A DNA stretch of 64,000 nucleotides from Luteimonas aquatica (GTDB lineage Bacteria; Pseudomonadota; Gammaproteobacteria; Xanthomonadales; Xanthomonadaceae). Within the stretch, counting starts at the first letter, position 1; every line of letters begins with the position of its first letter. Position numbers and translations under genes: made by a program. Below, piece by piece: positions 1 through 64,000 of the stretch. The notes under the pieces were generated by a model. The model did no database searches. It had not been told where the DNA came from and worked only from the letters and a program-made list of their open reading frames with translations. The stretch spans positions 816,381-880,380 of the forward strand of contig NZ_JALBFU010000001.1 in the NCBI RefSeq assembly GCF_022662575.1, read 5' to 3'.

Positions 1-1620
1 CGGCGCGGCGCGCTCGTCCCGGCGCGGCGACGGCTGGCCTTGGCGCAGCCAATCGCTGTAGCCGCCGACGTATTCGCCGATGCGACCGTCGCCTTCCATG
101 ACCAGGGTCGAGGTGACCACGTTGTCGAGGAAATCGCGGTCGTGGCTGACCAGCAGCAGCGTACCGGGATAGTCGGCCAGCAGGTCCTCCAGCAGTTCCA
201 GCGTCTCGGCGTCCAGGTCGTTGGTCGGCTCGTCCATCACCAGCAGGTTGGACGGCTGCGCGAACAGCTTGGCCAGCAGCAGGCGGTTGCGCTCGCCGCC
301 GGACAGGCGCGTGATCGGCGCCCGGGCGCGCTCCGGGGTGAACAGGAAGTCCTGCAGGTAGCCGATCACGTGCTTGCGCTTGCCGCCGATCTCGACGAAC
401 TCCAGGCCTTCGGCGACGTTCTCGAGCGCGTTCCAGTCCTCGCGCAGCGTGGTGCGGTACTGGTCGAAATACGCCGCCTGCAACTGCGAGCCGATGCGCA
501 CCTCGCCGGACTGCGGCGCCAGCTGCCCGAGCAGCAGCTTCAGCAGCGTGGTCTTGCCGCTGCCGTTGGGGCCGATCAGGCCGATGCGGTCGCCGCGCAG
601 CACGGTGGTGGAGAACTGCCGCGCCAGCACGGCATCGCCCCAGGCGAAATCCACCGCGCGCGCCTCGATCACCTTCTTGCCCGAGCTGCCCGCCTGCGCC
701 GCCTCCATGCGCACGTTGCCGGCGAGCTCGCGGCGCTGCGCGCGCTCCACGCGCATCGCCTTGAGCCGGCGCACGCGCCCCTCGTCGCGGGTGCGCCGCG
801 CCTTGATGCCCTGGCGGATCCAGGCCTCCTCCTGCGCCAGCAGCTTGTCGAAGCGCGCCTGTTCCTGCGCTTCGGCATTGAGCCGCTCCTCGCGACGGCG
901 CAGGTAGTTCTCCCAGTCCCCCGGCCAGCTCGTCACCTGGCCGCGGTCGATCTCGACGATGCGCGTGGCCAGCGCGCGCAGGAAGCGGCGGTCGTGGGTG
1001 ACGAACACCAGCGCGCCCGGCCAGCCCTTCAGGAAGCCTTCCAGCCAGTCGATCGCGGCGATGTCGAGATGGTTGGTGGGCTCGTCCAGCAGCAGCAGGT
1101 CCGGCGCCGACACCAGGGCGCGCGCCAGCAGCACGCGGCGCTTCATGCCGCCGGACAGGCGCTGGAAGACGGCCTCGCCGTCGAGCCCGAGCCTGGACAG
1201 GGTTTCCGACACGCGCTGGTCCAGGCCCCAGCCGCCGGCCGCCTCGATGCGCGCCTGGACGGCGGCGAGCGCGACGGTATCGACCGGGGCCCCGGCTTCG
1301 GGATGAACCAGGTGGTGGTACTGCGCCAGCGCCGCGCCGAGGTCTCCCAGGCCGTCGGCGACCACGTCGAACACGGAACCCGCGGCGCCGGCCGGCACTT
1401 CCTGTTCCAGCCGCGCCACGCGCACCCCGCCCTCCAGCAGGATGCGGCCGCCGTCGGGCTTGAGTTCGCCGGCCAGCAGGCGCAGCAGGGTGGACTTGCC
1501 GGCGCCGTTGCGGCCGATCAGGGCGATGCGCTCGCCGGCCTCGATGGACAGGTCGACGCGCTCGAGCAGGAGCGGGCCGCCGACGCTGTAGTCGACGGCG
1601 TTCAGTGTGATCAGGGACAT
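1..1620 (-). CDS. uup: ABC-F family ATPase Uup (3' end outside window)
   Basis: Soluble ABC-F protein with two ATP-binding cassettes and no membrane segment. In E. coli Uup acts on structured DNA/ribosome-associated processes and suppresses transposon precise excision. The reading frame is open from ATG at 1620 to the window edge (540 codons). It shows Walker A GRNGAGKST near residue 37, the signature LSGG and LLLDEPTNHLD in the first domain, and GPNGSGKTT, LSGGERNR and VMDEPTNDLD in the second. A linker rich in Arg/Glu separates them. The C-terminal coiled-coil expected in Uup (E. coli protein is about 635 aa) lies beyond position 1. The start has no Shine-Dalgarno sequence; a TAAACT hexamer lies 6 nt upstream, so the mRNA may be leaderless. 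Other ABC-F members (EttA, Ybit) are less likely because of the overall sequence feel and length; subfamily assignment is from memory. Confidence 0.9.
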   Translation of the reverse strand, partial: MSLITLNAVDYSVGGPLLLERVDLSIEAGERIALIGRNGAGKSTLLRLLAGELKPDGGRILLEGGVRVARLEQEVPAGAAGSVFDVVADGLGDLGAALAQYHHLVHPEAGAPVDTVALAAVQARIEAAGGWGLDQRVSETLSRLGLDGEAVFQRLSGGMKRRVLLARALVSAPDLLLLDEPTNHLDIAAIDWLEGFLKGWPGALVFVTHDRRFLRALATRIVEIDRGQVTSWPGDWENYLRRREERLNAEAQEQARFDKLLAQEEAWIRQGIKARRTRDEGRVRRLKAMRVERAQRRELAGNVRMEAAQAGSSGKKVIEARAVDFAWGDAVLARQFSTTVLRGDRIGLIGPNGSGKTTLLKLLLGQLAPQSGEVRIGSQLQAAYFDQYRTTLREDWNALENVAEGLEFVEIGGKRKHVIGYLQDFLFTPERARAPITRLSGGERNRLLLAKLFAQPSNLLVMDEPTNDLDAETLELLEDLLADYPGTLLLVSHDRDFLDNVVTSTLVMEGDGRIGEYVGGYSDWLRQGQPSPRRDERAAP

Positions 1621-1705
1621 GCCATTAGTTTACCGGTCCGCTACTAGGCGGCGGCGCGGCGCGGCAGTACATTCGCAGCCCCGACCCACCCGCAGGAGAC
1701 CCGCC

Positions 1706-1807
1706 ATGGCCAAGGGCATGGACAAGCGCAAGGAAGAAAAGAAGAAGCCGGAGAAGACGCTGAAGGAAAAGCGCGCGGCGAAGAAGGACAAGAAAGCCGG
1801 CAAATAA
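1706..1807 (+). CDS. Tiny lysine-rich hypothetical protein (33 aa)
   Basis: Short protein, nearly half Lys/Glu/Arg, with no hydrophobic core; it begins MAKGMDKRKEEKKKPEK. A good ribosome binding site (AGGAG, 1694-1698, 7 nt before ATG) and a strong terminator whose stem begins inside the last codons support it as a real gene. It stands alone between divergent uup and the convergent selO transcript. The composition suggests a disordered nucleic-acid-associated or ribosome-associated peptide, but no function can be assigned. Similar short Lys-rich proteins are common in Xanthomonadaceae. Confidence 0.75.
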   Translation: MAKGMDKRKEEKKKPEKTLKEKRAAKKDKKAGK

Positions 1808-1822
1808 GCCGGCTTTCTTTTT
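1791..1822 (+). terminator. Rho-independent terminator overlapping the end of the lysine-rich gene
   Basis: An 11-bp perfect stem (1791-1801 with 1808-1818, core GCCGGC) encloses a 6-nt loop, AAATAA, and is followed by a T tract through 1822. The gene's TAA stop codon (1805-1807) is in the loop and the last four codons form the left arm, so terminator and coding sequence are one element. Confidence 0.9.
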
Positions 1823-1889
1823 GTGGGGATGGCGGCCCGTCCTCCGGCGCCGCTCTTCCGGGCCGCTTGGCCCGGATCGCTCTTGCGGA

Positions 1890-3467
1890 TCAGGAACTGC
1901 AGGACAGCATCGAGCATCCCGCCCGTGTCCGCGCCCAGTCCGGCCGCTTGCGCGCGAAGGCCTCGCGCCCCGGCTGCTCCTCGTAGGGCCGGCGCATCAC
2001 CTCCAGCCATTCGGCGATGCCGGCCTCGTCCCCCGCCTCGGCGCGGTCGATGGCCTGCTGCGCCAGGTAATTGCGCGGCACGTAGCACGGATTGGCCGCG
2101 TCCATGCGCGTCCGGCGCCGTGCGGAATCCAGCGCATCCTCGCCCAGGCGCGCGGCGTAGCGCCGCAGCCAGTCCTGGAACGCCGCCGCGGCCGCGTCGC
2201 GCTTGGACGGGTCGTAGAAGGCCTCGTCCAGCGGATCGAGCGACGGCGCCGCGGGCTCCAGCCGCGCCAACCGGCGGAAGAAGATCGTCATGTCGACCTC
2301 GGCCTCGTGCAGCAGCCGGTGCAGGTCGCGGATCAGTTCGACGTCCTCGTCGCGGCATTCGGCCAGGCCGAGCTTGCGCGCGGTGTTGTCGCGGTCGGCG
2401 GCGGTATAGGCGGCGGCGAAGCGGTCCAGTCCCGCCTGCAGCGGCTCGGTCGAGCCGAACAGCGGCGACAGCGCCTGCGCCAGGCGCATCAGGTTCCAGT
2501 GCGCGATCCTCGGCTGCCAGCCGAAGCGGTAGCGGCGGCCATGGGCGTCGGTGGTGTTCGGCGTCCAGTCCGGGTCGTAGTCGTCGATCCAGCCGTAGGG
2601 GCCGTAGTCGATGGTCAGGCCGAGGATCGACATGTTGTCGGTGTTCATCACCCCGTGCACGAACCCCACGCGCATCCAGTGCGCGACCATCGCCGCGGTG
2701 CGCTCGCAGACCTCGGCGAACCAGTCGCCGTAGCGGCTTTCGTCGGATCCGGCGCCGATTCCGCGCGCGGCCAGGTGGGGGAAATCGCGGCGCAGGGTGA
2801 AATCGGCCAGCTGTTTCAGCAGTGCCGCGTCGCCGCGCGAGAACGGCAGCTCGAAATGGCCGAAGCGGAGGAAGGACGGCGCGGCCCGGCACACGATCGC
2901 GCCCGGCTCGGGACGCGGATGGCCGTCGTAGAACATGTCCCGCTCCACCTGTTCGCCGCTGGCCACCAGCGACAGTGCGCGCGTGGTGGGCACGCCGAGG
3001 TGGTGCATCGCCTCGCTGCACAGGAATTCGCGGATCGAGGAACGCAGCACCGCGCGCCCGTCGGCGCTGCGCGAGTACGGCGTGGGCCCGGCGCCCTTGA
3101 GCTGCAGTTCCCAACGCGCGCCGTCGGCGGCCACCGCCTCGCCCAGCGAGATCGCGCGCCCGTCGCCGAGCTGCCCCGCCCAATGCCCGAACTGGTGGCC
3201 GCCGTAGTTGGCCGCGTAAGGCTGCATTCCGGGCTGCAGGGCGTTGCCGCCGAAGACGGCGGCGAAGTCGGGGCTCGCCAGGTCGTCCTCGTCGAAACCG
3301 AGCGCGGCCGCCATCTCGGCCGAATACGCGATCAGCCGCGGCGCCGCCACCGGCGTCGGATCGACGCGCGACCACAGCGCGCCGTGCACCTGGCGCACGC
3401 GCGGCCCGGACTCGGGATCGCCGGGCAACTCGCGGAGGAAGGCGTTATCGAAGCGGAGGGCGCGCAT
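1890..3467 (-). CDS. selO: Protein adenylyltransferase SelO (YdiU family)
   Basis: Pseudokinase-fold enzyme that transfers AMP from ATP to Ser/Thr/Tyr of target proteins; in E. coli it is linked to oxidative-stress responses. The 525-aa product has the family hallmarks: an N-terminal [15 protein letters not shown] start, [43 protein letters not shown] and [11 protein letters not shown]. It ends in SCSS, where the third-last Cys occupies the place of the selenocysteine of eukaryotic SelO. The ATG at 3467 fits the family N-terminus; a GTG at 3500 would add 11 atypical residues. The SD-like AGGGGG is unusually close to that ATG. The gene follows a GST on the same strand, 78 nt apart, so the two may share a stress transcript. 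Confidence 0.95.
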
Positions 3468-3545
3468 GCCCCCTACATGCCGTCGCCGCGGCGGCAACAC
3501 AAGCCCGGGAGGGCGCGATGCCGATCCCGAAGCGTCGCCAGCCGC

Positions 3546-4223
3546 TCAGGCCAACGCATAGGGCCCGCCCTGCTCCAGCGCCCGCCGATAGGCCGGACGG
3601 GCATGGATGCGCTCCAGGAACGCCGCCAGGTTCGGACGCGGCCGGTCGCGCGCGCGCGCCGCGGCGGCCTCGACCGGGAAGCTCATCTGGATATCGGCGG
3701 CGGTGAAGCGGTCGCCGGCGAACCAGGCGCGCCGGCCGAGTTCGTCCTCCATGTAGTCCAGGTGCAGCTTCAGCTGCGGGCCGACGAAGGCGGCCATCGC
3801 CTTGTCGGCGATGCCGCGCGCCACCGGCTTGGCGAAGAACGGCATCGGCGCGCCGCGGATGCGCGAGAACACCAGGCTCAGCAGCAGCGGCGGCATCGCC
3901 GAGCCTTCGGCGTAGTGCAGCCAGTAGCGGTAGCGCAGGCGCTCGTCCGCGTCCTGCGGTTGCGGCGGCGGCGAGAAGCGGTGCGCGGTGTCGTAGCGCT
4001 CGACCAGCGTCTCGATGATCGCCGCCGACTCGGCCAGCACCTTGCCGTCCACCTCCACCACCGGCGACTTCCCCAGCGGATGGATCGCGCGCAGCTCGGG
4101 CGGCGCCAGCATGGTCTTCGGATCGCGCTGGTAGCGGATCACCTCGTAGGGCAGTTCCAGTTCCTCCAGCAGCCACAGCACGCGCTGCGAGCGGGAGTTG
4201 TTGAGGTGGTGGACCTGGATCAT
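3546..4223 (-). CDS. Glutathione S-transferase family protein
   Basis: Cytosolic GST fold. The N-terminal thioredoxin-like domain (about residues 1-80) starts MIQVHHLNNSRSQRVLWLLEEL with the Ser that activates glutathione in many bacterial GSTs, then the cis-Pro region GKSPVVEVDG and ESAAIIETL, which bind glutathione. The C-terminal helical domain (about 90-220) carries the N-capping motif FTAADIQMSFP. At 225 aa it is of normal length. ATG 4223 is preceded by GAGGG with 5-nt spacing; a longer reading from 4250 is less likely. It lies directly upstream of selO. The substrate is not predictable; the overall look is of the YfcF/Gst3-like group. Confidence 0.9.
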   Translation of the reverse strand: MIQVHHLNNSRSQRVLWLLEELELPYEVIRYQRDPKTMLAPPELRAIHPLGKSPVVEVDGKVLAESAAIIETLVERYDTAHRFSPPPQPQDADERLRYRYWLHYAEGSAMPPLLLSLVFSRIRGAPMPFFAKPVARGIADKAMAAFVGPQLKLHLDYMEDELGRRAWFAGDRFTAADIQMSFPVEAAAARARDRPRPNLAAFLERIHARPAYRRALEQGGPYALA

Positions 4224-4450
4224 GGCTGCCCTCGCGGTCGGAGCCGGCATGGTAGCGGGCCAGGGCGGCGCAATGGGACGACGCGGATCGCCCGCGGCGG
4301 CGCTCTTGCCGCCCGGAACGGGCCGGGCGCGCGGTCGCGAGGGCCCGGCGCACGCGTCCCGGCGCGGACACTGACGCCATACTCAGGTACCGGCGCGTAA
4401 ACTGTGGGCTTCGCCGGCGCGGACCGGCATCATCACCGGACAACCACGAC

Positions 4451-6313
<1,863 letters not shown>

Positions 6314-6340
6314 CCTTCCGGACCGGGTGCGCGGCAAGGC

Positions 6341-6346
6341 TAGAAT
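6341..6346 (+). promoter_or_regulatory. -10 box TAGAAT, 6 nt before the next ATG
   Basis: TAGAAT matches five of six bases of the sigma-70 -10 consensus and ends exactly 6 nt before the ATG at 6353, which would place the transcript start on the A of the start codon. There is no SD sequence in between and no clear -35 box. Confidence 0.5.
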
Positions 6347-6352
6347 CGGCCG

Positions 6353-7108
6353 ATGTCCCGACTCCTGGTCTTCCAACACGTCGCCGCCGAGCCGCTCGGC
6401 ACGCTCGACCCGCTGATCCGCGGCCGCGGCCACCGCATCCGCTTCGCCAATTTCGAACGCGAGCCGGACGCGCAGCCGACCATCGAGCGCTACCGCGGCC
6501 TGATCGTGCTGGGCGGACCGATGAACGTCGAGGACCGGGCGCTGCGCCCGCACCTGATGACCGAGCTGCGCGCCATCGAGCGCATGCTCGCGCTGGGCCG
6601 CCCGGTGCTGGGCATCTGCCTGGGCGCGCAACTGCTGGCGCACGTGCTCGGCGCGCCGGTGTGCCGGCAGGCGAGGCCGGAGATCGGCTGGTACCAGCTG
6701 CGCACCACCGCCGCCGGACGCGCCGATCCGGTGCTGTCCCCGCTGGGCGAGCAAGCGCCGGTGTTCCAATGGCACGCCTGCCGCTTCGAGGTGCCCGACA
6801 GCGCGGTGCACCTGGCCGCCACCGAGCATTGCCCGCCGCAGGCCTTCCGCTGGGGCGAGCACGCCTACGGCTTCCAGTTCCACTTGGAGATGGACCAGCC
6901 GCTGATCGAGCGCTGGCTGGCCACGCCCGCCTATCGCGACGAACTGGCGGCCTCGGGCCTGCCGCACGACGCCGAGGCGATCCGCGCCCAGACCCGCGCG
7001 CACATCGCGGCGATGCAGCTGCAGGCCGATCGCGTGTTCAACAATTTCCTCGATCTCGTCGGACGTCCGCAGAAGCGCTACACCCTGCCCTCGCGCGAGT
7101 TCGCCTGA
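6353..7108 (+). CDS. Class I glutamine amidotransferase (GMP-synthase-like, stand-alone)
   Basis: A 251-aa protein with the triad-type glutaminase fold: nucleophile Cys89 in GICLGAQ, and His177/Glu179 in FQFHLEM. LGGPMNVED forms the family's oxyanion strand. It hydrolyses glutamine or acts on gamma-glutamyl compounds; stand-alone members resemble the GMP synthase glutaminase domain (YbbW/YfeJ-like) and often have unknown partners. No synthetase domain is adjacent. It is 39 nt downstream of deaD but has its own -10 box and appears leaderless. The true substrate is unknown; a gamma-glutamyl hydrolase acting on detoxification adducts is possible. Confidence 0.85.
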   Translation: MSRLLVFQHVAAEPLGTLDPLIRGRGHRIRFANFEREPDAQPTIERYRGLIVLGGPMNVEDRALRPHLMTELRAIERMLALGRPVLGICLGAQLLAHVLGAPVCRQARPEIGWYQLRTTAAGRADPVLSPLGEQAPVFQWHACRFEVPDSAVHLAATEHCPPQAFRWGEHAYGFQFHLEMDQPLIERWLATPAYRDELAASGLPHDAEAIRAQTRAHIAAMQLQADRVFNNFLDLVGRPQKRYTLPSREFA

Positions 7109-7153
7109 TCCCTTCGTGCAAGGTCGCCTGCGCCGGATGCGTCCGCCTGCGCG

Positions 7154-7321
7154 TCAGGCGGCGAACAGCTCCATCAGCGGCGGCCAGCCGACCAGCGGCG
7201 CCACGACCCAGTAGGCGGCGGCGATCACCACGCCCCACATGGCCACTTTCAGCAGGAAACTGACCACCTTGAAGGCCAGGTAGAGTCCCACGATCAGGAC
7301 GAGTACGCCGACCCAGCTCAT
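7154..7321 (-). CDS. Small membrane protein (55 aa)
   Basis: The reading frame starts ATG AGC TGG GTC at 7321 and stops with TGA at 7154-7156. It encodes MSWVGVLVLIVGLYLAFK followed by a second hydrophobic stretch (about residues 19-46), so two transmembrane helices, or one long hairpin, are likely. It starts 22 nt after the stop of trhO on the same strand and is probably cotranscribed with it. SD is weak (GGA). The gene is easy to miss because of its length. Function unknown. Confidence 0.7.
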   Translation of the reverse strand: MSWVGVLVLIVGLYLAFKVVSFLLKVAMWGVVIAAAYWVVAPLVGWPPLMELFAA

Positions 7322-7343
7322 GATGTCCAATCCGGTATCCGAT

Positions 7344-8105
7344 TCATGCCTGCCCGTTCTCCCTTGCCGCCATCGTAGCGCACAGCGGCCGCAGCTCGGG
7401 ATCCAGGGCGACGCGCTCGTCGAACACGAAGCAGCGGCCGTCGTAGCCGTAGCCGCCCACCTCCTCGAAATAGCCGAGGATGCCGCCGTCGAGCTGCAGC
7501 ACGTTGTCCATGCCCTCTGCGCGCATCCACAGCGCCGCCTTCTCGCAGCGCACGCCGCCGGTGCAGAAGCTCACCACGGTGGCGTCGGCGAGCGCCGGGC
7601 GATGCGGCGCCAGCGCTTCCGGCAGGTCGGTGAAATTGTCGATCGGCAGCGCGAGCGCGCCGGCGAAGCTGCCGTGGCCGACCTCCTCGCGGTTGCGCGT
7701 GTCCAGCAGCACCAGGCGCCGGCCGTCGTCGTCGCGGCCCTGGGCGATCCAGCGCGCCAGATCGCGCGGCGCCACCGCCGGCGCCCGGCCTGCCAGGGGC
7801 GAGGCGCCGTCGCGGCGGAAAGCGATGATCTCCGGCTTCACCTTCACCTTCAGCCGCGCGAACGGCTGCGCGGCGCTGCGGCTGTATTTCACGCGTAGTC
7901 CGGCGAAGCGCGCGTCCATGCGCAGCGCCCGCAGGAAGTCGGCGATCGCGTCGTCCTCCCCGGCGAGGAACAGGTTGAGGCCCTCCGGCGCGACCAGCAC
8001 GGTGCCCAGCAGGCCGTTGCGCCGCGCCGACGCGGACAGCGTGGCGGCCAGCGACTCCGGGGAATCGACCTCGACGAAGTGGTAGACGGCGATATTGGTG
8101 ACCAT
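7344..8105 (-). CDS. trhO: tRNA uridine(34) hydroxylase TrhO (rhodanese family, YceA)
   Basis: Oxygen-dependent enzyme making 5-hydroxyuridine at position 34 of several tRNAs, the first step to cmo5U/mcmo5U. The 253-aa product has the N-terminal acylphosphatase-like domain (VYHFVEV, GTVLVAPEGLN) and a rhodanese domain (about 110-215) with the active-site loop CTGGVRCEKA (Cys181, Cys187). C-terminal GGYGYDGRCFVFDERV is typical of the family. Divergent from the ArsR gene at 8177, with 71 nt between; that interval contains the ArsR operator and promoter. A small membrane-protein gene follows. Confidence 0.93.
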   Translation of the reverse strand: MVTNIAVYHFVEVDSPESLAATLSASARRNGLLGTVLVAPEGLNLFLAGEDDAIADFLRALRMDARFAGLRVKYSRSAAQPFARLKVKVKPEIIAFRRDGASPLAGRAPAVAPRDLARWIAQGRDDDGRRLVLLDTRNREEVGHGSFAGALALPIDNFTDLPEALAPHRPALADATVVSFCTGGVRCEKAALWMRAEGMDNVLQLDGGILGYFEEVGGYGYDGRCFVFDERVALDPELRPLCATMAARENGQA

Positions 8106-8141
8106 GCGCGCATTCTACGGCGTCGATATTTTACCGAACGG

Positions 8142-8169
8142 TTGACATTCATCCGGTTGCGGGTATATT
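8142..8169 (+). promoter_or_regulatory. Sigma-70 promoter of the ArsR/AHSA1 operon
   Basis: TTGACA (8142-8147, perfect -35) and TATATT (8164-8169, -10) are 16 nt apart. The predicted transcript start at 8176-8177 coincides with the ATG at 8177, so the transcript is probably leaderless. GGTTGA (8140-8145) and TCAACC (8169-8174) form an inverted repeat around the promoter core. Confidence 0.75.
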
Positions 8170-8186
8170 CAACCATATGGATGAAT
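8167..8186 (+). promoter_or_regulatory. 20-bp palindrome over the start codon; candidate ArsR operator
   Basis: ATTCAACCAT/ATGGATGAAT, centred on ATAT at 8175-8178, is symmetric except for one base pair. It overlaps the -10 box, the predicted transcription start and the first codons of the ArsR gene. A further ATTCATCC copy (8147-8154) is the exact inverse of GGATGAAT (8179-8186). Confidence 0.7.
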
Positions 8187-8590
8187 ATCAGCCCTCCCGC
8201 CCCGCCGCCGACGCCGTCCTGGACGAGGTCTTCGCCGCCCTGTCCGACCGTACCCGCCGCGAGATGCTGGCCCGCCTGAGCCGCGGCCAGTGCAGCGTCG
8301 GCGAGCTCGCCGCACCGTTCTCGATGTCGCTGGCGGCCGCGTCCAAGCACATCCGCGTGCTGGAGGACGCCGGGCTGGTGCGCCGCGAAGTGCTGGGCCG
8401 CACGCACCGCGTGCGCCTGCACGCGCAGCCCCTGCACGCGGGCATGGAATGGATCCGCCACTACGAACGCTTCTGGCATGGGCGCCTGGACGCCCTGGAA
8501 GCGCTGCTGCGCGCCGAGGACGCCGCCGCGCCCACCCGCGCATCCAAGCCGCGATCGCCCGACCCCGCGAAGAAGAAGAAACGACGATGA
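8177..8590 (+). CDS. ArsR-family transcriptional regulator
   Basis: A 137-aa winged-helix repressor: FAALSDRTRREMLARLSRGQCSVGELAAPFSMSLAAASKHIRVLEDAGLV is the ArsR helix-turn-helix (about residues 18-68), followed by the wing VRREVLGRTHRVRL. There are no Cys metal-binding pairs, so this is not a metal sensor but the type that is paired with an AHSA1/SRPBCC gene, as here. The tail is Lys/Arg-rich (PAKKKKRR). A palindrome across its own start codon suggests tight autorepression, and the mRNA appears leaderless. Expressed together with the next gene. Confidence 0.9.
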   Translation: MDEYQPSRPAADAVLDEVFAALSDRTRREMLARLSRGQCSVGELAAPFSMSLAAASKHIRVLEDAGLVRREVLGRTHRVRLHAQPLHAGMEWIRHYERFWHGRLDALEALLRAEDAAAPTRASKPRSPDPAKKKKRR

Positions 8591-8667
8591 ATGGCCGCCT
8601 CGCCTCCTCGCGTCCCTACCCGAGCCACGTGCTCCCGCATCCGCTGCCCACCACCAAGGATTTCCGC

Positions 8668-9222
8668 ATGAACGCTGATTTCGACCGCAACGCAGCCGTC
8701 CGCACCGCCCCCGACGCCGTGCGCATCGAGCGCACCCTGCCCGGCCCCATCGAACGCGTCTGGGCCTACCTGACCGAGGACGAGAAGCTCGGCCAGTGGC
8801 TCGCCTCCGGCATCATCGAGCCGCGCGTGGGCGGCAAGGTCGAACTGCTGTTCCTGCATTCGCGCCTGTCCGACGAGCCCGGCCCCGCGCCGGCGCGCTA
8901 CGCCGACATGGAACCGAACGGCTATCGCCACCGCTCCCGCGTCACCGCCTGGGATCCGCCGCGCGTGCTCGCCTACACCTGGGGCGAGCAGGACGACGCT
9001 TCCGAAGTGCGTTTCGAATTGAACGAGCGCGGCGACGACGTGCTGCTCACGGTGACGCATGCCCGCCTGCCGAACCATGGCGAGCTGGTCGGCGTGTCCG
9101 GCGGCTGGCACGCGCACCTGGACGTGCTCGCCGATCGCCTGCACGGACGCGCGCCGCCGAACTTCTGGAAGCGGCACGCGCCGCTGGACGCCGAGTACCA
9201 GAAGCGCTTCGCTGCCGGTTGA
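8668..9222 (+). CDS. SRPBCC (AHSA1-type) family protein
   Basis: A START-like hydrophobic-ligand-binding fold. The 184-aa product has the typical AHSA1 order: VRIERTLPGPIERVWAYLTEDEKLGQWLASG, then GGKVELLF, PRVLAYTWGE, VRFELNERGDDVLLTVTHARLP and GGWHAHLDVLADRL. ATG 8668 has AAGGA 7 nt upstream. An in-frame ATG at 8587 overlaps the ArsR stop (ATGA), so a coupled, N-terminally extended form is an alternative. ArsR-AHSA1 pairs are widespread and respond to unknown organic compounds. The ligand is not predictable. Confidence 0.88.
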   Translation: MNADFDRNAAVRTAPDAVRIERTLPGPIERVWAYLTEDEKLGQWLASGIIEPRVGGKVELLFLHSRLSDEPGPAPARYADMEPNGYRHRSRVTAWDPPRVLAYTWGEQDDASEVRFELNERGDDVLLTVTHARLPNHGELVGVSGGWHAHLDVLADRLHGRAPPNFWKRHAPLDAEYQKRFAAG

Positions 9223-9237
9223 TATCCATCCCTGCAT

Positions 9238-9266
9238 CGGCGTCCGCGACGCATGCGCGGACGCCG
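9238..9266. terminator. GC-rich hairpin between convergent genes
   Basis: An 11-bp perfect stem (9238-9248 with 9256-9266) with loop ACGCATG lies between the end of the SRPBCC gene and the end of the MFS gene on the other strand. No T tract follows on either strand, so it may be a weak two-way terminator or an mRNA 3' end stabiliser. Confidence 0.55.
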
Positions 9267-9277
9267 GCGCAGCGCGG

Positions 9278-10585
9278 CTAGGCCTGCTCGCCCAGCGGCA
9301 ATTGCTCGCGCGCGCCGGCCGATTTCGGAATGGCCAGCAGCGCCAGCAGCGTCAGCACCGCCGCCGCCGACAGGTAGTAGCCCACGTACTGCAGGCCGTA
9401 GTGCTTGGCCAGCCAGGTCGCCGCGTAGGGCGCCAGCGAGGCGCCGAGGATGCCGGCGAAGTTGAACGCCAGCGAGGCGCCGGTGTAGCGCACCTCGGTC
9501 GGGAACAGGTCCGACAGGATCGTGCCCAGCGGACCGTAGGTCAGGCCCATCGCCGCCAGTCCCAGCGCCAGGAACAGCAGCACGCCCAGCGCGCTGCCGG
9601 AGGCGAACAGCGGCGCGAAGCACAGGCCGAACACGATGATGGCCGCCGTCGACCAGAGCATCGCCGCGCGCCGGCCGTGGCGGTCGGCGTACAGGGCCGA
9701 GAGCGGGATGGTGGCGGCGAAGAACAGCACCGCCACCATCTGCAGCAGCAGGAACTGCTCGCGCGCATAGCCCAGCGACGAGGTGCCCCAGCTCAGCGCG
9801 AACACCGTCATCAGGTAGAACAGCACGAACGTGGCCATCGCCGCGAACGTGCCGACCAGCAGCATGCGCGGATGCCGCGTCAGCACCGTCAGCATCGGCA
9901 CGCGCACCCGCGCCTGGCTGGCCAGCACGCGGCGGAAGTCCGGCGTCTCCTCGATGCGCAGCCGCACCCACAGCCCCACCAGCACCAGCACCGCGCTGGC
10001 CCAGAACGGCACGCGCCAGCCCCAGGCGAAGAACCGCGCGTCGTCCATCAATTCGGTCAGCAGCAGGAACACCCCGCTCGACAGCAGGAAGCCGATCGGC
10101 GCGCCGAGCTGGGGGAACATGCCGTACCAGGCGCGCTTGCCCGGCGGCGCGTTCTCGGTGGCCAGCAGCACCGCCCCGCCCCATTCCCCGCCCAGCCCCA
10201 GCCCCTGGCCGAAGCGGCACAGCGCCAGCAGCAGCGGCGCGGCCACGCCGATCTGCGTATAGGTCGGCAGCAGGCCGATCGCCACCGTCGACAGGCCCAT
10301 CGTCAGCAGCGCCGCCACCAGCGTCGCCTTGCGGCCGATGCGGTCGCCGAAATGGCCGAACAGCGCCGAGCCGACCGGCCGCGCGAAGAACGCCAGCGCG
10401 AAGGTCGCCAGCGACTGCAGCGTCGAGGACGCCGGATCGCCGGCCGGAAAGAACAGCGTCGGGAACACCAGCACCGCCGCGGTGGCGTAGATGTAGAAAT
10501 CGAAGAACTCGATGGTGGTGCCTATCAGGCTGGCGAAGAGGATGCGTCCCGCGGAATTGCGGGGAGCGGCGGCGACGGGAGGCAT
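9278..10585 (-). CDS. MFS transporter, metabolite:H+ symporter (ShiA/ProP-like) family
   Basis: Inner-membrane symporter of 435 aa with about 12 transmembrane helices. The N-terminal region SLIGTTIEFFDFYIYATAAVLVFP and the loop GHFGDRIGRKATL, followed by RFGQGLGLGGEWGGAVLLATENAP, are the classic signature of the MHS group that takes up shikimate, alpha-ketoglutarate, citrate or betaine/proline. The second-half repeat YADRHGRRAAML is also present. ATG 10585 (MPPVAAAPRN) is chosen; earlier in-frame codons belong to the overlapping divergent region. Substrate cannot be told from sequence and no biosynthetic neighbour hints at it. Confidence 0.88.
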   Translation of the reverse strand: MPPVAAAPRNSAGRILFASLIGTTIEFFDFYIYATAAVLVFPTLFFPAGDPASSTLQSLATFALAFFARPVGSALFGHFGDRIGRKATLVAALLTMGLSTVAIGLLPTYTQIGVAAPLLLALCRFGQGLGLGGEWGGAVLLATENAPPGKRAWYGMFPQLGAPIGFLLSSGVFLLLTELMDDARFFAWGWRVPFWASAVLVLVGLWVRLRIEETPDFRRVLASQARVRVPMLTVLTRHPRMLLVGTFAAMATFVLFYLMTVFALSWGTSSLGYAREQFLLLQMVAVLFFAATIPLSALYADRHGRRAAMLWSTAAIIVFGLCFAPLFASGSALGVLLFLALGLAAMGLTYGPLGTILSDLFPTEVRYTGASLAFNFAGILGASLAPYAATWLAKHYGLQYVGYYLSAAAVLTLLALLAIPKSAGAREQLPLGEQA

Positions 10586-10682
10586 GCGAGACGTCCGCGT
10601 GGAGGGCCGGGCGATCATGACAGAAGGCGCCCGGGCCGCGCATGCCTTCCGCCGCCGCGGGCCTTTCTCTACCCTGTCGCCG

Positions 10683-11960
10683 ATGATCGCCTTCCCGCCC
10701 GGCGCGGCCCCCTCCTCGCATGCGCAAGCGCTCGCCGTCGTCGGCGGCGGCCCGGCCGGATTGATGGCGGCCGAAACCGCGCGCGCGGCCGGCCTCGAGG
10801 TCGACCTGTACGACGCCAAGGGATCGGTCGGACGCAAGTTCCTGATCGCCGGCAAGGGCGGCCTCAACCTCACCCACTCCGAACCCATGCCCGCCTTCGC
10901 CCGCCGCTATCGCGAGCGCGAGGACGCGGTCGCGGACTGGTTGCGCGGGTTCGGCGCCGAGGACCTGCGCGCCTGGGCGCGCGGGCTGGGCGTGGAGACC
11001 TTCGTCGGCAGTTCCGGCCGCGTGTTCCCGGCCGACCTCAAGGCCGCGCCGCTGCTGCGCGGCTGGGTGCGGCGCCTGCGCGACCAGGGCGTGCGCTTCC
11101 ACGTCCAGCATCGCTGGCTGGGATGGAGCGACGATGGCGCGCTGCGCTTCGCCACGCCCGAGGGCGAACGCGAGGTCCGCGCCGGAGCGAGCGTGCTCGC
11201 GCTCGGCGGCGGCAGCTGGCCGGAGCTCGGCTCCGACGGCGCCTGGACCGGGGCGCTGCGCGCGCGCGGCATCGAACTGGCGCCGCTGGCGCCGGCCAAC
11301 TGCGGATTCGACATCGGCTGGAGCGCGCATTTCGCCGAGCGCCACGCCGGCATGCCGCTGAAGCCGGTGATCGCGCACTGGCGCGACGCGGGTGGTGCGG
11401 AACACGCGCTGCAGGGCGAGTGCGTGATCACCGCCGGGGGCATCGAAGGCAGTCTGGTCTACGCGCTCTCGGCGGAGCTGCGCGAGGCCATTGCCCGCGA
11501 CGGCGTCGCGCTGCTGCACCTGGACATCGCTCCGGGACGCGAACGCGCGCGCTTGCGGGAGGCGTTGGCCAGGCCGCGCGGACGCCGTAGCGCCAGCGAA
11601 CACCTGCGCCGGCAGACCGGCCTGGACGGCGTCAAGGCCGCGCTGCTGTACGAGACGCTGGGGCGCGGCGGACTGGACGATCCCGCGCTGGTCGCCGCCG
11701 CCGTCAAGCGGCTGCCGCTGCGGCTGCGCGGCGCGCGGCCGATCGCCGAGGCGATCAGCAGCGCCGGCGGCGTGCGCCTGGAAGCGCTGGACGAGGAATT
11801 GATGCTGCGCGCGATGCCCGGCGTGTTCTGTGCGGGCGAGATGCTCGACTGGGAAGCGCCGACCGGCGGCTATCTGCTCACTGCCTGCTTCGCCAGCGGC
11901 CATCGCGCCGGCCAGGCCGCCGCGCGGTGGTTGCGGCAGTCGGATGCGCCCGCCGCATAG
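10683..11960 (+). CDS. NAD(P)/FAD-dependent oxidoreductase, HI0933/TIGR03862 type flavoprotein
   Basis: A 425-aa flavoprotein with the N-terminal dinucleotide-binding motif VVGGGPAGLMAAETAR (GxGxxG variant, about residues 18-33), then GRKFLIAGKGGLNLTHSE, which is diagnostic of the HI0933 (YhiN-like) family, and C-terminal AGEMLDWEAPTGGYLLTACFASG, the FAD-binding end. Reaction unknown; structural relatives are annotated as putative flavin reductases. ATG 10683 has no SD; a TACCCT hexamer lies 7 nt upstream, so it may be leaderless. Longer reading frames upstream look non-coding. It diverges from the MHS transporter, with 97 nt between start codons. Confidence 0.88.
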   Translation: MIAFPPGAAPSSHAQALAVVGGGPAGLMAAETARAAGLEVDLYDAKGSVGRKFLIAGKGGLNLTHSEPMPAFARRYREREDAVADWLRGFGAEDLRAWARGLGVETFVGSSGRVFPADLKAAPLLRGWVRRLRDQGVRFHVQHRWLGWSDDGALRFATPEGEREVRAGASVLALGGGSWPELGSDGAWTGALRARGIELAPLAPANCGFDIGWSAHFAERHAGMPLKPVIAHWRDAGGAEHALQGECVITAGGIEGSLVYALSAELREAIARDGVALLHLDIAPGRERARLREALARPRGRRSASEHLRRQTGLDGVKAALLYETLGRGGLDDPALVAAAVKRLPLRLRGARPIAEAISSAGGVRLEALDEELMLRAMPGVFCAGEMLDWEAPTGGYLLTACFASGHRAGQAAARWLRQSDAPAA

Positions 11961-12133
11961 GCGTCATCGTTGCGGGCACGTGCCGCATATGGCTTCCTGC
12001 ATCGCCTCACGCTTCGCCATTCCGGCAAAGGCACCGAATAGCGGCCTCGAACCGTAGCGGCAAGGGAGTCGAGCCGCGCGCGGCGACTCGGCACGGCGCT
12101 CCGCCTACCTGCCGCCGCAACGCGGCCCAGGCG

Positions 12134-12766
12134 TCACTTCTTCTTCGAGAAATAATGCGTCGACGCGCACAGCTTCACGTCCTGCGCCGCCGCCGCCGGC
12201 AGCGTGGTGCCGCTGAGCGCGATCAGCTTCACCACTTCGTCCTCGCCGTCCATGACCTTGGCCAGCGCGAGATAGCTGGCATCGGCGGTGCTGCCGCAGA
12301 ACGCGTTGCCCGGCATCTTGCCGGGCGCGGTCTGCTGCACGATGTGGCGCAGTTCGACCTGCTGGCGCGGCTCGATCATCATCGCATCGGCATAGCGCTG
12401 GTTGGGCGCGAACTGGTCGTCGCCGCTGACCAGGGCTACGCGCTCGGTGACGAAGCTGGCGCCGTTGGCGCCGGTGATCTTGCCGTCCTCGATCTTGACC
12501 GCGCCGGTGCTGGCCTCGCCGACCGGATCGCCCGGCTGGAAATCGCCTAGCACCACCGGCTGCAGCGTCGGCGGCGCCGCGCGCTCGTAGGTGGCCGTGC
12601 TCGGATCCGGCTCGGGCACCGACGGCGGCGCCGGCGCCGGCGCGGACGGCGCCTGGGCGGCCTCCGGCGCCTTGGGCGGCGGCTCCGGCGTGCAGGCGGC
12701 CGCCAGCGCGAGGGTCGCCGTCAATGCGGCGAGCGGGAGAATCCTGCGAACACGGTCACAACTCAT
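12134..12766 (-). CDS. Hypothetical lipoprotein, proline/alanine-rich N-terminus
   Basis: A 210-aa exported protein. Residues 1-25 form a lipoprotein signal (VRRILPLAALTATLALAAAC, lipobox LAAAC). A Pro/Ala/Glu-rich linker (about 26-60) leads to a domain containing two Cys (NAFCGSTADASYLALAK and DVKLCASTHYFSKKK) that could form a disulfide. The tail is KKK. GGGGA upstream of ATG 12766 serves as SD. No family recognised with certainty; similar proteins occur across Xanthomonadaceae. Transcribed in the same direction as the membrane-anchored protein that precedes it, with about 100 nt between. Confidence 0.75.
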   Translation of the reverse strand: MSCDRVRRILPLAALTATLALAAACTPEPPPKAPEAAQAPSAPAPAPPSVPEPDPSTATYERAAPPTLQPVVLGDFQPGDPVGEASTGAVKIEDGKITGANGASFVTERVALVSGDDQFAPNQRYADAMMIEPRQQVELRHIVQQTAPGKMPGNAFCGSTADASYLALAKVMDGEDEVVKLIALSGTTLPAAAAQDVKLCASTHYFSKKK

Positions 12767-12864
12767 TACGTAAATCCCCGGTCAATTCTGTCCAAACGCG
12801 ACATCATAAGCATCGATCGTTCAACAAACGTTAGGTTTGGACGGCGCCGGAGCGGCGCTTTCGC

Positions 12865-13647
12865 CTACAGCTCCGGGGTGGTGTCGCGCAGGATGCGCAG
12901 GCTTTCCTCGCGCACCGGGTCCTGTTCCTCGGCCGGCTTGTCCTTGGCCGCATCGGGCTTCGCGTCCTCGTCCTTCTTCTGCGCGTCCTGCGCGTCCGGT
13001 CCGTTCTCGGCGACCGGTGCCGCGCGGCAATTGCGGGCCAGCATCTCCGAGGGCTCCCGGCCGCGGAAATCCACCTGCAGATCGACGACCACGTCCGGCT
13101 TTTCCTCCGGCTTGTCGCTCAGCGTCCGCACCGCCTCGCAAACGGCATCGATGGTCGCCTGGCTGCGGTGCTCGGGCGTATCCACGATCACATACAGATT
13201 GACGCGATCGAGCCAGGCCAGCGAACGCACGCCGCCCACTTTCCAGGCCGCCGCACGCGCGGCCTCGTAGGCGTCCACGCGCCCGGGATCGACGAAGCGC
13301 ATCGACTTGCGGAAATCCTCCTGCAGGCCGTCGATCTGCTTCTGCGTCGCCACCTCGTCGCCGCGCTGCATCGCCTCGTGCAGCGCCGCCATGCGCGCGG
13401 CGCGCGTGACTACCGGGTCGGGCGGCGCGGGCTTGGGCGGCGGCGGTGGCGGCGGCTTGACCACGGGCGCGGGTTTGGGCGGCGGCGGCTTTTGCGCGGA
13501 GAACTTGTGATAGAGGCGATAGCCGCCCCAGCCCGCCACGGCCGCCACCACTACCAGCACCGCCATCCACGCGCCGCTGCGCTGGCGGCGTCGAAACGCC
13601 TTGCGATCGGGAAATTCGACCTTGCGCTGTTTCCTCAGTTTCGCCAT
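12865..13647 (-). CDS. Membrane-anchored periplasmic protein with proline-rich stalk
   Basis: A 260-aa bitopic protein: a basic cytoplasmic start (MAKLRKQRKVEFPDRKAFRRRQRSG), one transmembrane helix (about 27-45), then a KPPPPKPAPVVKPPPPPPPK spacer reminiscent of TonB and cell-wall-spanning proteins. The periplasmic domain (about 90-215) contains YVIVDTPEHRSQATIDAVCEAVRTL and VDLQVDFRGREPSEMLARNC; an acidic/Lys-rich tail follows. AAGGG lies 6 nt before ATG 13647. Function unknown. It follows the DUF6164-like gene on the same strand by 42 nt and may belong to that operon. Confidence 0.75.
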   Translation of the reverse strand: MAKLRKQRKVEFPDRKAFRRRQRSGAWMAVLVVVAAVAGWGGYRLYHKFSAQKPPPPKPAPVVKPPPPPPPKPAPPDPVVTRAARMAALHEAMQRGDEVATQKQIDGLQEDFRKSMRFVDPGRVDAYEAARAAAWKVGGVRSLAWLDRVNLYVIVDTPEHRSQATIDAVCEAVRTLSDKPEEKPDVVVDLQVDFRGREPSEMLARNCRAAPVAENGPDAQDAQKKDEDAKPDAAKDKPAEEQDPVREESLRILRDTTPEL

Positions 13648-13689
13648 GTGTGCCCTTGCCGGGTCGCATTGCCCGGCCATCCCCCCGCG

Positions 13690-14055
13690 CTAACGATGCA
13701 ACAACCAGACCGGCAATACCACCAGTCCCAGCAGGAAGGCGATCGCCAGCAGCGTGAGCAGCACGCGCAGCGGCGAGGCGCGCACGATGTCGGCGAAGGT
13801 TTCGGCGGTACCGTCAAGGCGGGCCTGCGCCTGCGCCGCGCGCGCCTGCTCGCGCCGGCGCGCCTGATAATCGGCCATCAGCTGCTTGGCCCGCGTGATG
13901 TCCTCGTTACGCTCCACCCAGATGCCGCCATGGGAGATGCCCCAGCGGCTGGGCCGGGTTTCGTACCAGGGGATCTCGGCGGCATCAAGGAAGGCGCGGA
14001 CCTCGTCGGCCTCGTCCTCCGGCACCATGCGCAGATTCAGCAGCAGCTTGGCCAT
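13690..14055 (-). CDS. DUF6164-family protein with C-terminal membrane helix
   Basis: A 121-aa protein: a small N-terminal alpha/beta domain (MAKLLLNLRMVPEDEADEVRAFLDAAEIPWYETRPSRWGISHGGIWV, about residues 1-47) resembling signal-transducing PII-like/DUF2007 folds, a charged helix (EDITRAKQLMADYQARRREQ), and a single hydrophobic helix at the end (about 95-118). So it is tail-anchored in the inner membrane with the domain inside. DUF6164 is assigned from memory of the conserved N-terminus. It is the last or next-to-last gene of the thpR operon, 52 nt after the HD-domain gene. Confidence 0.8.
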   Translation of the reverse strand: MAKLLLNLRMVPEDEADEVRAFLDAAEIPWYETRPSRWGISHGGIWVERNEDITRAKQLMADYQARRREQARAAQAQARLDGTAETFADIVRASPLRVLLTLLAIAFLLGLVVLPVWLLHR

Positions 14056-14107
14056 GGCCGCATCATAGCCCGGGACGCCGGCAGGCACCGTTGCGCGCGC
14101 AGGCGCG

Positions 14108-14749
14108 TCAGCGCTTCTCGTTCACCGCCCGGCGCAGGTTGGCGCGCGCCTGCGCGTCGAACCGCTCGTGGAAGAATGCGCTCAGATAGATGCGCGGCTT
14201 GCCCAGCAGCGCCTTGAGGAAGCGGCGGCGATTGAGCCTGAACAGCCAGCCCGGCACGTGGCCGCGGTATTCGGCGGCGATGCCGCGGTCGTAGGCGTCG
14301 AAGGCCGCCGGCGGTGCGCCCAGGATCGCCATGTCGCAATCGAGGAAATGCCGGGTATCGTCGCCGCGCGCGTCGCGCGGAAAATCCTCGGGCGCGAACT
14401 GGCCGTGGCGCGCCGTCAGCGCGATCAGCTCGGCCACGCGCGCGGACTCCACGCCGGCATGCGGCATCCAGCGCGCGATCTCCGCCGTCGCCAGCTCGGC
14501 CGAGCGGGTTTCGTTGTCCTTGCGGCCGGCCTCGTAGACCGCGTCGTGGTAGAGCACCGCCAGCTGCACTTCCAGCGGCTGCGCCCAGCCCGGCCCCTCG
14601 GCGACGGACGCGCAATGGCGCATCACCTCGCCGACGTGGCCGAAGTTGTGGTACGCCCGCGCCGGCCGCGCGTAGGCGGCCTGCAGTGCCGACCATTGCT
14701 CCGGCGCCAACCGCGCCGCGAGCGTCTGCATCGCCGCATCCTCGCTCAT
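14108..14749 (-). CDS. HD-domain predicted metal-dependent phosphohydrolase
   Basis: A 213-aa soluble protein starting MSEDAAMQTLAARLAP. The core is YARPARAYHNFGHVGEVMRHC followed by VQLAVLYHDAVYEAG: the His and His-Asp pairs of the HD superfamily that bind a metal. Later DCDMAILGAP carries the second Asp. This variant (YHNxxHI...LAxWFHDxVY) is a known bacterial group of unknown substrate. Its ATG overlaps the stop of the preceding DUF998 gene by four bases (ATGA), so the two are translationally coupled. The upstream thpR is also a phosphoester-acting RNA enzyme. Confidence 0.85.
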   Translation of the reverse strand: MSEDAAMQTLAARLAPEQWSALQAAYARPARAYHNFGHVGEVMRHCASVAEGPGWAQPLEVQLAVLYHDAVYEAGRKDNETRSAELATAEIARWMPHAGVESARVAELIALTARHGQFAPEDFPRDARGDDTRHFLDCDMAILGAPPAAFDAYDRGIAAEYRGHVPGWLFRLNRRRFLKALLGKPRIYLSAFFHERFDAQARANLRRAVNEKR

Positions 14750-15459
14750 CTCGCGCCCTTCCCCGCCGCTCCGGGACGCATCGCGGGCCTGGCCTGCCAC
14801 AGCCACGCACCGGCCATCGACAGCCAGCACACGATCATCGCGATCACCACTTTCTGCGTCAGCCCGCGCGGAGCGCTGCGCCACAGCGACAGCACCCAGA
14901 TCGCCGCGAAGCACGCCAGCGCCAGGCAGAAGGCCAACGCGAAGCGCGCGCCCCAGCGCGGATCGCCGCGGAAGCGCCAGGCCTGCAACAGCATCGCCGT
15001 GGTCGTCCAGAGGAAGGCCGCCTGCGCGGCGGTACCATGGACCCATCCCTCGAAGGTCGGCGCCCGGCCCGGCACGTTGGTGTGCGCGAACGCGGTCACC
15101 GCCAGCGCGGCGGCGGCCATCGCGAACACCAGGACCGGTGCGGCGCTGCGCGCGGCGGGCGCGAGCGCACCGTACAGCCCCGCCGACAGCACGATCATGC
15201 CGACGCCCAGCAGGCAATACGCCGCCTGCAGCCAGGGGCCGTACGGCCCGATCAGGTAGAAGCTCAACGGCGTGCGCACCCAGTCCAGGTCGGCGCGCGC
15301 GAACTGCAACGCCAGCGCGGCCGCCGCGAACAGCAGCACGGCGGCCAGCGCGCCGATGGCGCAGACGCGCAGCGCGCGATCGGCGGGCACGGGGGTTGCC
15401 GCGACCGCGTGCGTTTTCGCGCGCGCCCGTACCGCCTGCCCTTGCTCGGTCTCGTGCAT
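14746..15459 (-). CDS. DUF998-like integral membrane protein
   Basis: A 237-aa protein with six predicted transmembrane helices. LDWVRTPLSFYLIGPYGPWLQAAYCLLG is the conserved region of DUF998 proteins. A 30-residue charged start precedes helix 1. Function unknown. It starts 2 nt after the stop of thpR and ends overlapping the HD gene, so it is the middle of a tight operon. ATG 15459 is chosen over an in-frame codon at 15501 because the longer form would overlap thpR. Confidence 0.82.
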   Translation of the reverse strand: MHETEQGQAVRARAKTHAVAATPVPADRALRVCAIGALAAVLLFAAAALALQFARADLDWVRTPLSFYLIGPYGPWLQAAYCLLGVGMIVLSAGLYGALAPAARSAAPVLVFAMAAAALAVTAFAHTNVPGRAPTFEGWVHGTAAQAAFLWTTTAMLLQAWRFRGDPRWGARFALAFCLALACFAAIWVLSLWRSAPRGLTQKVVIAMIVCWLSMAGAWLWQARPAMRPGAAGKGAR

Positions 15460-15461
15460 GC

Positions 15462-16058
15462 CTATCTCCGCAACGTCCAGCTCGCCAGGGGCTCGTAGCA
15501 CGGAGCGCCGGCGAGACCGCGCAGCAAATGCAGCTCCCGCACGCGCCAGCCGACCGGATCGATCGCCTGCGGCGCGGGCAGGCGCTCATCGTAAAGCAGG
15601 GTCAGATGCGGCACGAACGCGTGACGGGTGTCGCTCTTCACGCCCGCCGCCGCCAGCCGCGCGGCCAGCGCCTCGTACAGCGAGACCAAGGCGCGCGTGC
15701 CCGCCGCGCCGCCGCGCAGCACCAGCGGGCGCCGTCCGCGCCCCGCGCCGAAGCCGGCGATGCCGTCGAACGCCAGGTCGAACGCGTCCGCGTCCAGCGC
15801 ATCTCCCGCACGCCTGGCGCCCGCCACCAGGTCCGCGGGCAGTCCGGCGAATTCGCCCAGGTATTGCAAGGTGACGTGCAGGCGTTCCGGCGCGATCGCC
15901 TGGCCGCGCAAGCCGTGCCCGGCGCGCAGGGCCTGCACCAGCGCGGCGATCTTCCCCCGTGCCTCGGCATCCGGCATTACCGCGAAAAACAGGCTGCCGA
16001 CGGGATCGGGAGGACCGAATCCAGCCAACGTCGGCTGTTCACCCGATTTGCCGTTCAC
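15462..16058 (-). CDS. thpR: RNA 2',3'-cyclic phosphodiesterase (2'-5' RNA ligase family)
   Basis: A 198-aa member of the 2H phosphoesterase family. Two HxTx motifs are visible: HVTLQYLGEF (about residue 61) and HLTLLYDE (about 150), which together form the catalytic centre that opens 2',3'-cyclic phosphates. N-terminal LFFAVMPDAEARGKI is typical. The start is GTG at 16058 with GGAG 8 nt upstream. It is the first gene of a four-to-six-gene operon (thpR, DUF998, HD, DUF6164-like and perhaps two envelope genes), divergent from gpmA. Confidence 0.9.
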   Translation of the reverse strand: MNGKSGEQPTLAGFGPPDPVGSLFFAVMPDAEARGKIAALVQALRAGHGLRGQAIAPERLHVTLQYLGEFAGLPADLVAGARRAGDALDADAFDLAFDGIAGFGAGRGRRPLVLRGGAAGTRALVSLYEALAARLAAAGVKSDTRHAFVPHLTLLYDERLPAPQAIDPVGWRVRELHLLRGLAGAPCYEPLASWTLRR

Positions 16059-16145
16059 CAGACCGCTCCAATGCCATGCTCTCGACTGCCGTGCCCTCGA
16101 CGTTGCCGCTGACGCGGATTATCCGCGATCCGGACCGCGGCGGCG

Positions 16146-16177
16146 ACGCGACCGGCCACAACGCGACCGGCTACAAT
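16146..16177 (+). promoter_or_regulatory. 15-bp tandem repeat ending in a -10 box before gpmA
   Basis: ACGCGACCGGCCACA (16146-16160) is followed immediately by a copy with one change (16161-16175). The second copy runs into TACAAT (16172-16177), a good -10 hexamer 34 nt before the gpmA GTG. The repeat may bind a regulator or simply have arisen by slippage. Confidence 0.5.
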
Positions 16178-16211
16178 CCGCGCCGTCCATCGCGATCCGC
16201 GGAGCCCTGTT

Positions 16212-16961
16212 GTGACCCATCGCCTCGTGTTACTGCGCCACGGCCAAAGCCAGTGGAACCTGGAAAACCGCTTCACCGGCTGGGTCGACGTCGACCTCAC
16301 CGAGCAGGGCCGCCGCGAAGCCGCCAACGCCGGCCAGTTGATGCGCGAGGAAGGGCTGCAGTTCGATGTCGCGCACACCTCCGTGCTCAAGCGCGCGATC
16401 CATACGCTGCAGGGCGCCTTGCAGGTGATGGACCAGGACTGGCTGCCGGTGTTCAAGAGCTGGCGCTTGAACGAGCGCCACTATGGCGCCCTGCAAGGCC
16501 TCGACAAGGCCGAGACTGCGGCCAGGCACGGCGAGGAGCAGGTCAAGATCTGGCGCCGCTCCTACGATATTCCGCCGCCGCCGATGCCGGCCGAGGATCC
16601 GGGCCATCCGATGCACGACCGCCGCTACGCCGGCCTCGACCGCCGGGTGCTGCCGGCCACCGAATCGCTCGCCACCACGCTCGATCGCGTGCTGCCCTAC
16701 TGGCACGACGCCATCGCCCCGCAGCTCAAGTCCGGGCGCACGGTGCTGGTCACCGCGCACGGCAACTCGCTGCGCGCGCTGTACAAGTACCTCAACGCCG
16801 TCTCCGACGCCGACATCCTCGAGCTCAACATCCCGACCGGCATCCCGCTGCTGTTCGAGCTGGACGAGCAGCTGGGCGTGCGCTCGTTCCGCTATCTTGG
16901 CGATCCCGAAGCCGCCAGGCGCGCGGCCGAGGCCGTGGCCAACCAGGGCAAGGCGAAGTAA
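16212..16961 (+). CDS. gpmA: 2,3-bisphosphoglycerate-dependent phosphoglycerate mutase
   Basis: Glycolytic/gluconeogenic enzyme interconverting 3- and 2-phosphoglycerate. The 249-aa product begins [24 protein letters not shown], with the phosphorylated His10 in LRHG; it continues [35 protein letters not shown], and ends with [11 protein letters not shown] carrying the second catalytic His and IPTGIPL. Length and motifs match E. coli GpmA. The start is GTG. No operon partner; the convergent gene downstream is an MFS transporter. Confidence 0.96.
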
Positions 16962-16970
16962 TCCCGCCCC

Positions 16971-18239
16971 TCACGCGCGCGCCGGCTCGCGCCTTCCCGC
17001 GTGCTCGTGTTGTCCGCGCAGATCCGGCAGCCAGAGCGCGATCACGCCGATCAGCGGCAGGTAGGCGCAGACCTGATAGACGAAGCCGATGCCGCGCGCG
17101 TCGGCGAGCTGGCCGAGCAGCGCCGCGCCGATGCCGCCCATGCCGAAGGCGAAGCCGAAGAACAATCCCGAGACCATGCCCACGCGCCCGGGCAGCAGTT
17201 CCTGCGCGTAGACCAGGATCGCCGAGAACGCCGACGCCAGGATCAGGCCGATCACTACGCTCAGCACGCCGGTCCAGAACAGGTTGGCGTGCGGCAGCAG
17301 CAGGGTGAACGGCGCCGCGCCCAGGATCGAGATCCAGATCACCCACTTGCGGCCGATGCGGTCGCCGATCGGCCCGCCGATCAGCGCGCCCGCCGCCACC
17401 GCGGCGAGGAACACGAACAGGTGCGCCTGCGCGCTCTGCACCGACACGCCAAAGGTGTGGATCAGGTAAAAGGTGTAGTAATTGCTGAGGCTGGCGACGT
17501 AGAAGTACTTGGAAAACACCAGCGTGCCGAGGATCAGCAGCGCGACGGCGACGCGGCGACGCGACAGCGTCTCACCCGCGCCATGCCTGGCGGCCGGCTT
17601 GCCGCGCGCGACGTGATGCCGGGCGTACCAGCGCCCGACCTGCACCAGTACCGCGATCGCCAGCAGCGCCGCCAGCGAGAACCAGGCCACGCTGCCGCGG
17701 CCGTGCGGCACGATGATCCAGGCCGCCAGCAGCGGCCCCAGCGAGGCGCCGGCGTTGCCGCCGACCTGGAACAGCGACTGCGCCAATCCGTGCCGCCCGC
17801 CGGAGGCCATGCGCGCCACGCGCGAGGACTCAGGGTGAAAGATCGAGGAGCCGGTGCCGACCAGCGCGGCCGCCAGCAACAGCAGGCCGAAGTTCGGCGC
17901 CGACGCCAGCAGCAGCAATCCGCACAAGGTAAAGCCCATGCCGACCGGCAGCGAGTACGGCAGCGGCCGCCGGTCGGTGTACGTGCCCACCAGCGGCTGC
18001 AGGATCGACGCGGTGAGCTGGTACACCAGCGAGATCAATCCGATCTGCGCGAAACTCAACGCAAACCCGCTCTTGAGCAAGGGATAGATCGCCTGGATCA
18101 GCGACTGGATCATGTCGTTGAGCAGGTGCGAGAAGCTGATCGCGCCCAGCACCACGAACGCAGTACGCTCCTCTACGGCACGCTCCTCGGCGGATAGCGG
18201 CGGCGCGGCGAGCGCGACGTCTTCGACACGGGTCTGCAT
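16971..18239 (-). CDS. MFS transporter, Fsr (fosmidomycin resistance)-like
   Basis: A 422-aa inner-membrane protein with about 12 helices. SFSHLLNDMIQSLIQAIYPLLKSGFALSFAQIGLISLVYQLTASILQPLVG is the conserved first part of the Fsr group of drug/H+ antiporters; GTGSSIFHPESSRVARMASGGRHGLAQSLFQVGGN is a second hallmark. Members export fosmidomycin or related compounds, but many have unknown substrates. GGAG precedes ATG 18239. It diverges from an AraC-type regulator, and the 131-nt gap is full of palindromes, so the regulator most likely controls this exporter. Confidence 0.88.
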   Translation of the reverse strand: MQTRVEDVALAAPPLSAEERAVEERTAFVVLGAISFSHLLNDMIQSLIQAIYPLLKSGFALSFAQIGLISLVYQLTASILQPLVGTYTDRRPLPYSLPVGMGFTLCGLLLLASAPNFGLLLLAAALVGTGSSIFHPESSRVARMASGGRHGLAQSLFQVGGNAGASLGPLLAAWIIVPHGRGSVAWFSLAALLAIAVLVQVGRWYARHHVARGKPAARHGAGETLSRRRVAVALLILGTLVFSKYFYVASLSNYYTFYLIHTFGVSVQSAQAHLFVFLAAVAAGALIGGPIGDRIGRKWVIWISILGAAPFTLLLPHANLFWTGVLSVVIGLILASAFSAILVYAQELLPGRVGMVSGLFFGFAFGMGGIGAALLGQLADARGIGFVYQVCAYLPLIGVIALWLPDLRGQHEHAGRREPARA

Positions 18240-18283
18240 GGCGCAACGCTCCAACGGGGGGACCGCCTTGCCACGGCGGCCGC

Positions 18284-18359
18284 GCCACTCTAGAGTGGCC
18301 GGAGCAGGCCCATACGAATCGATGGGCCAATTTCTGTCGAATCCGGGCCAACGGCCCGG
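18284..18359. promoter_or_regulatory. Three palindromes between the MFS exporter and its AraC-type regulator
   Basis: A perfect 16-bp palindrome GCCACTCT/AGAGTGGC at 18284-18299; GGCCCAT/ATGGGCC (18307-18313 and 18322-18328, 8-nt spacer); and CCGGGCC/GGCCCGG (18343-18349 and 18353-18359, 3-nt spacer) just 11 nt before the AraC ATG. The first two look like operators; the third could also fold in the mRNA. Confidence 0.6.
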
Positions 18360-18370
18360 GAACCGCCCCC

Positions 18371-19147
18371 ATGCGCCAGACCCGCATCGATTCCTACGAA
18401 GACATCCCGCGCGACGTCCTCGCCACGGGCAACGAGTACCCGCCGCACTTCGTGTTGCCGGCGCATTCGCACAAGCGCGGGCAACTGCTCTACGCCTCGG
18501 CCGGCGTGGTCACCGCCATCACCGACGAGGGCAGCTGGGTGGTGCCGCCGCGGCGCGCGCTGTGGATCCCGCCCGGCATCGCCCACGAGGTGCGCATGAG
18601 CGGCAAGGTGTCCACGCGCAGCGCCTACGTGCGCGCCGACGCCGCGCGGGCCGCCGGACTGCCGGCGCGCTGCCGCGTCATCGCCGTCTCGGCCCTGCTC
18701 CATGCGCTGCTGCTGGAGGCGGTCGACCTGCCGACCGAGTACGCGCTGGACGGGCGCGACGGACGGGTGATGGCGCTGCTGCTCGACGAGATCGCGGCGA
18801 TGCCGGCACTGGCGCTCAACACGCCGCTGCCGCGCGATCCGCGCCTGGCGCGCCTGTGCCGCGCGCTGATGGAGGCGCCGGCACTGGAGATCGATATCGA
18901 CATGATGGCGCACAAGGCCGGCATGAGCCGGCGCAGCTTCACGCGCCTGTTCCGCCAGCAGACCGGCATGAGCTTCGCGCTCTGGCGCCAGCAGGCCTGC
19001 CTGCTCGCGGCGCTGACGCGGCTGGGCCTGGGCGACTCGATCACCCAGGTCGCCGCCGACCTCGGCTACAGCGGCGCCAGCGCCTTCACCGCCGCCTTCC
19101 GCCGCGCCCTGGGCGCCTCGCCCAGCCGCTACCTGCACGGCGCCTGA
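18371..19147 (+). CDS. AraC-family transcriptional regulator
   Basis: A 258-aa regulator with an N-terminal cupin (HFVLPAHSHKRGQLLYASAGVVTAITDEGSWVVPPRRALWIPPGIAHEV, about residues 26-75) that would bind a small ligand, and a C-terminal double helix-turn-helix (MAHKAGMSRRSFTRLFRQQTGMSFALWRQQ and ITQVAADLGYSGASAFTAAFRRALGASPSRY, about 180-258). The domain order and the YxSASAFxxAFRR consensus fit the group of AraC proteins that sit next to MFS exporters. No clear SD before ATG 18371; the hairpin at 18343-18359 may affect initiation. Confidence 0.88.
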   Translation: MRQTRIDSYEDIPRDVLATGNEYPPHFVLPAHSHKRGQLLYASAGVVTAITDEGSWVVPPRRALWIPPGIAHEVRMSGKVSTRSAYVRADAARAAGLPARCRVIAVSALLHALLLEAVDLPTEYALDGRDGRVMALLLDEIAAMPALALNTPLPRDPRLARLCRALMEAPALEIDIDMMAHKAGMSRRSFTRLFRQQTGMSFALWRQQACLLAALTRLGLGDSITQVAADLGYSGASAFTAAFRRALGASPSRYLHGA

Positions 19148-19254
19148 GAACGCCGCGCCGGACCGCCGGCGTTGCGGCAAGCGACGCGGCACTCGCCCTT
19201 TCCGGACATTGTCTTCGGCGCCGCCGGCATCGCCGGACCAGGCCGTCCGCCCCT

Positions 19255-19284
19255 TGCGCCGGCGCCCGCGCAAAGGGATAGACT
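19255..19284 (+). promoter_or_regulatory. Candidate promoter of the transglutaminase-TPR gene
   Basis: TTGCGC (19255-19260) and TAGACT (19279-19284) are 18 nt apart, and a start near 19291 leaves a 33-nt leader with a GGAGG-type SD (19311-19316). Confidence 0.4.
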
Positions 19285-19323
19285 CGGCACGGCGACATCG
19301 CCTCCACCGACGGAGGATTTCCC

Positions 19324-20523
19324 ATGATTTCCCGCATCGCCCCGGCCCTGCTGGCCGCCGCCGCATTGGGATGCTGTCTTGGCGCGCACGCCGCGACCGC
19401 CGCGTCCACCGGCGTCGGCCCGTTCTCGCAGACCCGCCCGCTTGCCGCGCCCACCGAGGCGCTGGCCATGCCGGCCAACGCGGCGCAGGCCGACGCCTTG
19501 CCCAGCCCGCAGCAGATCATGGCGGTGCCGCCGGAACTGCTGGCGCAATTGCACGAGAACGTGACCAGCAAGAGCTATTCGCGCGAGAAGCGCATGAAGC
19601 TGCTGGTCGAGTTCGTCTTCAGCAAGCGCGGGATGGGACTCGAGTACGACGCCTCGGTCACGCGCACCGTCGCCGAGACCTTCCGCGACCGCAAGGGCAA
19701 TTGCCTGTCCTTCACCCTGCTGTTCGTGGCGCTGGCGCGCGAGGCCGGCATCACCGCCTACGTGCAGGAAGTGGGCCAGGCGCTGTCCTGGTACCAGGAG
19801 AACAACACGCTCTACAACGCCGGCCACGTCAACGTCGGCATCGAGTTCGGCACCGACAAGGGCACCATCGACCTGGACCGCAATATCCTGATCTCGCGCG
19901 GCGGCCCCAAGCGCATTTCCGACAAGCGCGCGCTGTCGCACTTCTACAACAACCGCGGTTCCGAACTCATGGAGGACGGGCGGATCGCCGACGCCAAGGC
20001 GCACCTGGACACCGCCCTCGCCTACGACCCGGGCTTCTCCCCTGCCTGGAACAACCTCGGCGTGCTGCGCGCGCGCGACGGCCAGCGTGCGCTGGCCGAA
20101 CGCGACTACCTGGCGGCGCTGCGCCGCGACACCTCCTATGCGCCGGCGCTGTCGAACCTGGTCAACTTGTACCGCGCCGCCGGCGACCAGGCCAGGACCG
20201 ACCAATACATGCGCAAGCTGCAGCGGGCGCAGTACGGCGACCCGTTCTACCAGTTCCTGCAGGCCGACCAGGCCGAGAGGAACGGCGACTACGCGCTCGC
20301 CGCCACGCACTACCGCCGCGCCATCCGCCTCTACGACAAGGTGCATCAGTTCCACTTCGGACTGGCGCGCGTGTCCTTCCTCACCGGCGACACGCAGCGC
20401 GCGCAACGCGAGCTCGGCCGCGCGCTGGCACTCAGCAGCGAGGATGCGATCCTGCGCAACCGCTACCAGGCCAAGCTGGACAGCCTGCGGCGCTGGTCCA
20501 AGGCCGCCGCGCTAGCGCACTGA
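19324..20523 (+). CDS. Exported transglutaminase-like protein with TPR repeats
   Basis: A 399-aa protein with a signal peptide (about residues 1-23, cleavage near AHA-AT). Residues 85-195 resemble a transglutaminase/protease-like fold with the Cys motif GNCLSFTLLFVALAREAGI and a downstream HVNVGIEF that supplies the His; these proteins cleave or crosslink peptide bonds, or have lost activity. From about 205 onward several tetratricopeptide repeats follow (SHFYNNRGSELMEDGRIADAKAHLDTALAYDPGFSPAWNNLGVL and three more), which mediate protein contacts. SD GGAGG is well placed. Convergent with, and overlapping by 12 bp, the next gene. Confidence 0.85.
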   Translation: MISRIAPALLAAAALGCCLGAHAATAASTGVGPFSQTRPLAAPTEALAMPANAAQADALPSPQQIMAVPPELLAQLHENVTSKSYSREKRMKLLVEFVFSKRGMGLEYDASVTRTVAETFRDRKGNCLSFTLLFVALAREAGITAYVQEVGQALSWYQENNTLYNAGHVNVGIEFGTDKGTIDLDRNILISRGGPKRISDKRALSHFYNNRGSELMEDGRIADAKAHLDTALAYDPGFSPAWNNLGVLRARDGQRALAERDYLAALRRDTSYAPALSNLVNLYRAAGDQARTDQYMRKLQRAQYGDPFYQFLQADQAERNGDYALAATHYRRAIRLYDKVHQFHFGLARVSFLTGDTQRAQRELGRALALSSEDAILRNRYQAKLDSLRRWSKAAALAH

Positions 20524-21960
20524 CGCGACGCAGGCCAACGGGCCCGCATTCGCCGGCGCGCCCTCGCGCCGCGGCGCCTCGCGCAGCCGCGTGACCGCGT
20601 GGTCCACGGCCAGGCGCAGCATGGTCGGCGCGATGTAGCCGCGGTGCATGCGGTCGATCGCCGCCATGTACAGGCGCCCGAACAGGTTGCGGGTACGCAC
20701 GCGCGTGCCCATCGTGCACAGCAGGCGCCCGTCCGCCACGCGCTCCACGCCGACGCAGGTACGGAACACCAGGTGCTTGTCGTCCGCGCCCAGGATCACC
20801 TGTGCGCGCATGTCGCCCTCCACCCGCTGCGCCAGCACCGGGTGGCGGCCGGCGAAGCGGTTGCGCGATTCGGTGGCGAGCAGCGAGGACGCCGGGCAGC
20901 CCAGCGGCGAGGTGCGCAATCCGAGCGGACGCACCAGGACATTGCGGAACGCCATCAGCTGCGACACGCCCAGCGGCCGGTTTTCCAGGAATCCCTCCAG
21001 CACCGCGGCCAGGACGGTCGCGGCCGGCATGCCGGCCAGTTCGTCCGCGGCGATGGCCAGCGCGAACGTGTCTTCCTGGGTGTGCTTGCCGTCCAGCTGT
21101 TCGTACAGCATCGAGCCTGCCGGCGGCGCGGCCAGCGCTTCCGCCAGCCGCCCGCCGCCGTTGTCGGCGAGGAAGCCGCTGGGCCCGCGCCAGCGGCTCC
21201 AGGCGCCGCGCGCGCGGCCCAGCACGCCGCGCGTGCGCGCGCACAGCCGCGCCAGCGGCGAGGCCGGCGCGGCGTCGAGCGAGAGCGCATGGGTCGGCAC
21301 GCGCAAGGCGTCGAAGCTCCCGTCGCGCAGCAAGTCGAGCACCGCCTGCGGCAGTACTTCGGTCAGGGCCGGGATGTCGGCGCGGTTGTCGATCACCTGC
21401 TGGCGCAGCGCCGGGGCCAGGTCGCCGCCGAGTTCGTTGGTATGGCAGGACAGCGCGAACATCGCCGGATGCGCCGAGCGCGCGCGCAGCGGCAGGAACT
21501 GGTGCCAGGTGCCGCCGCCGAAGCGCACGGTGAACAGGCAGTCCGGCGGGATCTCGACATGGTGCAGCGCCGCGACGAAGCGGCGCGGGTCGCTGGCGAT
21601 CTCCTCCGACGAGGCGGTCGAGAAGCGCAACTGCGTCCCGGCGCTGCCGGAGATCGCGGTGAACACGCGATGGCCGGCATGGCGGTGGAAGGGATGGCCG
21701 TTGACGCCCACCGTGAAGGAGTACAGCGAGGTCGCGTCGCCGTTGTCGAGGTCGACGCCGCCCAGGCGCGCCGAGGGCTCGTCGAGCTCGTCGATGAAGG
21801 CCTCGTGCCCGCGCTGGCGCGCCGACGCGTCCTCGATCAGCTGGTCGCCGCCGCCGTGACCCAGCTGCGCGATCAGCGAAACCTCGATCGGCAGGCCGCC
21901 GGCCCGCGGGCGGATGCGCACGCTGGGAAACGTGCGGATGGCTTTGGTGGTCGTCAACAT
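20512..21960 (-). CDS. Two-domain protein: cupin-like N-terminus, DUF2867/SRPBCC-like C-terminus
   Basis: A 482-aa protein not matching a single known family. Residues about 65-175 look like a cupin barrel: NGHPFHRHAGHRVFTAISG carries three His suited to metal binding, and CLFTVRFGGGTWHQFLPL the closing His. The C-terminal part (about 315-465; PLGLRTSPLG, ADDKHLVFRTCVGVERVADGRLLCTMGTRVRTRNLFGRLYMAAIDRMHR) resembles DUF2867, a START-like fold. The middle is Ala/Arg-rich with no assignment. No signal peptide. ATG 21960 has a strong SD (GGAGGGG). Function unknown; the DUF2867 match is from memory. Confidence 0.65.
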   Translation of the reverse strand: MLTTTKAIRTFPSVRIRPRAGGLPIEVSLIAQLGHGGGDQLIEDASARQRGHEAFIDELDEPSARLGGVDLDNGDATSLYSFTVGVNGHPFHRHAGHRVFTAISGSAGTQLRFSTASSEEIASDPRRFVAALHHVEIPPDCLFTVRFGGGTWHQFLPLRARSAHPAMFALSCHTNELGGDLAPALRQQVIDNRADIPALTEVLPQAVLDLLRDGSFDALRVPTHALSLDAAPASPLARLCARTRGVLGRARGAWSRWRGPSGFLADNGGGRLAEALAAPPAGSMLYEQLDGKHTQEDTFALAIAADELAGMPAATVLAAVLEGFLENRPLGVSQLMAFRNVLVRPLGLRTSPLGCPASSLLATESRNRFAGRHPVLAQRVEGDMRAQVILGADDKHLVFRTCVGVERVADGRLLCTMGTRVRTRNLFGRLYMAAIDRMHRGYIAPTMLRLAVDHAVTRLREAPRREGAPANAGPLACVASVR

Positions 21961-22033
21961 CTGTCCCCTCCTTCCTTGCCCGGCCGAGCGGTGCGCCGGT
22001 CTGCTTTGCCCGGACCGCGATGTTTCCGCGCGA

Positions 22034-22354
22034 TCAATCCGCCGGTTGCGCCTTGCCGCGTGCCCGCGCCCGGCTCTCGCGCTTGAGCGGCCTGGCGACC
22101 GGACACACTTCCGCCGCCCAGGCGAACAAGGTGTTGGTCAGCCGTTCTGGCACGAGGCGGAAATAGACGAACTGGCCGCGCTTCTCGCGCGACACCAGAC
22201 CCGCTTCCTCGAGGATGCGCAGGTGCCCGGAGAGCGCCGGCTTGCTGAAGTCGAAGCGGGCGCCGATCTCGCCGGCGGTCAGCTCGCCCTCGTTGAGATA
22301 GGCCAGGATCTTGCGACGGGCGGTGGAAGCCAGGGCTTCGAAGACGCGTTCCAT
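22034..22354 (-). CDS. ArsR-family transcriptional regulator
   Basis: A 106-aa winged-helix repressor: MERVFEALASTARRKILAYLNEGELTAGEIGARFDFSKPALSGHLRILEEAGLVSREKRGQFVYFRL covers the full ArsR domain. No metal-binding Cys pair in helix 5; the one Cys (EVCPVARP) is near the C-terminus, so a non-metal signal is likely. This group resembles SdpR/YvbA-like autorepressors. Its own AT-rich operator and consensus promoter lie directly upstream. Divergent from a VOC protein gene, 220 nt away; whether it controls that gene is open. Confidence 0.88.
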   Translation of the reverse strand: MERVFEALASTARRKILAYLNEGELTAGEIGARFDFSKPALSGHLRILEEAGLVSREKRGQFVYFRLVPERLTNTLFAWAAEVCPVARPLKRESRARARGKAQPAD

Positions 22355-22364
22355 GGCAGTTCTT

Positions 22365-22386
22365 TAATTAAGAAATTACTTAATTA
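22365..22386 (-). promoter_or_regulatory. AT-rich operator of the ArsR gene
   Basis: TAATTAAG (22365-22372) and CTTAATTA (22379-22386) form a perfect 8-bp inverted repeat with a 6-nt spacer, 11 nt upstream of the start codon; a smaller repeat TTCTT/AAGAA (22360-22364, 22370-22374) overlaps it. The stretch is almost free of G and C in a GC-rich chromosome. Confidence 0.75.
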
Positions 22387-22413
22387 TTTATCTCATGAAG
22401 CGACGCCTGTCAA
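22385..22413 (-). promoter_or_regulatory. Promoter of the ArsR gene
   Basis: On the minus strand TTGACA (22413-22408) and TAAATA (22390-22385) are 17 nt apart. The -35 box is perfect, the -10 weak. The operator at 22365-22386 covers the -10 edge and the predicted start, which would allow autorepression. Confidence 0.6.
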
Positions 22414-22574
22414 CCGGAACGTGCGATGGCGCGCGATTGGCCTGAACTGTTCAGTATTTGACCGCCCTGCTGTCGATCCCGCCCGATCCCATTCGTCGGG
22501 ATACCAGGAGTGCGGCATCGGACCCCGCCGGGTCCGGTTCCCGCTCCATTTCCATCCCAAACCGGAGCATCCCG

Positions 22575-23069
22575 ATGGCCATCGCACAACGCATCTCCCC
22601 CTTCCTGTGGTTCGACGGCCAGGCCGAGGAAGCCGTCGCCTACTACGTCGAAACCTTCGACAACGCCAGGATCCTCACCACCACGCGCTACAACGAGGAA
22701 GGCGCCCGCGCGTCCGGCCAGCCGGAAGGCTCGGTGATGGTCGTGGCCTTCGAGCTCGACGGCCAGCGCTTCAGCGCCATCAACGGCGGCCCCCACTTCA
22801 AATTCAACGAAGCGGTGTCGTTCGTGGTGAACTGCGAGACGCAGGCCGAAGTGGACCGCTACTGGGACCGCCTGTCCGCAGGCGGCGACGAACGCGCGCA
22901 ACAATGCGGCTGGCTCAAGGACAGGTTCGGCCTGTCGTGGCAGATCGTGCCCAGGCAGGTGGGCGAGCTGCTCAGCGATCCCGATGTGGAAAAGGGACGA
23001 CGCGCCATGGCCGCGATCCTGCGGATGAAGAAGATCGATATCGCCGCGCTCGAGCGGGCGGCGGGATGA
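22575..23069 (+). CDS. VOC-family protein (PhnB / 3-demethylubiquinone methyltransferase-like)
   Basis: A 164-aa protein of the glyoxalase/bleomycin-resistance fold: RISPFLWFDGQAEEAVAYYVETFDNARI at the start and GSVMVVAFELDGQRFSAINGGPHFKFNEAVSFVVNC in the middle, then DRFGLSWQIVPRQVGELLSDPDVEKGRRAMAAILRMKKIDIAALERA, the typical end of the PhnB-like group. Despite the family's name it is not a methyltransferase; members are metal-binding proteins of unknown activity. GGAG (22563-22566) is 8 nt before ATG 22575. Expressed away from the ArsR gene. Confidence 0.88.
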   Translation: MAIAQRISPFLWFDGQAEEAVAYYVETFDNARILTTTRYNEEGARASGQPEGSVMVVAFELDGQRFSAINGGPHFKFNEAVSFVVNCETQAEVDRYWDRLSAGGDERAQQCGWLKDRFGLSWQIVPRQVGELLSDPDVEKGRRAMAAILRMKKIDIAALERAAG

Positions 23070-23114
23070 GCCGCCACGCGCGGGAAGCATGCCCCGCGCG
23101 ACGCTCCGGGCGTC

Positions 23115-23381
23115 TCAACGCAGCTGGCTGTCCTTGCTGCCGCGCCGGTTGTAGCCGCCTTGCGCGGCCTGTTCCTGGTCGCGCACTTCCTGGCAGGCAA
23201 TACACAGGCGCACGCCGGGCATGGCCTGGCGCCGCGCCTCGGGGATCTCGGCGTCGCATTCCTCGCAATGGCGCAGCCCAGGCCCTTGCGGCAGCTGGCT
23301 GCGCGCGCGCTTGATCGCGTCCTTCACGGTCGCGTCGATCTGGTCCTGCACGGCGCCGTCGCCGGCCCAGCCGGTGGCCAT
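23115..23381 (-). CDS. DksA/TraR-family C4 zinc-finger protein
   Basis: An 88-aa protein of the short YbiI-like group. The zinc finger is CEECDAEIPEARRQAMPGVRLCIACQ (four Cys in pairs, about residues 39-64). The N-terminal helix (QDQIDATVKDAIKRARSQLPQG) is far shorter than the coiled coil of DksA, so it may not reach the RNA polymerase active site. Likely acts on transcription or as a small nucleic-acid-binding protein. GGGAG is 6 nt before ATG 23381. Confidence 0.88.
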   Translation of the reverse strand: MATGWAGDGAVQDQIDATVKDAIKRARSQLPQGPGLRHCEECDAEIPEARRQAMPGVRLCIACQEVRDQEQAAQGGYNRRGSKDSQLR

Positions 23382-23436
23382 GGGAACTCCCGAAAACTGT
23401 TGGAACGGAAATCGAGCATAGCGCCGACGGCATGAA

Positions 23437-23484
23437 CCCGGGCTCAGCCCGGGACATGGCGCGCTCGATGCGCTACGGCGCCAT
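23437..23484. repeat. Two adjacent hairpins between the zinc-finger and beta-helix genes
   Basis: CCCGGGC/GCCCGGG (23437-23443, 23447-23453; 3-nt loop) is followed by ATGGCGC/GCGCCAT (23456-23462, 23478-23484). They lie in the 260-nt gap downstream of the beta-helix gene. No T tract is present. They may protect the 3' end of the mRNA. Confidence 0.45.
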
Positions 23485-23641
23485 TCCAGGCTGCTCGCGC
23501 GGGACTCCCGCCACCCTGGCTCTACTACGTCTCGATGGCGTTCCGTTCCCTGAGCGCTCCGGCCGCTCGCGCCCTTCCTCGCCATGCCCGCCGCCGCCAG
23601 CACCGGACGGCGATCCGGTGCGGCGGCCGCTTGCCGGCGCC

Positions 23642-25732
23642 CTACTCCTGCGCCGACTCGATGGTCAGGTCGTCGAGGAAGAACCAGGCGCCCGCGCTTC
23701 CCGAGCCGACCAGGGTGATCAGCACGGTGCTGGTGCCAGCCGGCGCCTGCGCCGGGGCGCTGACCTGCTGCCAGCTCGTACTCAGGTTCTCCACCGCAAT
23801 CACGTCGGTGCTCAATACGTGGCCGCTCTCGTCGCGCCACTCCAGCGCCAGTTTCGGGGTGCCGGGCGCACCGCCGCCGCCCTTGGCCCAGAAGCTGACC
23901 GCCATCGCGCCGGGACCGGCGACGTAGCCCGGATAGTTGGCCACTTCCGCGCCCCAGTAGCTGTCGGTGATGTCCACGCGCAGGCTGTAGCTGCCGCCGT
24001 GCGCCTGCTCGCTGCTGCGGCTGAGGTTGGCGTTGTACCAGCTGTTCCACAGCCCCTGCGATCCTTCCAGGGTCGCGGTGTCGGCATCGACGATGTTGCC
24101 CGTCGGACCCGGCCCGCCGACCTGGTCGCTGGTGCTGCCGGCGTCCTGCAGGTATGGCGCCGCCTGCCAGGCGGCGAAGCTGATCCGCTCGCCCCAGCGC
24201 TTGGCGAACTGCCAGGGACCGTAGTAGTGGTTGTTGGCGAACTTGTTGTTGGCGTTGAACATCACCTGGTCCTGCACGCCGCTCACCGTGTACGGCGACC
24301 AGGGCAGGTTGTCGGCGCCGGTGGCGATCAGCGCCTGCACGCCGCAATACTCGGACGTACCGCAGGGAACGGCGTCCGGGTCGAAGTAGAACTCGTTGCC
24401 GGTGACCTCGATGTTGCGCGAATGCCAGCGGCAATCGGTGAAATACGGCTCGCTGGCCACCTGCGTGTAGCAGGGATGGGTGGCGTTGATCGGATCGAGG
24501 TAGTCGTAGTCGTACGGCCCGGGAATCTGGTTCGGGCTCACGAACGGCGTGCAGTAGCTCTTGCTGGTGTTGCCGTTGGAGTTGCAGAAGCGGTTGGCGT
24601 TCTCGTAGATCGCCACGCCCGAGAAGTTATCCTCGAAGTAGTTGTCGTAGATGCGGATCTTCGCCGCGCCGGACACGCTGCTGGCCAGGCGCGCGTCGCC
24701 GCCGGACTCGGACAGGTAGATCGCCGGCGCCGGCGAGCCGTGGTTGTTCTGTCCCTTCATCCAGGCGTTGTTGATGAAGGTGTTGCCGCGGATGGTGGCG
24801 TTGTAGCTGATCTCGTACCAGATGCCCTCATCGTGGTTGTCGGCGATGTAGTTGCCTTCGAAGAGGAAGTCGATGTTGTTGGTGTCCGCCCACAGGGCGA
24901 CGCTCTTGTTGTCGTGCACCCAGTTGTTGGTGACGCGCGCGCCCTTCACGTCCCAGAACTTGCCGCCGCCGGTGCAGCCGCAGCCGGGCTCGTGGGCCTC
25001 CCAGTCGTCGGTGTTGTTGCCGGCGATCTCGTTGTGGTCCAGCACGATGTTCTTGATCGCCGAATCGCCCTCCACCGGCGGCTTGAACATGCTGAAGCCG
25101 TACTGGCCGTTGTCCTTGAGGCAGTTGTAGCGCACCACGTTGTCGCTGCCGAGGAAAACGCCGGCGCCGTCGTTGCCGGTGATGGTGTTGTACTCGACCA
25201 GCCAGCCGTCGCCGGCGTCGTGGTTGACCACGCCTTCGTTGTTGTTGTCCAGGCCGCGGCCGAAGTTGCGGATGGTGAGGTAGCGGATCTTGACGTTCTT
25301 GGCGGTACCGGTGAACGCGTACAGGTTCAGGTTACGCCCGTCGATGATCGCCCCCGGGGCGCCGACGTAGGTGGTGTTCTCGCGCGTGATGATCTGGCCG
25401 TAGATGTCATCGCCGAGCGTATGCACGCCGGGCGCGAACCAGAGCACGGCGCCGGGCCGGTTGAAATCGAAGCCGCTGTTGTCGCCGGCGGGCACGGTGA
25501 TCGCGCCTTCCGGCGGCGTCTGCGGCCCGGCCAGCAGCGCGGTGTCGCCGCAAATGCGCGCCGGCGGCTCCGCCGGCCACTGCAGGCTGGCGTCGACCTG
25601 CCGCGCGCCGGCCTGCTGGCGCGTGGCGGCCATGGGCGTGGCCAGCCCGGAGACGAGGATGACGGCGGATACGGCAAGAACCCTGGCCGCCTTTCCCGGA
25701 ACGGAAAGCGGCTTGCGCTGTTGGATGGTCAC
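23642..25732 (-). CDS. Secreted right-handed parallel beta-helix protein with C-terminal carbohydrate-binding-like domain
   Basis: A 696-aa exported protein. The most likely start is GTG 25732 (AGGGG about 8 nt upstream), giving a signal peptide with core ARVLAVSAVILVSGLA. Residues about 70-520 consist of beta-helix coils rich in Asn/Asp/Gly (YNTITGNDGAGVFLGSDN, LDHNEIAGNNTDDWE, NTFINNAW), as in pectate lyases, alginate epimerases and related polysaccharide enzymes; several Cys pairs (PGCGCTGG) suggest disulfides. The last about 150 residues (YSLRVDITDSYWGAEVANYPGYVAGPGAMAVSFWAKG, AWFFLDDLTIES) look like a galactose-binding-type CBM. Substrate and catalytic residues cannot be named. Confidence 0.8.
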   Translation of the reverse strand: MTIQQRKPLSVPGKAARVLAVSAVILVSGLATPMAATRQQAGARQVDASLQWPAEPPARICGDTALLAGPQTPPEGAITVPAGDNSGFDFNRPGAVLWFAPGVHTLGDDIYGQIITRENTTYVGAPGAIIDGRNLNLYAFTGTAKNVKIRYLTIRNFGRGLDNNNEGVVNHDAGDGWLVEYNTITGNDGAGVFLGSDNVVRYNCLKDNGQYGFSMFKPPVEGDSAIKNIVLDHNEIAGNNTDDWEAHEPGCGCTGGGKFWDVKGARVTNNWVHDNKSVALWADTNNIDFLFEGNYIADNHDEGIWYEISYNATIRGNTFINNAWMKGQNNHGSPAPAIYLSESGGDARLASSVSGAAKIRIYDNYFEDNFSGVAIYENANRFCNSNGNTSKSYCTPFVSPNQIPGPYDYDYLDPINATHPCYTQVASEPYFTDCRWHSRNIEVTGNEFYFDPDAVPCGTSEYCGVQALIATGADNLPWSPYTVSGVQDQVMFNANNKFANNHYYGPWQFAKRWGERISFAAWQAAPYLQDAGSTSDQVGGPGPTGNIVDADTATLEGSQGLWNSWYNANLSRSSEQAHGGSYSLRVDITDSYWGAEVANYPGYVAGPGAMAVSFWAKGGGGAPGTPKLALEWRDESGHVLSTDVIAVENLSTSWQQVSAPAQAPAGTSTVLITLVGSGSAGAWFFLDDLTIESAQE

Positions 25733-25951
25733 TCTGGATTTCCCCTGGTCGAACGATCGGATGAGGCCGCGATTGGTGTTCCCCGCGACGGCGACACTTT
25801 GCAATAAATGCCGTTCGCCGAACCTGCGACTGCGTCACCATTCGGCCCGCGCGAAGCGTGACCGCGCGCCGGAGTTCCGGCATGCGTCGCTCGACGGTTC
25901 GCACGCATGCGATTCGATGCAACGCAGCAAACAGCGGAGGCGACGCGCATT

Positions 25952-25969
25952 CATGCGAAAGTTCGCATG
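25952..25969. repeat. Palindrome CATGCGAA/TTCGCATG
   Basis: Perfect 8-bp arms (25952-25959 and 25962-25969) with a 2-nt spacer lie in the 261-nt gap between the GNAT gene and the beta-helix gene, both on the minus strand. It could be a 3' hairpin of the GNAT transcript or an operator for the beta-helix gene 220 nt downstream. Nothing else stands out in this gap. Confidence 0.45.
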
Positions 25970-25993
25970 TGCCCTTCGAACGGCACTTGACGA

Positions 25994-26419
25994 TCAGGTC
26001 TCGCGCTTGTACCAGAACGCATCCGGCAAACGCGCCATCCCCGCCCGCTCGTAGAAGCCCACGGCCTCGGGCACCGAAGCCAGGATCAGGCTCACGCGCG
26101 GCCCCAGCTGCCGGCGCGCCTCGTCCAGCAATCCCCTGCCGATGCCGAGTTTCTGCGCCGCGGCGGAGACCGCGAGCTCGGAGAGATAGCAGCACCAGGC
26201 GAAATCGGTGACGCAGCGCGCCACGCCGGCCAGCACGCCGTCCGGCCGTTGCAGCCGCGCGGTAAGGATCAGGTTGGAGGCCGCCAGCATGGCGCGCAGG
26301 CGCGGCGCGTCGTCGACCGGCCGGATCGCCGCCAGGCCGGACTCGACCAGGACGCGCCGGAATTCGTCCGTCGCCAGCGTCGTCTCGCGCGCGTAGAACA
26401 CTTGCGTGGCTTCGGGCAT
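25994..26419 (-). CDS. GNAT-family N-acetyltransferase
   Basis: A 141-aa acetyltransferase. The acetyl-CoA-binding motif is visible as LSELAVSAAAQKLGIGRGLLDEARRQLG (Q/RxxGxG/A type: QKLGIG), followed by VSLILASVPEAVGFYERAGM, the standard beta5-alpha4 segment. The start ATG 26419 is preceded by AGGAG at 8-nt spacing; a GTG at 26428 is possible. Divergent from a GST gene, 162 nt away. The substrate is not predictable. Confidence 0.88.
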   Translation of the reverse strand: MPEATQVFYARETTLATDEFRRVLVESGLAAIRPVDDAPRLRAMLAASNLILTARLQRPDGVLAGVARCVTDFAWCCYLSELAVSAAAQKLGIGRGLLDEARRQLGPRVSLILASVPEAVGFYERAGMARLPDAFWYKRET

Positions 26420-26581
26420 GGCCGGCACTCCTGGACGCTATCGCGCAAGGGTAACCGCAGCCCGCCCCGTCCGGCAGTGACCGGGATGGCCGCCGACATC
26501 GGAAAAGTGCCCTGCCAATGTCGATTTTCCGCCCCCCGGTTCGTCGCCCGGCAAAGCCCCCTTTCCACCCCTGGAGCCGCC

Positions 26582-27235
26582 ATGTCCCTGACACTCTTCG
26601 CCCACCCCCTGTCCTCCTACTGCCAGAAGGCGCTGATCGCCTTCTACGCGAACGCCGTCGATTTCGAATACCGCCTGCTGGAAGACGAGCAGGCGCGGCG
26701 CGAGCTGCAGGCGCTTTGGCCGATGCGGCGCTTCCCGGTGCTGGTCGACGACGGTGCGACGGTCATCGAGTCGAGCACGATCATCGAGCACCTGGACCTG
26801 CGCCATTCCGGCCCGGTGCGCATGATCCCCGCGGATCCGGGCGCGGCGCTGGAGGTGCGGATGCTGGACCGCTTCTTCGACAACTACGTCTCCACGCCGC
26901 AGCAGAAGATCGTCTTCGACGCCATTCGCCCGGAAGCCGACCGGGATCCGTACGGCGTGACCGAGGCGCGGTCGATGCTCGATACCGCCTACGCCTGGCT
27001 CGAACGGCGCATGGCCGGCCGCGAATGGGCGGTGGGCCAGGCCTTCAGCCTGGCCGACTGCGCTGCGGCGCCGGCCTTGTTCTACGCCGATTGGAGCCAT
27101 GCGATCGATCCCTCGTACCGCAACGTGCACGCCTACCGGCGCCGGCTGCTGGCCTACCCTGCCTTCGCCCGCGCGGTCGACGAGGCGCGCCCCTATCGCC
27201 ACTACTTCCCGCTCGGCGCGCCCGATCGCGACTGA
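26582..27235 (+). CDS. Glutathione S-transferase family protein
   Basis: A 217-aa GST: thioredoxin-like domain MSLTLFAHPLSSYCQKALIAFYANAVDFEYRLLE with the Ser-x-x-x-Cys-Gln-Lys start typical of the group, MRRFPVLVDDGATVIESSTIIEHLD for the cis-Pro and glutathione contacts, and helical domain with VGQAFSLADCAAAPALFYADW as N-cap. No relation in sequence detail to the GST at 3546, so these are separate subfamilies. GGAG precedes ATG 26582. Likely detoxification of electrophiles. Confidence 0.9.
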   Translation: MSLTLFAHPLSSYCQKALIAFYANAVDFEYRLLEDEQARRELQALWPMRRFPVLVDDGATVIESSTIIEHLDLRHSGPVRMIPADPGAALEVRMLDRFFDNYVSTPQQKIVFDAIRPEADRDPYGVTEARSMLDTAYAWLERRMAGREWAVGQAFSLADCAAAPALFYADWSHAIDPSYRNVHAYRRRLLAYPAFARAVDEARPYRHYFPLGAPDRD

Positions 27236-27354
27236 GGCCAGGCGCGAATCCGCGGGGAATGTCAGTCCGCCGCGCCGGATTGCGTTCATAGCAAGGGGGC
27301 GGCATTGCGGCCGCGCGATGCCGCCCCACCCTTCAACTCATGGACGGACTCACT

Positions 27355-28665
27355 ATGAACAGCAATTTCCTGGGCGGCGCGATCAATCCCTATGCGCTGG
27401 CCGAAACCGTGATCGGCAAGCGCGTGGAATGGAACAAGCTCGAGCGCCCGCTCGAACTCCTGGAGAAGACCCTGGGCACGCGTGCCGACCGCCTTTTCGA
27501 CGGCGGCAAGGGATCGCCGGTGTTCGCGCTGCAGCAGTCGCTGCTCTCGCCGGCCGCCAGGCCCGGGCGCACCGCAAAATCCGCGCGCGCGGCCACGGCG
27601 AAGACGCCCGCCAAGGCCAGGAACGGCACGGCTGCGGCGTTGCCGGCGTTCAAGGCGAATCTCTCGGAGCAGATCTCGCCCGCGCTCAGGAAGCACCTCG
27701 TCGACATCGTGACGCCGGTGCTGATCCCGCAGCTGCGCACCACCGAATACAGCGGCGCCACCTGGAGCGATCCCGGCGATTTCTTCGAGGAAGGCACCGA
27801 GTTCGGCGATCCGGTGCAGGGCGCGGTCGGCGACTGCTGGCTGATCGCCGCCCTGGCCTCGGTGGCGCTCAGCCGTCCCTACGCCATCGTGCAGCGCAAC
27901 CGCACCACCGGTCCCGGCAACGACGCCTTCGTCAACGCCATCGACATCGCCGACACCTCGGCCACCACCAAGCGCTTCGAGGTCACCGAGAACGTCCCGG
28001 TCAACACCGGCACCGGCGCGCCGCGCTTCGCCCGCTCGGCCGAGGCCGGCGAGATCTGGCCCGGCGTCTACGAGAAGGCCTTCGCCAAGTTCCGCTCCGG
28101 CAATCTCACCGACAAGCCCGACATCCTGGTGCTGCACGGCGGCGACTGCGTGGACGCCAGCGCCCGGCTGGTTCCCGGCACCGTCGCCCACTACACCCAG
28201 ACCAGCACCAGCAGCGCCGACGCGCTGTGGCAGCAGCTGCGCGACAACTGCATCGCCACGCCCACCGCGGCCGGCGCCCTGGAACCGGTCTTCGGACGCC
28301 TGCGCAGCGGCCGCACCATCAATCCGATGACCGCCTGGACCTATGCCACGGCCGCCGACGCCCCCGACCCGATCGCCTACGACGGCAGCACCGGCATCGT
28401 CGGCTGGCACTGCTACTCGATCCTGGGCTGGATCACCCGCACCAGCCTGCCGGTGGTGTTCGGGCAGCCGGCCAGGACGCAGCGCTACATCGTGCTGCGC
28501 AATCCCTGGGGCCAGCACGAGGGCCTGGTGGACACGCTCGCGGCGGACTGGCGCAGCCACGAAACCAGCTGGATCCGCGCCACGCCGCTCAATACCGGCG
28601 GCGTCTTCGCGATGACCATCGAATCCTTCAAGCGCTACTTCGCCGGCCTGGGCGTGGCGTCCTGA
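27355..28665 (+). CDS. Bacterial calpain-type (C2) cysteine protease
   Basis: A 436-aa protein with the calpain catalytic core. DPVQGAVGDCWLIAALASVAL holds the nucleophile Cys161, preceded by the Gln of the oxyanion hole; WPGVYEKAFAKF is the calpain LWP..EKAYAK signature; His352 in GWHCYSILGW and Asn383 in LRNPWGQHEG complete the triad. The N-terminal 100 residues contain an Ala/Lys-rich linker and no signal peptide, so it acts inside the cell or leaves by another route. No calcium-binding PEF domain. ATG 27355 has GGAC upstream; an ATG at 27340 adds five residues. A strong hairpin follows the stop. Bacterial calpains are rare and mostly uncharacterised. Confidence 0.85.
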   Translation: MNSNFLGGAINPYALAETVIGKRVEWNKLERPLELLEKTLGTRADRLFDGGKGSPVFALQQSLLSPAARPGRTAKSARAATAKTPAKARNGTAAALPAFKANLSEQISPALRKHLVDIVTPVLIPQLRTTEYSGATWSDPGDFFEEGTEFGDPVQGAVGDCWLIAALASVALSRPYAIVQRNRTTGPGNDAFVNAIDIADTSATTKRFEVTENVPVNTGTGAPRFARSAEAGEIWPGVYEKAFAKFRSGNLTDKPDILVLHGGDCVDASARLVPGTVAHYTQTSTSSADALWQQLRDNCIATPTAAGALEPVFGRLRSGRTINPMTAWTYATAADAPDPIAYDGSTGIVGWHCYSILGWITRTSLPVVFGQPARTQRYIVLRNPWGQHEGLVDTLAADWRSHETSWIRATPLNTGGVFAMTIESFKRYFAGLGVAS

Positions 28666-28678
28666 GCCCACGGCACGG

Positions 28679-28706
28679 CGCCCGATGCCCCCCGGGGCAT
28701 CGGGCG
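28679..28706 (+). terminator. Strong GC hairpin after the calpain gene
   Basis: A 13-bp stem (28679-28691 with 28694-28706, CCCGATGCCCC / GGGGCATCGGG core) begins 14 nt after the calpain stop. No T tract follows, so it may be a terminator of the GC-only type or an mRNA end protector. Confidence 0.6.
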
Positions 28707-28778
28707 AGGAACTGCGGGCAGACGCGGCCTGTGCGGGCAAGGTATCCTTGCCCGTCACACAAGGATCAGCGGCCCTAC

Positions 28779-29279
28779 ATGAAGTGGGATGTCTTCACCA
28801 TCATCGAGCAGATGCTCATCCTGCTGACGATTTCCAGCCAGATCTGGATCGCCGTGCGGGTGATCCTCAATTCCAGCGGCGCCGAGCAGTACGTGCGGAT
28901 CATGGCCTTCTGCACCGGCTTCCTGATGTTCCTCATCAGCCGTCCGCTCGGCCTGACCTTCGCCGACCTGATGCTGCGCGCGCGCGTGCAGGAGGACCTG
29001 CTCAGCCTGGTGCTGATCGGCGGGCTGCTGCCCTTCATGATCGGCATCGTGGTCTCGGAAGCCACCATCCTCGCCCTGCACATGGGCAGGCCGATCCCGA
29101 TCCGCTTCATGCTGATGGTCGCGGCCTTCACCCTGTCGCAGGCCGCCTATACCAATTTCATCGCCCTGAAGACGCACGTCACCACGCTGGACCGCGCCTA
29201 CGTGCCGAACCTGTGCTACGCGGTGGCGGTCGGCATCTGGCTGACCTTCCGCTACCGCGATCCCACGCCGGACAAATGA
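28779..29279 (+). CDS. Hypothetical membrane protein with four predicted helices
   Basis: A 166-aa integral membrane protein starting MKWDVFTIIEQMLILLTISSQIWIAV. Hydrophobic segments at about 8-30, 43-60, 75-97, 110-130 and 140-155 suggest four to five helices with short loops. ATCCTT (28744-28749) and AAGGAT (28761-28766) in the leader can pair and would hide the only SD-like AAGGA. No family recognised. The reading frame continues open far upstream but only in the non-coding frame of the protease gene. Confidence 0.65.
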   Translation: MKWDVFTIIEQMLILLTISSQIWIAVRVILNSSGAEQYVRIMAFCTGFLMFLISRPLGLTFADLMLRARVQEDLLSLVLIGGLLPFMIGIVVSEATILALHMGRPIPIRFMLMVAAFTLSQAAYTNFIALKTHVTTLDRAYVPNLCYAVAVGIWLTFRYRDPTPDK

Positions 29280-29309
29280 CGGCGACGCCCCGCGCCTGAC
29301 CGCCGCGCC

Positions 29310-30242
29310 CTAGCCCGGCGGCGCGCCCTTGCCGGCGCGCCCACGCCTGGCCCCCTTGCGCAGGCCGGTCTTCTCGAACCAGTGATGGGCATAGGGATTG
29401 TCGTTGTAGCGCGCGATCTCGCGATAGCCGTTGCGCAGGTACAGCGCCTGCGCCTCCTTGAGCGCGCGGTGGGTGTCCAGGCGCAGCACGTCCATCCCGG
29501 CTTCGGCCGCATGCGCCTGGAGCGCGTCGAGCAGGCGCTTGGCGACGCCGAGCCCGCGCGCGGCGGGCGCCACCCACATGCGCTTGATCTCGCCCACGCC
29601 CCGCCCGATCGCCTTGAACGCGCCGCAGCCGATCGCCTCCCCGTCCAGCCGCGCGACCAGGAACTGGCCGCGCGGCGGCATGAGCTCGCCCGGATCGGCG
29701 GAAACGCTGCGCTCCGGATCGAAGCCGCCGTCGAAGCGCGCCTGCAGTTCCTCGAAGTAGGCGCGCAGGCAGGCCCGCGCCTCGCCGCCGGCGGGATCGG
29801 CGGCCTCCACCGTCACCGCCGCCGCGCGCATGAAACGCTCGACCTCGGCCATCGCCGCGACCAGGCGGTCGCGCTGCGCGGGCCCCAGCGGCACCAGCAC
29901 CGAGGCCGCGAACTGCTCCGAGCGCAGATCCAGCTCGTCGAACTCGCGCAGCCCCTTGCGCGTCAGCGTGGCCACGCGCACCCGGCTGTCGGCCTCGGCG
30001 CGCTGCAGCCGGATCAGCCCCTGCCCCTCCAGCGAGCGCAGCAGGCGGCTGAGATAGCCAGAATCCAGGGACAGCCGGGCGCGCAGGGCGCGCAATTCGG
30101 CGCCGTGCCGGCCGATCTCGAACAGCAGCCGCGCTTCGCTCAGCGGGCGCCCCATGCCGAGGAAGCTCTCGCTCAGCACCCCAAGGCGCCGCGTGAGGGT
30201 GCGGTTGAAGCTGCGGATCTGCGTAATCTGACCGGAATCCAT
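29310..30242 (-). CDS. Fused MarR regulator and GNAT acetyltransferase
   Basis: A 310-aa bifunctional protein. Residues about 1-140 are a MarR winged helix (RPLSEARLLFEIGRHGAELRALRARLSLDSGYLSRLLRSLEGQGLIRLQRAEADSRVRVATLTRKG). Residues about 155-300 are a GNAT domain with the acetyl-CoA motif IKRMWVAPAARGLGVAKRLLDAL and LYLRNGYREIARYNDNPYAHHWFEK. The two-domain form is known in several bacteria and is thought to couple gene control to detoxifying acetylation. Its start codon lies at the edge of a 22-bp palindrome and 6 nt after a -10 box, so it seems leaderless and self-repressed. Confidence 0.9.
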   Translation of the reverse strand: MDSGQITQIRSFNRTLTRRLGVLSESFLGMGRPLSEARLLFEIGRHGAELRALRARLSLDSGYLSRLLRSLEGQGLIRLQRAEADSRVRVATLTRKGLREFDELDLRSEQFAASVLVPLGPAQRDRLVAAMAEVERFMRAAAVTVEAADPAGGEARACLRAYFEELQARFDGGFDPERSVSADPGELMPPRGQFLVARLDGEAIGCGAFKAIGRGVGEIKRMWVAPAARGLGVAKRLLDALQAHAAEAGMDVLRLDTHRALKEAQALYLRNGYREIARYNDNPYAHHWFEKTGLRKGARRGRAGKGAPPG

Positions 30243-30277
30243 TATCTGACTTTAGTCAGATAAATATCCTTCGTCAA
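30242..30277 (-). promoter_or_regulatory. Promoter and operator of the MarR-GNAT gene
   Basis: On the minus strand TTGACG (30277-30272) and TAAAGT (30254-30249) are 17 nt apart; the next 6 nt end at the ATG (30242). The inverted repeat TTATCTGACT / AGTCAGATAA (30242-30251 and 30254-30263, 2-nt spacer) covers the -10 box and touches the start codon. Confidence 0.75.
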
Positions 30278-30298
30278 TCCGGCCGGAGGCGGAGGGCC

Positions 30299-30964
30299 TC
30301 ACCCGCCCGCATCGGCGGACTTGCGGGCGACCACGATCCACCAGGGACCGTCCTCGCTCACGTTGTGCGCGTGCCAGTCGAGCCGCAGGCCCGCCTCGGA
30401 CAGCGCCACCTCCAGCTCCTCCAGCGTGCGCCGCACGACCAGGTACTCGCCGAACTTGCCGTGCTCCCACGATTCCCCGGTCCCCTCCTGCACGGACACC
30501 AGGAACGCGCCTCCGGGATGCAGCGCCGCCGCCACCTTGCGCAGGACGCCGGGCGTCAGGTCGCGACCGACATGCTGCAGCACGTACAGGGCCACGACCG
30601 CGCCGTAGGGACCGCCGAGATCGTCGCGCAGCAGGTCCAGCGCCTCGATCCGCTTGCCGCGCCCGGCCTGGAACTCGAGGAACCCCTGCGTGACATCGGT
30701 CCGCCGCACCGCGACGCCCAGCGACTCCAGGAAATCGGCGTCCCAGCCCGCGCCCGAGCCCACCTCCAGCACCGTCCCGACCTCGCCCGCGATCTGCGCC
30801 ACGCGGCGCAGCGCCTGCTCGTCGACGCCGCTCGGCCATGAGGCGATGCGCTGCACGTAGCTCGTTGCGGATCGCTCGTACACCTCCACGGTGCGGCGAT
30901 TGTCGGCGCAGGCGGCCAGCGAGGGCGACTCGCCCGTGTTCTGCGCATCGCGGCGTTCGGTCAT
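30299..30964 (-). CDS. SAM-dependent methyltransferase
   Basis: A 221-aa class I methyltransferase: motif I VLEVGSGAGWDADFLESLGVAV (SAM-binding GxGxG), the Asp after beta2 in RRTDVTQGFLEF, and VVALYVLQHVGRDLTPGVLRKVAAALHPGGAFLVSV as motifs II-III. No clue to the substrate. It starts 37 nt after the MurQ-like lipoprotein gene on the same strand and may be the last gene of that operon. ATG 30964 fits; longer reading is unsupported. Confidence 0.85.
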   Translation of the reverse strand: MTERRDAQNTGESPSLAACADNRRTVEVYERSATSYVQRIASWPSGVDEQALRRVAQIAGEVGTVLEVGSGAGWDADFLESLGVAVRRTDVTQGFLEFQAGRGKRIEALDLLRDDLGGPYGAVVALYVLQHVGRDLTPGVLRKVAAALHPGGAFLVSVQEGTGESWEHGKFGEYLVVRRTLEELEVALSEAGLRLDWHAHNVSEDGPWWIVVARKSADAGG

Positions 30965-31001
30965 GCCAGGCTCCAGGGAAGGAATGCGGCGGAGGGATGC
31001 G

Positions 31002-33149
31002 CTAGCGCGCCGTGAGCGCCGACAGATAGCCGTTGAGGCCGCCCGAGCGCAGCCGTTCGGCGGCCTCCTCGTAGGACACGGCGCGTTGCAGGCGCTGCGA
31101 TTCGAGGATGCGCACGATCGCCAGCGAGACTTCCGCCGCGCCCTGGTCGCCGGCGCTCTTGCGTGTGCGCACGAAGCCGATGGTGTCGAACAGCACCGCG
31201 TTGGCCTGCGCATAGCCGAGCGGCGGCCGCTCGCCGTAGCGCCGCGTCCAGCCCGGATCGGCGAGCACGTCGTTGACGTGCGACTGGATCAGGTAGGTGG
31301 CCCGCCCGATCAGCTTGAGGTTGCTCGGGCTGACATGGGTCATGGTGTTGCCGACCACCTTGTCCAGGCGCGCCATCACCGCGGTGGAGTGCGCATTGAG
31401 CAGCATCTTCAGCGCGATCTGCTGGTCCACGCCGAAGGGATCGTCCCGCGTGCCGACCGCGACGTGCACGATCGCGTCCGCGCCCGGCCACGCCGGCACC
31501 TGTTCCTCGCCCACGTGCACGATGCCCAGGCGCGCGCCACGCGCCTGGAATGCCGCGCCGAAACGTCCGAAGGGCGAAGCGCTTTCGCCCAGCGCGCGCG
31601 CCTCGTCCCCCACCGCCACCATCACGCCCAGATCGCCGCGTGCGGGGCCGCTGCGGCGCATCGAGGCCTCGGAAAACGAGAAATCGTAGAGCGCCTGCTG
31701 CTCGTCGCCGGCGCGCTTGAGGCTTTCCAGCGCGGCGTTGCGCAGGTACGGATCGTCGATCCGGGTCGCGAACGGCTCGCGGTAGCGTTCGGCCTGCAGG
31801 CCGCGGAACGGGCGCCCGAGCATGCCCTGCCAGGCCTCGCCGGCGTCGCGCGCCGGCGTCCACACCTGGATCCAGGATTTGCGCGCCGGCTCCTTGACCG
31901 TATCCAGCGGGAACAGGCGGAAGGTCGGGCTGCGCTCGGTGCTATCGATGAAGACCGTGATCAGGCCGCAGTCGGCGAAATAGGTGGAAAAGCGGCCGTC
32001 GCGATACGTATCGGATTCGAGGTCGGTGAGCCTGGCCAGCTCGGGCACCGAGGCCTTCGCTGAGGAGAGCAGCCGCGGGAAGCGCGCCAGCCGCGCTCGC
32101 AGGTCGTCTTCGCCCGCGAATCCGAGCCGCGCCATCTCGCCGGCGTCCAGGAAGCGGCCGAGCACGCGCGCCACGGCGTCCTGCAATGCGTGGGCGATGA
32201 CGAAGGTCTCGATGGTCGTCGCCTGCATGCGCGTCGAACCGGTGATCGCCTGCGGGCCGGTGGTCAGGTTGAGCTTGGTGATGCCGGGCTGCTCGATCAC
32301 CTCGCGGCTGCGCTCGAACGGCAGCAGCACGCGATCGGGATTGTTGTAGACGAAGAACAGGTGCGCCGCGGCCGCTGCGGGATCGTAGTCCGGGGCCGGC
32401 TTGCCCTGCGTCAGCCGCCACTGGTCCAGCGCGCCCAGCACGGTGCCGATGCCGGCCGAGGTCTCGCCGCCTTCGGTCACCTCGATCACCACGTCGCCCT
32501 TGCCGATGCCATGGTCGGCCAGCTGCAGGCGGCCGATCAACTGCAGGTCCTCGAAGCCCTCCAGCGAGCTGATCAGGGCGCGGTCGGCGCCGGTCATCTC
32601 GCCCACCAGGTCGGATGCGATGTTCTCCGACAGATGCGCCCGCAGCTTGGCGCGGATCGCCGGATCGGCCAGCGCGCGGCGCCAGAACGGGCGCCAGAAC
32701 GTGCTTTCCATTTCCTTGGCCAGGCGACCGGTGGCGCCGGTGCCGTAGACGTAGATCCTGCGCCGCTCCAGCATCGCCTTCTCGATGGCGGCCGAGAGCA
32801 TCGACGGCGCCGGCTCGCGCGCCAGCGTGTCCAGGCGCGCGGCGATGTCCTCGTCCACCGAGAACAGCATCCGCAACCCCTCGGCGGTGTCGTGCGCGAT
32901 GCGTTCGCTCAGGTCCCAGGTGCGCGGGTGCCGCTGCTCGGTGGTCAGCGTGTGCAGCTGGAACTGCGTCTTGTTGCGGACGTAGTCCTCGGACTCGGCC
33001 GAGGGGACGATGCCCAGCAGCTGCAGGACGTCCCGTTGCGGCGCGGCGCCGCTTGCCGATGGCGTCGGCGGCGTCGTGGCGCAGGCGGCCAGCAGGCCCA
33101 GCAACGCGCCCAGCAGCGGGCCACGCAGGCGTTCGGTCATGGCGGGCAT
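31002..33149 (-). CDS. MurQ/GCKR-like double-SIS protein with a lipoprotein signal
   Basis: A 715-aa protein with two sugar-phosphate isomerase domains arranged as in N-acetylmuramate-6-phosphate etherase and glucokinase regulatory protein. Evidence: YVYGTGATGRLAKEMESTFWRP (about 133-155), TEGGETSAGIGT (225-236), TTGPQAITGSTRMQATTIETFVIAHAL (the MurQ GPE.LTGSTRMK..TA motif, 296-321) and KVVGNTMTHVSPSNLKLIGRATYLIQ near the end. Unexpectedly residues 1-23 are a clear lipoprotein signal (lipobox LAAC, Cys23), which would put it in the periplasm or outer membrane, where sugar phosphates are scarce. ATG 33149 has GGAGGAG upstream. 16 nt after the GH3 gene. Confidence 0.75.
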   Translation of the reverse strand: MPAMTERLRGPLLGALLGLLAACATTPPTPSASGAAPQRDVLQLLGIVPSAESEDYVRNKTQFQLHTLTTEQRHPRTWDLSERIAHDTAEGLRMLFSVDEDIAARLDTLAREPAPSMLSAAIEKAMLERRRIYVYGTGATGRLAKEMESTFWRPFWRRALADPAIRAKLRAHLSENIASDLVGEMTGADRALISSLEGFEDLQLIGRLQLADHGIGKGDVVIEVTEGGETSAGIGTVLGALDQWRLTQGKPAPDYDPAAAAAHLFFVYNNPDRVLLPFERSREVIEQPGITKLNLTTGPQAITGSTRMQATTIETFVIAHALQDAVARVLGRFLDAGEMARLGFAGEDDLRARLARFPRLLSSAKASVPELARLTDLESDTYRDGRFSTYFADCGLITVFIDSTERSPTFRLFPLDTVKEPARKSWIQVWTPARDAGEAWQGMLGRPFRGLQAERYREPFATRIDDPYLRNAALESLKRAGDEQQALYDFSFSEASMRRSGPARGDLGVMVAVGDEARALGESASPFGRFGAAFQARGARLGIVHVGEEQVPAWPGADAIVHVAVGTRDDPFGVDQQIALKMLLNAHSTAVMARLDKVVGNTMTHVSPSNLKLIGRATYLIQSHVNDVLADPGWTRRYGERPPLGYAQANAVLFDTIGFVRTRKSAGDQGAAEVSLAIVRILESQRLQRAVSYEEAAERLRSGGLNGYLSALTAR

Positions 33150-33165
33150 TGCGGCTCCTCCTCGA

Positions 33166-36153
33166 TCACGGCGCGGCGAGCGCGCGCACCACCGCGTCGG
33201 CCACGGCCGGCCGTACCTCGCGGATCCGGTTGTTCTCGCGCGTGGGGTGCACGCGGTTGGTCAGCAGCACCACGAACAGCTCGCGCTCGGGATCGATCCA
33301 GAGCGATGTCCCGGTGAATCCGGTATGGCCGAACGCGTCGGCCGAAAACAGGCTGCCCGCCGAGGAGCCCTCGGGGGATCTGGTGTCCCAGCCCAGCGCG
33401 CGGGTGGAATCGGCCACCGCGCCGTCGCGGCGGGTGAACAGCGCCACGGTATCGTGCGAGACGATGCGCTGGCGCGCGCCGCCGGCATCGTCGAGCACGC
33501 CGCCGTAGAGCAGCATCTGCGCGAAACGGGCCAGGTCGCCCGCCGTGGAGAACAGGCCGGCGTGCGGCGCCACGCCGCCCATGGCGTAGGCGTTCTCGTC
33601 GTGCACATCGCCCCGCACCACGCGCCCGCGCCAGGGGTCGCGCTCGGTGGGCGCGATGCGCGCGAGCACGTCGGACGGCGGCGGCTCCGGGAAGAACCGC
33701 GTCTGGCGCATGTCGAGCGGCTCGAACACCTGCTCGCGCGCGAACGTGTCCAGCGGCACGCCCGACACGCGCTCCAGGATCTCGCCGAGCAGGATCACGC
33801 CCAGATCGCTGTAGCGGCTCTCCGTGCCCGGCCGGTAGGCCAGCGGCATCGCCTCGATGCGTTCGAGGAAGGCCTGCCTGCCCTGCGTATCGCGGTAGAG
33901 CTGCGCCGTCGCCTGCAGGCCCGCCGAATGGGTCAGCAGCTGGCGCACGGTCACCGCGTCCTTGTCCGATGCCTGCCCCGGCCCGTCGACGAACCGCGGC
34001 AGGTACGAGGCCACGCGCGCGTCCAGGTCGAGCCGGCCCTGGTCGACCAGCATCATCGCCATGGTGGTGGTGGCGATCACCTTGGTGAGGCTGGCGAGGT
34101 CATAGAGCGTGTCGGCGGCGACGGCGGGCGCGTCGACGGCATAGGTCTGCCGCCCGAACGGCCGCAGCATCGCCAGCCGGCCGCGATGGCCTACGGCGAT
34201 CACGCCGCCGGGGAACGCGCCGCTCGCCACCGCCTCGTCGAGTACGCGGGCCACGGCATCGAGGCCGTCCGGGCGGAAGCCCGCCTCGACTGCGGCCTTG
34301 CGCGGATCCGCAGGCGTTTCGAGCGCCAATGCGCGGCGCGGGATGCGCAGGCCCTCGCCCACCTTCGCCACGCCGGGCAGCGTGACCGGCAGGCGGCCGG
34401 TGATGGCGCTCTCGCCGAGCAGCGCCTGCATGGCGGCGCGCTGGTTGGTCGCCCATGGCCCCCAGGCGCACAGCAGCGCGGGCACCTGCGGCAACTGCAG
34501 CGTCACGTAGGGGCTGCCGAAGACGATCGCCGCGTTCGGCACGCCCGAGGCGCCGAGCGCGTTCAGCAGCGCCGCCTGGCTTTCGTCGAGCCGCGCGCCG
34601 CCGCGCAGATAGAGCGAGACGAGCACGTGCGTGTAGCCGTCTCTGGCGCGCGCCAGCAGGGCCTCGCGCTGCGGCGCGGGCAGGTTGGCCGCCACGCGGA
34701 CGGTATCGGCCGGAATGCGGCGCGCCTCGAGCTCGGTTTCGAACGCGTCCGCCGGATCGTCCATGCCGTCGCTGGCCACCACCAGATGCAGGATGCGCAG
34801 ATGCCGCTCCTCGGGCAGCGGCAACACGTCGCCGGCGTTGCGCACCAGCGTGATCGCGTCGCGCGCGATCGCGTCCGCGCGCGCCTGGTCGTCGCTGCGG
34901 CCGGCCAGCCCGCGCGCCGCGACGGCATCGGCCATGCGCTGCCGGTGCAGTCCCATGCGCGCCTTGGCGGCCAGCACGCGCAGCACGGCCTCGTCCAGCC
35001 GCGCCTGCGGCAGCTGCCCCTCGCGCACCGCGCGGGCGATCGACTGCGCCGCCACGCGCGGATCGGGCGGCATCAGCACCACGTCGGCGCCCGCGGCGAT
35101 CGCCCGCACCGCGGCGGCACCGACCCACACGCCGGCCACGCCGCGCATGTCCATGGCGTCGGTGACCGCAAGCCCCCGGAAGCCGAGCTCGTCGCGCAGC
35201 AGACCGGTCGCGATCGGCCTCGAAAGCGTGGCCGGCGACTGGCTGGGATCGAGCGCCGGCACCTGCAGGTGGCCGAGCATCACCGAATCCACGCCGGCGG
35301 CGATGGCCGCGCGGAACGGCACCAGCTCCACCCGCCGCAGGCGCGCGCGATCGCCGGCCAGCGTCGGCAGGCCGTAGTGGCTGTCCACCGCGGTGTCGCC
35401 GTGGCCGGGGAAATGCTTCACCGAGGTCATGACCGGCGTGCGCGCGGCATGCGCGCCCTGGATGAAGGCCGCGACCAGCTTGCCGACGCGCTCGGGCTCC
35501 TCGCCGAAGGAGCGCGTATTGATCACCGGGTTGGCGGGGTTGACGTTGACGTCGGCGACCGGCGCCAGCACCCACTGCACGCCGAGCGCGCGCGATTCGC
35601 GTGCCGTCACTTCGCCGGCGAACCGCGCCGCCTCCTCCGCCCCCGAGGACAGCGCGCCGATCGCCATCGTGCCCGGCAGCTGCACCGTGCCCTCGTCGAC
35701 ACGGAATCCGACGCTGCGCTCGAAGTCGCCGGACACCAACAGCGGAACGGCGGCGGCGGCCTGCATGCCGTCCAGGTAGGGAACCACCGTGTCGAACTCC
35801 GAGCGCGACAGCACCAGGCCGCCGATGCCGAGCTCGCGCACCTGCGCCAGCAACTGCGCGGTCGGCGGGGCGTCGGCCGGACGCGGACGCGCCTCGGTCT
35901 TCACGAACACCAGCTGCGCCGCCTTGCGGTCCAGGTCGAGCCCGGCAAAGGTCGATTCGACCCATCGCCGGTCCGCTTCGGACAGGCCGCGCAGGCTCGC
36001 CGCCCGTGCCGCCGTCGCCGCGCCCGGCGTCGCCTGCGCTCCGGCGGGCCGCGGGCTCGCCCCCGCCGACAACGCCGTCAGCAGGACCGCGGCCAGCACC
36101 GGCAGGCCGCGCCGCATGCGTCCGCGCACCGGCCCGATCACCTGTTCAATCAA
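33166..36153 (-). CDS. Secreted GH3 N-acetylhexosaminidase fused to a class-C beta-lactamase-like (AmiE-type) domain
   Basis: A 995-aa fusion with an N-terminal signal (core LPVLAAVLLTALSAGA). Residues about 60-400 are a NagZ-type GH3 domain: KHFPGHGDT (246-254) with the His/Asp pair used as general acid/base, and nucleophile Asp332 in AVTDAMDM. Residues about 410-600 form the second GH3 domain. Residues about 625-990 are a serine hydrolase: SLTK (688-691), YSD (781-783), HTG (943-945). In Bacillus NagZ and AmiE are separate neighbours that take GlcNAc and the peptide off MurNAc; such a fusion is known in Bacteroidetes. So it should degrade muropeptides outside the cytoplasm. Not expected to give beta-lactam resistance. 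Confidence 0.88.
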   Translation of the reverse strand: MIEQVIGPVRGRMRRGLPVLAAVLLTALSAGASPRPAGAQATPGAATAARAASLRGLSEADRRWVESTFAGLDLDRKAAQLVFVKTEARPRPADAPPTAQLLAQVRELGIGGLVLSRSEFDTVVPYLDGMQAAAAVPLLVSGDFERSVGFRVDEGTVQLPGTMAIGALSSGAEEAARFAGEVTARESRALGVQWVLAPVADVNVNPANPVINTRSFGEEPERVGKLVAAFIQGAHAARTPVMTSVKHFPGHGDTAVDSHYGLPTLAGDRARLRRVELVPFRAAIAAGVDSVMLGHLQVPALDPSQSPATLSRPIATGLLRDELGFRGLAVTDAMDMRGVAGVWVGAAAVRAIAAGADVVLMPPDPRVAAQSIARAVREGQLPQARLDEAVLRVLAAKARMGLHRQRMADAVAARGLAGRSDDQARADAIARDAITLVRNAGDVLPLPEERHLRILHLVVASDGMDDPADAFETELEARRIPADTVRVAANLPAPQREALLARARDGYTHVLVSLYLRGGARLDESQAALLNALGASGVPNAAIVFGSPYVTLQLPQVPALLCAWGPWATNQRAAMQALLGESAITGRLPVTLPGVAKVGEGLRIPRRALALETPADPRKAAVEAGFRPDGLDAVARVLDEAVASGAFPGGVIAVGHRGRLAMLRPFGRQTYAVDAPAVAADTLYDLASLTKVIATTTMAMMLVDQGRLDLDARVASYLPRFVDGPGQASDKDAVTVRQLLTHSAGLQATAQLYRDTQGRQAFLERIEAMPLAYRPGTESRYSDLGVILLGEILERVSGVPLDTFAREQVFEPLDMRQTRFFPEPPPSDVLARIAPTERDPWRGRVVRGDVHDENAYAMGGVAPHAGLFSTAGDLARFAQMLLYGGVLDDAGGARQRIVSHDTVALFTRRDGAVADSTRALGWDTRSPEGSSAGSLFSADAFGHTGFTGTSLWIDPERELFVVLLTNRVHPTRENNRIREVRPAVADAVVRALAAP

Positions 36154-36185
36154 GAGCGCGTCCCGTCAGCGGCCGTCGCGCCATC

Positions 36186-38810
36186 TTAGAACTTGACCCG
36201 CGCGTTGATGAAGTAGCGCCGCCCGTTGCGGTACAGGCCGAGCGGCCGGTCCTCCTTGCCGGCGTAGCGGTACTGCGTCTCGTCGAGCAGGTTCAGCCCC
36301 TGCAGGCTCAGTTCCAGGTACTCGTTCACGCGGTACGTCAGGTTGGTGTCGACCTGCGCGTAGTCGTCGTTGGTCGTGACCGCGCCGTCCACGCCGATGG
36401 CGCGGAAATACTTGTCGCGCCAGCTGTAGGTCAGCCGCGCCGAGAAGCGGTCGTTCTCGTAGAACGGCGTGATGTTGAACGTGTTCTTCGAATTGAACGG
36501 CACTTCCAGGCCGCCGCTGGTGCCGCCTTCGGAATAGGTGTAGTTGCTCATGATGCCGAAGCCGGAATCCCAGCTCTTCTGGAACGCCAGTTCCAGGCCG
36601 TAGAGCCGCCCGCCCCGCCCGTTGCGCGGACGGGTGATGTCATAGGTCTCGAACTGCCCGTCGGTGACGTTGAACTGCAGCTCCTTGGCGCTCTGGTTGA
36701 TGATGAAGGTGTCGATGTCCTTGTAGAACGCGGTCGCCGCCAGGATGCCGGTCTCGCTGAAGTACCACTCCGCGGACAGGTCGTAGTTGTTGGCGCGGTA
36801 CGGCTCCAGGTCCGGATTGCCGCCGGTGCCGGTGTTGACCGTGTCGCGCAGCACGATGAACGAGGACAGGTCGTCGAAGTTGGCGCGCGCCAGCGAGCGC
36901 GCGGCGGCCAGGCGCAGCACCAGGTCCTCGCGCGCGTCCCAGGCGACGTTGAGCGTCGGCAGCCAGTCCTTGTAGGTCTTGTCGAACTTGTTGGGAAACA
37001 GGCCCTGCGGCGTGCGCGTCTGCCCGACGCTGGTCTGCTGAGTGCGCACGTAGCGCACGCCCAGGTTGCCGCGCAGGTCGCCGAAGCCGAAGTTCAGCTG
37101 CGCGTAGGCGCTGCCGATCTTCTCCTCGATGTCGAAGCTGCCTTCCGGCCGCTCGGCCAGCGCGCCCGCCTCGGGCAGCCCGCGCAGGAACTTGCGCAGC
37201 CCCAGCCGATCGGCCATCGCCCAGTCGGTCAGTCCGCCGCCGGCATCGATCCCGTCCATGAAGTCGCCCGGCGTCGTGCCGCCGTAGAAATCGGCCAGCG
37301 ACAGGCCGGACAGCCGCGCCGGATCGACCGCCGCGATCCGGTCGGTCTGCCCGGTCTCGTGCTTGCGGTACTTCGCGCCGACCAGCAGCTGGCTCACCGG
37401 GCCCCAGTCGACGTTGAGCGAATAGTCGCCCTGCAGGTAGTGCTCCTTGTCGCGGGTCGGCTGCGCGCGCAATTCGCCCAGGGCGATGCCGCCCATGCTG
37501 GCCGGATCGGCCGGATCGTTGTCGAAGTCCACCGACGCCGACTTCTCGCCGATGTGGTAGTCGTAGCCGCCGACCCCGGCGAATTCCAGGAAATTCTGCT
37601 TCTGCGTGCCGCCGTCGGCCTTGGTGGTGCCGGCCTGCGCGCTGGCGTTCCAGCCCTCGCCGCGCCAGTCGGCGCGCAGGTCGACGGAGTAGGTCTTCAC
37701 CTGCGCCTCGCGGTCGATGGCGTCGAGCAGGGTCAGGCCGTTGTTGACGCGCGCGTCGGTCACCAGCCCGTTGCGGATGGTGGCCGCCGTCACCGAGCTG
37801 GCGCAGGCGCCGGGCGTGCCGCAGTTGGTGAAGGCGTAGCGGCTCTGGTTGTAGTTGTTGTACTGGCCCTTGATGTAGACGCCGGTCAGGTTGAGCTCGA
37901 ACGTGTCGCTGGGCTTGGCCTGCAGGCCGAAGGTGAAGCTGCGCAGCGTGCGTTCCTGCTGGAAGATCGCCGAGTTGATCGCGTTGGGGAACACCGCGTT
38001 GCGGTCGTCGCCCGTCACGGTCGGGAAACCGCCGCCGGCCGTGGTCGAGGCCACGGTGGGGAAGCTGAAGACCTCCACGCCATCGCGCCGCAGCTCCTCC
38101 TTGGAATACAGCGCCGAGAACAGGAAGCCGAAGCTCTCGGCGGGGTTCTTCCAGCTGTAGAGCCCCGAGACGCTGGGCGAGCTGTCGTCGGAGCGGTCGT
38201 TGTAGGCGTGCCCCAGCGAAGCGTTGATGGTGTTGGCCGGCAGGTCGAGCGGGCGGCGCGTGTAGACGATCACCGTGCCGCCGATGCTGCCCTCGTCGAT
38301 GCGCGCCTCGGGCGACTTGAAGACCTCCAGCCGCCCGACGATCTCCGGCGACAGCAGCGTGTAGTTGAAGGTGCGCCCGGGGCCGTCGAGGATCTGCCAG
38401 TCCGCCGAGGCGATGGTCTGCCCGTTGAGCAGCGTGCGGTTGAGCGAAGGCTCGGTGCCGCGGATGCTGACCTGCTCGCCCTGGCCGAAATTGCGGTCGA
38501 CCGTGACGCCCGGGATGTGCGAGAGCGATTCGGCGACGTTCTTGTCGGGGAACTTGCCGATGTCCTCGGCGGTGATCGCCTCCACGATCGCGTCGGCGTT
38601 GCGCTTGGTCTGCAGCGAGCTCTGCAGGCTGGCGCGGATGCCCTGCACCACGACCGTGTCGAGTTCGGTGGGATCCTGGACCGCCTGCGGCGCGGCGGGC
38701 GCCTGCGCCTGTTGCGGCGGCTCCTGGACCTGCTCCTGCGCCTGCGCCCGGGCGGCCAGCAGCGCCGCGAGGATTCCAGCCGACAGCATCGTCTTGCGGA
38801 TCGTCATCAT
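36186..38810 (-). CDS. TonB-dependent receptor, Xanthomonas/Caulobacter oligosaccharide type
   Basis: An 874-aa outer-membrane receptor. Signal peptide about 1-24, Gln/Pro/Ala-rich spacer, a plug domain (LDTVVVQGIRASLQSSLQTKRNADAIVEAITAEDIGKFPDKNVAESLSHIPGVTVDR, then VSIRGTEPSLNRTLLNGQ, about 50-170) and a 22-strand barrel ending RRYFINARVKF with the terminal Phe needed for assembly. The GIRASLxxSLxxKRxAD plug start defines the TIGR01782 group, which usually imports oligosaccharides. It is the first gene of the operon with the GH3-AmiE fusion 32 nt downstream, so muropeptides or amino-sugar oligomers are likely cargo. SD GGAG precedes ATG 38810. Confidence 0.92.
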   Translation of the reverse strand: MMTIRKTMLSAGILAALLAARAQAQEQVQEPPQQAQAPAAPQAVQDPTELDTVVVQGIRASLQSSLQTKRNADAIVEAITAEDIGKFPDKNVAESLSHIPGVTVDRNFGQGEQVSIRGTEPSLNRTLLNGQTIASADWQILDGPGRTFNYTLLSPEIVGRLEVFKSPEARIDEGSIGGTVIVYTRRPLDLPANTINASLGHAYNDRSDDSSPSVSGLYSWKNPAESFGFLFSALYSKEELRRDGVEVFSFPTVASTTAGGGFPTVTGDDRNAVFPNAINSAIFQQERTLRSFTFGLQAKPSDTFELNLTGVYIKGQYNNYNQSRYAFTNCGTPGACASSVTAATIRNGLVTDARVNNGLTLLDAIDREAQVKTYSVDLRADWRGEGWNASAQAGTTKADGGTQKQNFLEFAGVGGYDYHIGEKSASVDFDNDPADPASMGGIALGELRAQPTRDKEHYLQGDYSLNVDWGPVSQLLVGAKYRKHETGQTDRIAAVDPARLSGLSLADFYGGTTPGDFMDGIDAGGGLTDWAMADRLGLRKFLRGLPEAGALAERPEGSFDIEEKIGSAYAQLNFGFGDLRGNLGVRYVRTQQTSVGQTRTPQGLFPNKFDKTYKDWLPTLNVAWDAREDLVLRLAAARSLARANFDDLSSFIVLRDTVNTGTGGNPDLEPYRANNYDLSAEWYFSETGILAATAFYKDIDTFIINQSAKELQFNVTDGQFETYDITRPRNGRGGRLYGLELAFQKSWDSGFGIMSNYTYSEGGTSGGLEVPFNSKNTFNITPFYENDRFSARLTYSWRDKYFRAIGVDGAVTTNDDYAQVDTNLTYRVNEYLELSLQGLNLLDETQYRYAGKEDRPLGLYRNGRRYFINARVKF

Positions 38811-39078
38811 GCCCCTCTCCCCTGCCCGTGCGGGCAGCCAGCTTTTCGGAATTGTGTCCGTCGCCGCGGCACGCCGTTGCGGCGCATCGCGTTCGATCGC
38901 ACATCCCCCCTGAAGCCGCGGCTCGTGGACGCGCGGGCACCGAACGCGCCCGACTTCGACCATGTCCTTGCCTGATGCGGAAGCGATCTGAAACTGTTTT
39001 GACCGCGCCGTCAACCACCGCGGCCGCGAAACGGCCGCACGGCGGCCGGGCGCGGCGATGGCGCGTCGCGCCTGGCGC

Positions 39079-40329
39079 CTATTTCCCGGCGTCGAACAGC
39101 GTCAGGTCGATCGCCTCCGCCATGGCCTTGTAGCCGGCATCGTTCGGATGCAGGTGGTCGCCGCTGTCGAAGGCCGGCAGCAGGCGATCGGGATGCGCCG
39201 GATCGCGCATCACCTTGTCGAAGTCCACCACCGCGTCGAAGGCGCCCGAGTCGCGGATCCAGGCATTCACCTGCTCGCGCTTGGCCAGCGCCGCGGGCGT
39301 CGGCGGCGCCGGAAATTCGGTGTTCGCCCTGGGCAGCAGCGTCGCGCCCCAGATCTTGAGCCCCCGCGCATGGGCCCGCGCGATCAGCGTCTTCATGCCG
39401 TCGATGATCTGCTGCGCCGACACCTTCTGCTCCGGCGCGGCCAGCACGTCCGAAGCGGAGATGTCGTTGCCGCCTTGCAGCAACAGCACCCAGCGCACGC
39501 CGGGCTTGTCGAGCACGTCGCGATCCAGGCGCGAGAGCGAGCTCGGGCCGCGGTACGGCGCCGCGCCGTCGTTGACGATGCGGTTGCCGGCGATGCCGGA
39601 ATTGACCACGGCGATGTCCGCCAGGGCCGGATCGGCCTGCAGCCTGCGGGCCAGGAGATCCGGCCAGCGCGCGTCGCCGTTCTGGGTGGAGCCGACGCCG
39701 TCGGTGATCGAATCGCCCAGGGCTACGATGGCGCGCGCGCCGGCCGCCGCGGCGACCTCCACGTCGGTGAGGAAGTAGCGCCTGTCCTCCGGTTCGCCCG
39801 CGGGGAATGCCGTCGCGGCCGTGGCCTCGTCCGGCGCGAAGAACGCGTCCTGGCTCGCCGCGCCGTGGATGGTCGGCCGCTTCGCGCCCTGCGGCAGGTA
39901 CAGGCTGACCGCGATGCGCTCCAGCGCGCCGACCGGCAGCGCGACCGGATCGCTGAGCGCGCTCGCGCCCCGCGCCAGGGTGAGGGTGGGCTTGCCGTCG
40001 AAGGTCACGGCCTGGCCGGAACCCTCGACGATGGCCGAGCCGTCGGCCGCCTTGGCCACGCGCACCGGGCCGAGGGTCAGCGGCGCGTCGCCGAAGAGAT
40101 TGGACAGCCGGATGCGCACCGCAGAGCCACCGATGCTGGTCCGGACCACCTGCCGGATCGATCCCGCTTCGAGCGGCGCGCCTTCGGACACCGGCGCCGC
40201 CCCCCAGGTGGCGATCCAGCCGTCCTCGGCCTTGGCCGCGCCGGCCAGCGCTTGCGCGGGCGCTCCGAGCGCCACGACGCATGACAGCAACCATCCCGCT
40301 ACGACACGCGTGCGCGTCGAACTCCGCAT
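39079..40329 (-). CDS. Secreted GDSL/SGNH hydrolase
   Basis: A 416-aa esterase with a signal peptide (about 1-29). The SGNH blocks are clear: block I IVALGDSITDGVGS, block II Gly in NSGIAGNRI, block III LLQGGNDIS, and block V DHLHPNDAGYKAM carrying the Asp/His. An N-terminal beta domain (about 35-190; WIATWGAAPVSEG, IRQVVRTSIGGSAVRIRLSNLFG) precedes it, as in the GDSL lipases/acetyl-esterases that strip acyl groups from polysaccharides. Lies upstream of the TonB receptor in the same direction, 268 nt apart, so perhaps a separate unit. SD AAGGA, ATG 40329. Confidence 0.88.
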   Translation of the reverse strand: MRSSTRTRVVAGWLLSCVVALGAPAQALAGAAKAEDGWIATWGAAPVSEGAPLEAGSIRQVVRTSIGGSAVRIRLSNLFGDAPLTLGPVRVAKAADGSAIVEGSGQAVTFDGKPTLTLARGASALSDPVALPVGALERIAVSLYLPQGAKRPTIHGAASQDAFFAPDEATAATAFPAGEPEDRRYFLTDVEVAAAAGARAIVALGDSITDGVGSTQNGDARWPDLLARRLQADPALADIAVVNSGIAGNRIVNDGAAPYRGPSSLSRLDRDVLDKPGVRWVLLLQGGNDISASDVLAAPEQKVSAQQIIDGMKTLIARAHARGLKIWGATLLPRANTEFPAPPTPAALAKREQVNAWIRDSGAFDAVVDFDKVMRDPAHPDRLLPAFDSGDHLHPNDAGYKAMAEAIDLTLFDAGK

Positions 40330-40443
40330 GACACGATCCTTGTTCCCGGTTTCCAGCGCGGCACTGTGTGTGCCCGGCCCGTCGCGACGACAGTGTCGGA
40401 AGTCATTGCACCGCGCACGGCATCGGCCACGCGATGCCGGCGC

Positions 40444-40782
40444 TCATGCCTTGCGCAGGAAGCAGGTCTTCAGCACCAGGCCCTTGATCTTGTCGGAATG
40501 GCCTTCGATGTGCGCCGGATCGTCCTCGACCAGGCGGATATTGCGGATGACCGTGCCCTGCTTGAGCGGGATCGAGCTGCCTTTCACCTTCAGGTCCTTG
40601 ATCACCACCACGGTATCGCCTTCGGCCAGCGCATTGCCGTTGCAGTCGCGCACCACGCCGGCGGCATCGCCGGGCGGGTCGTCCTCGCTCCATTCGTGCC
40701 CGCAATCCGGGCAGACCCATAGCGCGCCGTCGGCGTAGGTGTGATCGAGCGCGCAAAGCGGGCAAACAGGGGCGTCGGACAT
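40444..40782 (-). CDS. yjdM: Zinc-ribbon protein YjdM (PhnA family)
   Basis: A 112-aa protein: N-terminal zinc ribbon CPLCALDHTYADGALWVCPDCGHEW (two CPxC pairs) and a C-terminal SH3-like domain VVRDCNGNALAEGDTVVVIKDLKVKGSSIPLKQGTVIRNIRLV, ending KGLVLKTCFLRKA. This is the family once called PhnA; its role is not phosphonate hydrolysis and remains unclear. A TACAAT hexamer lies upstream on the minus strand. No SD is visible before ATG 40782. Confidence 0.93.
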   Translation of the reverse strand: MSDAPVCPLCALDHTYADGALWVCPDCGHEWSEDDPPGDAAGVVRDCNGNALAEGDTVVVIKDLKVKGSSIPLKQGTVIRNIRLVEDDPAHIEGHSDKIKGLVLKTCFLRKA

Positions 40783-40971
40783 GGGGCGGAAAGGCCGGTG
40801 GGGGCCGGCAATTGTACCGGCCTCGCGATCGCCTTTCGCGGGAAACCGCGCGCCGTCGCGGCACGCATGACGCGGCGCGTCATGCCCTTTCGTGCAATGG
40901 CCGTGGCCGCGCAGCGGGCGCAGCATCCAGTGGCTGTCTCCCCGGTTCGACACCCAGCCTGGAGATCCACC

Positions 40972-42114
40972 ATGACTCGCGGCCTTTTCCCTCGATGCCT
41001 TCTCGCGCCGACGCGCCTGCTGCCGGCGGTACTGGCGGCCTCCGGCCTGCTCGCCGCCATCGCGTCCCTGCCGGCGCGCGCGCTCGATTGCGGCGCCAAC
41101 AACGGCTTCGTCTGCACCGGCGCCGCGTCGCAGTATGCCGGCGGCTTCAGCCCCGGCGTGGGCCATGGCGGCTTCGGCGGCGGCGATTGCGCGGCCACCC
41201 GGACACCGGTGGTGTTCGTTCCCGGCAACGGCGACAGTGCGATCAGCTTCGACATGCCGCCCGGCGCCGTCGCCGGCTACACCGCCCCGACGCTCTCGCC
41301 GTACGACGAACTGAAAGCGCGCGGCTACAACGACTGCGAACTGTTCGGCATCACCTACCTCGACGCCGACGAACGGCAGGCCCCGCAGTACAACTACCAT
41401 GAGCCGGCCCGGTACCAGGTCCTGAAGACCTTCATCGACAAGGTGAAGGCCTACACCGGACGCAGCCAGGTCGACATCGTCGCTCACTCCATGGGCAGCA
41501 GCCTGGCACTGGCGACGATGCGCTACTACGGCAACCAGGGCAGCGTGCGCCGCTTCGTCAACATCGGCGGCGGCCTGCGCGGCCTGAACACCTGCTACGG
41601 CTCCGGCTACCAGTCGCCGTACGCGCCGACCTGCAACGCCGAGGCCTACGTCTGGCCCTACGACTTCTATACCTTCGGCTTCTATCCCAGCACCGGCGCG
41701 CCCTACTACGGCTACAACCGCTGGACCGGGAGCGGCAGCGACAGCCTGCGCGCGCTGCCGTCGATGTTCCCGTCCGTGGCGTTCTACACCATCACCGCCG
41801 GCCGCTACGACCAGGTGCACTGCTTCACCACCAGCTATGCGGCCGGTTGCGGCGACGGCGCCCTGTTCAACGCCGCGGGCAACGTCAAGGCGCAGGTCGA
41901 CATCGGCTTCGGCAGCAGCGCCTACGCCTACGACTGGGACTGGGCCGACGGCAGCCCCTACAACGCCGGCGGCGGCGACACCAGCAATGGCGTCGGCCAT
42001 TTCCGTTCCAAGAACAACGCCGGCCGCATCGTCTACAACATGCTGTCCACCACCTGCACCAGCGGCTGCGCGAACGGCTATGCCGGTGTGAACGGTCCGG
42101 CGGCCAACCGCTAG
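40972..42114 (+). CDS. Extracellular PHB depolymerase/lipase of the PhaZ7 type
   Basis: A 380-aa secreted alpha/beta hydrolase. The signal peptide ends at ...LPARA, giving a mature start LDCGANNGFVCTG that closely resembles Paucimonas lemoignei PhaZ7 (remembered mature start LTCGTNSGFVCKG). Also shared: QYAGGFSPGVGHGGFGGG, PGNGDSAISFDMPPG, QVDIVAHSMG (Ser173, lipase box AHSMG), YDQVHC (Asp280) and GVGHFR (His343). PhaZ7 breaks down amorphous (native) poly-3-hydroxybutyrate granules released by dead cells. Several Cys suggest disulfides. SD GGAG 7 nt before ATG 40972. Related lipases cannot be excluded, but conservation runs along the whole chain. Confidence 0.87.
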   Translation: MTRGLFPRCLLAPTRLLPAVLAASGLLAAIASLPARALDCGANNGFVCTGAASQYAGGFSPGVGHGGFGGGDCAATRTPVVFVPGNGDSAISFDMPPGAVAGYTAPTLSPYDELKARGYNDCELFGITYLDADERQAPQYNYHEPARYQVLKTFIDKVKAYTGRSQVDIVAHSMGSSLALATMRYYGNQGSVRRFVNIGGGLRGLNTCYGSGYQSPYAPTCNAEAYVWPYDFYTFGFYPSTGAPYYGYNRWTGSGSDSLRALPSMFPSVAFYTITAGRYDQVHCFTTSYAAGCGDGALFNAAGNVKAQVDIGFGSSAYAYDWDWADGSPYNAGGGDTSNGVGHFRSKNNAGRIVYNMLSTTCTSGCANGYAGVNGPAANR

Positions 42115-42136
42115 CGAGCGCCCGGCAGCAGCGCGA

Positions 42137-43282
42137 TCAGGCCCCCTGCCGCGCCCGCCAGGCCTTGAGCAGTTCGGCCTCCTGCTCGCGCGTGATGCCC
42201 GCGCGCAGCTTGGCTTGGCGGTCGGCGGGCAGCGCGCCGAACCAGGCCAGCAGATCGGCCACGGTGGTGGCGAGCGGACGGAAGCTCAGTCCGGCCTGGA
42301 TCGCGCGCGCGTTGCTCACCTGCCCGTAGCCGGCATAGGGGTTGTCGCGCGAGGGCACCCAGATCGGCAACTCCGCTTTCTTTTCTTCGAGGAAGGCGGG
42401 CGTGACATGGGTAAAACCGACCGGACCGCCGGTGACCGCCTGGCAGCCGTACAGCATCGCGTCCATGCCCAGCGAATAGTCCGGACCGCAGGCGTTGAAA
42501 ACGCCCGTGGTGCCGGCTTCGGCCAGCCGGATCATCCATTCGCCCAGGTCGCGCCCGTCGATGATCTGCACCGGGTCCGCGCCGTCGCCCGGCACCAGCA
42601 TTTCGCCGCCCTGGGCCACGCGGTGCGGCCAATAGGTGAACCGGTCGGTCTCGTCACGCGGCCCGACGATGTAGCCGGGGCGGACGATGGTCACGCGCTC
42701 GCCGAACTGCTTGCGCGCCTCCGCCTCGCTCAGCGCCTTCAGCGAGCCGTACAGGTTCTCCATATCGGCGCGCAGCGTCTCCTGCGTTTCCGCCATCGCG
42801 TCCTTGCCCTTGTAGACGGCCAGCGGCGCGTCCTCGGCGATGCCGGGCTTGCTGCCGTCGGCGTACACCGAGATCGTGGAGATGAAGAGGTAGTGCCCGA
42901 TGTTGCCCTTCAGCACCTTGCCGGCATCGCGCACCCAGAACGGCAGGCTGGTGGGATTGTCGATGCACACGTCCCACTTGCGGCCCTGCAGCGCCTTCAG
43001 GTCGCCGGTGTTGCGGTCGCCGTGCAGCTGCTCCACCGTGCCCGGCCATTCCGGCGAGGGCTTCTTGCCGCGATTGAACAGGGTCACCTTGTGCCCGCGC
43101 GCCAAGGCGTAGGCGACCTGGAACGGTCCGGTAAAACCGGTCCCGCCCAGGATCAGGATGTTCAGCGGCTTGGCTGCCTTGCCGACGGGCGCCGGCGCGC
43201 TCGCCGCCGAGGCCAGTGACGGCAGCGCGGTGGCGGCAGTGGCGAGGGCGCTGAGCTTGAGCAATTCACGGCGGGTAGGCAT
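42137..43282 (-). CDS. NAD-dependent epimerase/dehydratase-like protein with a Tat signal
   Basis: A 381-aa extended short-chain dehydrogenase fold. NILILGGTGFTGPFQVAYALARGHKVTLFNRG is the Rossmann GxxGxxG motif; YGSLKALSEAEARKQFG contains the YxxxK pair; TIVRPGYIVGPRDETDRF follows. The first 26 residues, MPTRRELLKLSALATAATALPSLASA, form a twin-arginine signal (TRRELLK), so the folded, NAD-loaded enzyme would be exported. SD AGGAG precedes ATG 43282. Similar Tat-exported epimerase-like proteins exist in Xanthomonadaceae; substrate unknown. Confidence 0.82.
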   Translation of the reverse strand: MPTRRELLKLSALATAATALPSLASAASAPAPVGKAAKPLNILILGGTGFTGPFQVAYALARGHKVTLFNRGKKPSPEWPGTVEQLHGDRNTGDLKALQGRKWDVCIDNPTSLPFWVRDAGKVLKGNIGHYLFISTISVYADGSKPGIAEDAPLAVYKGKDAMAETQETLRADMENLYGSLKALSEAEARKQFGERVTIVRPGYIVGPRDETDRFTYWPHRVAQGGEMLVPGDGADPVQIIDGRDLGEWMIRLAEAGTTGVFNACGPDYSLGMDAMLYGCQAVTGGPVGFTHVTPAFLEEKKAELPIWVPSRDNPYAGYGQVSNARAIQAGLSFRPLATTVADLLAWFGALPADRQAKLRAGITREQEAELLKAWRARQGA

Positions 43283-43898
43283 GGCAGGCTCCTGACGGTG
43301 TGCGCATATCGCGGAGCCATCCTTCCCGGCACGTCCCCACGGCTGGAGCGACACTCTTGCATTCCGCGCCGGAAGCCGCGCATGGCGAAAGTCGGGGGGC
43401 CGATCGCCATCCAGACGCCATCCTGGCATCGCCGAATTCGCCGTCCGCCCGAACCGGTACTCGCCCGAAACGCCCTCGCCCGCACTTCGCTACCGGCGGC
43501 AGCGTCCGCGATCAGCATGTTTCTTTCATCCTCGCCCAGGGCATAGTCCCGCCATGGACGGCCGGCACGGCGACCCGCCGCCAAGAGTCTCAATCTCTTA
43601 TGAGACAGCCCGATGATGCCCAGCCGGGCGACTCCCACCATTCCTTTTCAACCGCAAAGGTATGCGTCTACCAGGGATCGGGTCACCTCGAATCCGTGCC
43701 CTGCGTCATGCCATTTCGCGTTCGGGAAACGCCCGCCGCGCCGGGAGTGCGTATTCATCCGGGAACTCGGCGATCGGCGTATCGGTCGACGATGACATCG
43801 GCTTGACGCCAGGGCCTGTAGGAATGGATTCTCCCGGGGCAGTGTCTTCGCGGTTTCATAACATGCCCCTGACACACCATTAGCGCCAAGGGGGGCTG
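43283..43898. other. 616-nt gap before the MASE1 gene
   Basis: No convincing gene. Open frames here lack SD, codon bias and family resemblance. It contains an inverted repeat GTCTCA/TGAGAC (43587-43592, 43601-43606). G+C is visibly lower than in the flanking genes. It probably holds promoters for both divergent neighbours and perhaps an unrecognised leader RNA. Confidence 0.5.
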
Positions 43899-45515
43899 AT
43901 GTCAGAGCGATTTGGTTGGTTGGAAAAGGAACTTCACCTTCGCCTGAGGCCAAGCGGCCTCCTGCTGGCGGTTGCCTACGCGATCTGCTACCTGGCATTG
44001 CGCCAGCTGTCCGCGGATCAGTGGTACCTGCCGGCAGGCCTGCGCGTGGCCGCCCTGTTGCTCTTCCCCTTGCGCCTGTGGCCCTACCTGCTGGTCGGCG
44101 AGTACGCGGCCTTCGCCTATCTGCGCTATCCGAAGATCGAGATGTACGGCCTCGCCTGGTTCGTCGGCGCGTCCGCCCTGCTCATGCCCATCGTGGCCTA
44201 CATCGTGCACAAGCACGAGAAGCTGCGGATTTCCGGGCGCTACGAATGGTTCCTGTCCGTGGCCGCGCTGGCCGCGGTGGTCGTGACCGCGCTCAACCTG
44301 GCGAGCACCTATTTCCTCATGACCCCGGCCGGCGAGCCGGTGTCGTGGGAGAAAGCCCTGAAGTTCGTGATCGGCGACTACCTCGGCATCCTCATCCTCG
44401 GGCCGCTGGCGATCCTGTGGAAGCAGCGCAGGCTGCCCTACGCCTCCTCGCGCAAACTGCGCTGGGACGCCTTCGTCGGGGTATCGATCATCGCCCTGCT
44501 GAGCGTCTACCTGGTCCAGTTCTCCAGCAGCGACATCCTGCAGAAGAACAGCATCCGCATCCTGATGGTGCTGCCGGCGATCGCCCTGACCTGCCTGCAC
44601 GGCTGGCGCGGCGCCGCGATCGGCGTGATCGCCGTGAACCTGGCCATCGGCCTGACCGTGAACGGCGGAGAAGCCCGCGACTACACCAATTACGCAGAAG
44701 CATTCATCGTCCAGGAGATCCTGGCGGTGGCGGGCACTGCCCTGCTCTGGTTCGGCTCGACGATCTCGCATCACTACCGCAAATTCACCTCCCAGCGCCA
44801 GGTCGAAAAGCAGGCGATGTCCATCGCCCGCACCAGCATCCTGTCCACCGAACGCGAGATGCGCGAACGCGCGATCCGGATGAAGATCATCGGCGAGGAC
44901 ATGGACATCTCCTTCCGCAAGGCGGTGCAGTGGCTGCAGGGCCGCGGCCACCATGCCGCGGCGATGGACATGCTGCGCACCAGCGTGATCCAGTCGCGCC
45001 TGTTCCGAGAACAGCTGAGCCTGGTCTACCCCTCCGAGATCGAGCATTACGGCCTGTACCTCGTGCTGGAATCCAGTGCCATCGCCGAGGTCTGGGACCA
45101 GACCGGCCGCCTGGCCACGCCGCGGCTGAAGGGCGACCCCTGCCAGCTCGGCCTGGGCCTGCAGCTGGCGGCCTATCGCAGCATCAGCGACGCGGTCGCC
45201 TTGCTCCTGGAGCAGGAATCGGGCTCGATCCTGGTCCGCGCGCGCTGCGGGCGCCGTGGCGGCTACCGCGGCATCGTGGTGAGCGTGTCGCTGCTGGACA
45301 ACTCCCGCACCCTGGGCGAGGAGATTTCCGAGCGTGCCGCGGAGGCCCTTTCGGGACGGGCACTCGCCTACGGCGGCAGCGTCCGCTGCCGCCGCAACCG
45401 CATCTGCCTGTTGCTGGCAGAGCCGGCCAGGGCCGAGCGTGCTGCCTATGCGACCGCGATGCCCGGCGTTTCCGCAGCCCAGCAGGCCCAGGCCACGCCG
45501 CTGGCGCCCATGTAA
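43899..45515 (+). CDS. MASE1-domain membrane protein with degenerate kinase-like C-terminus
   Basis: A 538-aa protein. Residues about 15-300 form eight helices of a MASE1 sensor domain (SGLLLAVAYAICYLALRQLS, WYLPAGLRVAALLLFPLRLWPYLLVGEYAAF, FVIGDYLGILILGPLAIL). A coiled-coil linker (about 300-345, RQVEKQAMSIARTSILSTEREMRERAIRMKIIGEDMDISFRK) follows. The last 190 residues have the spacing of a histidine-kinase dimerisation and ATPase region but no phosphorylatable His and no G-boxes; nor is there a GGDEF or EAL domain. It may be a pseudokinase that senses a signal and talks to a partner. SD AAGGGGGG. Ends in front of a terminator for the opposite strand. Confidence 0.78.
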   Translation: MSERFGWLEKELHLRLRPSGLLLAVAYAICYLALRQLSADQWYLPAGLRVAALLLFPLRLWPYLLVGEYAAFAYLRYPKIEMYGLAWFVGASALLMPIVAYIVHKHEKLRISGRYEWFLSVAALAAVVVTALNLASTYFLMTPAGEPVSWEKALKFVIGDYLGILILGPLAILWKQRRLPYASSRKLRWDAFVGVSIIALLSVYLVQFSSSDILQKNSIRILMVLPAIALTCLHGWRGAAIGVIAVNLAIGLTVNGGEARDYTNYAEAFIVQEILAVAGTALLWFGSTISHHYRKFTSQRQVEKQAMSIARTSILSTEREMRERAIRMKIIGEDMDISFRKAVQWLQGRGHHAAAMDMLRTSVIQSRLFREQLSLVYPSEIEHYGLYLVLESSAIAEVWDQTGRLATPRLKGDPCQLGLGLQLAAYRSISDAVALLLEQESGSILVRARCGRRGGYRGIVVSVSLLDNSRTLGEEISERAAEALSGRALAYGGSVRCRRNRICLLLAEPARAERAAYATAMPGVSAAQQAQATPLAPM

Positions 45516-45522
45516 ATCAATC

Positions 45523-45550
45523 AAAAAAGGGAGCGCGTTGCCGCGCTCCC
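45523..45550 (-). terminator. Rho-independent terminator of the small exported protein gene
   Basis: Read on the minus strand: 9-bp stem GGGAGCGCG / CGCGCTCCC (45550-45542 with 45537-45529), loop GCAA, then six T (45528-45523). It ends the transcript of the gene at 45580-46035. Confidence 0.9.
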
Positions 45551-45579
45551 CGTATCGGTCAAGACCCGATCGTGCGGGT

Positions 45580-46035
45580 CTACGGGGTCGAAGTTTCCAC
45601 GGCCCAGACGACCACGCCATTGGCGCCGGTATAGGCCACCAGATCGAATTCGGCCGAGTGATAGACCACCGAACGCTTGGCATCGGCCGGGATCGCCTGC
45701 TGCTGCAAGGAGGTGGACACCTGATTCGCCTGATCTCCCAGCGGGAGGGTCCAGACGATGTTGTCGATGGCGCCCAGCACCAGGCGAACGTTGCCTGCCC
45801 GATCGTTCACCTGTAGGTATTCGATGCCTTCGCGGTCGAACTTGTAGACGAACCACGTCGGATCGATGCTGACATTGGGCGCGACCGGCGCAGGCGCGCC
45901 CAGGCCCTCGGTCTTCTTGAACCCATGGCCGTCGGAGATGATCGGGCCGCCGTCTTCTGCCAGGGCTGCATTGGCCGTCGGGGCCAGGGCGCCCGCGGCG
46001 ATCACATAAGCAAGAGTGCGGTGTAGCGTAGCCAT
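45580..46035 (-). CDS. Small exported protein of unknown function
   Basis: A 151-aa protein with a signal peptide (MATLHRTLAYVIAAGALAPTANA, cleavage near residue 23-25). The mature part (WFVYKFDREGIEYLQVNDRAGNVRLVLGAIDNIVWTLPLGD, then YHSAEFDLVAYTGANGVVVWAVETSTP) looks all-beta. No Cys. GGGGG is 4 nt before ATG 46035. Its own terminator follows. Function unknown; similar small exported proteins occur in Lysobacterales. Confidence 0.75.
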   Translation of the reverse strand: MATLHRTLAYVIAAGALAPTANAALAEDGGPIISDGHGFKKTEGLGAPAPVAPNVSIDPTWFVYKFDREGIEYLQVNDRAGNVRLVLGAIDNIVWTLPLGDQANQVSTSLQQQAIPADAKRSVVYHSAEFDLVAYTGANGVVVWAVETSTP

Positions 46036-46674
46036 AGTGCCCCCAATACTTGGGAAGAAGTTGCCGAACCGGAAGACCTCTCGCAGGAGGCTGCCACCAA
46101 GCGACGGCAGGGCCTGTTCCGATTATGCGCCATTTTCCGGCACGCTATCACAAGGCCCGTGCATTCCGCGTGTCCCTGCCGTCCTCCCCCATGTCCCGAA
46201 AGGTTCGGCCCAAATCCTTGTCGTGAAAGGAATCGCCGCCCGCCTCCTCCGCGCGATGGTCTCTCCGGCCCGGGAGACATGCCGCCTCACCCTGCCGCCG
46301 TTCAGCCCAGCGTCCCCGCGGCGTGCAGGCGCCGCAAGGCATGTGCCGTTCATGAACCCATTCGCAACCGGCGCGTGCGGCAATTCATTCCCCGCGCCCG
46401 CATTCGCTTCCTTCGATCTTTTTTTCGCGCCGCGATAACGCCGGCCCCGGGATGGTGGTCGTGCAATGACACGCAATGCGAATTTGCCTCCAGGCCGGCC
46501 GAAACGACACATCCCGCGCTAGCGCGGCTGCGTCCTCGCCGAGGTTGCCCCCCGCGGGCGCTGCATCCTACGAGCCTGCCCCGGGACGCCAAGGCATCCA
46601 CCGCAGCGTGGCCTGCTCCACGCCAGGCACGCATCGATCGGCCGGACCCCACTCACCCACGACGGGAGCCAGAC
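46036..46674. other. 639-nt gap upstream of the basic-protein genes
   Basis: No gene can be supported. Open frames on both strands (for example 46016-46438) are Pro/Arg/Ala-rich, lack SD and conserved motifs, and look like by-products of high G+C. A T7 run near 46419-46425 has no stem before it. Promoters for the genes on both sides must lie here. Confidence 0.5.
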
Positions 46675-47178
46675 ATGCCCGAGAAGAAAACACTCGACCG
46701 CGCCAGGAAAGACAAGCGCGAAGGCAAATCGCCCAGTACGCAGGCCGGTGAATTCGTCCACGAGGAAATCGAACACGTCCGCGAGGGCAAGCATGGCGCC
46801 AAATCCACCAAGCAGGCGATCGCCATCGGCTTGTCGAAGGCGCGCCGCGCCGGCGTCAAGGTCGGCGCGCCGAAGAAAGGCAAGGCGTCGACCCGCAAGA
46901 AGGCGCAAAGCGACCTGAAGGCGGGCAAGAAGACCGCCAAGAAAAAAGCACCCTCGCGCAAGCGTTCCGCGGCCACGAAGAAGGCCCTGGAGCGGGCCGG
47001 AAGCAAGTCGGCTTCCAAGCGGGCGTTGTCGCGCCAGACCAAGTCCGCGGCCAGCAAGCGCAGCGCGAGCGAGCGCTCGGCGGCCGCCAAGAAAGCCGCC
47101 AGGACCAAGGGAGCGAAGGGACGTTCGGCTGCCGCCAAGAAAGCCGCCCGTACCCGCGCGAAGAAGAAAAGCAGCTGA
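46675..47178 (+). CDS. Histone-H1-like basic protein (DUF6496-type N-terminus)
   Basis: A 167-aa protein, roughly 40% Lys/Arg. N-terminal 55 residues (MPEKKTLDRARKDKREGKSPSTQAGEFVHEEIEHVREGKHGAKSTKQAIAIGLSKARRAG) are a conserved small domain, the part of DUF6496 proteins; the rest is an AlgP/H1-like tail with repeats such as RSAAAKKAARTKGAKG and RSAAAKKAARTRAKK. Expected to bind DNA and compact or shield the chromosome, perhaps in stationary phase. GGGAG is 6 nt before ATG 46675. A small charged protein gene follows by 57 nt. Confidence 0.85.
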   Translation: MPEKKTLDRARKDKREGKSPSTQAGEFVHEEIEHVREGKHGAKSTKQAIAIGLSKARRAGVKVGAPKKGKASTRKKAQSDLKAGKKTAKKKAPSRKRSAATKKALERAGSKSASKRALSRQTKSAASKRSASERSAAAKKAARTKGAKGRSAAAKKAARTRAKKKSS

Positions 47179-47235
47179 CCCGGAGCCGTCGCTCGCTCCG
47201 ACCTCCCCCGACAGAGCGACCACAGGAGTATCCAC

Positions 47236-47427
47236 ATGAGCAAGCATCGAACCGAAGAACGCCGCCAGCACCATCCTCCCGAGGGCCGCCTGCCCGGCAC
47301 GTCCCCGCCACGCGATTCGCGTCGTGAAGAGCAAGCCGCCAAGACCCGCCTCCCCAACCGGTCCGGACGCGACCAGGATCGCGACGGCACCGTCGGCAGC
47401 GAGAACGACGACACCCGCCATCACTGA
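47236..47427 (+). CDS. Small charged, disordered protein (63 aa)
   Basis: MSKHRTEERRQHHPPEGRLPGTSPPRDSRREEQ and on to TRHH: highly charged, without hydrophobic core, so disordered. AGGAG lies 9 nt before ATG 47236, and it sits 57 nt behind the histone-like gene and ahead of a terminator, which suggests a common transcript. Could be a stress-related hydrophilin-like protein. Function unknown. Confidence 0.7.
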   Translation: MSKHRTEERRQHHPPEGRLPGTSPPRDSRREEQAAKTRLPNRSGRDQDRDGTVGSENDDTRHH

Positions 47428-47474
47428 GCGCGGCACGCGCGAACGCTGAACGCGCCCCGAGCCATTCCTCCATC

Positions 47475-47570
47475 CGAACCGCTTTCCGCCGCATCCCGGC
47501 AGGAAGCGGTTCGTGTATGCTCCGCGGCATCGATTCAAAGTGGGCCGGCGATCGTCTCGCCGGTTTTTTT
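47475..47570 (+). ncRNA. Candidate structured RNA ending in a Rho-independent terminator
   Basis: A 10-bp perfect stem (CGAACCGCTT 47475-47484 with AAGCGGTTCG 47504-47513) is followed by about 30 nt and then by a terminator. The spacing and structure could be a small RNA or just the 3' end of the preceding mRNA. No RNA family recognised. Confidence 0.35.
47545..47570 (+). terminator. Rho-independent terminator
   Basis: CCGGCGA (47545-47551) and TCGCCGG (47557-47563) form a 7-bp stem, loop TCGTC, followed by seven T (47564-47570). It closes the transcript of the histone-like/small charged protein genes. Confidence 0.9.
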
Positions 47571-47626
47571 GTGCGAGGCCGGAACAAGGCCGGATTCCGC
47601 AGCCCCGTCAAGCGCCCGTGCCACGC

Positions 47627-49153
47627 ATGACTTCCAGCACCTCAACCGCCCACGCTTCGACCGGCGCCACTCACGGCCCCATCAACATCCTGCTGATCGG
47701 ACTCGGACCGCATGCGCAGCGCACCTACGTGCGGCACGTCGACGAACTGGCACGCCACGACGGCGTCGACGTCAGGCTTTCGGGCATCGTCGAACTGGAA
47801 GGCGAGCGCGATCGGATCGAGGCCTTGCTGCGCACAGAACGGCTCGACGCCGATGCGGTCTTCGTGCCCCCGTTCGAGGAGGAGCTTCCGGACGAAGTCG
47901 CATCCGGGCTGGACGGCCTCGCCAGGCGGCGCCGCATCGATGCGGTGATCATCAGCACCGAGCCGCTCAGCCATCGCGCCTACGCGCTCTGGGCGCTCGC
48001 GCGCGGCCTCAGCGTCCTCCTCGACAAGCCGGTCACCACCCGCGCGAACGCCGTCAGCGACGCTGCGCAGGCGCGGTTGATCGCCGAGGATGCCGACGAC
48101 ATTCTCGCCCACTACGAGCGCGCCGCGGGGACACGGCGACTTTGCCTGGTCGTCAACAGCCATCGCCGCTGGCATCCTGCGTTCGACCTGGCGCTGTCGC
48201 TGATCCGCGAGGTGCGCGACCTCACCGGCTGTCCCGTCACCTCGGTTTCCTCCTCGCATTGCGACGGGCAGTGGCGCTTCCCGAGCGAAATCCTGCAGAT
48301 GCGCTACCACCCTTTCAACCAGGGCTACGGCAAGATTTCCCATTCCGGCTACCACATCCTCGACGCCGTCTACCGCTTCTTCAAGGCCGGCTATACCCGT
48401 GAGACTGCGCCCGACCGGGCATCGGTCTATTCGAGCCTGCTGCAGCCGGCGGGATTCGTGAAGCAGATCCCGCGCCGGGAATACGAGCGGCTGTTCGGCG
48501 CCGAATACGTGCGCGCCGGATTGCATTCCGACGCCGAAGTCGCGTCGCGCTCGCCGAAGCTGGGCGAAATCGACGCCAAGGCCCTGATCGAATTCGGCGC
48601 CGGCGGCGACCTGATCGGACAGGCGCAGATCGATCTGCGGCACAACGGCTTCTCGCGCCGCCACTGGCTATGGCCGCGCCCGGACCTGTACAAGGCGGCC
48701 GGGCGGGTCAAGCACGAGACCCACGAAATCGTCTGCGGGCCGTACCAGACCGTGGTCCTGGAATCCCGGCAGGCGAGCGACAGGCACGAGCGCAGCGCCC
48801 CGGCCGATCGGCGCGCGGGCGGCAACAATCACTTCGACGTCAAGATATTCCGCAACACCGCGCTCACCGGCGGGGCGGAGCCCTACCGCCTGTATCGCGC
48901 CGGCGACCTGGCCGAGTTCGACGACAGCCGGCTGCACATCGAACAGGTGAAGAAGGAGGCGTTGCGCGAGTTCGTCCTCTTCGTCGCCGGCAGGATCGAA
49001 CGGGCGCAGCTGCGATCGAACATCGACGACCACCTCGTGCCCGCGCGACTGATGAGCGCCATCTATCTCTCGCACGTGGCCCGATCGGGCGGCGGAAATC
49101 CGGTGGTCCCGCTGGAGTTCGAGGCCGGCATGCTCGTCGAGCGCGACACCTGA
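47627..49153 (+). CDS. Gfo/Idh/MocA-family oxidoreductase
   Basis: A 508-aa NAD(P)-dependent protein. N-terminal INILLIGLGPHAQRTYVRHV is the Rossmann motif (GLGPHA replaces GxGxxG), IDAVIISTEPLSHRAYALWALARGLSVLLDKPVTT contains the family's conserved DKP(V) (EKP in most members), and HSGYHILDAVYRFF carries the His expected in the active site. Longer than usual (330-400 aa) owing to insertions around 240-330. Acts on sugars or cyclitols in most cases; here no pathway context. ATG 47627 has no clear SD; ends 42 nt before the convergent dipeptidase gene. Confidence 0.8.
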   Translation: MTSSTSTAHASTGATHGPINILLIGLGPHAQRTYVRHVDELARHDGVDVRLSGIVELEGERDRIEALLRTERLDADAVFVPPFEEELPDEVASGLDGLARRRRIDAVIISTEPLSHRAYALWALARGLSVLLDKPVTTRANAVSDAAQARLIAEDADDILAHYERAAGTRRLCLVVNSHRRWHPAFDLALSLIREVRDLTGCPVTSVSSSHCDGQWRFPSEILQMRYHPFNQGYGKISHSGYHILDAVYRFFKAGYTRETAPDRASVYSSLLQPAGFVKQIPRREYERLFGAEYVRAGLHSDAEVASRSPKLGEIDAKALIEFGAGGDLIGQAQIDLRHNGFSRRHWLWPRPDLYKAAGRVKHETHEIVCGPYQTVVLESRQASDRHERSAPADRRAGGNNHFDVKIFRNTALTGGAEPYRLYRAGDLAEFDDSRLHIEQVKKEALREFVLFVAGRIERAQLRSNIDDHLVPARLMSAIYLSHVARSGGGNPVVPLEFEAGMLVERDT

Positions 49154-49195
49154 CCGGCCGCAGGCTTCGCCCGGCGCCGACGAGGCGCGATCCGG

Positions 49196-49915
49196 TCAGC
49201 GCACCGGGAAATCGTAGGCCGTCTCCGGGGACGGCTCCGGCGCCAGGGTGTAATGCCACCATTCGTCGGGATAGTTGCGAAACCCTTCCCGCTCCATCGC
49301 CGCCCGCAGCGCATGCCGGTTGCCGCGCTGCTCCGGCGTCGCGTTCGGGGAGTCCGTATGCGCGAGCTCGCCGAAGTAGTCGAAGCCGGTTCCCATGTCC
49401 ATCGGCATGCAGCTGCCGCCGGCATCGCATCGCAGCAGCGTCAGGTCGACGGTGGCGCCGCGGCTGTGCCCGGAACGCTCGGCGATGTACTGCGGCACCA
49501 GCCGGGATTTGTCGAGCTCGGGATAGAACTCGGCCTTGCGCGCCTGATCGCGCGCATCGCCCGCCCAGCGCATGAAATGCGCGACCGCCCGTACCGGGCG
49601 GTAGCAGTCGTAGATCAGCAACCGCCGGCCCGCCTCGCGCAAGGTCCGCTCCACCCTGGCCAGCGCCTGCGCGACCGGCCGCAGCAGATAGCACTCGGGC
49701 GCCTCGTAGCCTTCGATCCGGGTTCCGACGAAATTGTGGGTGCCGGCGTAGCGGATCTCCATGCGGATGTCGGGAACGAGCGCCCGCATGCTGGCGAATC
49801 CCGCCGCGTCGGCGGTGTCGGCCGCAGCGATCCGGGGCGCCCGCGCCTCGGGCGCGCTGGCGCAACCGGATAAGGCGATCGCGACAATCAACACCGCATC
49901 GGACAATCGCCTCAT
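49196..49915 (-). CDS. VanX-type D-alanyl-D-alanine dipeptidase, lipoprotein
   Basis: A 239-aa zinc dipeptidase of the M15D family. SGHSRGATVD (148-157, zinc ligands His150 and Asp157) and DEWWHY (Glu218 catalytic, His221 zinc ligand) are the diagnostic motifs; CYRPVRAVAHFMRWAGD is also typical. N-terminal lipobox ALSGC (Cys18) puts it in the envelope. Hydrolyses D-Ala-D-Ala, here probably to use it as nutrient. No vanH/vanA genes are present, so glycopeptide resistance is not implied. Its ATG overlaps the stop of the serine hydrolase (ATGA), showing coupling. Confidence 0.92.
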   Translation of the reverse strand: MRRLSDAVLIVAIALSGCASAPEARAPRIAAADTADAAGFASMRALVPDIRMEIRYAGTHNFVGTRIEGYEAPECYLLRPVAQALARVERTLREAGRRLLIYDCYRPVRAVAHFMRWAGDARDQARKAEFYPELDKSRLVPQYIAERSGHSRGATVDLTLLRCDAGGSCMPMDMGTGFDYFGELAHTDSPNATPEQRGNRHALRAAMEREGFRNYPDEWWHYTLAPEPSPETAYDFPVR

Positions 49916-51498
49916 TCGCCTGGCCCGCAGATCCCCGTCCGCTCGAGCGCCAGGTCCTCGAAATCGTTGCTGAAATCGCCATCCGGATCGACTTTCGACA
50001 TCTTCAGCGCCACGCCGCCGGCGGACGCCGCGAACTCCAGCCAGGCATCCACGTCCGGCCCGTCCTCGCCCCAGTGCACGCGCCAGCGTCCATCCGCGCT
50101 CCGGACTTCGCCCTTCACCCGCGGCGACTTGCGGGCCGAGAATTCGACTCCTGCCCCGGCCGGGCAGAGATCGACTTCGCCGAACCAGGGATCGCGATAG
50201 ACGCCGAGGAATTCGCGCAGCTCCGCGACGGTCGCCGGCCGGCCCGTCTCGGCCTTCGTGGCGTCGGATGCCGCGGCGCGCGCCCCCGGGGCGCGTGCTT
50301 CGGCATCGAGCAGGTCCGCGTAGTAAGCGACCGTTCTCTGCTGCTCCGGCGCCGTGAAGTGCTTGACCAGCACCTGATTGAGTACCGTCCTGGCCTCCTC
50401 GGCGTCGCCGTTGATCAGGATCACGAAGCCGACGTGCTTCTCCGGCAACAGCGTCACCGCCGAGTACATTCCCGAGAGCGTTCCGGTGTGCGAGACCTTC
50501 TGCGTGCCGTCGACATCCGCCAGGCGCCAGCCGTAGCCATAGGCGGAGTAATGGCTGCCGTCCCACTCGCGCATGCGCCTGGAGAGCGGCATGATCGTCT
50601 GCGCCGACCAGACCGCCTGGCGCTGCTCGGCCGACAGCCACGGCTTGCCGGCGACCAGGCCGGTCTTCTCCGGCGCCAGCCACATCGAGACCCACTTGAG
50701 CATGTCGTCGAGGTCGCAGCGGATGCCGCCGGCCGCCGCCATCGGAATGGCAGGGACCGTTTCCCCGTCGGTCCGCCCCGGCACGTAGCGCCCGTCCCTC
50801 AGGACATGCGGCTGCGCCACGTTGCCGACCTCGTCGCGCCGCCATTCGCCGACCTGGCAGCGCGTCATTCCCAGCGGCTCGAACAGCTCCTTGCGCACCA
50901 ATGCCTCGTAGGGCATCCCGCCCGCGGCGGCCGCCACCTCGCCAGCCACGATGTACAAGGTGTTGTCGTAGGCGTAGCGCGATCGGAAGCTGTACGCCGG
51001 CTTCAGGTAACGGAGCCCATGCAGCACGTCCTGGCGCGTGAACCGGTTCGGTTCGGGCCACAGCATCAGATCGCCGGCACCGGCGCCCAGGCCGCTGTTG
51101 TGGACGAGCAGGTCGCGCACCTGCAGCTCCCGCGTGACCCACGGGTCGTGCATCCGGAAATCCGGCAGATACTTGGTCACCGGATCGTCCCACTTCAGCT
51201 TGCCCGCATCGACCAGCCGCGCCAGCACCGCGGCGGTCATGGCCTTGGTGTTGGAGGCTATCTTGAACAGGGTTTCGTTATTGATGCCGGGACCGCCGCC
51301 GCCACGCTGCCGTCCAGTAGCGCGAATGTAAACAACCTCTCCGTTCTCGACAACGCCAACGGCAAGACCCGGCAGTTGATAACGGGTCATGGCATCATCG
51401 AAAGCGGAATCAACCGCTTCTTTCTGGGGTGCTGCGTTCGCAGTGAGGCATGCCAACAGCAACATTGCCGCCAGCATGGACAGGCGTCGAATATCCAC
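49912..51498 (-). CDS. Exported serine hydrolase, class-C beta-lactamase/DD-peptidase fold
   Basis: About 528 aa. Signal peptide core MLAAMLLLACLTANA. Catalytic motifs: SNTK (Ser82, Lys85), YDN (from Tyr177) and HTG (from His337), in the order of EstB/AmpC/DD-peptidases; a C-terminal 150-residue lipocalin-like beta domain follows (VAELREFLGVYRDPWFGEVDLCPAGAGVEFSARKSP). Probably a D-aminopeptidase, DD-peptidase or amidase acting on wall peptides, given VanX downstream and a TonB receptor upstream. Start uncertain: GTG 51498 gives the best signal peptide, GTG 51573 has an AAGG SD and follows the receptor stop by 8 nt, ATG 51477 is shortest. Confidence 0.87.
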   Translation of the reverse strand: MDIRRLSMLAAMLLLACLTANAAPQKEAVDSAFDDAMTRYQLPGLAVGVVENGEVVYIRATGRQRGGGGPGINNETLFKIASNTKAMTAAVLARLVDAGKLKWDDPVTKYLPDFRMHDPWVTRELQVRDLLVHNSGLGAGAGDLMLWPEPNRFTRQDVLHGLRYLKPAYSFRSRYAYDNTLYIVAGEVAAAAGGMPYEALVRKELFEPLGMTRCQVGEWRRDEVGNVAQPHVLRDGRYVPGRTDGETVPAIPMAAAGGIRCDLDDMLKWVSMWLAPEKTGLVAGKPWLSAEQRQAVWSAQTIMPLSRRMREWDGSHYSAYGYGWRLADVDGTQKVSHTGTLSGMYSAVTLLPEKHVGFVILINGDAEEARTVLNQVLVKHFTAPEQQRTVAYYADLLDAEARAPGARAAASDATKAETGRPATVAELREFLGVYRDPWFGEVDLCPAGAGVEFSARKSPRVKGEVRSADGRWRVHWGEDGPDVDAWLEFAASAGGVALKMSKVDPDGDFSNDFEDLALERTGICGPGE

Positions 51499-51581
51499 GG
51501 CCGCCGCCAATCGGCCGAGACCCGGCAACGATCCGTTGCCGGGAATTTCCGGGCCAATCAGCCAATCGCGCACGGCAGCCT

Positions 51582-54500
51582 TCAGAAGTTCCAGCTCACC
51601 ACCAACTGAGCATACCGAGGGGATTGGAACGACTGCCCATATCCGTACATTGGATTGAACGTGCCGATACTGTCTTGAGGCTGGAGGTCCTGATCCACAC
51701 CCAATGTCCGCTGCTGGTTGAGCACATTGTAAATAGCGAACTTGATTCGGAGGTCAGTGGGGATCGGCACCTTGTAGGCCAGGCTGAGATCCAGATTGTA
51801 GACCCATGGCGTCCTCCCCTCACCGCCCCTTCGGGAGTGCACGTAGACGCGCTCGTTCGAATAGGTCGAATTGCAGTTCTCCACGCAAATGTAGTAGCTG
51901 TGGAAATCCGTTGTATCAAAGGGGTTGCCTGCCCCAAACGCGGTGATCGGGGCGCCAGACTGGACGTTCAACGATGCCGCAGCCGTCAGATTTTCAGTGA
52001 CGGCATAGCTCCCGCGAAATTTGAACTGATGCCGGTGGTCATTTGCCAGATAACCCGACCCTCGATAATTGACCCAAGGGTTGTCGAAATTCTCTGTACG
52101 CCCGGTGTCAGCAAAGTCAGTATCAGAATTGACCGGCCCTTCGGCGTTACCTTTGTTGTAGGAGAGCGTGTAAGAGGCATTGAATCCCCACTTTTCATCC
52201 CATGCCCGATCGATCTGCAGCTCCAAGGCAGCATAGGAACGTTTCGGCTTACCCCATCCGCGCTGCCCGATGTACGTCATGATGGGATCACCATCGCCAT
52301 CGACGCCATCTTGACGGTACATCGCCCACCCCTCCCTGGCCGTGTCAACCGTGATCCATCCATCGGCACTCCCGTTGCAATCGGTATCCCCCCAGACCGT
52401 GACCTTCTTGCCAGGATTGGCCATCACGAACCCGACATACCCATCCTCGCCGCATGCACCCGTGGCGCTGATCTCCATATCATCGATCGCATTGTTCAGC
52501 TTGCGATAGGTCGCGCTTGCGCCCCAGGACCATTTCTCGTTGATCATGGTCTGGAATCCGAGGATCAATTCGTCTTGATAGACCGGATCCATGTCGCGAT
52601 CGACCTCCGAGCGCAGATCTCCCACCGTACCGTCACCCTGCGAGTTGTCGATGCCGCCAATCTGACCACCCAAGATCGGCAAGGCGTACGCTCGACCGTA
52701 ACTGGAGCTCAACAGGTCTTGATAGCCTAAAAATTCGTACCAACGGCGCTCGTCTAGGAACGCTCCGGCCTGCTTGATGTTGATGACGTTTGCGACCGGC
52801 AGGAAGTAACGACCGAGATTACCAAAAACCTTGGTTGCCCCATCCCCTTTCATATCCCAGGAGAAGCCAAATCTCGGCGCGTACATATCGTCCATTTCGA
52901 TATAACTTCTGCCGTCGCTGTCCTGATTGTCGAACGCTTCCTTGCGCAACCCGATGTTCAGCAGCAAATTCTCCGTGACCGACCAGTTGTCTTCGATATA
53001 GAGCGCAGAATTGATCGACTTGAAAGAACCCTGAACCTCGTTTTGTCGCGTGCGAACCACAAGGCCGCTTGCCGGAACCCGACCGCCATTGAGCGGCGCT
53101 CCGGGGGTGCGACGATATACGTCATAACGGATTCGACCCGGACCGGGATAGTAGCGATCCTGTTCCGACGTATTCTCTTCACGATCGGCGCCAAAGCGAA
53201 ACAGATGCGAGCCGAGGCTCCATTCGAAATCCAGCCTGGCCGCCTTACGCTTGTCCGTTGCCGTCACGACCTCGGTCGCCGTCGTGCAACCGCGATCCCC
53301 TTGCAAATCCTCAGGAACCCCATCGTCTAGAGAGCGATTGTCAAACACTCGGTTACATTCAACGTCATTTGCGCTACTTGCCGAACGCTCCCGGTCATTT
53401 TCGCCATAGAGCGCCTTCATGGAAAAATTATCAGTGAAGTTTCCGGTATAAGTGGCCGCCCAGTTCTTTCCTCCATTGTCCTGGACGAGTTGGTTGGTTT
53501 GGCCCTCCCGCACGCCAGAGTCGAAATCGTAATCGTAGACGTCCGTTACCGTATTGTTCTTGTCCGAAAACCCGAACAGCGACAAGGAGTGACGATCGGT
53601 AATCTGCCAATCGAGCTTACCGCCCCAGAAGGGATCGTTTGCTTGACCAGAATTGAACACACTACCGGCGTCGTTGGTGCTTCTCGGACGATAATCGCGC
53701 GCTTCGTACATAGCAAAAAAGAACAAGCGATCCTTGATGATCGGTCCGGACGCATAGGCGTTGAACTTGGCGCGGGTGTAGTCATCCTGATCGGCTGCGA
53801 TATAGCGTCCTCCTCCGCGCAAGTATCGATTTTTTGCCGCGGATTGCCATGCGCGAGGCTCGAAGGTCAACTCAACGCCGGATTTGAATTCGTTGCTGCC
53901 CGAGCGAGTGACCGCGTTGATCACGCCACCGGTACTACGTCCAAACTCGACAGAATAACCACCAGTCTTCACTTGGAATTCCTGGTAGAACGCAAATGGG
54001 ACCGAGGAGTAGCCGACCCTGTTGTAGAAATCGGTGACGTTGAGCCCATTGATGTAAACGGTGTTCTCGGCGACGGAGGATCCACCGAAAGACAACCCTT
54101 GCGCCCCCAATGAAGACTTGCCCTGCACCACGCCGGGCGCCAGCAGCGCCACTGATCCGACACTCTGATCTACGGGAAGTCGCGCGATTTCTTCGCGAGT
54201 CACATTGGTCGCGGATTCGGTGGACGTCACGTCCACAGCATTGATGACACGCGACCCCTTCACCTGGACAACATCCAGGTTGGTGGTTCCAGCTGATCCA
54301 ATGTTGACGGTAGTGGCATTGCCAAGCGTCACCGTGACAGGAACGGCATCGCCGACAGGCACTCCATCCTTGCTCGTCTGCAGCGTGTAACCGCCAGTCG
54401 GCAACAGGGCAAGGCGATAATTCCCCTGACTGTCGGCTGTCACGGTGCGCGTATAGCCCGTCTGCGGATTAACAATCGTGACCTGCGAACCCGGCTCGGC

Positions 54501-54623
54501 GCGGCCAACAATGGAGCCAGTTGTGTTCTGTGCCATGACAGGCATTGTGGTCAGCGATACCAGGCACAGCCCCATCGCCATGCAGAGCGCGCGCTTGCGC
54601 GGATTCGGTTTGTTGCTGCTCAT
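51582..54623 (-). CDS. TonB-dependent receptor, Oar-like (carboxypeptidase-regulatory N-domain)
   Basis: A 1013-aa outer-membrane receptor with signal peptide (about 1-31). Residues 35-115 are a carboxypeptidase-regulatory-like beta sandwich (GSIVGRAEPGSQVTIVNPQTGYTRTVTADSQGNYRLALLPTGGYTL), residues about 125-235 the plug (VNAVTRSG-type: GVINAVTRSGSNEFKSG), and the rest a barrel ending YAQLVVSWNF. Oar-like proteins often carry peptides or proteins. Base composition differs from all neighbours: 53341-53400 has 29 G+C in 60. SD GGGGAG, ATG 54623. Downstream serine hydrolase and VanX, upstream transglutaminase, on the same strand. Confidence 0.92.
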   Translation of the reverse strand: MSSNKPNPRKRALCMAMGLCLVSLTTMPVMAQNTTGSIVGRAEPGSQVTIVNPQTGYTRTVTADSQGNYRLALLPTGGYTLQTSKDGVPVGDAVPVTVTLGNATTVNIGSAGTTNLDVVQVKGSRVINAVDVTSTESATNVTREEIARLPVDQSVGSVALLAPGVVQGKSSLGAQGLSFGGSSVAENTVYINGLNVTDFYNRVGYSSVPFAFYQEFQVKTGGYSVEFGRSTGGVINAVTRSGSNEFKSGVELTFEPRAWQSAAKNRYLRGGGRYIAADQDDYTRAKFNAYASGPIIKDRLFFFAMYEARDYRPRSTNDAGSVFNSGQANDPFWGGKLDWQITDRHSLSLFGFSDKNNTVTDVYDYDFDSGVREGQTNQLVQDNGGKNWAATYTGNFTDNFSMKALYGENDRERSASSANDVECNRVFDNRSLDDGVPEDLQGDRGCTTATEVVTATDKRKAARLDFEWSLGSHLFRFGADREENTSEQDRYYPGPGRIRYDVYRRTPGAPLNGGRVPASGLVVRTRQNEVQGSFKSINSALYIEDNWSVTENLLLNIGLRKEAFDNQDSDGRSYIEMDDMYAPRFGFSWDMKGDGATKVFGNLGRYFLPVANVINIKQAGAFLDERRWYEFLGYQDLLSSSYGRAYALPILGGQIGGIDNSQGDGTVGDLRSEVDRDMDPVYQDELILGFQTMINEKWSWGASATYRKLNNAIDDMEISATGACGEDGYVGFVMANPGKKVTVWGDTDCNGSADGWITVDTAREGWAMYRQDGVDGDGDPIMTYIGQRGWGKPKRSYAALELQIDRAWDEKWGFNASYTLSYNKGNAEGPVNSDTDFADTGRTENFDNPWVNYRGSGYLANDHRHQFKFRGSYAVTENLTAAASLNVQSGAPITAFGAGNPFDTTDFHSYYICVENCNSTYSNERVYVHSRRGGEGRTPWVYNLDLSLAYKVPIPTDLRIKFAIYNVLNQQRTLGVDQDLQPQDSIGTFNPMYGYGQSFQSPRYAQLVVSWNF

Positions 54624-54686
54624 GACGCTCTCCCCGTCGATGCCCTAAATGATGATGGCGCCGGCAAGCCGCCGGCGGAATGTCGC

Positions 54687-56216
54687 TCAGCGCTTCCCTT
54701 CCCCGCCCGCGCCGTCGCCCGGGGGCGGCAGCATCTTCCAGGCGAAGTGATAGTCCCACTGGTCGAAGTACAGGTTGCCGCCGCGCCACTCGGCCTCGCC
54801 GCGCTGCAGGTCGACCGTTTCCGAGCGCTCGAAGCGCTTGGGCGGGACGAAGTCGCGGCCGTAGTCGTCGTTGAAGGCGATGCGGTAGGCGTCGAAGCCG
54901 CCCAGGTAGAAGTTCTCGACGGCGCGGCTTTCGGCCGAGCCGTCGCCGTGCAGCCTGCCGAAGGTGACGTCCATCGGCACCCAGCCGTACGGGGCCAGGT
55001 ACAGCCAGCCCCAGTCGTGCATGTTGTCGTAGCCGCCGTCGGAATAGATCCATCCCGACTGCCACCTGGCCGGGATGCCGTTCATGCGCAGCAGGGTGAT
55101 CAGCAGCAGCGTCTGCTGCCCGCAGTCGCCGTGGCCGGCATGCAGGGTGTAGTCGCCGATGTTGCTGATGGTGGAGTACTCGCGCGCGCCGGCCCAGGGG
55201 ATGCGGTCGACGGCGTCGAAGAGCTTGCGCGCGATGCGGTAGGGGTTCTTCTCATCGCCCACCGCCTGCGCGGAATACAGGCGCATGACGTCGGTGAAGA
55301 CCACGTGCGGCGGGCGCTCGGCCAGGTACGGCGCGAGCTCGGGCGTGATCTTCGCGGGAACGACCTTCTCGGGATCGATGTCGACGTACTGGCCGTAGAC
55401 GGTCAGCTCGTAGGTGATCGAGAACGCCGTAGGCTGTCCCTTGCGCGCCGGCTTCTCCAGATACACGGTGCGCTGGAGGGCGGACTCCGGGGCGATCCGG
55501 TGCCGCGCCGGCTCGCTGGTCAGGAAGCGGAGATGTTCCTGCTGCCCCGGCAAGGCGCGCGGATACGGGATCCAGGCGCGCACCGTCTCGCCGGCCGGCA
55601 CCGCGTCCGCGTCCACGGTCAGCGACTGCGTCACCTGCAGCCGCCTCGGCGCGACATGGCGGCGCCCCTGCGCCAGCGCGGCATCGCGCACCTCGCTATG
55701 GTGCGGATTGGGCGACTCCATCGGGCCGTTGGCGTTGCCGAGCTTCGACAGCGCCGGATCGCGGCGCGCGGCGGCCTCCGGGCTGAGCCGGAACAGGTTC
55801 GAGGGCGCGCGGTTGAAGTACACGGTACGGCCGTCGATGGTCATGCGCTCGAACAGGCCGGCGGCGTTCCATCTGGCGAATTCGGCCTCGGTCAGGTCGG
55901 GGATCTGCTTGCGCACGCGCTCGCGCACGCCCTGTTCGTCGAGGCTGAAGTCCAGCAGGATGCGGCGCATGCGCTCGCGCTGGAAGGCGTAGTCGCGCTT
56001 CTTGGCCGGACTCACGGCCGGATCGCCCAAGGCGGCCGCGATCTGCGCTTCGGCGTCCTGGAAGCGGCCGGCGTCGACCGCCGCGATCACCTCCGGCAAC
56101 GGCGCGGCGGACTGCGCGGCGAAGCAGCCCAGGGCCACCGCCGCCAACAAGGCGGCCAGCCGGCGCCCACGCGCCGCGCCGGGCGATGCAGTCCGATTGG
56201 CCAAGGTGTGGTTCAC
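54687..56216 (-). CDS. Exported transglutaminase-like peptidase
   Basis: About 509 aa. Signal peptide core RRLAALLAAVALGCFAAQSA. The catalytic part is near the C-terminus: GHGDCGQQTLLLITLLRMNGIPARWQSGW with the nucleophile Cys, and NMHDWGWLYLAPYGWVPMDVTFG with His and Asp. An N-terminal helical part (about 40-150) and a beta-sandwich (TVDADAVPAGETVRAWIPYPRALPGQQEHLRFL) precede it. Such proteins are usually cysteine peptidases or amidases. The start GTG 56216 agrees with the predicted promoter; ATG 56294 would lie upstream of the predicted transcript start. First gene of the leftward set, 63 nt before the receptor. Confidence 0.82.
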   Translation of the reverse strand: MNHTLANRTASPGAARGRRLAALLAAVALGCFAAQSAAPLPEVIAAVDAGRFQDAEAQIAAALGDPAVSPAKKRDYAFQRERMRRILLDFSLDEQGVRERVRKQIPDLTEAEFARWNAAGLFERMTIDGRTVYFNRAPSNLFRLSPEAAARRDPALSKLGNANGPMESPNPHHSEVRDAALAQGRRHVAPRRLQVTQSLTVDADAVPAGETVRAWIPYPRALPGQQEHLRFLTSEPARHRIAPESALQRTVYLEKPARKGQPTAFSITYELTVYGQYVDIDPEKVVPAKITPELAPYLAERPPHVVFTDVMRLYSAQAVGDEKNPYRIARKLFDAVDRIPWAGAREYSTISNIGDYTLHAGHGDCGQQTLLLITLLRMNGIPARWQSGWIYSDGGYDNMHDWGWLYLAPYGWVPMDVTFGRLHGDGSAESRAVENFYLGGFDAYRIAFNDDYGRDFVPPKRFERSETVDLQRGEAEWRGGNLYFDQWDYHFAWKMLPPPGDGAGGEGKR

Positions 56217-56278
56217 GCCATTGCCGCGCCTAGTCGCCCCGTCATGACCGACCCACGGCCGGCACCCAATTCCCCTGT

Positions 56279-56356
56279 CACATGTGTTTAACATGCGCCC
56301 CCGCCATGGTCAATAATTTATTCCAAAAACTTGCAAGTTGAGAAATTTGTATTCCA
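56279..56356. promoter_or_regulatory. AT-rich divergent control region of the murein-peptide locus
   Basis: Contains an 8-bp palindrome CACATGTG (56279-56286), a perfect 12-bp palindrome AACTTGCAAGTT (56328-56339), and a direct repeat AATTT-(0-2 nt)-TATTCCA flanking it (56315-56325 and 56344-56356). The stretch is far more AT-rich than the surroundings. Candidate operator for the MurR/RpiR protein encoded at 59060. Confidence 0.6.
56285..56313 (-). promoter_or_regulatory. Promoter of the leftward murein-peptide genes
   Basis: On the minus strand TTGACC (56313-56308), 17-nt spacer, and TAAACA (56290-56285) with an extended TG two bases before it. Predicted start near 56278, about 60 nt before the GTG at 56216. 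Confidence 0.5.
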
Positions 56357-56494
56357 TCATGCGTCCCGACGCGTCGGCCGCGCCTGAGACGGGAGCCGCC
56401 GCGCCATCGGGGACAGTGCGTAGTGCGCGGCCGTTCATCCCTTCACAATGAACGGGCCACCATGCCTCCTTTCCTTCCGTACAGATCCGACGCC

Positions 56495-57904
56495 ATGAAT
56501 TCCGCATCCCGCAGGTCCCGATTCCCCCTCGCCGCCGCCCTCCTGGCGCTGTGCGCGGTCGCGTTCGCGCCGCTGCCCCCGGCGCACGCCGCCGGCGCTG
56601 CGACCGGAGTGGTGGGCGTGGACACCGCGCAATTGGACGCCGACTACTGGATCGCACGCCTGCCGCAGGCGAACAAGGTCGTCCTCGACCGCGGCGCCAT
56701 CGCCGCGCAGAACCGCAAGCTGCAGCAGAGCGATCCGTCCCTGTACAACATCGACGCCCTGCCCACCACGCTCGACGGCAAGCAGGTGGGCGGCTGGATC
56801 CGCAAGCTTTCGGCGCGCCCGTCGCGCACGCTGTACGACACCGCCGGCAAGGAGATCGCCAGGAAGACCGTCGACGACTGGCTCGACCGCCTCAACCTGC
56901 AGGCGATCCCCGAATCGCAGCCCACGCGCTACGGCCTGATCGTGCACCGCGCCGACCTGCGCACCTTCCCCACCACGCAGCGCGTGTTCAGCGCCCGCGG
57001 CGACACCGACATCGACCGCTTCCAGGAGACCGCCTTCTTCCCCGGCACGCCGGTGGCGATCGCGCACGAAAGCCGCGACGGCAAGTGGTGGTTCGTGGTC
57101 GGCACCTTCTACGCGGCCTGGGTCGAGAAGCAGGCCGTGGCCGAGGGCAGCAAGACCCAGGTGTTCAGCTACGTGCGCAAGGTGCCGTACCTGGTGGTCA
57201 CCGGCGCCACCGTGCGCACCACCTACACGCCCAACCTGCCGCAGGTCTCGGACCTGCAGCTCGACATGGGCATCCGGCTGCCGCTGCTGAAGGAATGGCC
57301 CGGCAACCAGAGCGTCAACGGCCAGGCCGCCTACGCCTCCTACGTGATCGAGCTGCCGGTGCGCAACGACGACGGTTCGCTGCGCTTCGCCCCCGCCCTG
57401 CTGCCGCGCACCGCGGACGTCTCGCCCGACTACCTGCCGCTGACCCAGGCCAACCTGCTGCGCCAGAGCTTCAAGTTCCTGGGCGAGCGCTACGGCTGGG
57501 GCAACGACTACGGCACGCGCGACTGCAGCAGTTTCGTGTCCGAGGTCTACCGCAGCCTGGGCGTGCAGCTGCCGCGCAACACCAGCGACCAGGGCGTGAG
57601 CCCGGCGCTGAACCGCCTCGCCTTCAAGCCCGGCGAGCGCGGCAAGCGCACGGCGGCGGTGAAGCAGCTGCAGGTGGGCGACCTGGTCTACATCCCCGGC
57701 CACGTGATGATGGTGATCGGCAACGACAACGGCATGCCCTACGTGATCCACGACACCAACGGCGGGGCCTGGCTCGACACGGCCGGCAAGCTGGTGCGCG
57801 GCGACCTCAACGGCGTCTCGGTCACGCCGCTGCCGCCGATGCGCGCCAGCCTGAAGCAGACCTACGTGGACCGCATGACCAACATCCAGCGCATCCGGCC
57901 ATAA
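56495..57904 (+). CDS. SH3-NlpC/P60 endopeptidase, gamma-D-glutamyl-diamino acid type
   Basis: A 469-aa exported protein (signal core PLAAALLALCAVAFAPLPPAHA). Order: N-terminal stabilising region (about 35-110), two bacterial SH3 domains (about 145-215 and 225-290) and an NlpC/P60 domain (about 320-460) with Cys344 in GTRDCSSFVSEVYRSLG, His403 in IPGHVMMVIG and a further His419 in VIHDTNGG. This layout matches YkfC-type enzymes that cut L-Ala-gamma-D-Glu-|-diamino acid from free murein peptides. The next gene, an L-Ala-D/L-Glu epimerase, uses the product, as in the Bacillus ykf operon. ATG 56495 gives the best signal; ATG 56462 is possible. Confidence 0.9.
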   Translation: MNSASRRSRFPLAAALLALCAVAFAPLPPAHAAGAATGVVGVDTAQLDADYWIARLPQANKVVLDRGAIAAQNRKLQQSDPSLYNIDALPTTLDGKQVGGWIRKLSARPSRTLYDTAGKEIARKTVDDWLDRLNLQAIPESQPTRYGLIVHRADLRTFPTTQRVFSARGDTDIDRFQETAFFPGTPVAIAHESRDGKWWFVVGTFYAAWVEKQAVAEGSKTQVFSYVRKVPYLVVTGATVRTTYTPNLPQVSDLQLDMGIRLPLLKEWPGNQSVNGQAAYASYVIELPVRNDDGSLRFAPALLPRTADVSPDYLPLTQANLLRQSFKFLGERYGWGNDYGTRDCSSFVSEVYRSLGVQLPRNTSDQGVSPALNRLAFKPGERGKRTAAVKQLQVGDLVYIPGHVMMVIGNDNGMPYVIHDTNGGAWLDTAGKLVRGDLNGVSVTPLPPMRASLKQTYVDRMTNIQRIRP

Positions 57905-57933
57905 GACGGTCGCAACACATCCAGGACGAACGC

Positions 57934-57951
57934 ATGAAGGCCTCGCCGTGA
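57934..57951 (+). CDS. Five-codon leader ORF coupled to the epimerase gene
   Basis: ATG AAG GCC TCG CCG TGA (57934-57951) has an AGGA-type SD about 7 nt upstream and its TGA overlaps the GTG start of the epimerase (GTGA). The AAGG inside it is at the right distance (7 nt) to serve as SD for the GTG. It may simply place ribosomes at the GTG. Confidence 0.4.
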   Translation: MKASP

Positions 57952-59045
57952 AAATCACCGACATCCGCTTCGGCATGCTGCGCGTGCCGCTGAAGACGCC
58001 CTTCAAGACGGCGCTGCGCACGGTGGAGACGGTGGAGGACATCGTGGTCAGCGTCCACACCGACAGCGGGCACGTCGGCTACGGCGAGGCCCCGGCCACG
58101 GCGGTGATCACCGGCGACACCCACGGCTCCATCATCGAGGCGATCCGCAAGTTCATCGCGCCGCGCCTGATCGGCGAGGACATCGCCAACCTCAACCGCA
58201 TCACCCGGCTCGTCCAGACCGCGCTGGAGCGCAACACCAGCGCCAAGGCCGCGGTCGAGATCGCGGTCTACGACCTGTGGGCGCAGCTCTACGAGGCGCC
58301 GCTGTACAAGATGCTCGGCGGCGGCGAACCGGTGATCACCACCGACATCACCATCAGCGTGGACCACATCGACAAGATGGTGGCCGATTCGCTGTCGGCG
58401 GTGGAGCGCGGCTTCGAGTCGCTGAAGATCAAGGTCGGCAAGGACATCGGCGTCGACATCGAGCGGGTCAAGGCGATCTACGCCGCCGTCGAGGGCCGGG
58501 CCCTGCTGCGCCTGGACGCCAACCAGGGCTGGACCGCCAAGCAGGCGGTCTACGCGGTGCAGACGCTGGAGGACGCCGGCGTGCGCCTGGAGCTGCTGGA
58601 GCAGCCGGTGAAGGCGCAGGACATCGACGGCCTGAAGTACGTCACCGACCGCGTGCACACCCCGGTGATGGCCGACGAGAGCGTGTTCGGCCCGCTGCAG
58701 GTCATCGACCTGATCAAGGCGCACGCCGCCGACATCATCAACATCAAGCTGATGAAGACCGGCGGCATCTCCAACGCGGTGCGCATCGCCGACATCGCCG
58801 GGCTGTACGGCGTGCAGTGCATGATCGGCTGCATGATCGAGACCAGCATCAGCGTGGCCGCCGCCGTGCACCTGGCGGTGGCGAAGTCGGACGTGATCAC
58901 CAAGGTCGACCTCGACGGCCCGTCGCTGTGCGCTTTCAACCCGGTGGACGGCGGCGTCAGCTTCAACGAATCGGAGATCTCGATCGGCGACGCGCCGGGC
59001 CTGGGCATCCGCGAGATCCGCGGGCTCGAGGCCATGACGGCCTGA
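57948..59045 (+). CDS. L-Ala-D/L-Glu (dipeptide) epimerase, enolase superfamily
   Basis: A 365-aa muconate-lactonising subgroup enzyme. Catalytic KxK pair Lys160/Lys162 (SLKIKVG), metal ligands Asp190 (RLDANQGW), Glu218 (LLEQPV) and Asp243 (MADES), and Lys267 (NIKLMKTGG) on the other face: complete for a 1,1-proton-transfer epimerase. Converts L-Ala-D-Glu from murein to L-Ala-L-Glu so that ordinary peptidases can use it (E. coli YcjG, B. subtilis YkfB). Other dipeptide specificity is possible. Starts with GTG, 44 nt after the NlpC/P60 gene. Confidence 0.93.
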   Translation: MKITDIRFGMLRVPLKTPFKTALRTVETVEDIVVSVHTDSGHVGYGEAPATAVITGDTHGSIIEAIRKFIAPRLIGEDIANLNRITRLVQTALERNTSAKAAVEIAVYDLWAQLYEAPLYKMLGGGEPVITTDITISVDHIDKMVADSLSAVERGFESLKIKVGKDIGVDIERVKAIYAAVEGRALLRLDANQGWTAKQAVYAVQTLEDAGVRLELLEQPVKAQDIDGLKYVTDRVHTPVMADESVFGPLQVIDLIKAHAADIINIKLMKTGGISNAVRIADIAGLYGVQCMIGCMIETSISVAAAVHLAVAKSDVITKVDLDGPSLCAFNPVDGGVSFNESEISIGDAPGLGIREIRGLEAMTA

Positions 59046-59059
59046 GCGCCGGCGCGGCG

Positions 59060-59911
59060 ATGTCACCGCTCCTGAAAATCCGCTCCCAGCGCGACCAGAT
59101 GTCGGCGATCGAGCGCCGCATCGCCGACTTCCTGCTCGAGAACGCCCACCTGCTGCGCGACTATTCCTCGCAGCAGCTCGCCAGCGCGCTCGGCATCAGC
59201 CAGTCGAGCGTGGTGAAGTTCAGCCAGAAGCTCGGCTACAAGGGCTATCCCGACCTCAAGTACTCGATCGGCGTGTCGGCCGCGCGCGGCGACGCGGGCG
59301 AGGAAGGCAACGGCGCCGCGCCGGACCCGAACGACACGCATCCGCACGCGGCGCTGGCCGGCGAACTCTGGCATGCCAAGGCGCGCGCCGAGGAGGAGAC
59401 GCGGCTGATCAACCCGCCTGAACGCATCGACGCCATCGCCGACGCCATTCGTAAGGCCGGCAAGGTGTTCGTTCTGGGCCAGGGACCGGATGGCATCGCC
59501 GCGCGCGCCTTCGCCATGAAGCTGTCGCTGCTCGGCATCCTCGCCGTGCATCATTTCGATCCCGCGCTGATGCCTTCCAGCATCTCCAGTGCCGGCGACG
59601 GCGACGTGCTGCTGGTGTTTTCGGAGCATGGCCGTCAGGCGGCGCTGTGCCAGGTGGCGCACCTGTTCCGGGAACACCACGGCCGCACCGTGGCGATCAC
59701 GCGCCATACGGCCAATCCGCTGCAGGCGCACGCCGATTTCTCGCTGCTGGTCTCCGCGCACGACGACCGCGCCCATATCGAACCGCTGCTCTACCAGTCC
59801 GCGCTGCAGCAGCTGCTCGACCTGATCTTCCTGCTGCTGTGCGAGGACGCGAAACACTTTGAGCAGCTCGGAATCAACCTCGAACGCATCCAGCCGATGC
59901 TGGATCACTGA
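59060..59911 (+). CDS. MurR/RpiR-family transcriptional regulator
   Basis: A 283-aa regulator: N-terminal RpiR helix-turn-helix (RIADFLLENAHLLRDYSSQQLASALGISQSSVVKFSQKLGYKGYPDLK, about 20-67) and C-terminal SIS domain (about 120-255; AIRKAGKVFVLGQGPDGIAARAFAMKLSLLGI) for a sugar phosphate or related ligand. MurR in E. coli senses MurNAc-6-phosphate. Its place 14 nt behind the epimerase and within a wall-recycling set suggests that it controls this locus, with the palindromes at 56.3 kb as likely target. No SD of note; probably coupled. Confidence 0.9.
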   Translation: MSPLLKIRSQRDQMSAIERRIADFLLENAHLLRDYSSQQLASALGISQSSVVKFSQKLGYKGYPDLKYSIGVSAARGDAGEEGNGAAPDPNDTHPHAALAGELWHAKARAEEETRLINPPERIDAIADAIRKAGKVFVLGQGPDGIAARAFAMKLSLLGILAVHHFDPALMPSSISSAGDGDVLLVFSEHGRQAALCQVAHLFREHHGRTVAITRHTANPLQAHADFSLLVSAHDDRAHIEPLLYQSALQQLLDLIFLLLCEDAKHFEQLGINLERIQPMLDH

Positions 59912-59917
59912 GCCCCG

Positions 59918-60712
59918 ATGAACCCGACATCCGCTTCAGCACGCCTCGCCTACGCCTGCCTTGCGATCGCCACGCTGGTACTGGCGGCGTGCGCGCACCG
60001 ACCGCCGAGGGCGGCTGGCGGCGACACGGCCGCCTGGAACAACGCCACCCAGATGATCGTGGTCGTCACCGCCGACTGGAACGCAAGCGGCGGCACGCTC
60101 CGCAACTACTCGAAAACGAAGAATGGCTGGAAGAAGGAAGGCGGTCCTATCCCCGTGACGATCGGGCGCAACGGCGCGGCCTGGGGTCTCGGCTTGCACC
60201 CGCAGCAAGCTCGGGACGGCGCGCCGATGAAGCGCGAAGGAGACGGACGCGCGCCGGCGGGCGTCTTCACGATCGACGGCGCCTTCGGCTACATCGAACA
60301 CCCCGATACCGCCCTGCCCTACCTGCAGATGCAGGCTACCAGCTGGTGCATTGACGTCCCCGATTCGCCGCTGTACAACCGCTTCGTCGATACGAAGACC
60401 GCAGGCGCTGCCGCTGCCAAGGGCTCCAGCGAACCGATGCGCCTGGATCTGCACAATCATGGCGACATGCGCTACAAGATCGGCTTCGTGATCGGGCACA
60501 ACCGCGAAGCCCGCACCGGCGCCGGCAGCTGCATCTTCGCGCACCTGTGGAAGGCGCCCGGCGAAGCCACCGCCGGCTGCACCGCGATGGACGAACCGAC
60601 GATGCAGCGCCTGTACGCCTGGCTGCGCCCGCAGGCGCATCCGGTGTTCGTGCTGCTGCCGCAAAACGAATACGATCGCCTCAAGACCGACTGGCAACTG
60701 CCGACCCTGTAG
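59918..60712 (+). CDS. YkuD-type L,D-transpeptidase-like lipoprotein
   Basis: A 264-aa lipoprotein (lipobox LAAC, Cys25). The catalytic region is IFAHLWKAPGEATAGCTAMDEPTMQRLYAWL with His209 and nucleophile Cys221 in TAGCTAM, the YkuD HxxX(14-17)[ST]xGC pattern. The N-terminal half (MIVVVTADWNASGGTLRNYSK, PIPVTIGRNGAAWGLGL, RAPAGVFTID) is the beta part of the same domain. Members form or cut 3-3 links, attach or release Lpp, or trim peptides; in this context LD-carboxypeptidase activity is an attractive reading. 6 nt after the MurR-like gene, so same operon. Confidence 0.88.
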   Translation: MNPTSASARLAYACLAIATLVLAACAHRPPRAAGGDTAAWNNATQMIVVVTADWNASGGTLRNYSKTKNGWKKEGGPIPVTIGRNGAAWGLGLHPQQARDGAPMKREGDGRAPAGVFTIDGAFGYIEHPDTALPYLQMQATSWCIDVPDSPLYNRFVDTKTAGAAAAKGSSEPMRLDLHNHGDMRYKIGFVIGHNREARTGAGSCIFAHLWKAPGEATAGCTAMDEPTMQRLYAWLRPQAHPVFVLLPQNEYDRLKTDWQLPTL

Positions 60713-60726
60713 GAGCGCACCGCACG

Positions 60727-62001
60727 ATGTCGATGACCACACGGGTACTGCTGGGGCTGTTCCTCGGCGCCGCGATCGGCCTGGGCCTGGCGATCTGGGC
60801 GCCGGAGACGGCCGGCGCCGCCGCCGATTTCGTCAAGCCCATCGGCCGCCTGTGGCTCAACGCCCTGCAGATGACCGTGGTGCCGCTGGTCGCCGCCCTG
60901 GTGGTGCTGGGCGTGAACACCGCCAGCGACGCGGCGGCCTCCGGCCGCGTGGCGCGCAACGCCATCGTGGTGTTCCTGGTGCTGCTCACCCTGGCCAGCG
61001 CGTTCGCCGCCTTCGTTGCGCCGCTGTTCCTGTCGCTGCTGCCGCACGACGCCGCCTCGGTGGCCGCCTTCCGCACGGCGATGGCGCCGGCGACGGCCAC
61101 CGCCGAGCCGACCACGCTCGGCGCCTCGATCGCGGCGATCATCCCCTCCAATGCGATTGCCGCCGCCGCGCAGAGCGCGATGCTGCCGCTGGTGGTGTTC
61201 TCGATGTTCTTCGGTTTCGGCCTGACCCGTATCGACGCCGGGCGCCGCGCGCGCATGCTGGAACTGGTGCAGGGCCTGGCCGACGTGATGATCGTGATCG
61301 TGCACTGGGTGCTGTGGGTGGCGCCGCTGGGCGTGTTCGCCCTGGTGCTGGCGGTCTGCGCCGAAGTGGGACTGAAGACGCTCGGCGCGCTGGGCGGCTA
61401 CATCCTGATGCAGTGCAGCTTGTACATCTCGGTGACGCTGATGCTGTACGTGGTGGCGCGCGTGGCCGGCGGCGAGCCGTTCAGGCGCTTCGCGCTGGCG
61501 ATCCTGCCTGCGCAGACCATCGCCGCCAGCACCCAGTCCTCGCTGGCCTCGCTGCCGGCGATGATCGACAGCGCGCGCGAACGCCTCGGCTACCCGCTGC
61601 ACGTCACCTCGCTGGTGCTGCCGATGGCGGTGTCGCTGTTCCGCATCACCAGCCCGATCCAGTACATGGGCGTGGCCGCGTTCGTGGCCTGGCTGTACGG
61701 CATCGAGGTGCCGACCATGCACCTGGTCGCCGGCATCGGCCTGGCGGTGATCATCAGCATGGGCTCGGTCGGCCTCCCCGGCCAGGTCAGCTTCATGTTC
61801 ACCAACATGCCGGTCACCCAGGCGATGGGGCTGCCGGTGGAACCGCTGGCGGTGCTGATGGCCGTGGACACGATCCCGGACGTGTTCGCCACCGTGGGCA
61901 ATGTCAGCGGCGGCCTGACCGCCACCAGCGTGGTGGCCGGACACGCCGGCGAAGGCGAGGAGCGCCCGCCCGCCGCCGCCGATGCCGCCGACACGGGCTG
62001 A
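60727..62001 (+). CDS. Dicarboxylate/amino acid:cation symporter (DAACS family)
   Basis: A 424-aa inner-membrane carrier of the GltP/DctA fold. Eight helices plus two hairpins are recognisable; signature regions are FVKPIGRLWLNALQMTVVPLVAALVVLGV, AQTIAASTQSSLASLPAMI (hairpin 1, serine-rich) and hairpin/TM8 around GSVGLPGQVSFMFTNMPV and MAVDTIPDVFATVGNVSGGLTATSVVA. Carries Glu, Asp or C4 acids with H+ or Na+. The position 14 nt after the transpeptidase-like gene suggests uptake of Glu (D or L) freed from wall peptides. ATG 60727; ATG 60733 possible. Confidence 0.92.
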   Translation: MSMTTRVLLGLFLGAAIGLGLAIWAPETAGAAADFVKPIGRLWLNALQMTVVPLVAALVVLGVNTASDAAASGRVARNAIVVFLVLLTLASAFAAFVAPLFLSLLPHDAASVAAFRTAMAPATATAEPTTLGASIAAIIPSNAIAAAAQSAMLPLVVFSMFFGFGLTRIDAGRRARMLELVQGLADVMIVIVHWVLWVAPLGVFALVLAVCAEVGLKTLGALGGYILMQCSLYISVTLMLYVVARVAGGEPFRRFALAILPAQTIAASTQSSLASLPAMIDSARERLGYPLHVTSLVLPMAVSLFRITSPIQYMGVAAFVAWLYGIEVPTMHLVAGIGLAVIISMGSVGLPGQVSFMFTNMPVTQAMGLPVEPLAVLMAVDTIPDVFATVGNVSGGLTATSVVAGHAGEGEERPPAAADAADTG

Positions 62002-62064
62002 CGCCGCGACAACGGCATTCGTGAGAGCATGGCCGCCCTTGCAGACGATGGCGGCGGACGAACG

Positions 62065-62766
62065 GTGAGCGATGTGTTCGGCGGTTGGGACGGCAGCGTC
62101 GCCTCCGCGCGCGCGCTGCAGTCGGAATTGGCGAAGGCCGTGCTGCTGCGCGACGACTTCCCCACGCCGCTGCGGGTGCTGGCCGGCTTCGACGTCGGTT
62201 TCGAGGACGACGGCGCCACTACCCGCGCCGCGGCGGTGCTGCTCGATGCGCGGACGCTGCAGCCGCTGGACATGCAGGTGGCGCGCGTGCCGACCTCGAT
62301 GCCGTACGTGCCGGGCCTGCTCTCGTTCCGGGAGCTGCCCGCGCTGCTGCAGGCGCTCGAACAGCTGCGGCAACGTCCCGACCTGGTCTTCGTCGACGGC
62401 CACGGCATCGCCCATCCGCGCGGGCTGGGCATCGCCGCGCACTTCGGCGTGGCCACCGGCCTGCCCAGCATCGGCGTGGCGAAGAAGCGCTTGACCGGCA
62501 GCGGCCCCGAACCGCACCAGACGCGCGGCGCCTACACCGCGCTGCGCCAGGGCGGCCGGCAGATCGGCTGGATCCTGCGCAGCAAGCCGAACTGCAATCC
62601 GCTCTACGTCTCGCCCGGCCATCGCGTGGCGCTGGCCTCCGCAGCCGACCTGGTGATGCGCTGCGTCACGCGTTACCGCCTGCCGGAACCGACCCGGCTG
62701 GCCGACCGCCTGGCTTCGCGCCGCGACCGGGCCCATGTTCATCCTGACGCCGGACTGGATGTCTAG
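62065..62766 (+). CDS. nfi: Endonuclease V (deoxyinosine repair)
   Basis: A 233-aa nuclease that cuts the second bond 3' of deoxyinosine. Shared with E. coli Nfi: [21 protein letters not shown] (first Asp), [19 protein letters not shown] (PYxPGxLSFRE), [22 protein letters not shown] (second Asp), IGVAKKRL and [13 protein letters not shown]. The start GTG 62065 gives the usual Xanthomonad N-terminus ([18 protein letters not shown]); ATG 62029 would add 12 residues. It follows the symporter by 63 nt and has no functional link to it. Confidence 0.93.
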
Positions 62767-62769
62767 AAT
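62764..62769 (+). promoter_or_regulatory. -10 box TAGAAT before the small lipoprotein gene
   Basis: TAGAAT, overlapping the nfi stop codon region, gives a start near 62776 and a 36-nt leader with a GGGAGG SD (62801-62806). No clear -35 box. Confidence 0.4.
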
Positions 62770-62811
62770 CCTCGTGATCCGGAACCGAAGGTTCCTTGCC
62801 GGGAGGCTTTG

Positions 62812-63225
62812 ATGATGCGTCGTCCGTACTCCCCCGCCGCCTTGTCCGCCGCGCTGCTGCCGTTGCTGTTCGCCGCCTGCTCCACCTCGCCCGCCGGCGC
62901 CGCCGGCCAGCGCACGGTGAGCGCGGGCGAAAGCTTCTCCATCGCGCACGGCGAACGCGTGTCGCTGGCCGATCGCGGCACGCTGCGCTACGTCAAGCTG
63001 GTCAACGATTCGCGCTGCCCTCCCGATGTGCGCTGCGTCTGGGCCGGCGACGCCGAGGTCGAGTTCGAATGGACGCCGGCCGCGGGCGGTGCGCAAAGCT
63101 TCGTCCTGCACACCGGACGCGGCGATCGCAGCAAGGACCTGGACGGCCAGCGCGTGACGCTCGAATCGCTGGCGCGCGGCCCGGAACCGGAAGCGCGGCT
63201 GAAACTCGACGCCGCCGCCCCGTAG
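62812..63225 (+). CDS. Small lipoprotein with a conserved Cys pair
   Basis: A 137-aa lipoprotein. Signal MMRRPYSPAALSAALLPLLFAAC (lipobox FAAC). The mature domain (VSAGESFSIAHGERVSLADRGTLRYVKLVNDSRCPPDVRCVWAGDAEVEFEW) is beta-rich and has the DSRCPxDVxCVWAGDAxV motif found in many small bacterial lipoproteins of unknown role; the two Cys likely form a disulfide. GGGAGG SD 5 nt before the first ATG; ATG 62815 is also in frame. Confidence 0.85.
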   Translation: MMRRPYSPAALSAALLPLLFAACSTSPAGAAGQRTVSAGESFSIAHGERVSLADRGTLRYVKLVNDSRCPPDVRCVWAGDAEVEFEWTPAAGGAQSFVLHTGRGDRSKDLDGQRVTLESLARGPEPEARLKLDAAAP

Positions 63226-63370
63226 CGCCGAATCCCGCGCAATTCCGGCACGCCCCCCATTCTCCTGCCGAAACCGGAGCGGGACGGGACGCTATGTTGC
63301 GCAGCGCATCATGCGGCGCGCGGTTGCGGGTGCGATGCTTGCCGGCAACGCAGCCGCCAGGGAAATCCGC

Positions 63371-64000
63371 ATGACCACGATCATCGCCCCGCGCGTCCAT
63401 GACCTGGGCGGCTTCGAAGTACGCCGCGCCGTGCCCACGCTGCAGGCGCGCAGCGTCGGCCCCTTCGTGTTCGTCGACCACATGGGGCCGGCGGTGTTCG
63501 AGCCGGGACGCGGCATCGACGTGCGCCCGCATCCGCACATCGGCCTGGCGACGGTGACGTTCCTGTGGCAGGGCACCATCAGCCATCGCGACACGCTCGG
63601 CTCCGACCAGGACATCACCCCCGGCGACGTCAACTGGATGACCGCCGGGCGCGGCATCGCCCATTCCGAGCGCACGCCGGCCGCGCTGCGCGAGCACGAA
63701 CAGCCCGTGCACGGCATGCAGACCTGGGTGGGCCTGCCGCAGCGCGACGAGGAGACCGATCCGGCCTTCCATCACCACCCCGCCGCGACCCTGCCGCGCA
63801 TCGAGCGCGGCGGCGCGCTGCTGCGGCTGATCGCCGGGCGCGCCTATGGCGAGGAATCGCCGGTGCGCGCCTTCAGCGAGATCCTCAACGTGGCCATCGA
63901 CCTGGCGCCCGACGCCGAGGCCGCCATCGACGACAGCCACGTCGAGCGCGCGCTCTACGTCCTCGACGGCGAGGCGCAGCTGGACGGCGCCGACATCCCG
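63371..64000 (+). CDS. Pirin-family protein (3' end outside window)
   Basis: 210 codons visible of a cupin protein. RPHPHIGLATVTFLWQGTISHRDTLGSDQDITPGDVNWMTAGRGIAHSERTP is the pirin signature, with His-x-His and the later His/Glu as metal ligands. MQTWVGLPQRDEETDPAFHHHP continues the N-terminal cupin; the second barrel starts near residue 165 and is cut off. Bacterial pirins are metal proteins, some with quercetinase activity. A GGGAAA-type SD precedes ATG 63371. Confidence 0.92.
   Translation, partial: MTTIIAPRVHDLGGFEVRRAVPTLQARSVGPFVFVDHMGPAVFEPGRGIDVRPHPHIGLATVTFLWQGTISHRDTLGSDQDITPGDVNWMTAGRGIAHSERTPAALREHEQPVHGMQTWVGLPQRDEETDPAFHHHPAATLPRIERGGALLRLIAGRAYGEESPVRAFSEILNVAIDLAPDAEAAIDDSHVERALYVLDGEAQLDGADIP

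Follow-up and report, generated by a model that had tools for sequence, protein, structure and literature searches.

Divergent gene sets in Luteimonas aquatica that probably enable digestion of cell wall peptides under an RpiR-family regulator

The locus occupies positions 49,196 to 62,001 of a 64,000-nt window (the whole stretch of DNA that was analysed) from Luteimonas aquatica (GCF_022662575.1, contig NZ_JALBFU010000001.1, forward-strand positions 816,381 to 880,380). Domain and profile scans of the open reading frames agreed with an earlier note on the gene content, order and strands of both arms. Outward from the centre, the left arm encodes a transglutaminase-core protein, a TonB receptor, a serine hydrolase and an M15/VanX-type dipeptidase; the right arm encodes, in order, NlpC/P60 with SH3, epimerase, RpiR, YkuD and DAACS proteins. 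The gaps within the arms were short, as claimed (6 to ~105 bases). Of two pairs said to have overlapping codons, the hydrolase/VanX pair was detected, with ATG 49915-49913 lying over the stop codon 49914-49912, and the second pair was not found. The features of the locus were as follows.

49196..49915, minus strand: VanX-type (M15) D-Ala-D-Ala dipeptidase, putative lipoprotein (PF01427, 136.3 bits)
49912..51477, minus strand: beta-lactamase-family serine hydrolase (PF00144, E 6.6e-62), start/stop overlap with VanX
51582..54623, minus strand: Oar-like TonB-dependent receptor (CarboxypepD_reg, Plug and OMP_b-brl_4 domains)
54687..56216, or to 56294, minus strand: transglutaminase-core cysteine peptidase, exported as judged by eye (PF01841, E 9.4e-16)
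56285..56313, minus strand: predicted leftward promoter (-35 TTGACC 56313-56308, -10 TAAACA 56290-56285, 17-bp spacer, TG extension)
56309..56323, minus strand: predicted operator site 2, GAATAAATTATTGAC, overlapping the -35 (70 of 72 regions, up to 2 mismatches)
56342..56355, minus strand: predicted operator site 1, GGAATACAAATTTC, consensus GGAATANWTAWTTC (conserved block in aligned relatives)
56495..57904, plus strand: SH3 and NlpC/P60 peptidase, YkfC-like, exported as judged by eye (PF12913, PF00877)
57948..59045, plus strand: L-Ala-D/L-Glu (dipeptide) epimerase, without a signal peptide by eye (1jpm/1tkk)
59060..59911, plus strand: RpiR-family regulator, HTH and SIS domains (PF01418, PF01380)
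59918..60712, plus strand: YkuD-type lipoprotein, pattern SCIFAH...TAGC (PF03734, 25.5 bits, cut-off 23.4)
60727..62001, plus strand: divergent DAACS symporter (PF00375, 248.8 bits, cut-off 27.9)

The VanX-type protein, whose lipobox was judged by eye, had VanX 1r44 (E 3e-42) as its sole PDB relative at E 0.001. Its SGHSRGATVDLTL and EWWHY stretches aligned with 1r44 motifs, and the M15 and VanX active-site motifs were kept; the VanX equivalog cut-off was missed (174.4 versus 320 bits, a longer frame being scored). The serine hydrolase is a possible DD-peptidase or D-aminopeptidase. The presence of VanX and beta-lactamase families would fit a response to cell wall antibiotics, with these two proteins acting against glycopeptides or beta-lactams and the remainder of the cluster salvaging debris. 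Such a role is very improbable, as no VanH- or VanA-type partner occurred among the nine cluster proteins scanned, the VanX cut-off was missed and only 32 of the 79 epimerase loci fetched from the family had VanX.

Many of the receptors at the TonB-receptor position in relatives' loci were only 45 to 50% identical to that of the window; the ligand is not readable from the sequence, and a role in wall peptide uptake is putative. The transglutaminase-core protein probably starts at the GTG at 56216, since the alternative ATG at 56294 would precede the predicted -10. Its Cys366, His401 and Asp417 were invariant in 24 sequences, including that of the window, and the structure most similar to its AlphaFold model (pLDDT 82) was that of the putative cysteine protease 3isr (E 2.2e-13). 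In the YkuD protein the SCIFAH...TAGC pattern was invariant in 22 sequences. A fold search with this protein gave nothing at E 0.001, Pgp2 and L,D-transpeptidases coming up only weakly (best E, 0.038), and neither it nor the transglutaminase-like protein had a match in a PADLOC scan.

The designation of the first right-arm gene, for which an alternative start is possible (ATG at 56462), as a YkfC-type NlpC/P60 peptidase was borne out by its domains and by its best PDB match, 3m1u (E 7.2e-21), a "putative gamma-D-glutamyl-L-diamino acid endopeptidase"; the cleavage site is predicted. The nearest solved relative of the epimerase in a PDB sequence search was the L-Ala-D/L-Glu epimerase 1jpm/1tkk (E 1.4e-102), which we take to be B. 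subtilis YkfB. Residues R24, K160, K162, D190, E218, D243, K267, D321 and D323 were invariant in a 10-sequence alignment, and presumably include the catalytic lysines, the metal ligands, and the Arg24 and DxD typical of L-Ala-D/L-Glu epimerases. The nearest structure, that of a proven L-Ala-D/L-Glu epimerase, and the kept residues predict an L-Ala-D/L-Glu epimerase of the YkfB type. Specificity varies among the dipeptide epimerases of this superfamily, and the equivalog cut-offs for L-Ala-D/L-Glu epimerases were missed (NF041118, 264.6 versus 500 bits; NF011708, 120.2 versus 343 bits), both of which would allow the enzyme to act on other dipeptides in a cluster that digests non-murein peptides. 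We consider this unlikely given the identity of the closest solved relative, the retention of the FKTALRT block and DxD, and a partner NlpC/P60 protein that is closest to a putative endopeptidase of the above specificity. A class search yielded 12 epimerase-like genomes, five of them with E values of 8.5e-71 to 3.1e-81; in two of these five the gene adjoined DUF1611, which we take to be the D-Glu acetyltransferase of the DgcN-DgcA pathway, and these were not counted as the same enzyme.

The epimerase was present in 124 of 198 family genomes (35 of 54 genera). The 79 epimerase loci fetched contained NlpC in 76 cases, RpiR in 65, YkuD in 62, the TonB receptor in 61, the transglutaminase in 58 and the hydrolase in 56, and the control gene nfi, just outside the cluster, recurred in 3. 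Given this recurrence among family members, the arrangement is not a chance grouping. Absence of conserved clustering in relatives had been named as refuting the proposal; clustering was kept across the sampled family loci, and a combination described as unusual for one locus proved to be common in the family and not peculiar to the L. aquatica genome. Some loci kept the right arm without the left, and the transglutaminase and receptor domains are not murein specific, as might be expected of two unrelated neighbours: on the left a generic Oar-receptor/peptidase set that handles protein scraps, on the right one for murein dipeptides. This explanation is improbable: wherever a sampled epimerase locus had both the transglutaminase-like and the NlpC/P60 gene, the two were divergent (58 of 58), a single operator/promoter region with fixed spacing was found in 70 of 72 regions, and Rudaea sp. 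3F27F6, which lacks the epimerase, still groups transglutaminase, YkuD and DAACS, all on one strand.

The intergenic region that separates the arms carried a 15-bp element, GAATAAWTTATTGAC, in 70 of 72 nonredundant relatives (up to 2 mismatches). Site 2 was the sole match in the window at up to 3 mismatches, compared to a mean of 0.06 in shuffles. In 70 relatives, a second similar site and the leftward promoter were conserved as blocks with constant spacing; a rightward promoter was not found by eye in the aligned intergenic blocks. An exact dyad, GGAATA-N2-TATTCC, occurred in 5 of the 72 regions. Site 1 resembles the palindromic GGAA-N6-TTCC operator described for the RpiR-family regulator IolR of alphaproteobacteria (PMC2597717). 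The family of the regulator is shared, whereas the regulon differs and two sites of 14 to 15 bp occur here, ~31 bp apart from start to start and with one over a -35.

Of the 65 sampled loci that had RpiR, 64 carried the element, compared to only 1 of the 14 that lacked it (79 loci), the exceptions being one RpiR locus without the element and one RpiR-less locus with it. As its presence tracks the RpiR gene, the element is probably the operator of RpiR. Presence of RpiR changed only 3 times on a quick epimerase tree, and hence this link and the RpiR/receptor correlation rest on few independent events. Co-loss of RpiR and receptor was rejected as independent evidence of control, as there were only three independent pairs differing in RpiR, of which one showed a matching change in the receptor and two showed no receptor difference. 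One other operator-like site turned up in the genome (C24:350546, 2 mismatches) and looked incidental. At the sequence level, one element that is flanked by both arms and tracks RpiR is consistent with the co-regulation suggested earlier. The regulator itself belongs to the RpiR family, but its assignment to MurR did not hold (NF012026, 77.2 versus 408 bits).

The label of DAACS symporter stood for the fold family, which is shared with SLC1/DAACS proteins (GltPh, GltP, TcyP and ASCT2), and the TM8 Asp and Asn were kept. Unlike in those relatives, the position of GltPh Arg397 in TM8 was Ala, Cys or Ser in 120 of 120 DAACS relatives of the window protein, and the NMDGT region of TM7 read R-x-x-SP, with an invariant Arg. 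TcyP and two paralogues in the same genome also deviate from NMDGT but keep the glycine and the TM8 Arg. In one study, GltPh-R397C lost aspartate transport and gained serine and alanine transport (PMC5750217). A glutamate/aspartate porter is improbable, the substrate-carboxylate arginine and the NMDGT motif being gone, and the GltP equivalog cut-off was missed (154.7 versus 638). Because this arginine is lost, the protein is probably a neutral-amino-acid porter, from a DAACS subfamily in which substrate- and cation-binding motifs are rewritten.

The 79 epimerase loci contained DAACS in 40 cases, an APC permease in its place in 23, both in 0 and neither in 16, with at least 10 switches on the quick epimerase tree. 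When 80 loci were fetched by the DAACS protein alone, NlpC was present in 73 and the epimerase was nearby in 70. In six genomes where no epimerase lay close to the DAACS gene, none occurred anywhere (0 of 6 at E 1e-40, with the same query matching other genomes), which indicates a porter independent of the epimerase. The DAACS protein was dropped as a candidate carrier of L-Ala-D-Glu, despite its tight linkage to the cluster: the Arg397 change, the APC swap and persistence without the epimerase fit a neutral amino acid better. An FAD oxidase encoded after DAACS in Dyella/Rhodanobacter was rejected as proof of D-Ala use and given no weight, as its score of 18.7 was far under the D-amino acid dehydrogenase cut-off of 383.

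The back-to-back gene sets probably let bacteria digest cell wall peptides, and it is fairly probable that the locus forms a single system, controlled by RpiR, that breaks down murein stem peptides and is transcribed divergently from a shared operator region. Gene content, synteny, the RpiR-tracking element, active-site conservation, arginine loss and the transporter swap are computational observations; we infer the substrates, transport direction, RpiR binding and RpiR effector. Wall peptides would enter the periplasm via the TonB receptor and be trimmed there by the VanX-like dipeptidase, serine hydrolase, YkuD lipoprotein and transglutaminase-like peptidase, with D-Ala among the products. 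The exported NlpC/P60 endopeptidase would cut the D-Glu-diaminopimelate bond, freeing L-Ala-D-Glu. The intact dipeptide would cross the inner membrane through DUF819 where this lies in the operon of relatives, or else through a porter outside the locus, and the cytosolic epimerase would convert it to L-Ala-L-Glu, cleavable by ordinary dipeptidases. A neutral amino acid, most simply alanine, would be imported by the divergent DAACS protein or its APC substitute. RpiR would bind two tandem sites, one over the leftward -35, and is probably a repressor relieved by the appearance of a pathway substrate or product. The scheme proposed earlier had omitted the inner membrane import step for the intact dipeptide.

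The peptides could instead be those shed by the growing cell into its own periplasm, with the TonB receptor having a supporting or different role. By eye, the hydrolases seem to be periplasmic or anchored in the envelope, and 12 of the 79 loci lacked receptor, transglutaminase, DUF819 and RpiR alike, with 10 of these 12 keeping NlpC beside the epimerase. The receptor was, however, present in 61 of 79 loci, in an arm flanked by the shared operator, and own-wall turnover has another route because AmpG is also present for muropeptide recycling. We regard this salvage of own-wall peptides as rather unlikely and infer scavenging from lysed neighbours. No murein-sugar gene was found in the cluster, which weighs against the murein reading.

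A dipeptide permease would be needed in this scavenging pathway, since the endopeptidase is predicted to be exported and the epimerase cytosolic. DUF819 (PF05684) is a YjcL-like, transporter-fold family. It was the first gene of the right arm in 15 of the 79 epimerase loci, and Fusobacterium and a further gammaproteobacterial genus likewise had it next to the epimerase. A DUF819 of some type was present in 121 of 124 epimerase genomes compared to 29 of 74 other family genomes; that of L. aquatica is of a more distant type and lies outside the locus. A PDB sequence search with a cluster DUF819 detected nothing at E 0.01. We propose from these distributions that DUF819 imports L-Ala-D-Glu. That it is the missing secondary L-Ala-D/L-Glu carrier, working jointly with the epimerase in three or more separate bacterial lineages, and perhaps also in land plants, is a tentative suggestion with somewhat less than an even chance of being correct; if true, it offers a function for DUF819. 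Both kinds of gene have been reported in land plants.

In a literature search covering few subscription journals and no bioRxiv preprints, neither this cluster nor a role of DUF819 in carrying murein peptides was found described in the portions of sources available. The E. coli enzyme MpaA is cytosolic and unrelated, with uptake by MppA/Opp, and we know of neither a receptor gene nor a comparable shared operator in the E. coli ycjG region. That region places an L-Ala-D/L-Glu epimerase beside an enzyme cleaving D-Glu-mesoDAP (PMC5808125), and an epimerase with a D-Glu-diaminopimelate-cleaving enzyme, predicted in our case, is thus common to both loci. In B. velezensis NZ_CP083716, an LD-carboxypeptidase, a dipeptide epimerase and a C40 (NlpC/P60) peptidase are annotated next to a peptide importer, and the epimerase is 49% identical to that of the window. 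Unlike this Bacillus operon, which we take to be dpp-ykf, the nine cluster genes of the window include no peptide ABC importer; the window and its relatives have instead the TonB receptor, VanX-like protein, hydrolase, transglutaminase, RpiR operator and DAACS, APC or DUF819. With a putative operator defined, the regulon is therefore testable with one DNA fragment. The locus would represent a Gram-negative counterpart of dpp-ykf with its own outer membrane receptor, envelope peptidases, regulator and operator.

Profile, domain and sequence comparisons bore out the earlier note's list of nine genes within 49196-62001, comprising a left arm of transglutaminase-like peptidase, TonB receptor, serine hydrolase and VanX-type M15 dipeptidase genes and a right arm of NlpC/P60, L-Ala-D/L-Glu epimerase, RpiR, YkuD and DAACS symporter genes. 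The best solved relative of the epimerase was the L-Ala-D/L-Glu epimerase 1jpm/1tkk (E 1.4e-102), which we take to be YkfB of Bacillus subtilis. Arg24, Asp321/Asp323 and the positions of the catalytic lysines and metal ligands were invariant in a 10-sequence alignment with identity down to 49%. The closest match of the NlpC/P60 protein was 3m1u, a putative gamma-D-glutamyl-L-diamino acid endopeptidase; VanX (1r44) was the sole PDB relative of the M15 protein at E 0.001, and the VanX motifs were kept. All 24 transglutaminase-like sequences compared retained the Cys, His and Asp residues, and the structure nearest to the model of the window's protein was 3isr, a putative cysteine protease. The YkuD assignment had a borderline Pfam score and weak structural matches as its only support. 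As judged by eye, the receptor and all five envelope enzymes bear signal peptides or lipoboxes; neither the epimerase nor RpiR does. Outside the cluster, a reading frame at 46159-47178 had no Pfam match; it ended in KKAART-type repeats that are rich in lysine and alanine and similar to a histone H1-like tail.

The L. aquatica genome (3.83 Mb in 52 contigs) encodes AmpG (427.3 bits against a cut-off of 350) and had no match above the MurI cut-off, the best scoring 34.8 versus 146.65 bits (contig C3, 63774-64178). In Xanthomonas oryzae, D-Glu is reported to be made on a nucleotide precursor by MurD2/MurL (PMC5808125), and the combination seen here suggests the same route. Without a racemase, free D-Glu could not return to L-Glu that way, and so a peptide-level epimerase would be useful for D-Glu recovery.

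Of the 198 family genomes sampled, 124 had the epimerase, and its distribution was patchy even within the genus (6 of 9 sampled members, counting L. aquatica). We examined 79 epimerase-centred loci from 78 of the 124 genomes, picked nonrandomly to cover genera, a few of which end at contig ends. NlpC was present in 76, RpiR in 65, YkuD in 62, the receptor in 61, the transglutaminase in 58, the hydrolase in 56, DAACS in 40 and VanX in 32; the transglutaminase and NlpC genes were divergent in all 58 loci holding both, and nfi, the gene just beyond the right end, recurred in 3 of the 79. A second set, overlapping the first partly in genomes, consisted of the best 80 of 429 matches, chosen by the DAACS protein alone; NlpC was found in 73 of these 80 and the epimerase in 70. 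This set includes Luteimonas, Lysobacter, Stenotrophomonas, Pseudoxanthomonas, Vulcaniibacterium, Dyella, Rudaea and Rhodanobacter, and the nearest named relative by DAACS protein was Luteimonas panaciterrae (L057; 89% identity). Among the ten loci without an epimerase, three (L060, L098 and L130) had short upstream sequence, and L107, with a full upstream flank, held YkuD and DAACS only. For six (L068, L074, L093, L136, L114 and L132), the epimerase was absent genome-wide at E 1e-40; these genomes kept DAACS, mostly with NlpC or YkuD also. When the class was sampled with 369 genomes, the window's DAACS type reached E ≤1e-70 in three, each of them from the window's family. A GNAT acetyltransferase gene lay directly 5' of DAACS in L084 (9276-9875), L012, L074, L085, L101, L110 and L117, and an FAD-dependent amino-acid oxidase family gene lay immediately 3' in L106, L118, L128 and L134 (Dyella and Rhodanobacter).

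The DAACS protein (60727-62001) was compared with 120 relatives (103 distinct sequences). At the TM8 arginine position (R397 of GltPh) these had Ala (n = 96), Cys (n = 13) or Ser (n = 11), and the TM8 Asp and Asn were invariant. Arg was kept at this position in E. coli GltP, TcyP and all three L. aquatica DAACS paralogues. A GltPh R397C mutant is reported to lose aspartate transport and gain serine and alanine transport (PMC5750217). The TM7 motif region read R-x-x-SP in 120/120 relatives, preceded by Phe in 118. This invariant Arg falls at residues 305-310, inside the former NMDGT (cation-site) region, and might replace a sodium ion. The NMDGT region is less telling: GltP and one paralogue have NLDGS/NLDGT, but TcyP and the other two paralogues have GQNGC, KMDGC and NQNGT. 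An APC permease stood downstream in place of DAACS in 23 of the 79 epimerase loci, never with it, and 16 had neither; one DAACS-picked locus, L078, had both. A quickly built epimerase tree, in which many forks were weak, required at least 10 DAACS/APC switches. Among solved structures, the L078 APC protein was closest to 5oqt, an alanine-transporting ApcT. The simplest reading is that the right-end porter takes up alanine released by VanX and carboxypeptidases.

The earlier reading of the cluster as a murein-peptide scavenging system stood in outline and acquired a conserved predicted operator; its porter had to be corrected and its import step was missing, for which DUF819 (PF05684, a YjcL-like transporter-fold family) is a candidate. 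This prediction is the most interesting part of the reading. Because NlpC seems to be an exported enzyme and the epimerase a cytosolic one, L-Ala-D-Glu must enter whole. DUF819 was the first right-arm gene, before NlpC, in 15 of the 79 loci (directly before the epimerase in L018), with the predicted RpiR operator just upstream in 14; the other, L024, had neither operator nor RpiR. Among the family matches listed, 19 DUF819 proteins were of the cluster type, which scored lower (E 2.1e-77 to 2.4e-68), and 17 of these lay close to an epimerase; the other two (genomes G167 and G183, without an epimerase match in the family search) were near VanX or NlpC, with DAACS. DUF819 of any type was found in 121 of the 124 epimerase-bearing family genomes versus 29 of the 74 others (raw counts, kinship ignored), most of it, including that of L. 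aquatica, being a more distant type located elsewhere in the genome. In the class sample of 369 genomes, 8 outside the family had the epimerase, 16 had DUF819 and 3, all of one genus, had both, adjoining in each; in one of these, L178, for which frames were listed, the two overlapped by 4 bp and adjoined an S13 carboxypeptidase and a lytic transglycosylase. Three consecutive genes of Fusobacterium vincentii NZ_CP084075, separated by 20 and 7 bp, encode in this order an epimerase (51% identity), DUF819 and a hydrolase of the class A beta-lactamase family; this record (NZ_CP084075.1, L195), deposited as a plasmid, is chromosome-like in size (2.1 Mb). An M15 peptidase-DUF819 pair is reported in Neisseria meningitidis (PMC12671195), a CPA/AT-group transporter fold for DUF819 (PMC8396727), epimerase genes of bacterial origin in land plants (PMC3605383) and DUF819/yjcL genes in cotton (PMC6121227).

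Against a carrier role, DUF819 was not nearby in 64 of the 79 loci, and 13 of the 16 non-family class genomes carrying DUF819 gave no epimerase match at E 1e-70. E. coli, reported to have an epimerase (PMC5808125), was not among the control genomes with a PF05684 match, and the other of two DUF819 matches in the plasmid collection, a Vibrio record, was absent from those that the epimerase matched. We tentatively regard DUF819 as a possible carrier of the dipeptide. Separately, DUF1611 genes lay near epimerase-like genes in L180 (8254-9378) and L183 (6619-7674), perhaps representing the DgcN-DgcA D-Glu pathway in other gammaproteobacteria.

The predicted 15-bp operator element, GAATAAWTTATTGAC, was detected with ≤2 mismatches in 70 of 72 nonredundant divergent intergenic regions; a leftward-strand match was present in all 70 and was the best match in 69. 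Alignment on the element revealed two further blocks at fixed distance: upstream, a site with the same pattern, GGAATANWTAWTTC, approximately 31 bp away (start to start), and downstream, a TG-T-TACACA-like -10. The predicted positions in the window were as follows.

56355-56342, leftward, site 1
56323-56309, leftward, site 2 (the element)
56313-56308, leftward, -35
56290-56285, leftward, -10

The promoter would point left because the -10 lies downstream of the element, with a 17-bp spacer to TTGAC within it; the element overlaps this -35, an arrangement expected for repression. The element occurred once in the window at ≤3 mismatches (shuffles averaged 0.06), and the whole genome had one exact site and one other with two mismatches.

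The element followed RpiR, being present in 64 of 65 epimerase loci with the regulator versus 1 of 14 without; in loci lacking both receptor and transglutaminase, these values were 4/4 and 0/13. When all 149 NlpC loci were taken together (duplicates between sets included), the region upstream of NlpC held it in 126 of the 129 that encode RpiR versus 1 of the 20 that do not. The one locus among the 14 that keeps the element without RpiR, L019, comes from genome G057, which has two epimerase loci; the other, L018, encodes RpiR and is without the receptor arm. RpiR gain or loss required just three changes on the epimerase tree, so the element-RpiR counts are not independent events. Predicted site 1 resembles GGAA-N6-TTCC, reported as the operator motif associated with IolR (PMC2597717), which also belongs to the RpiR family.
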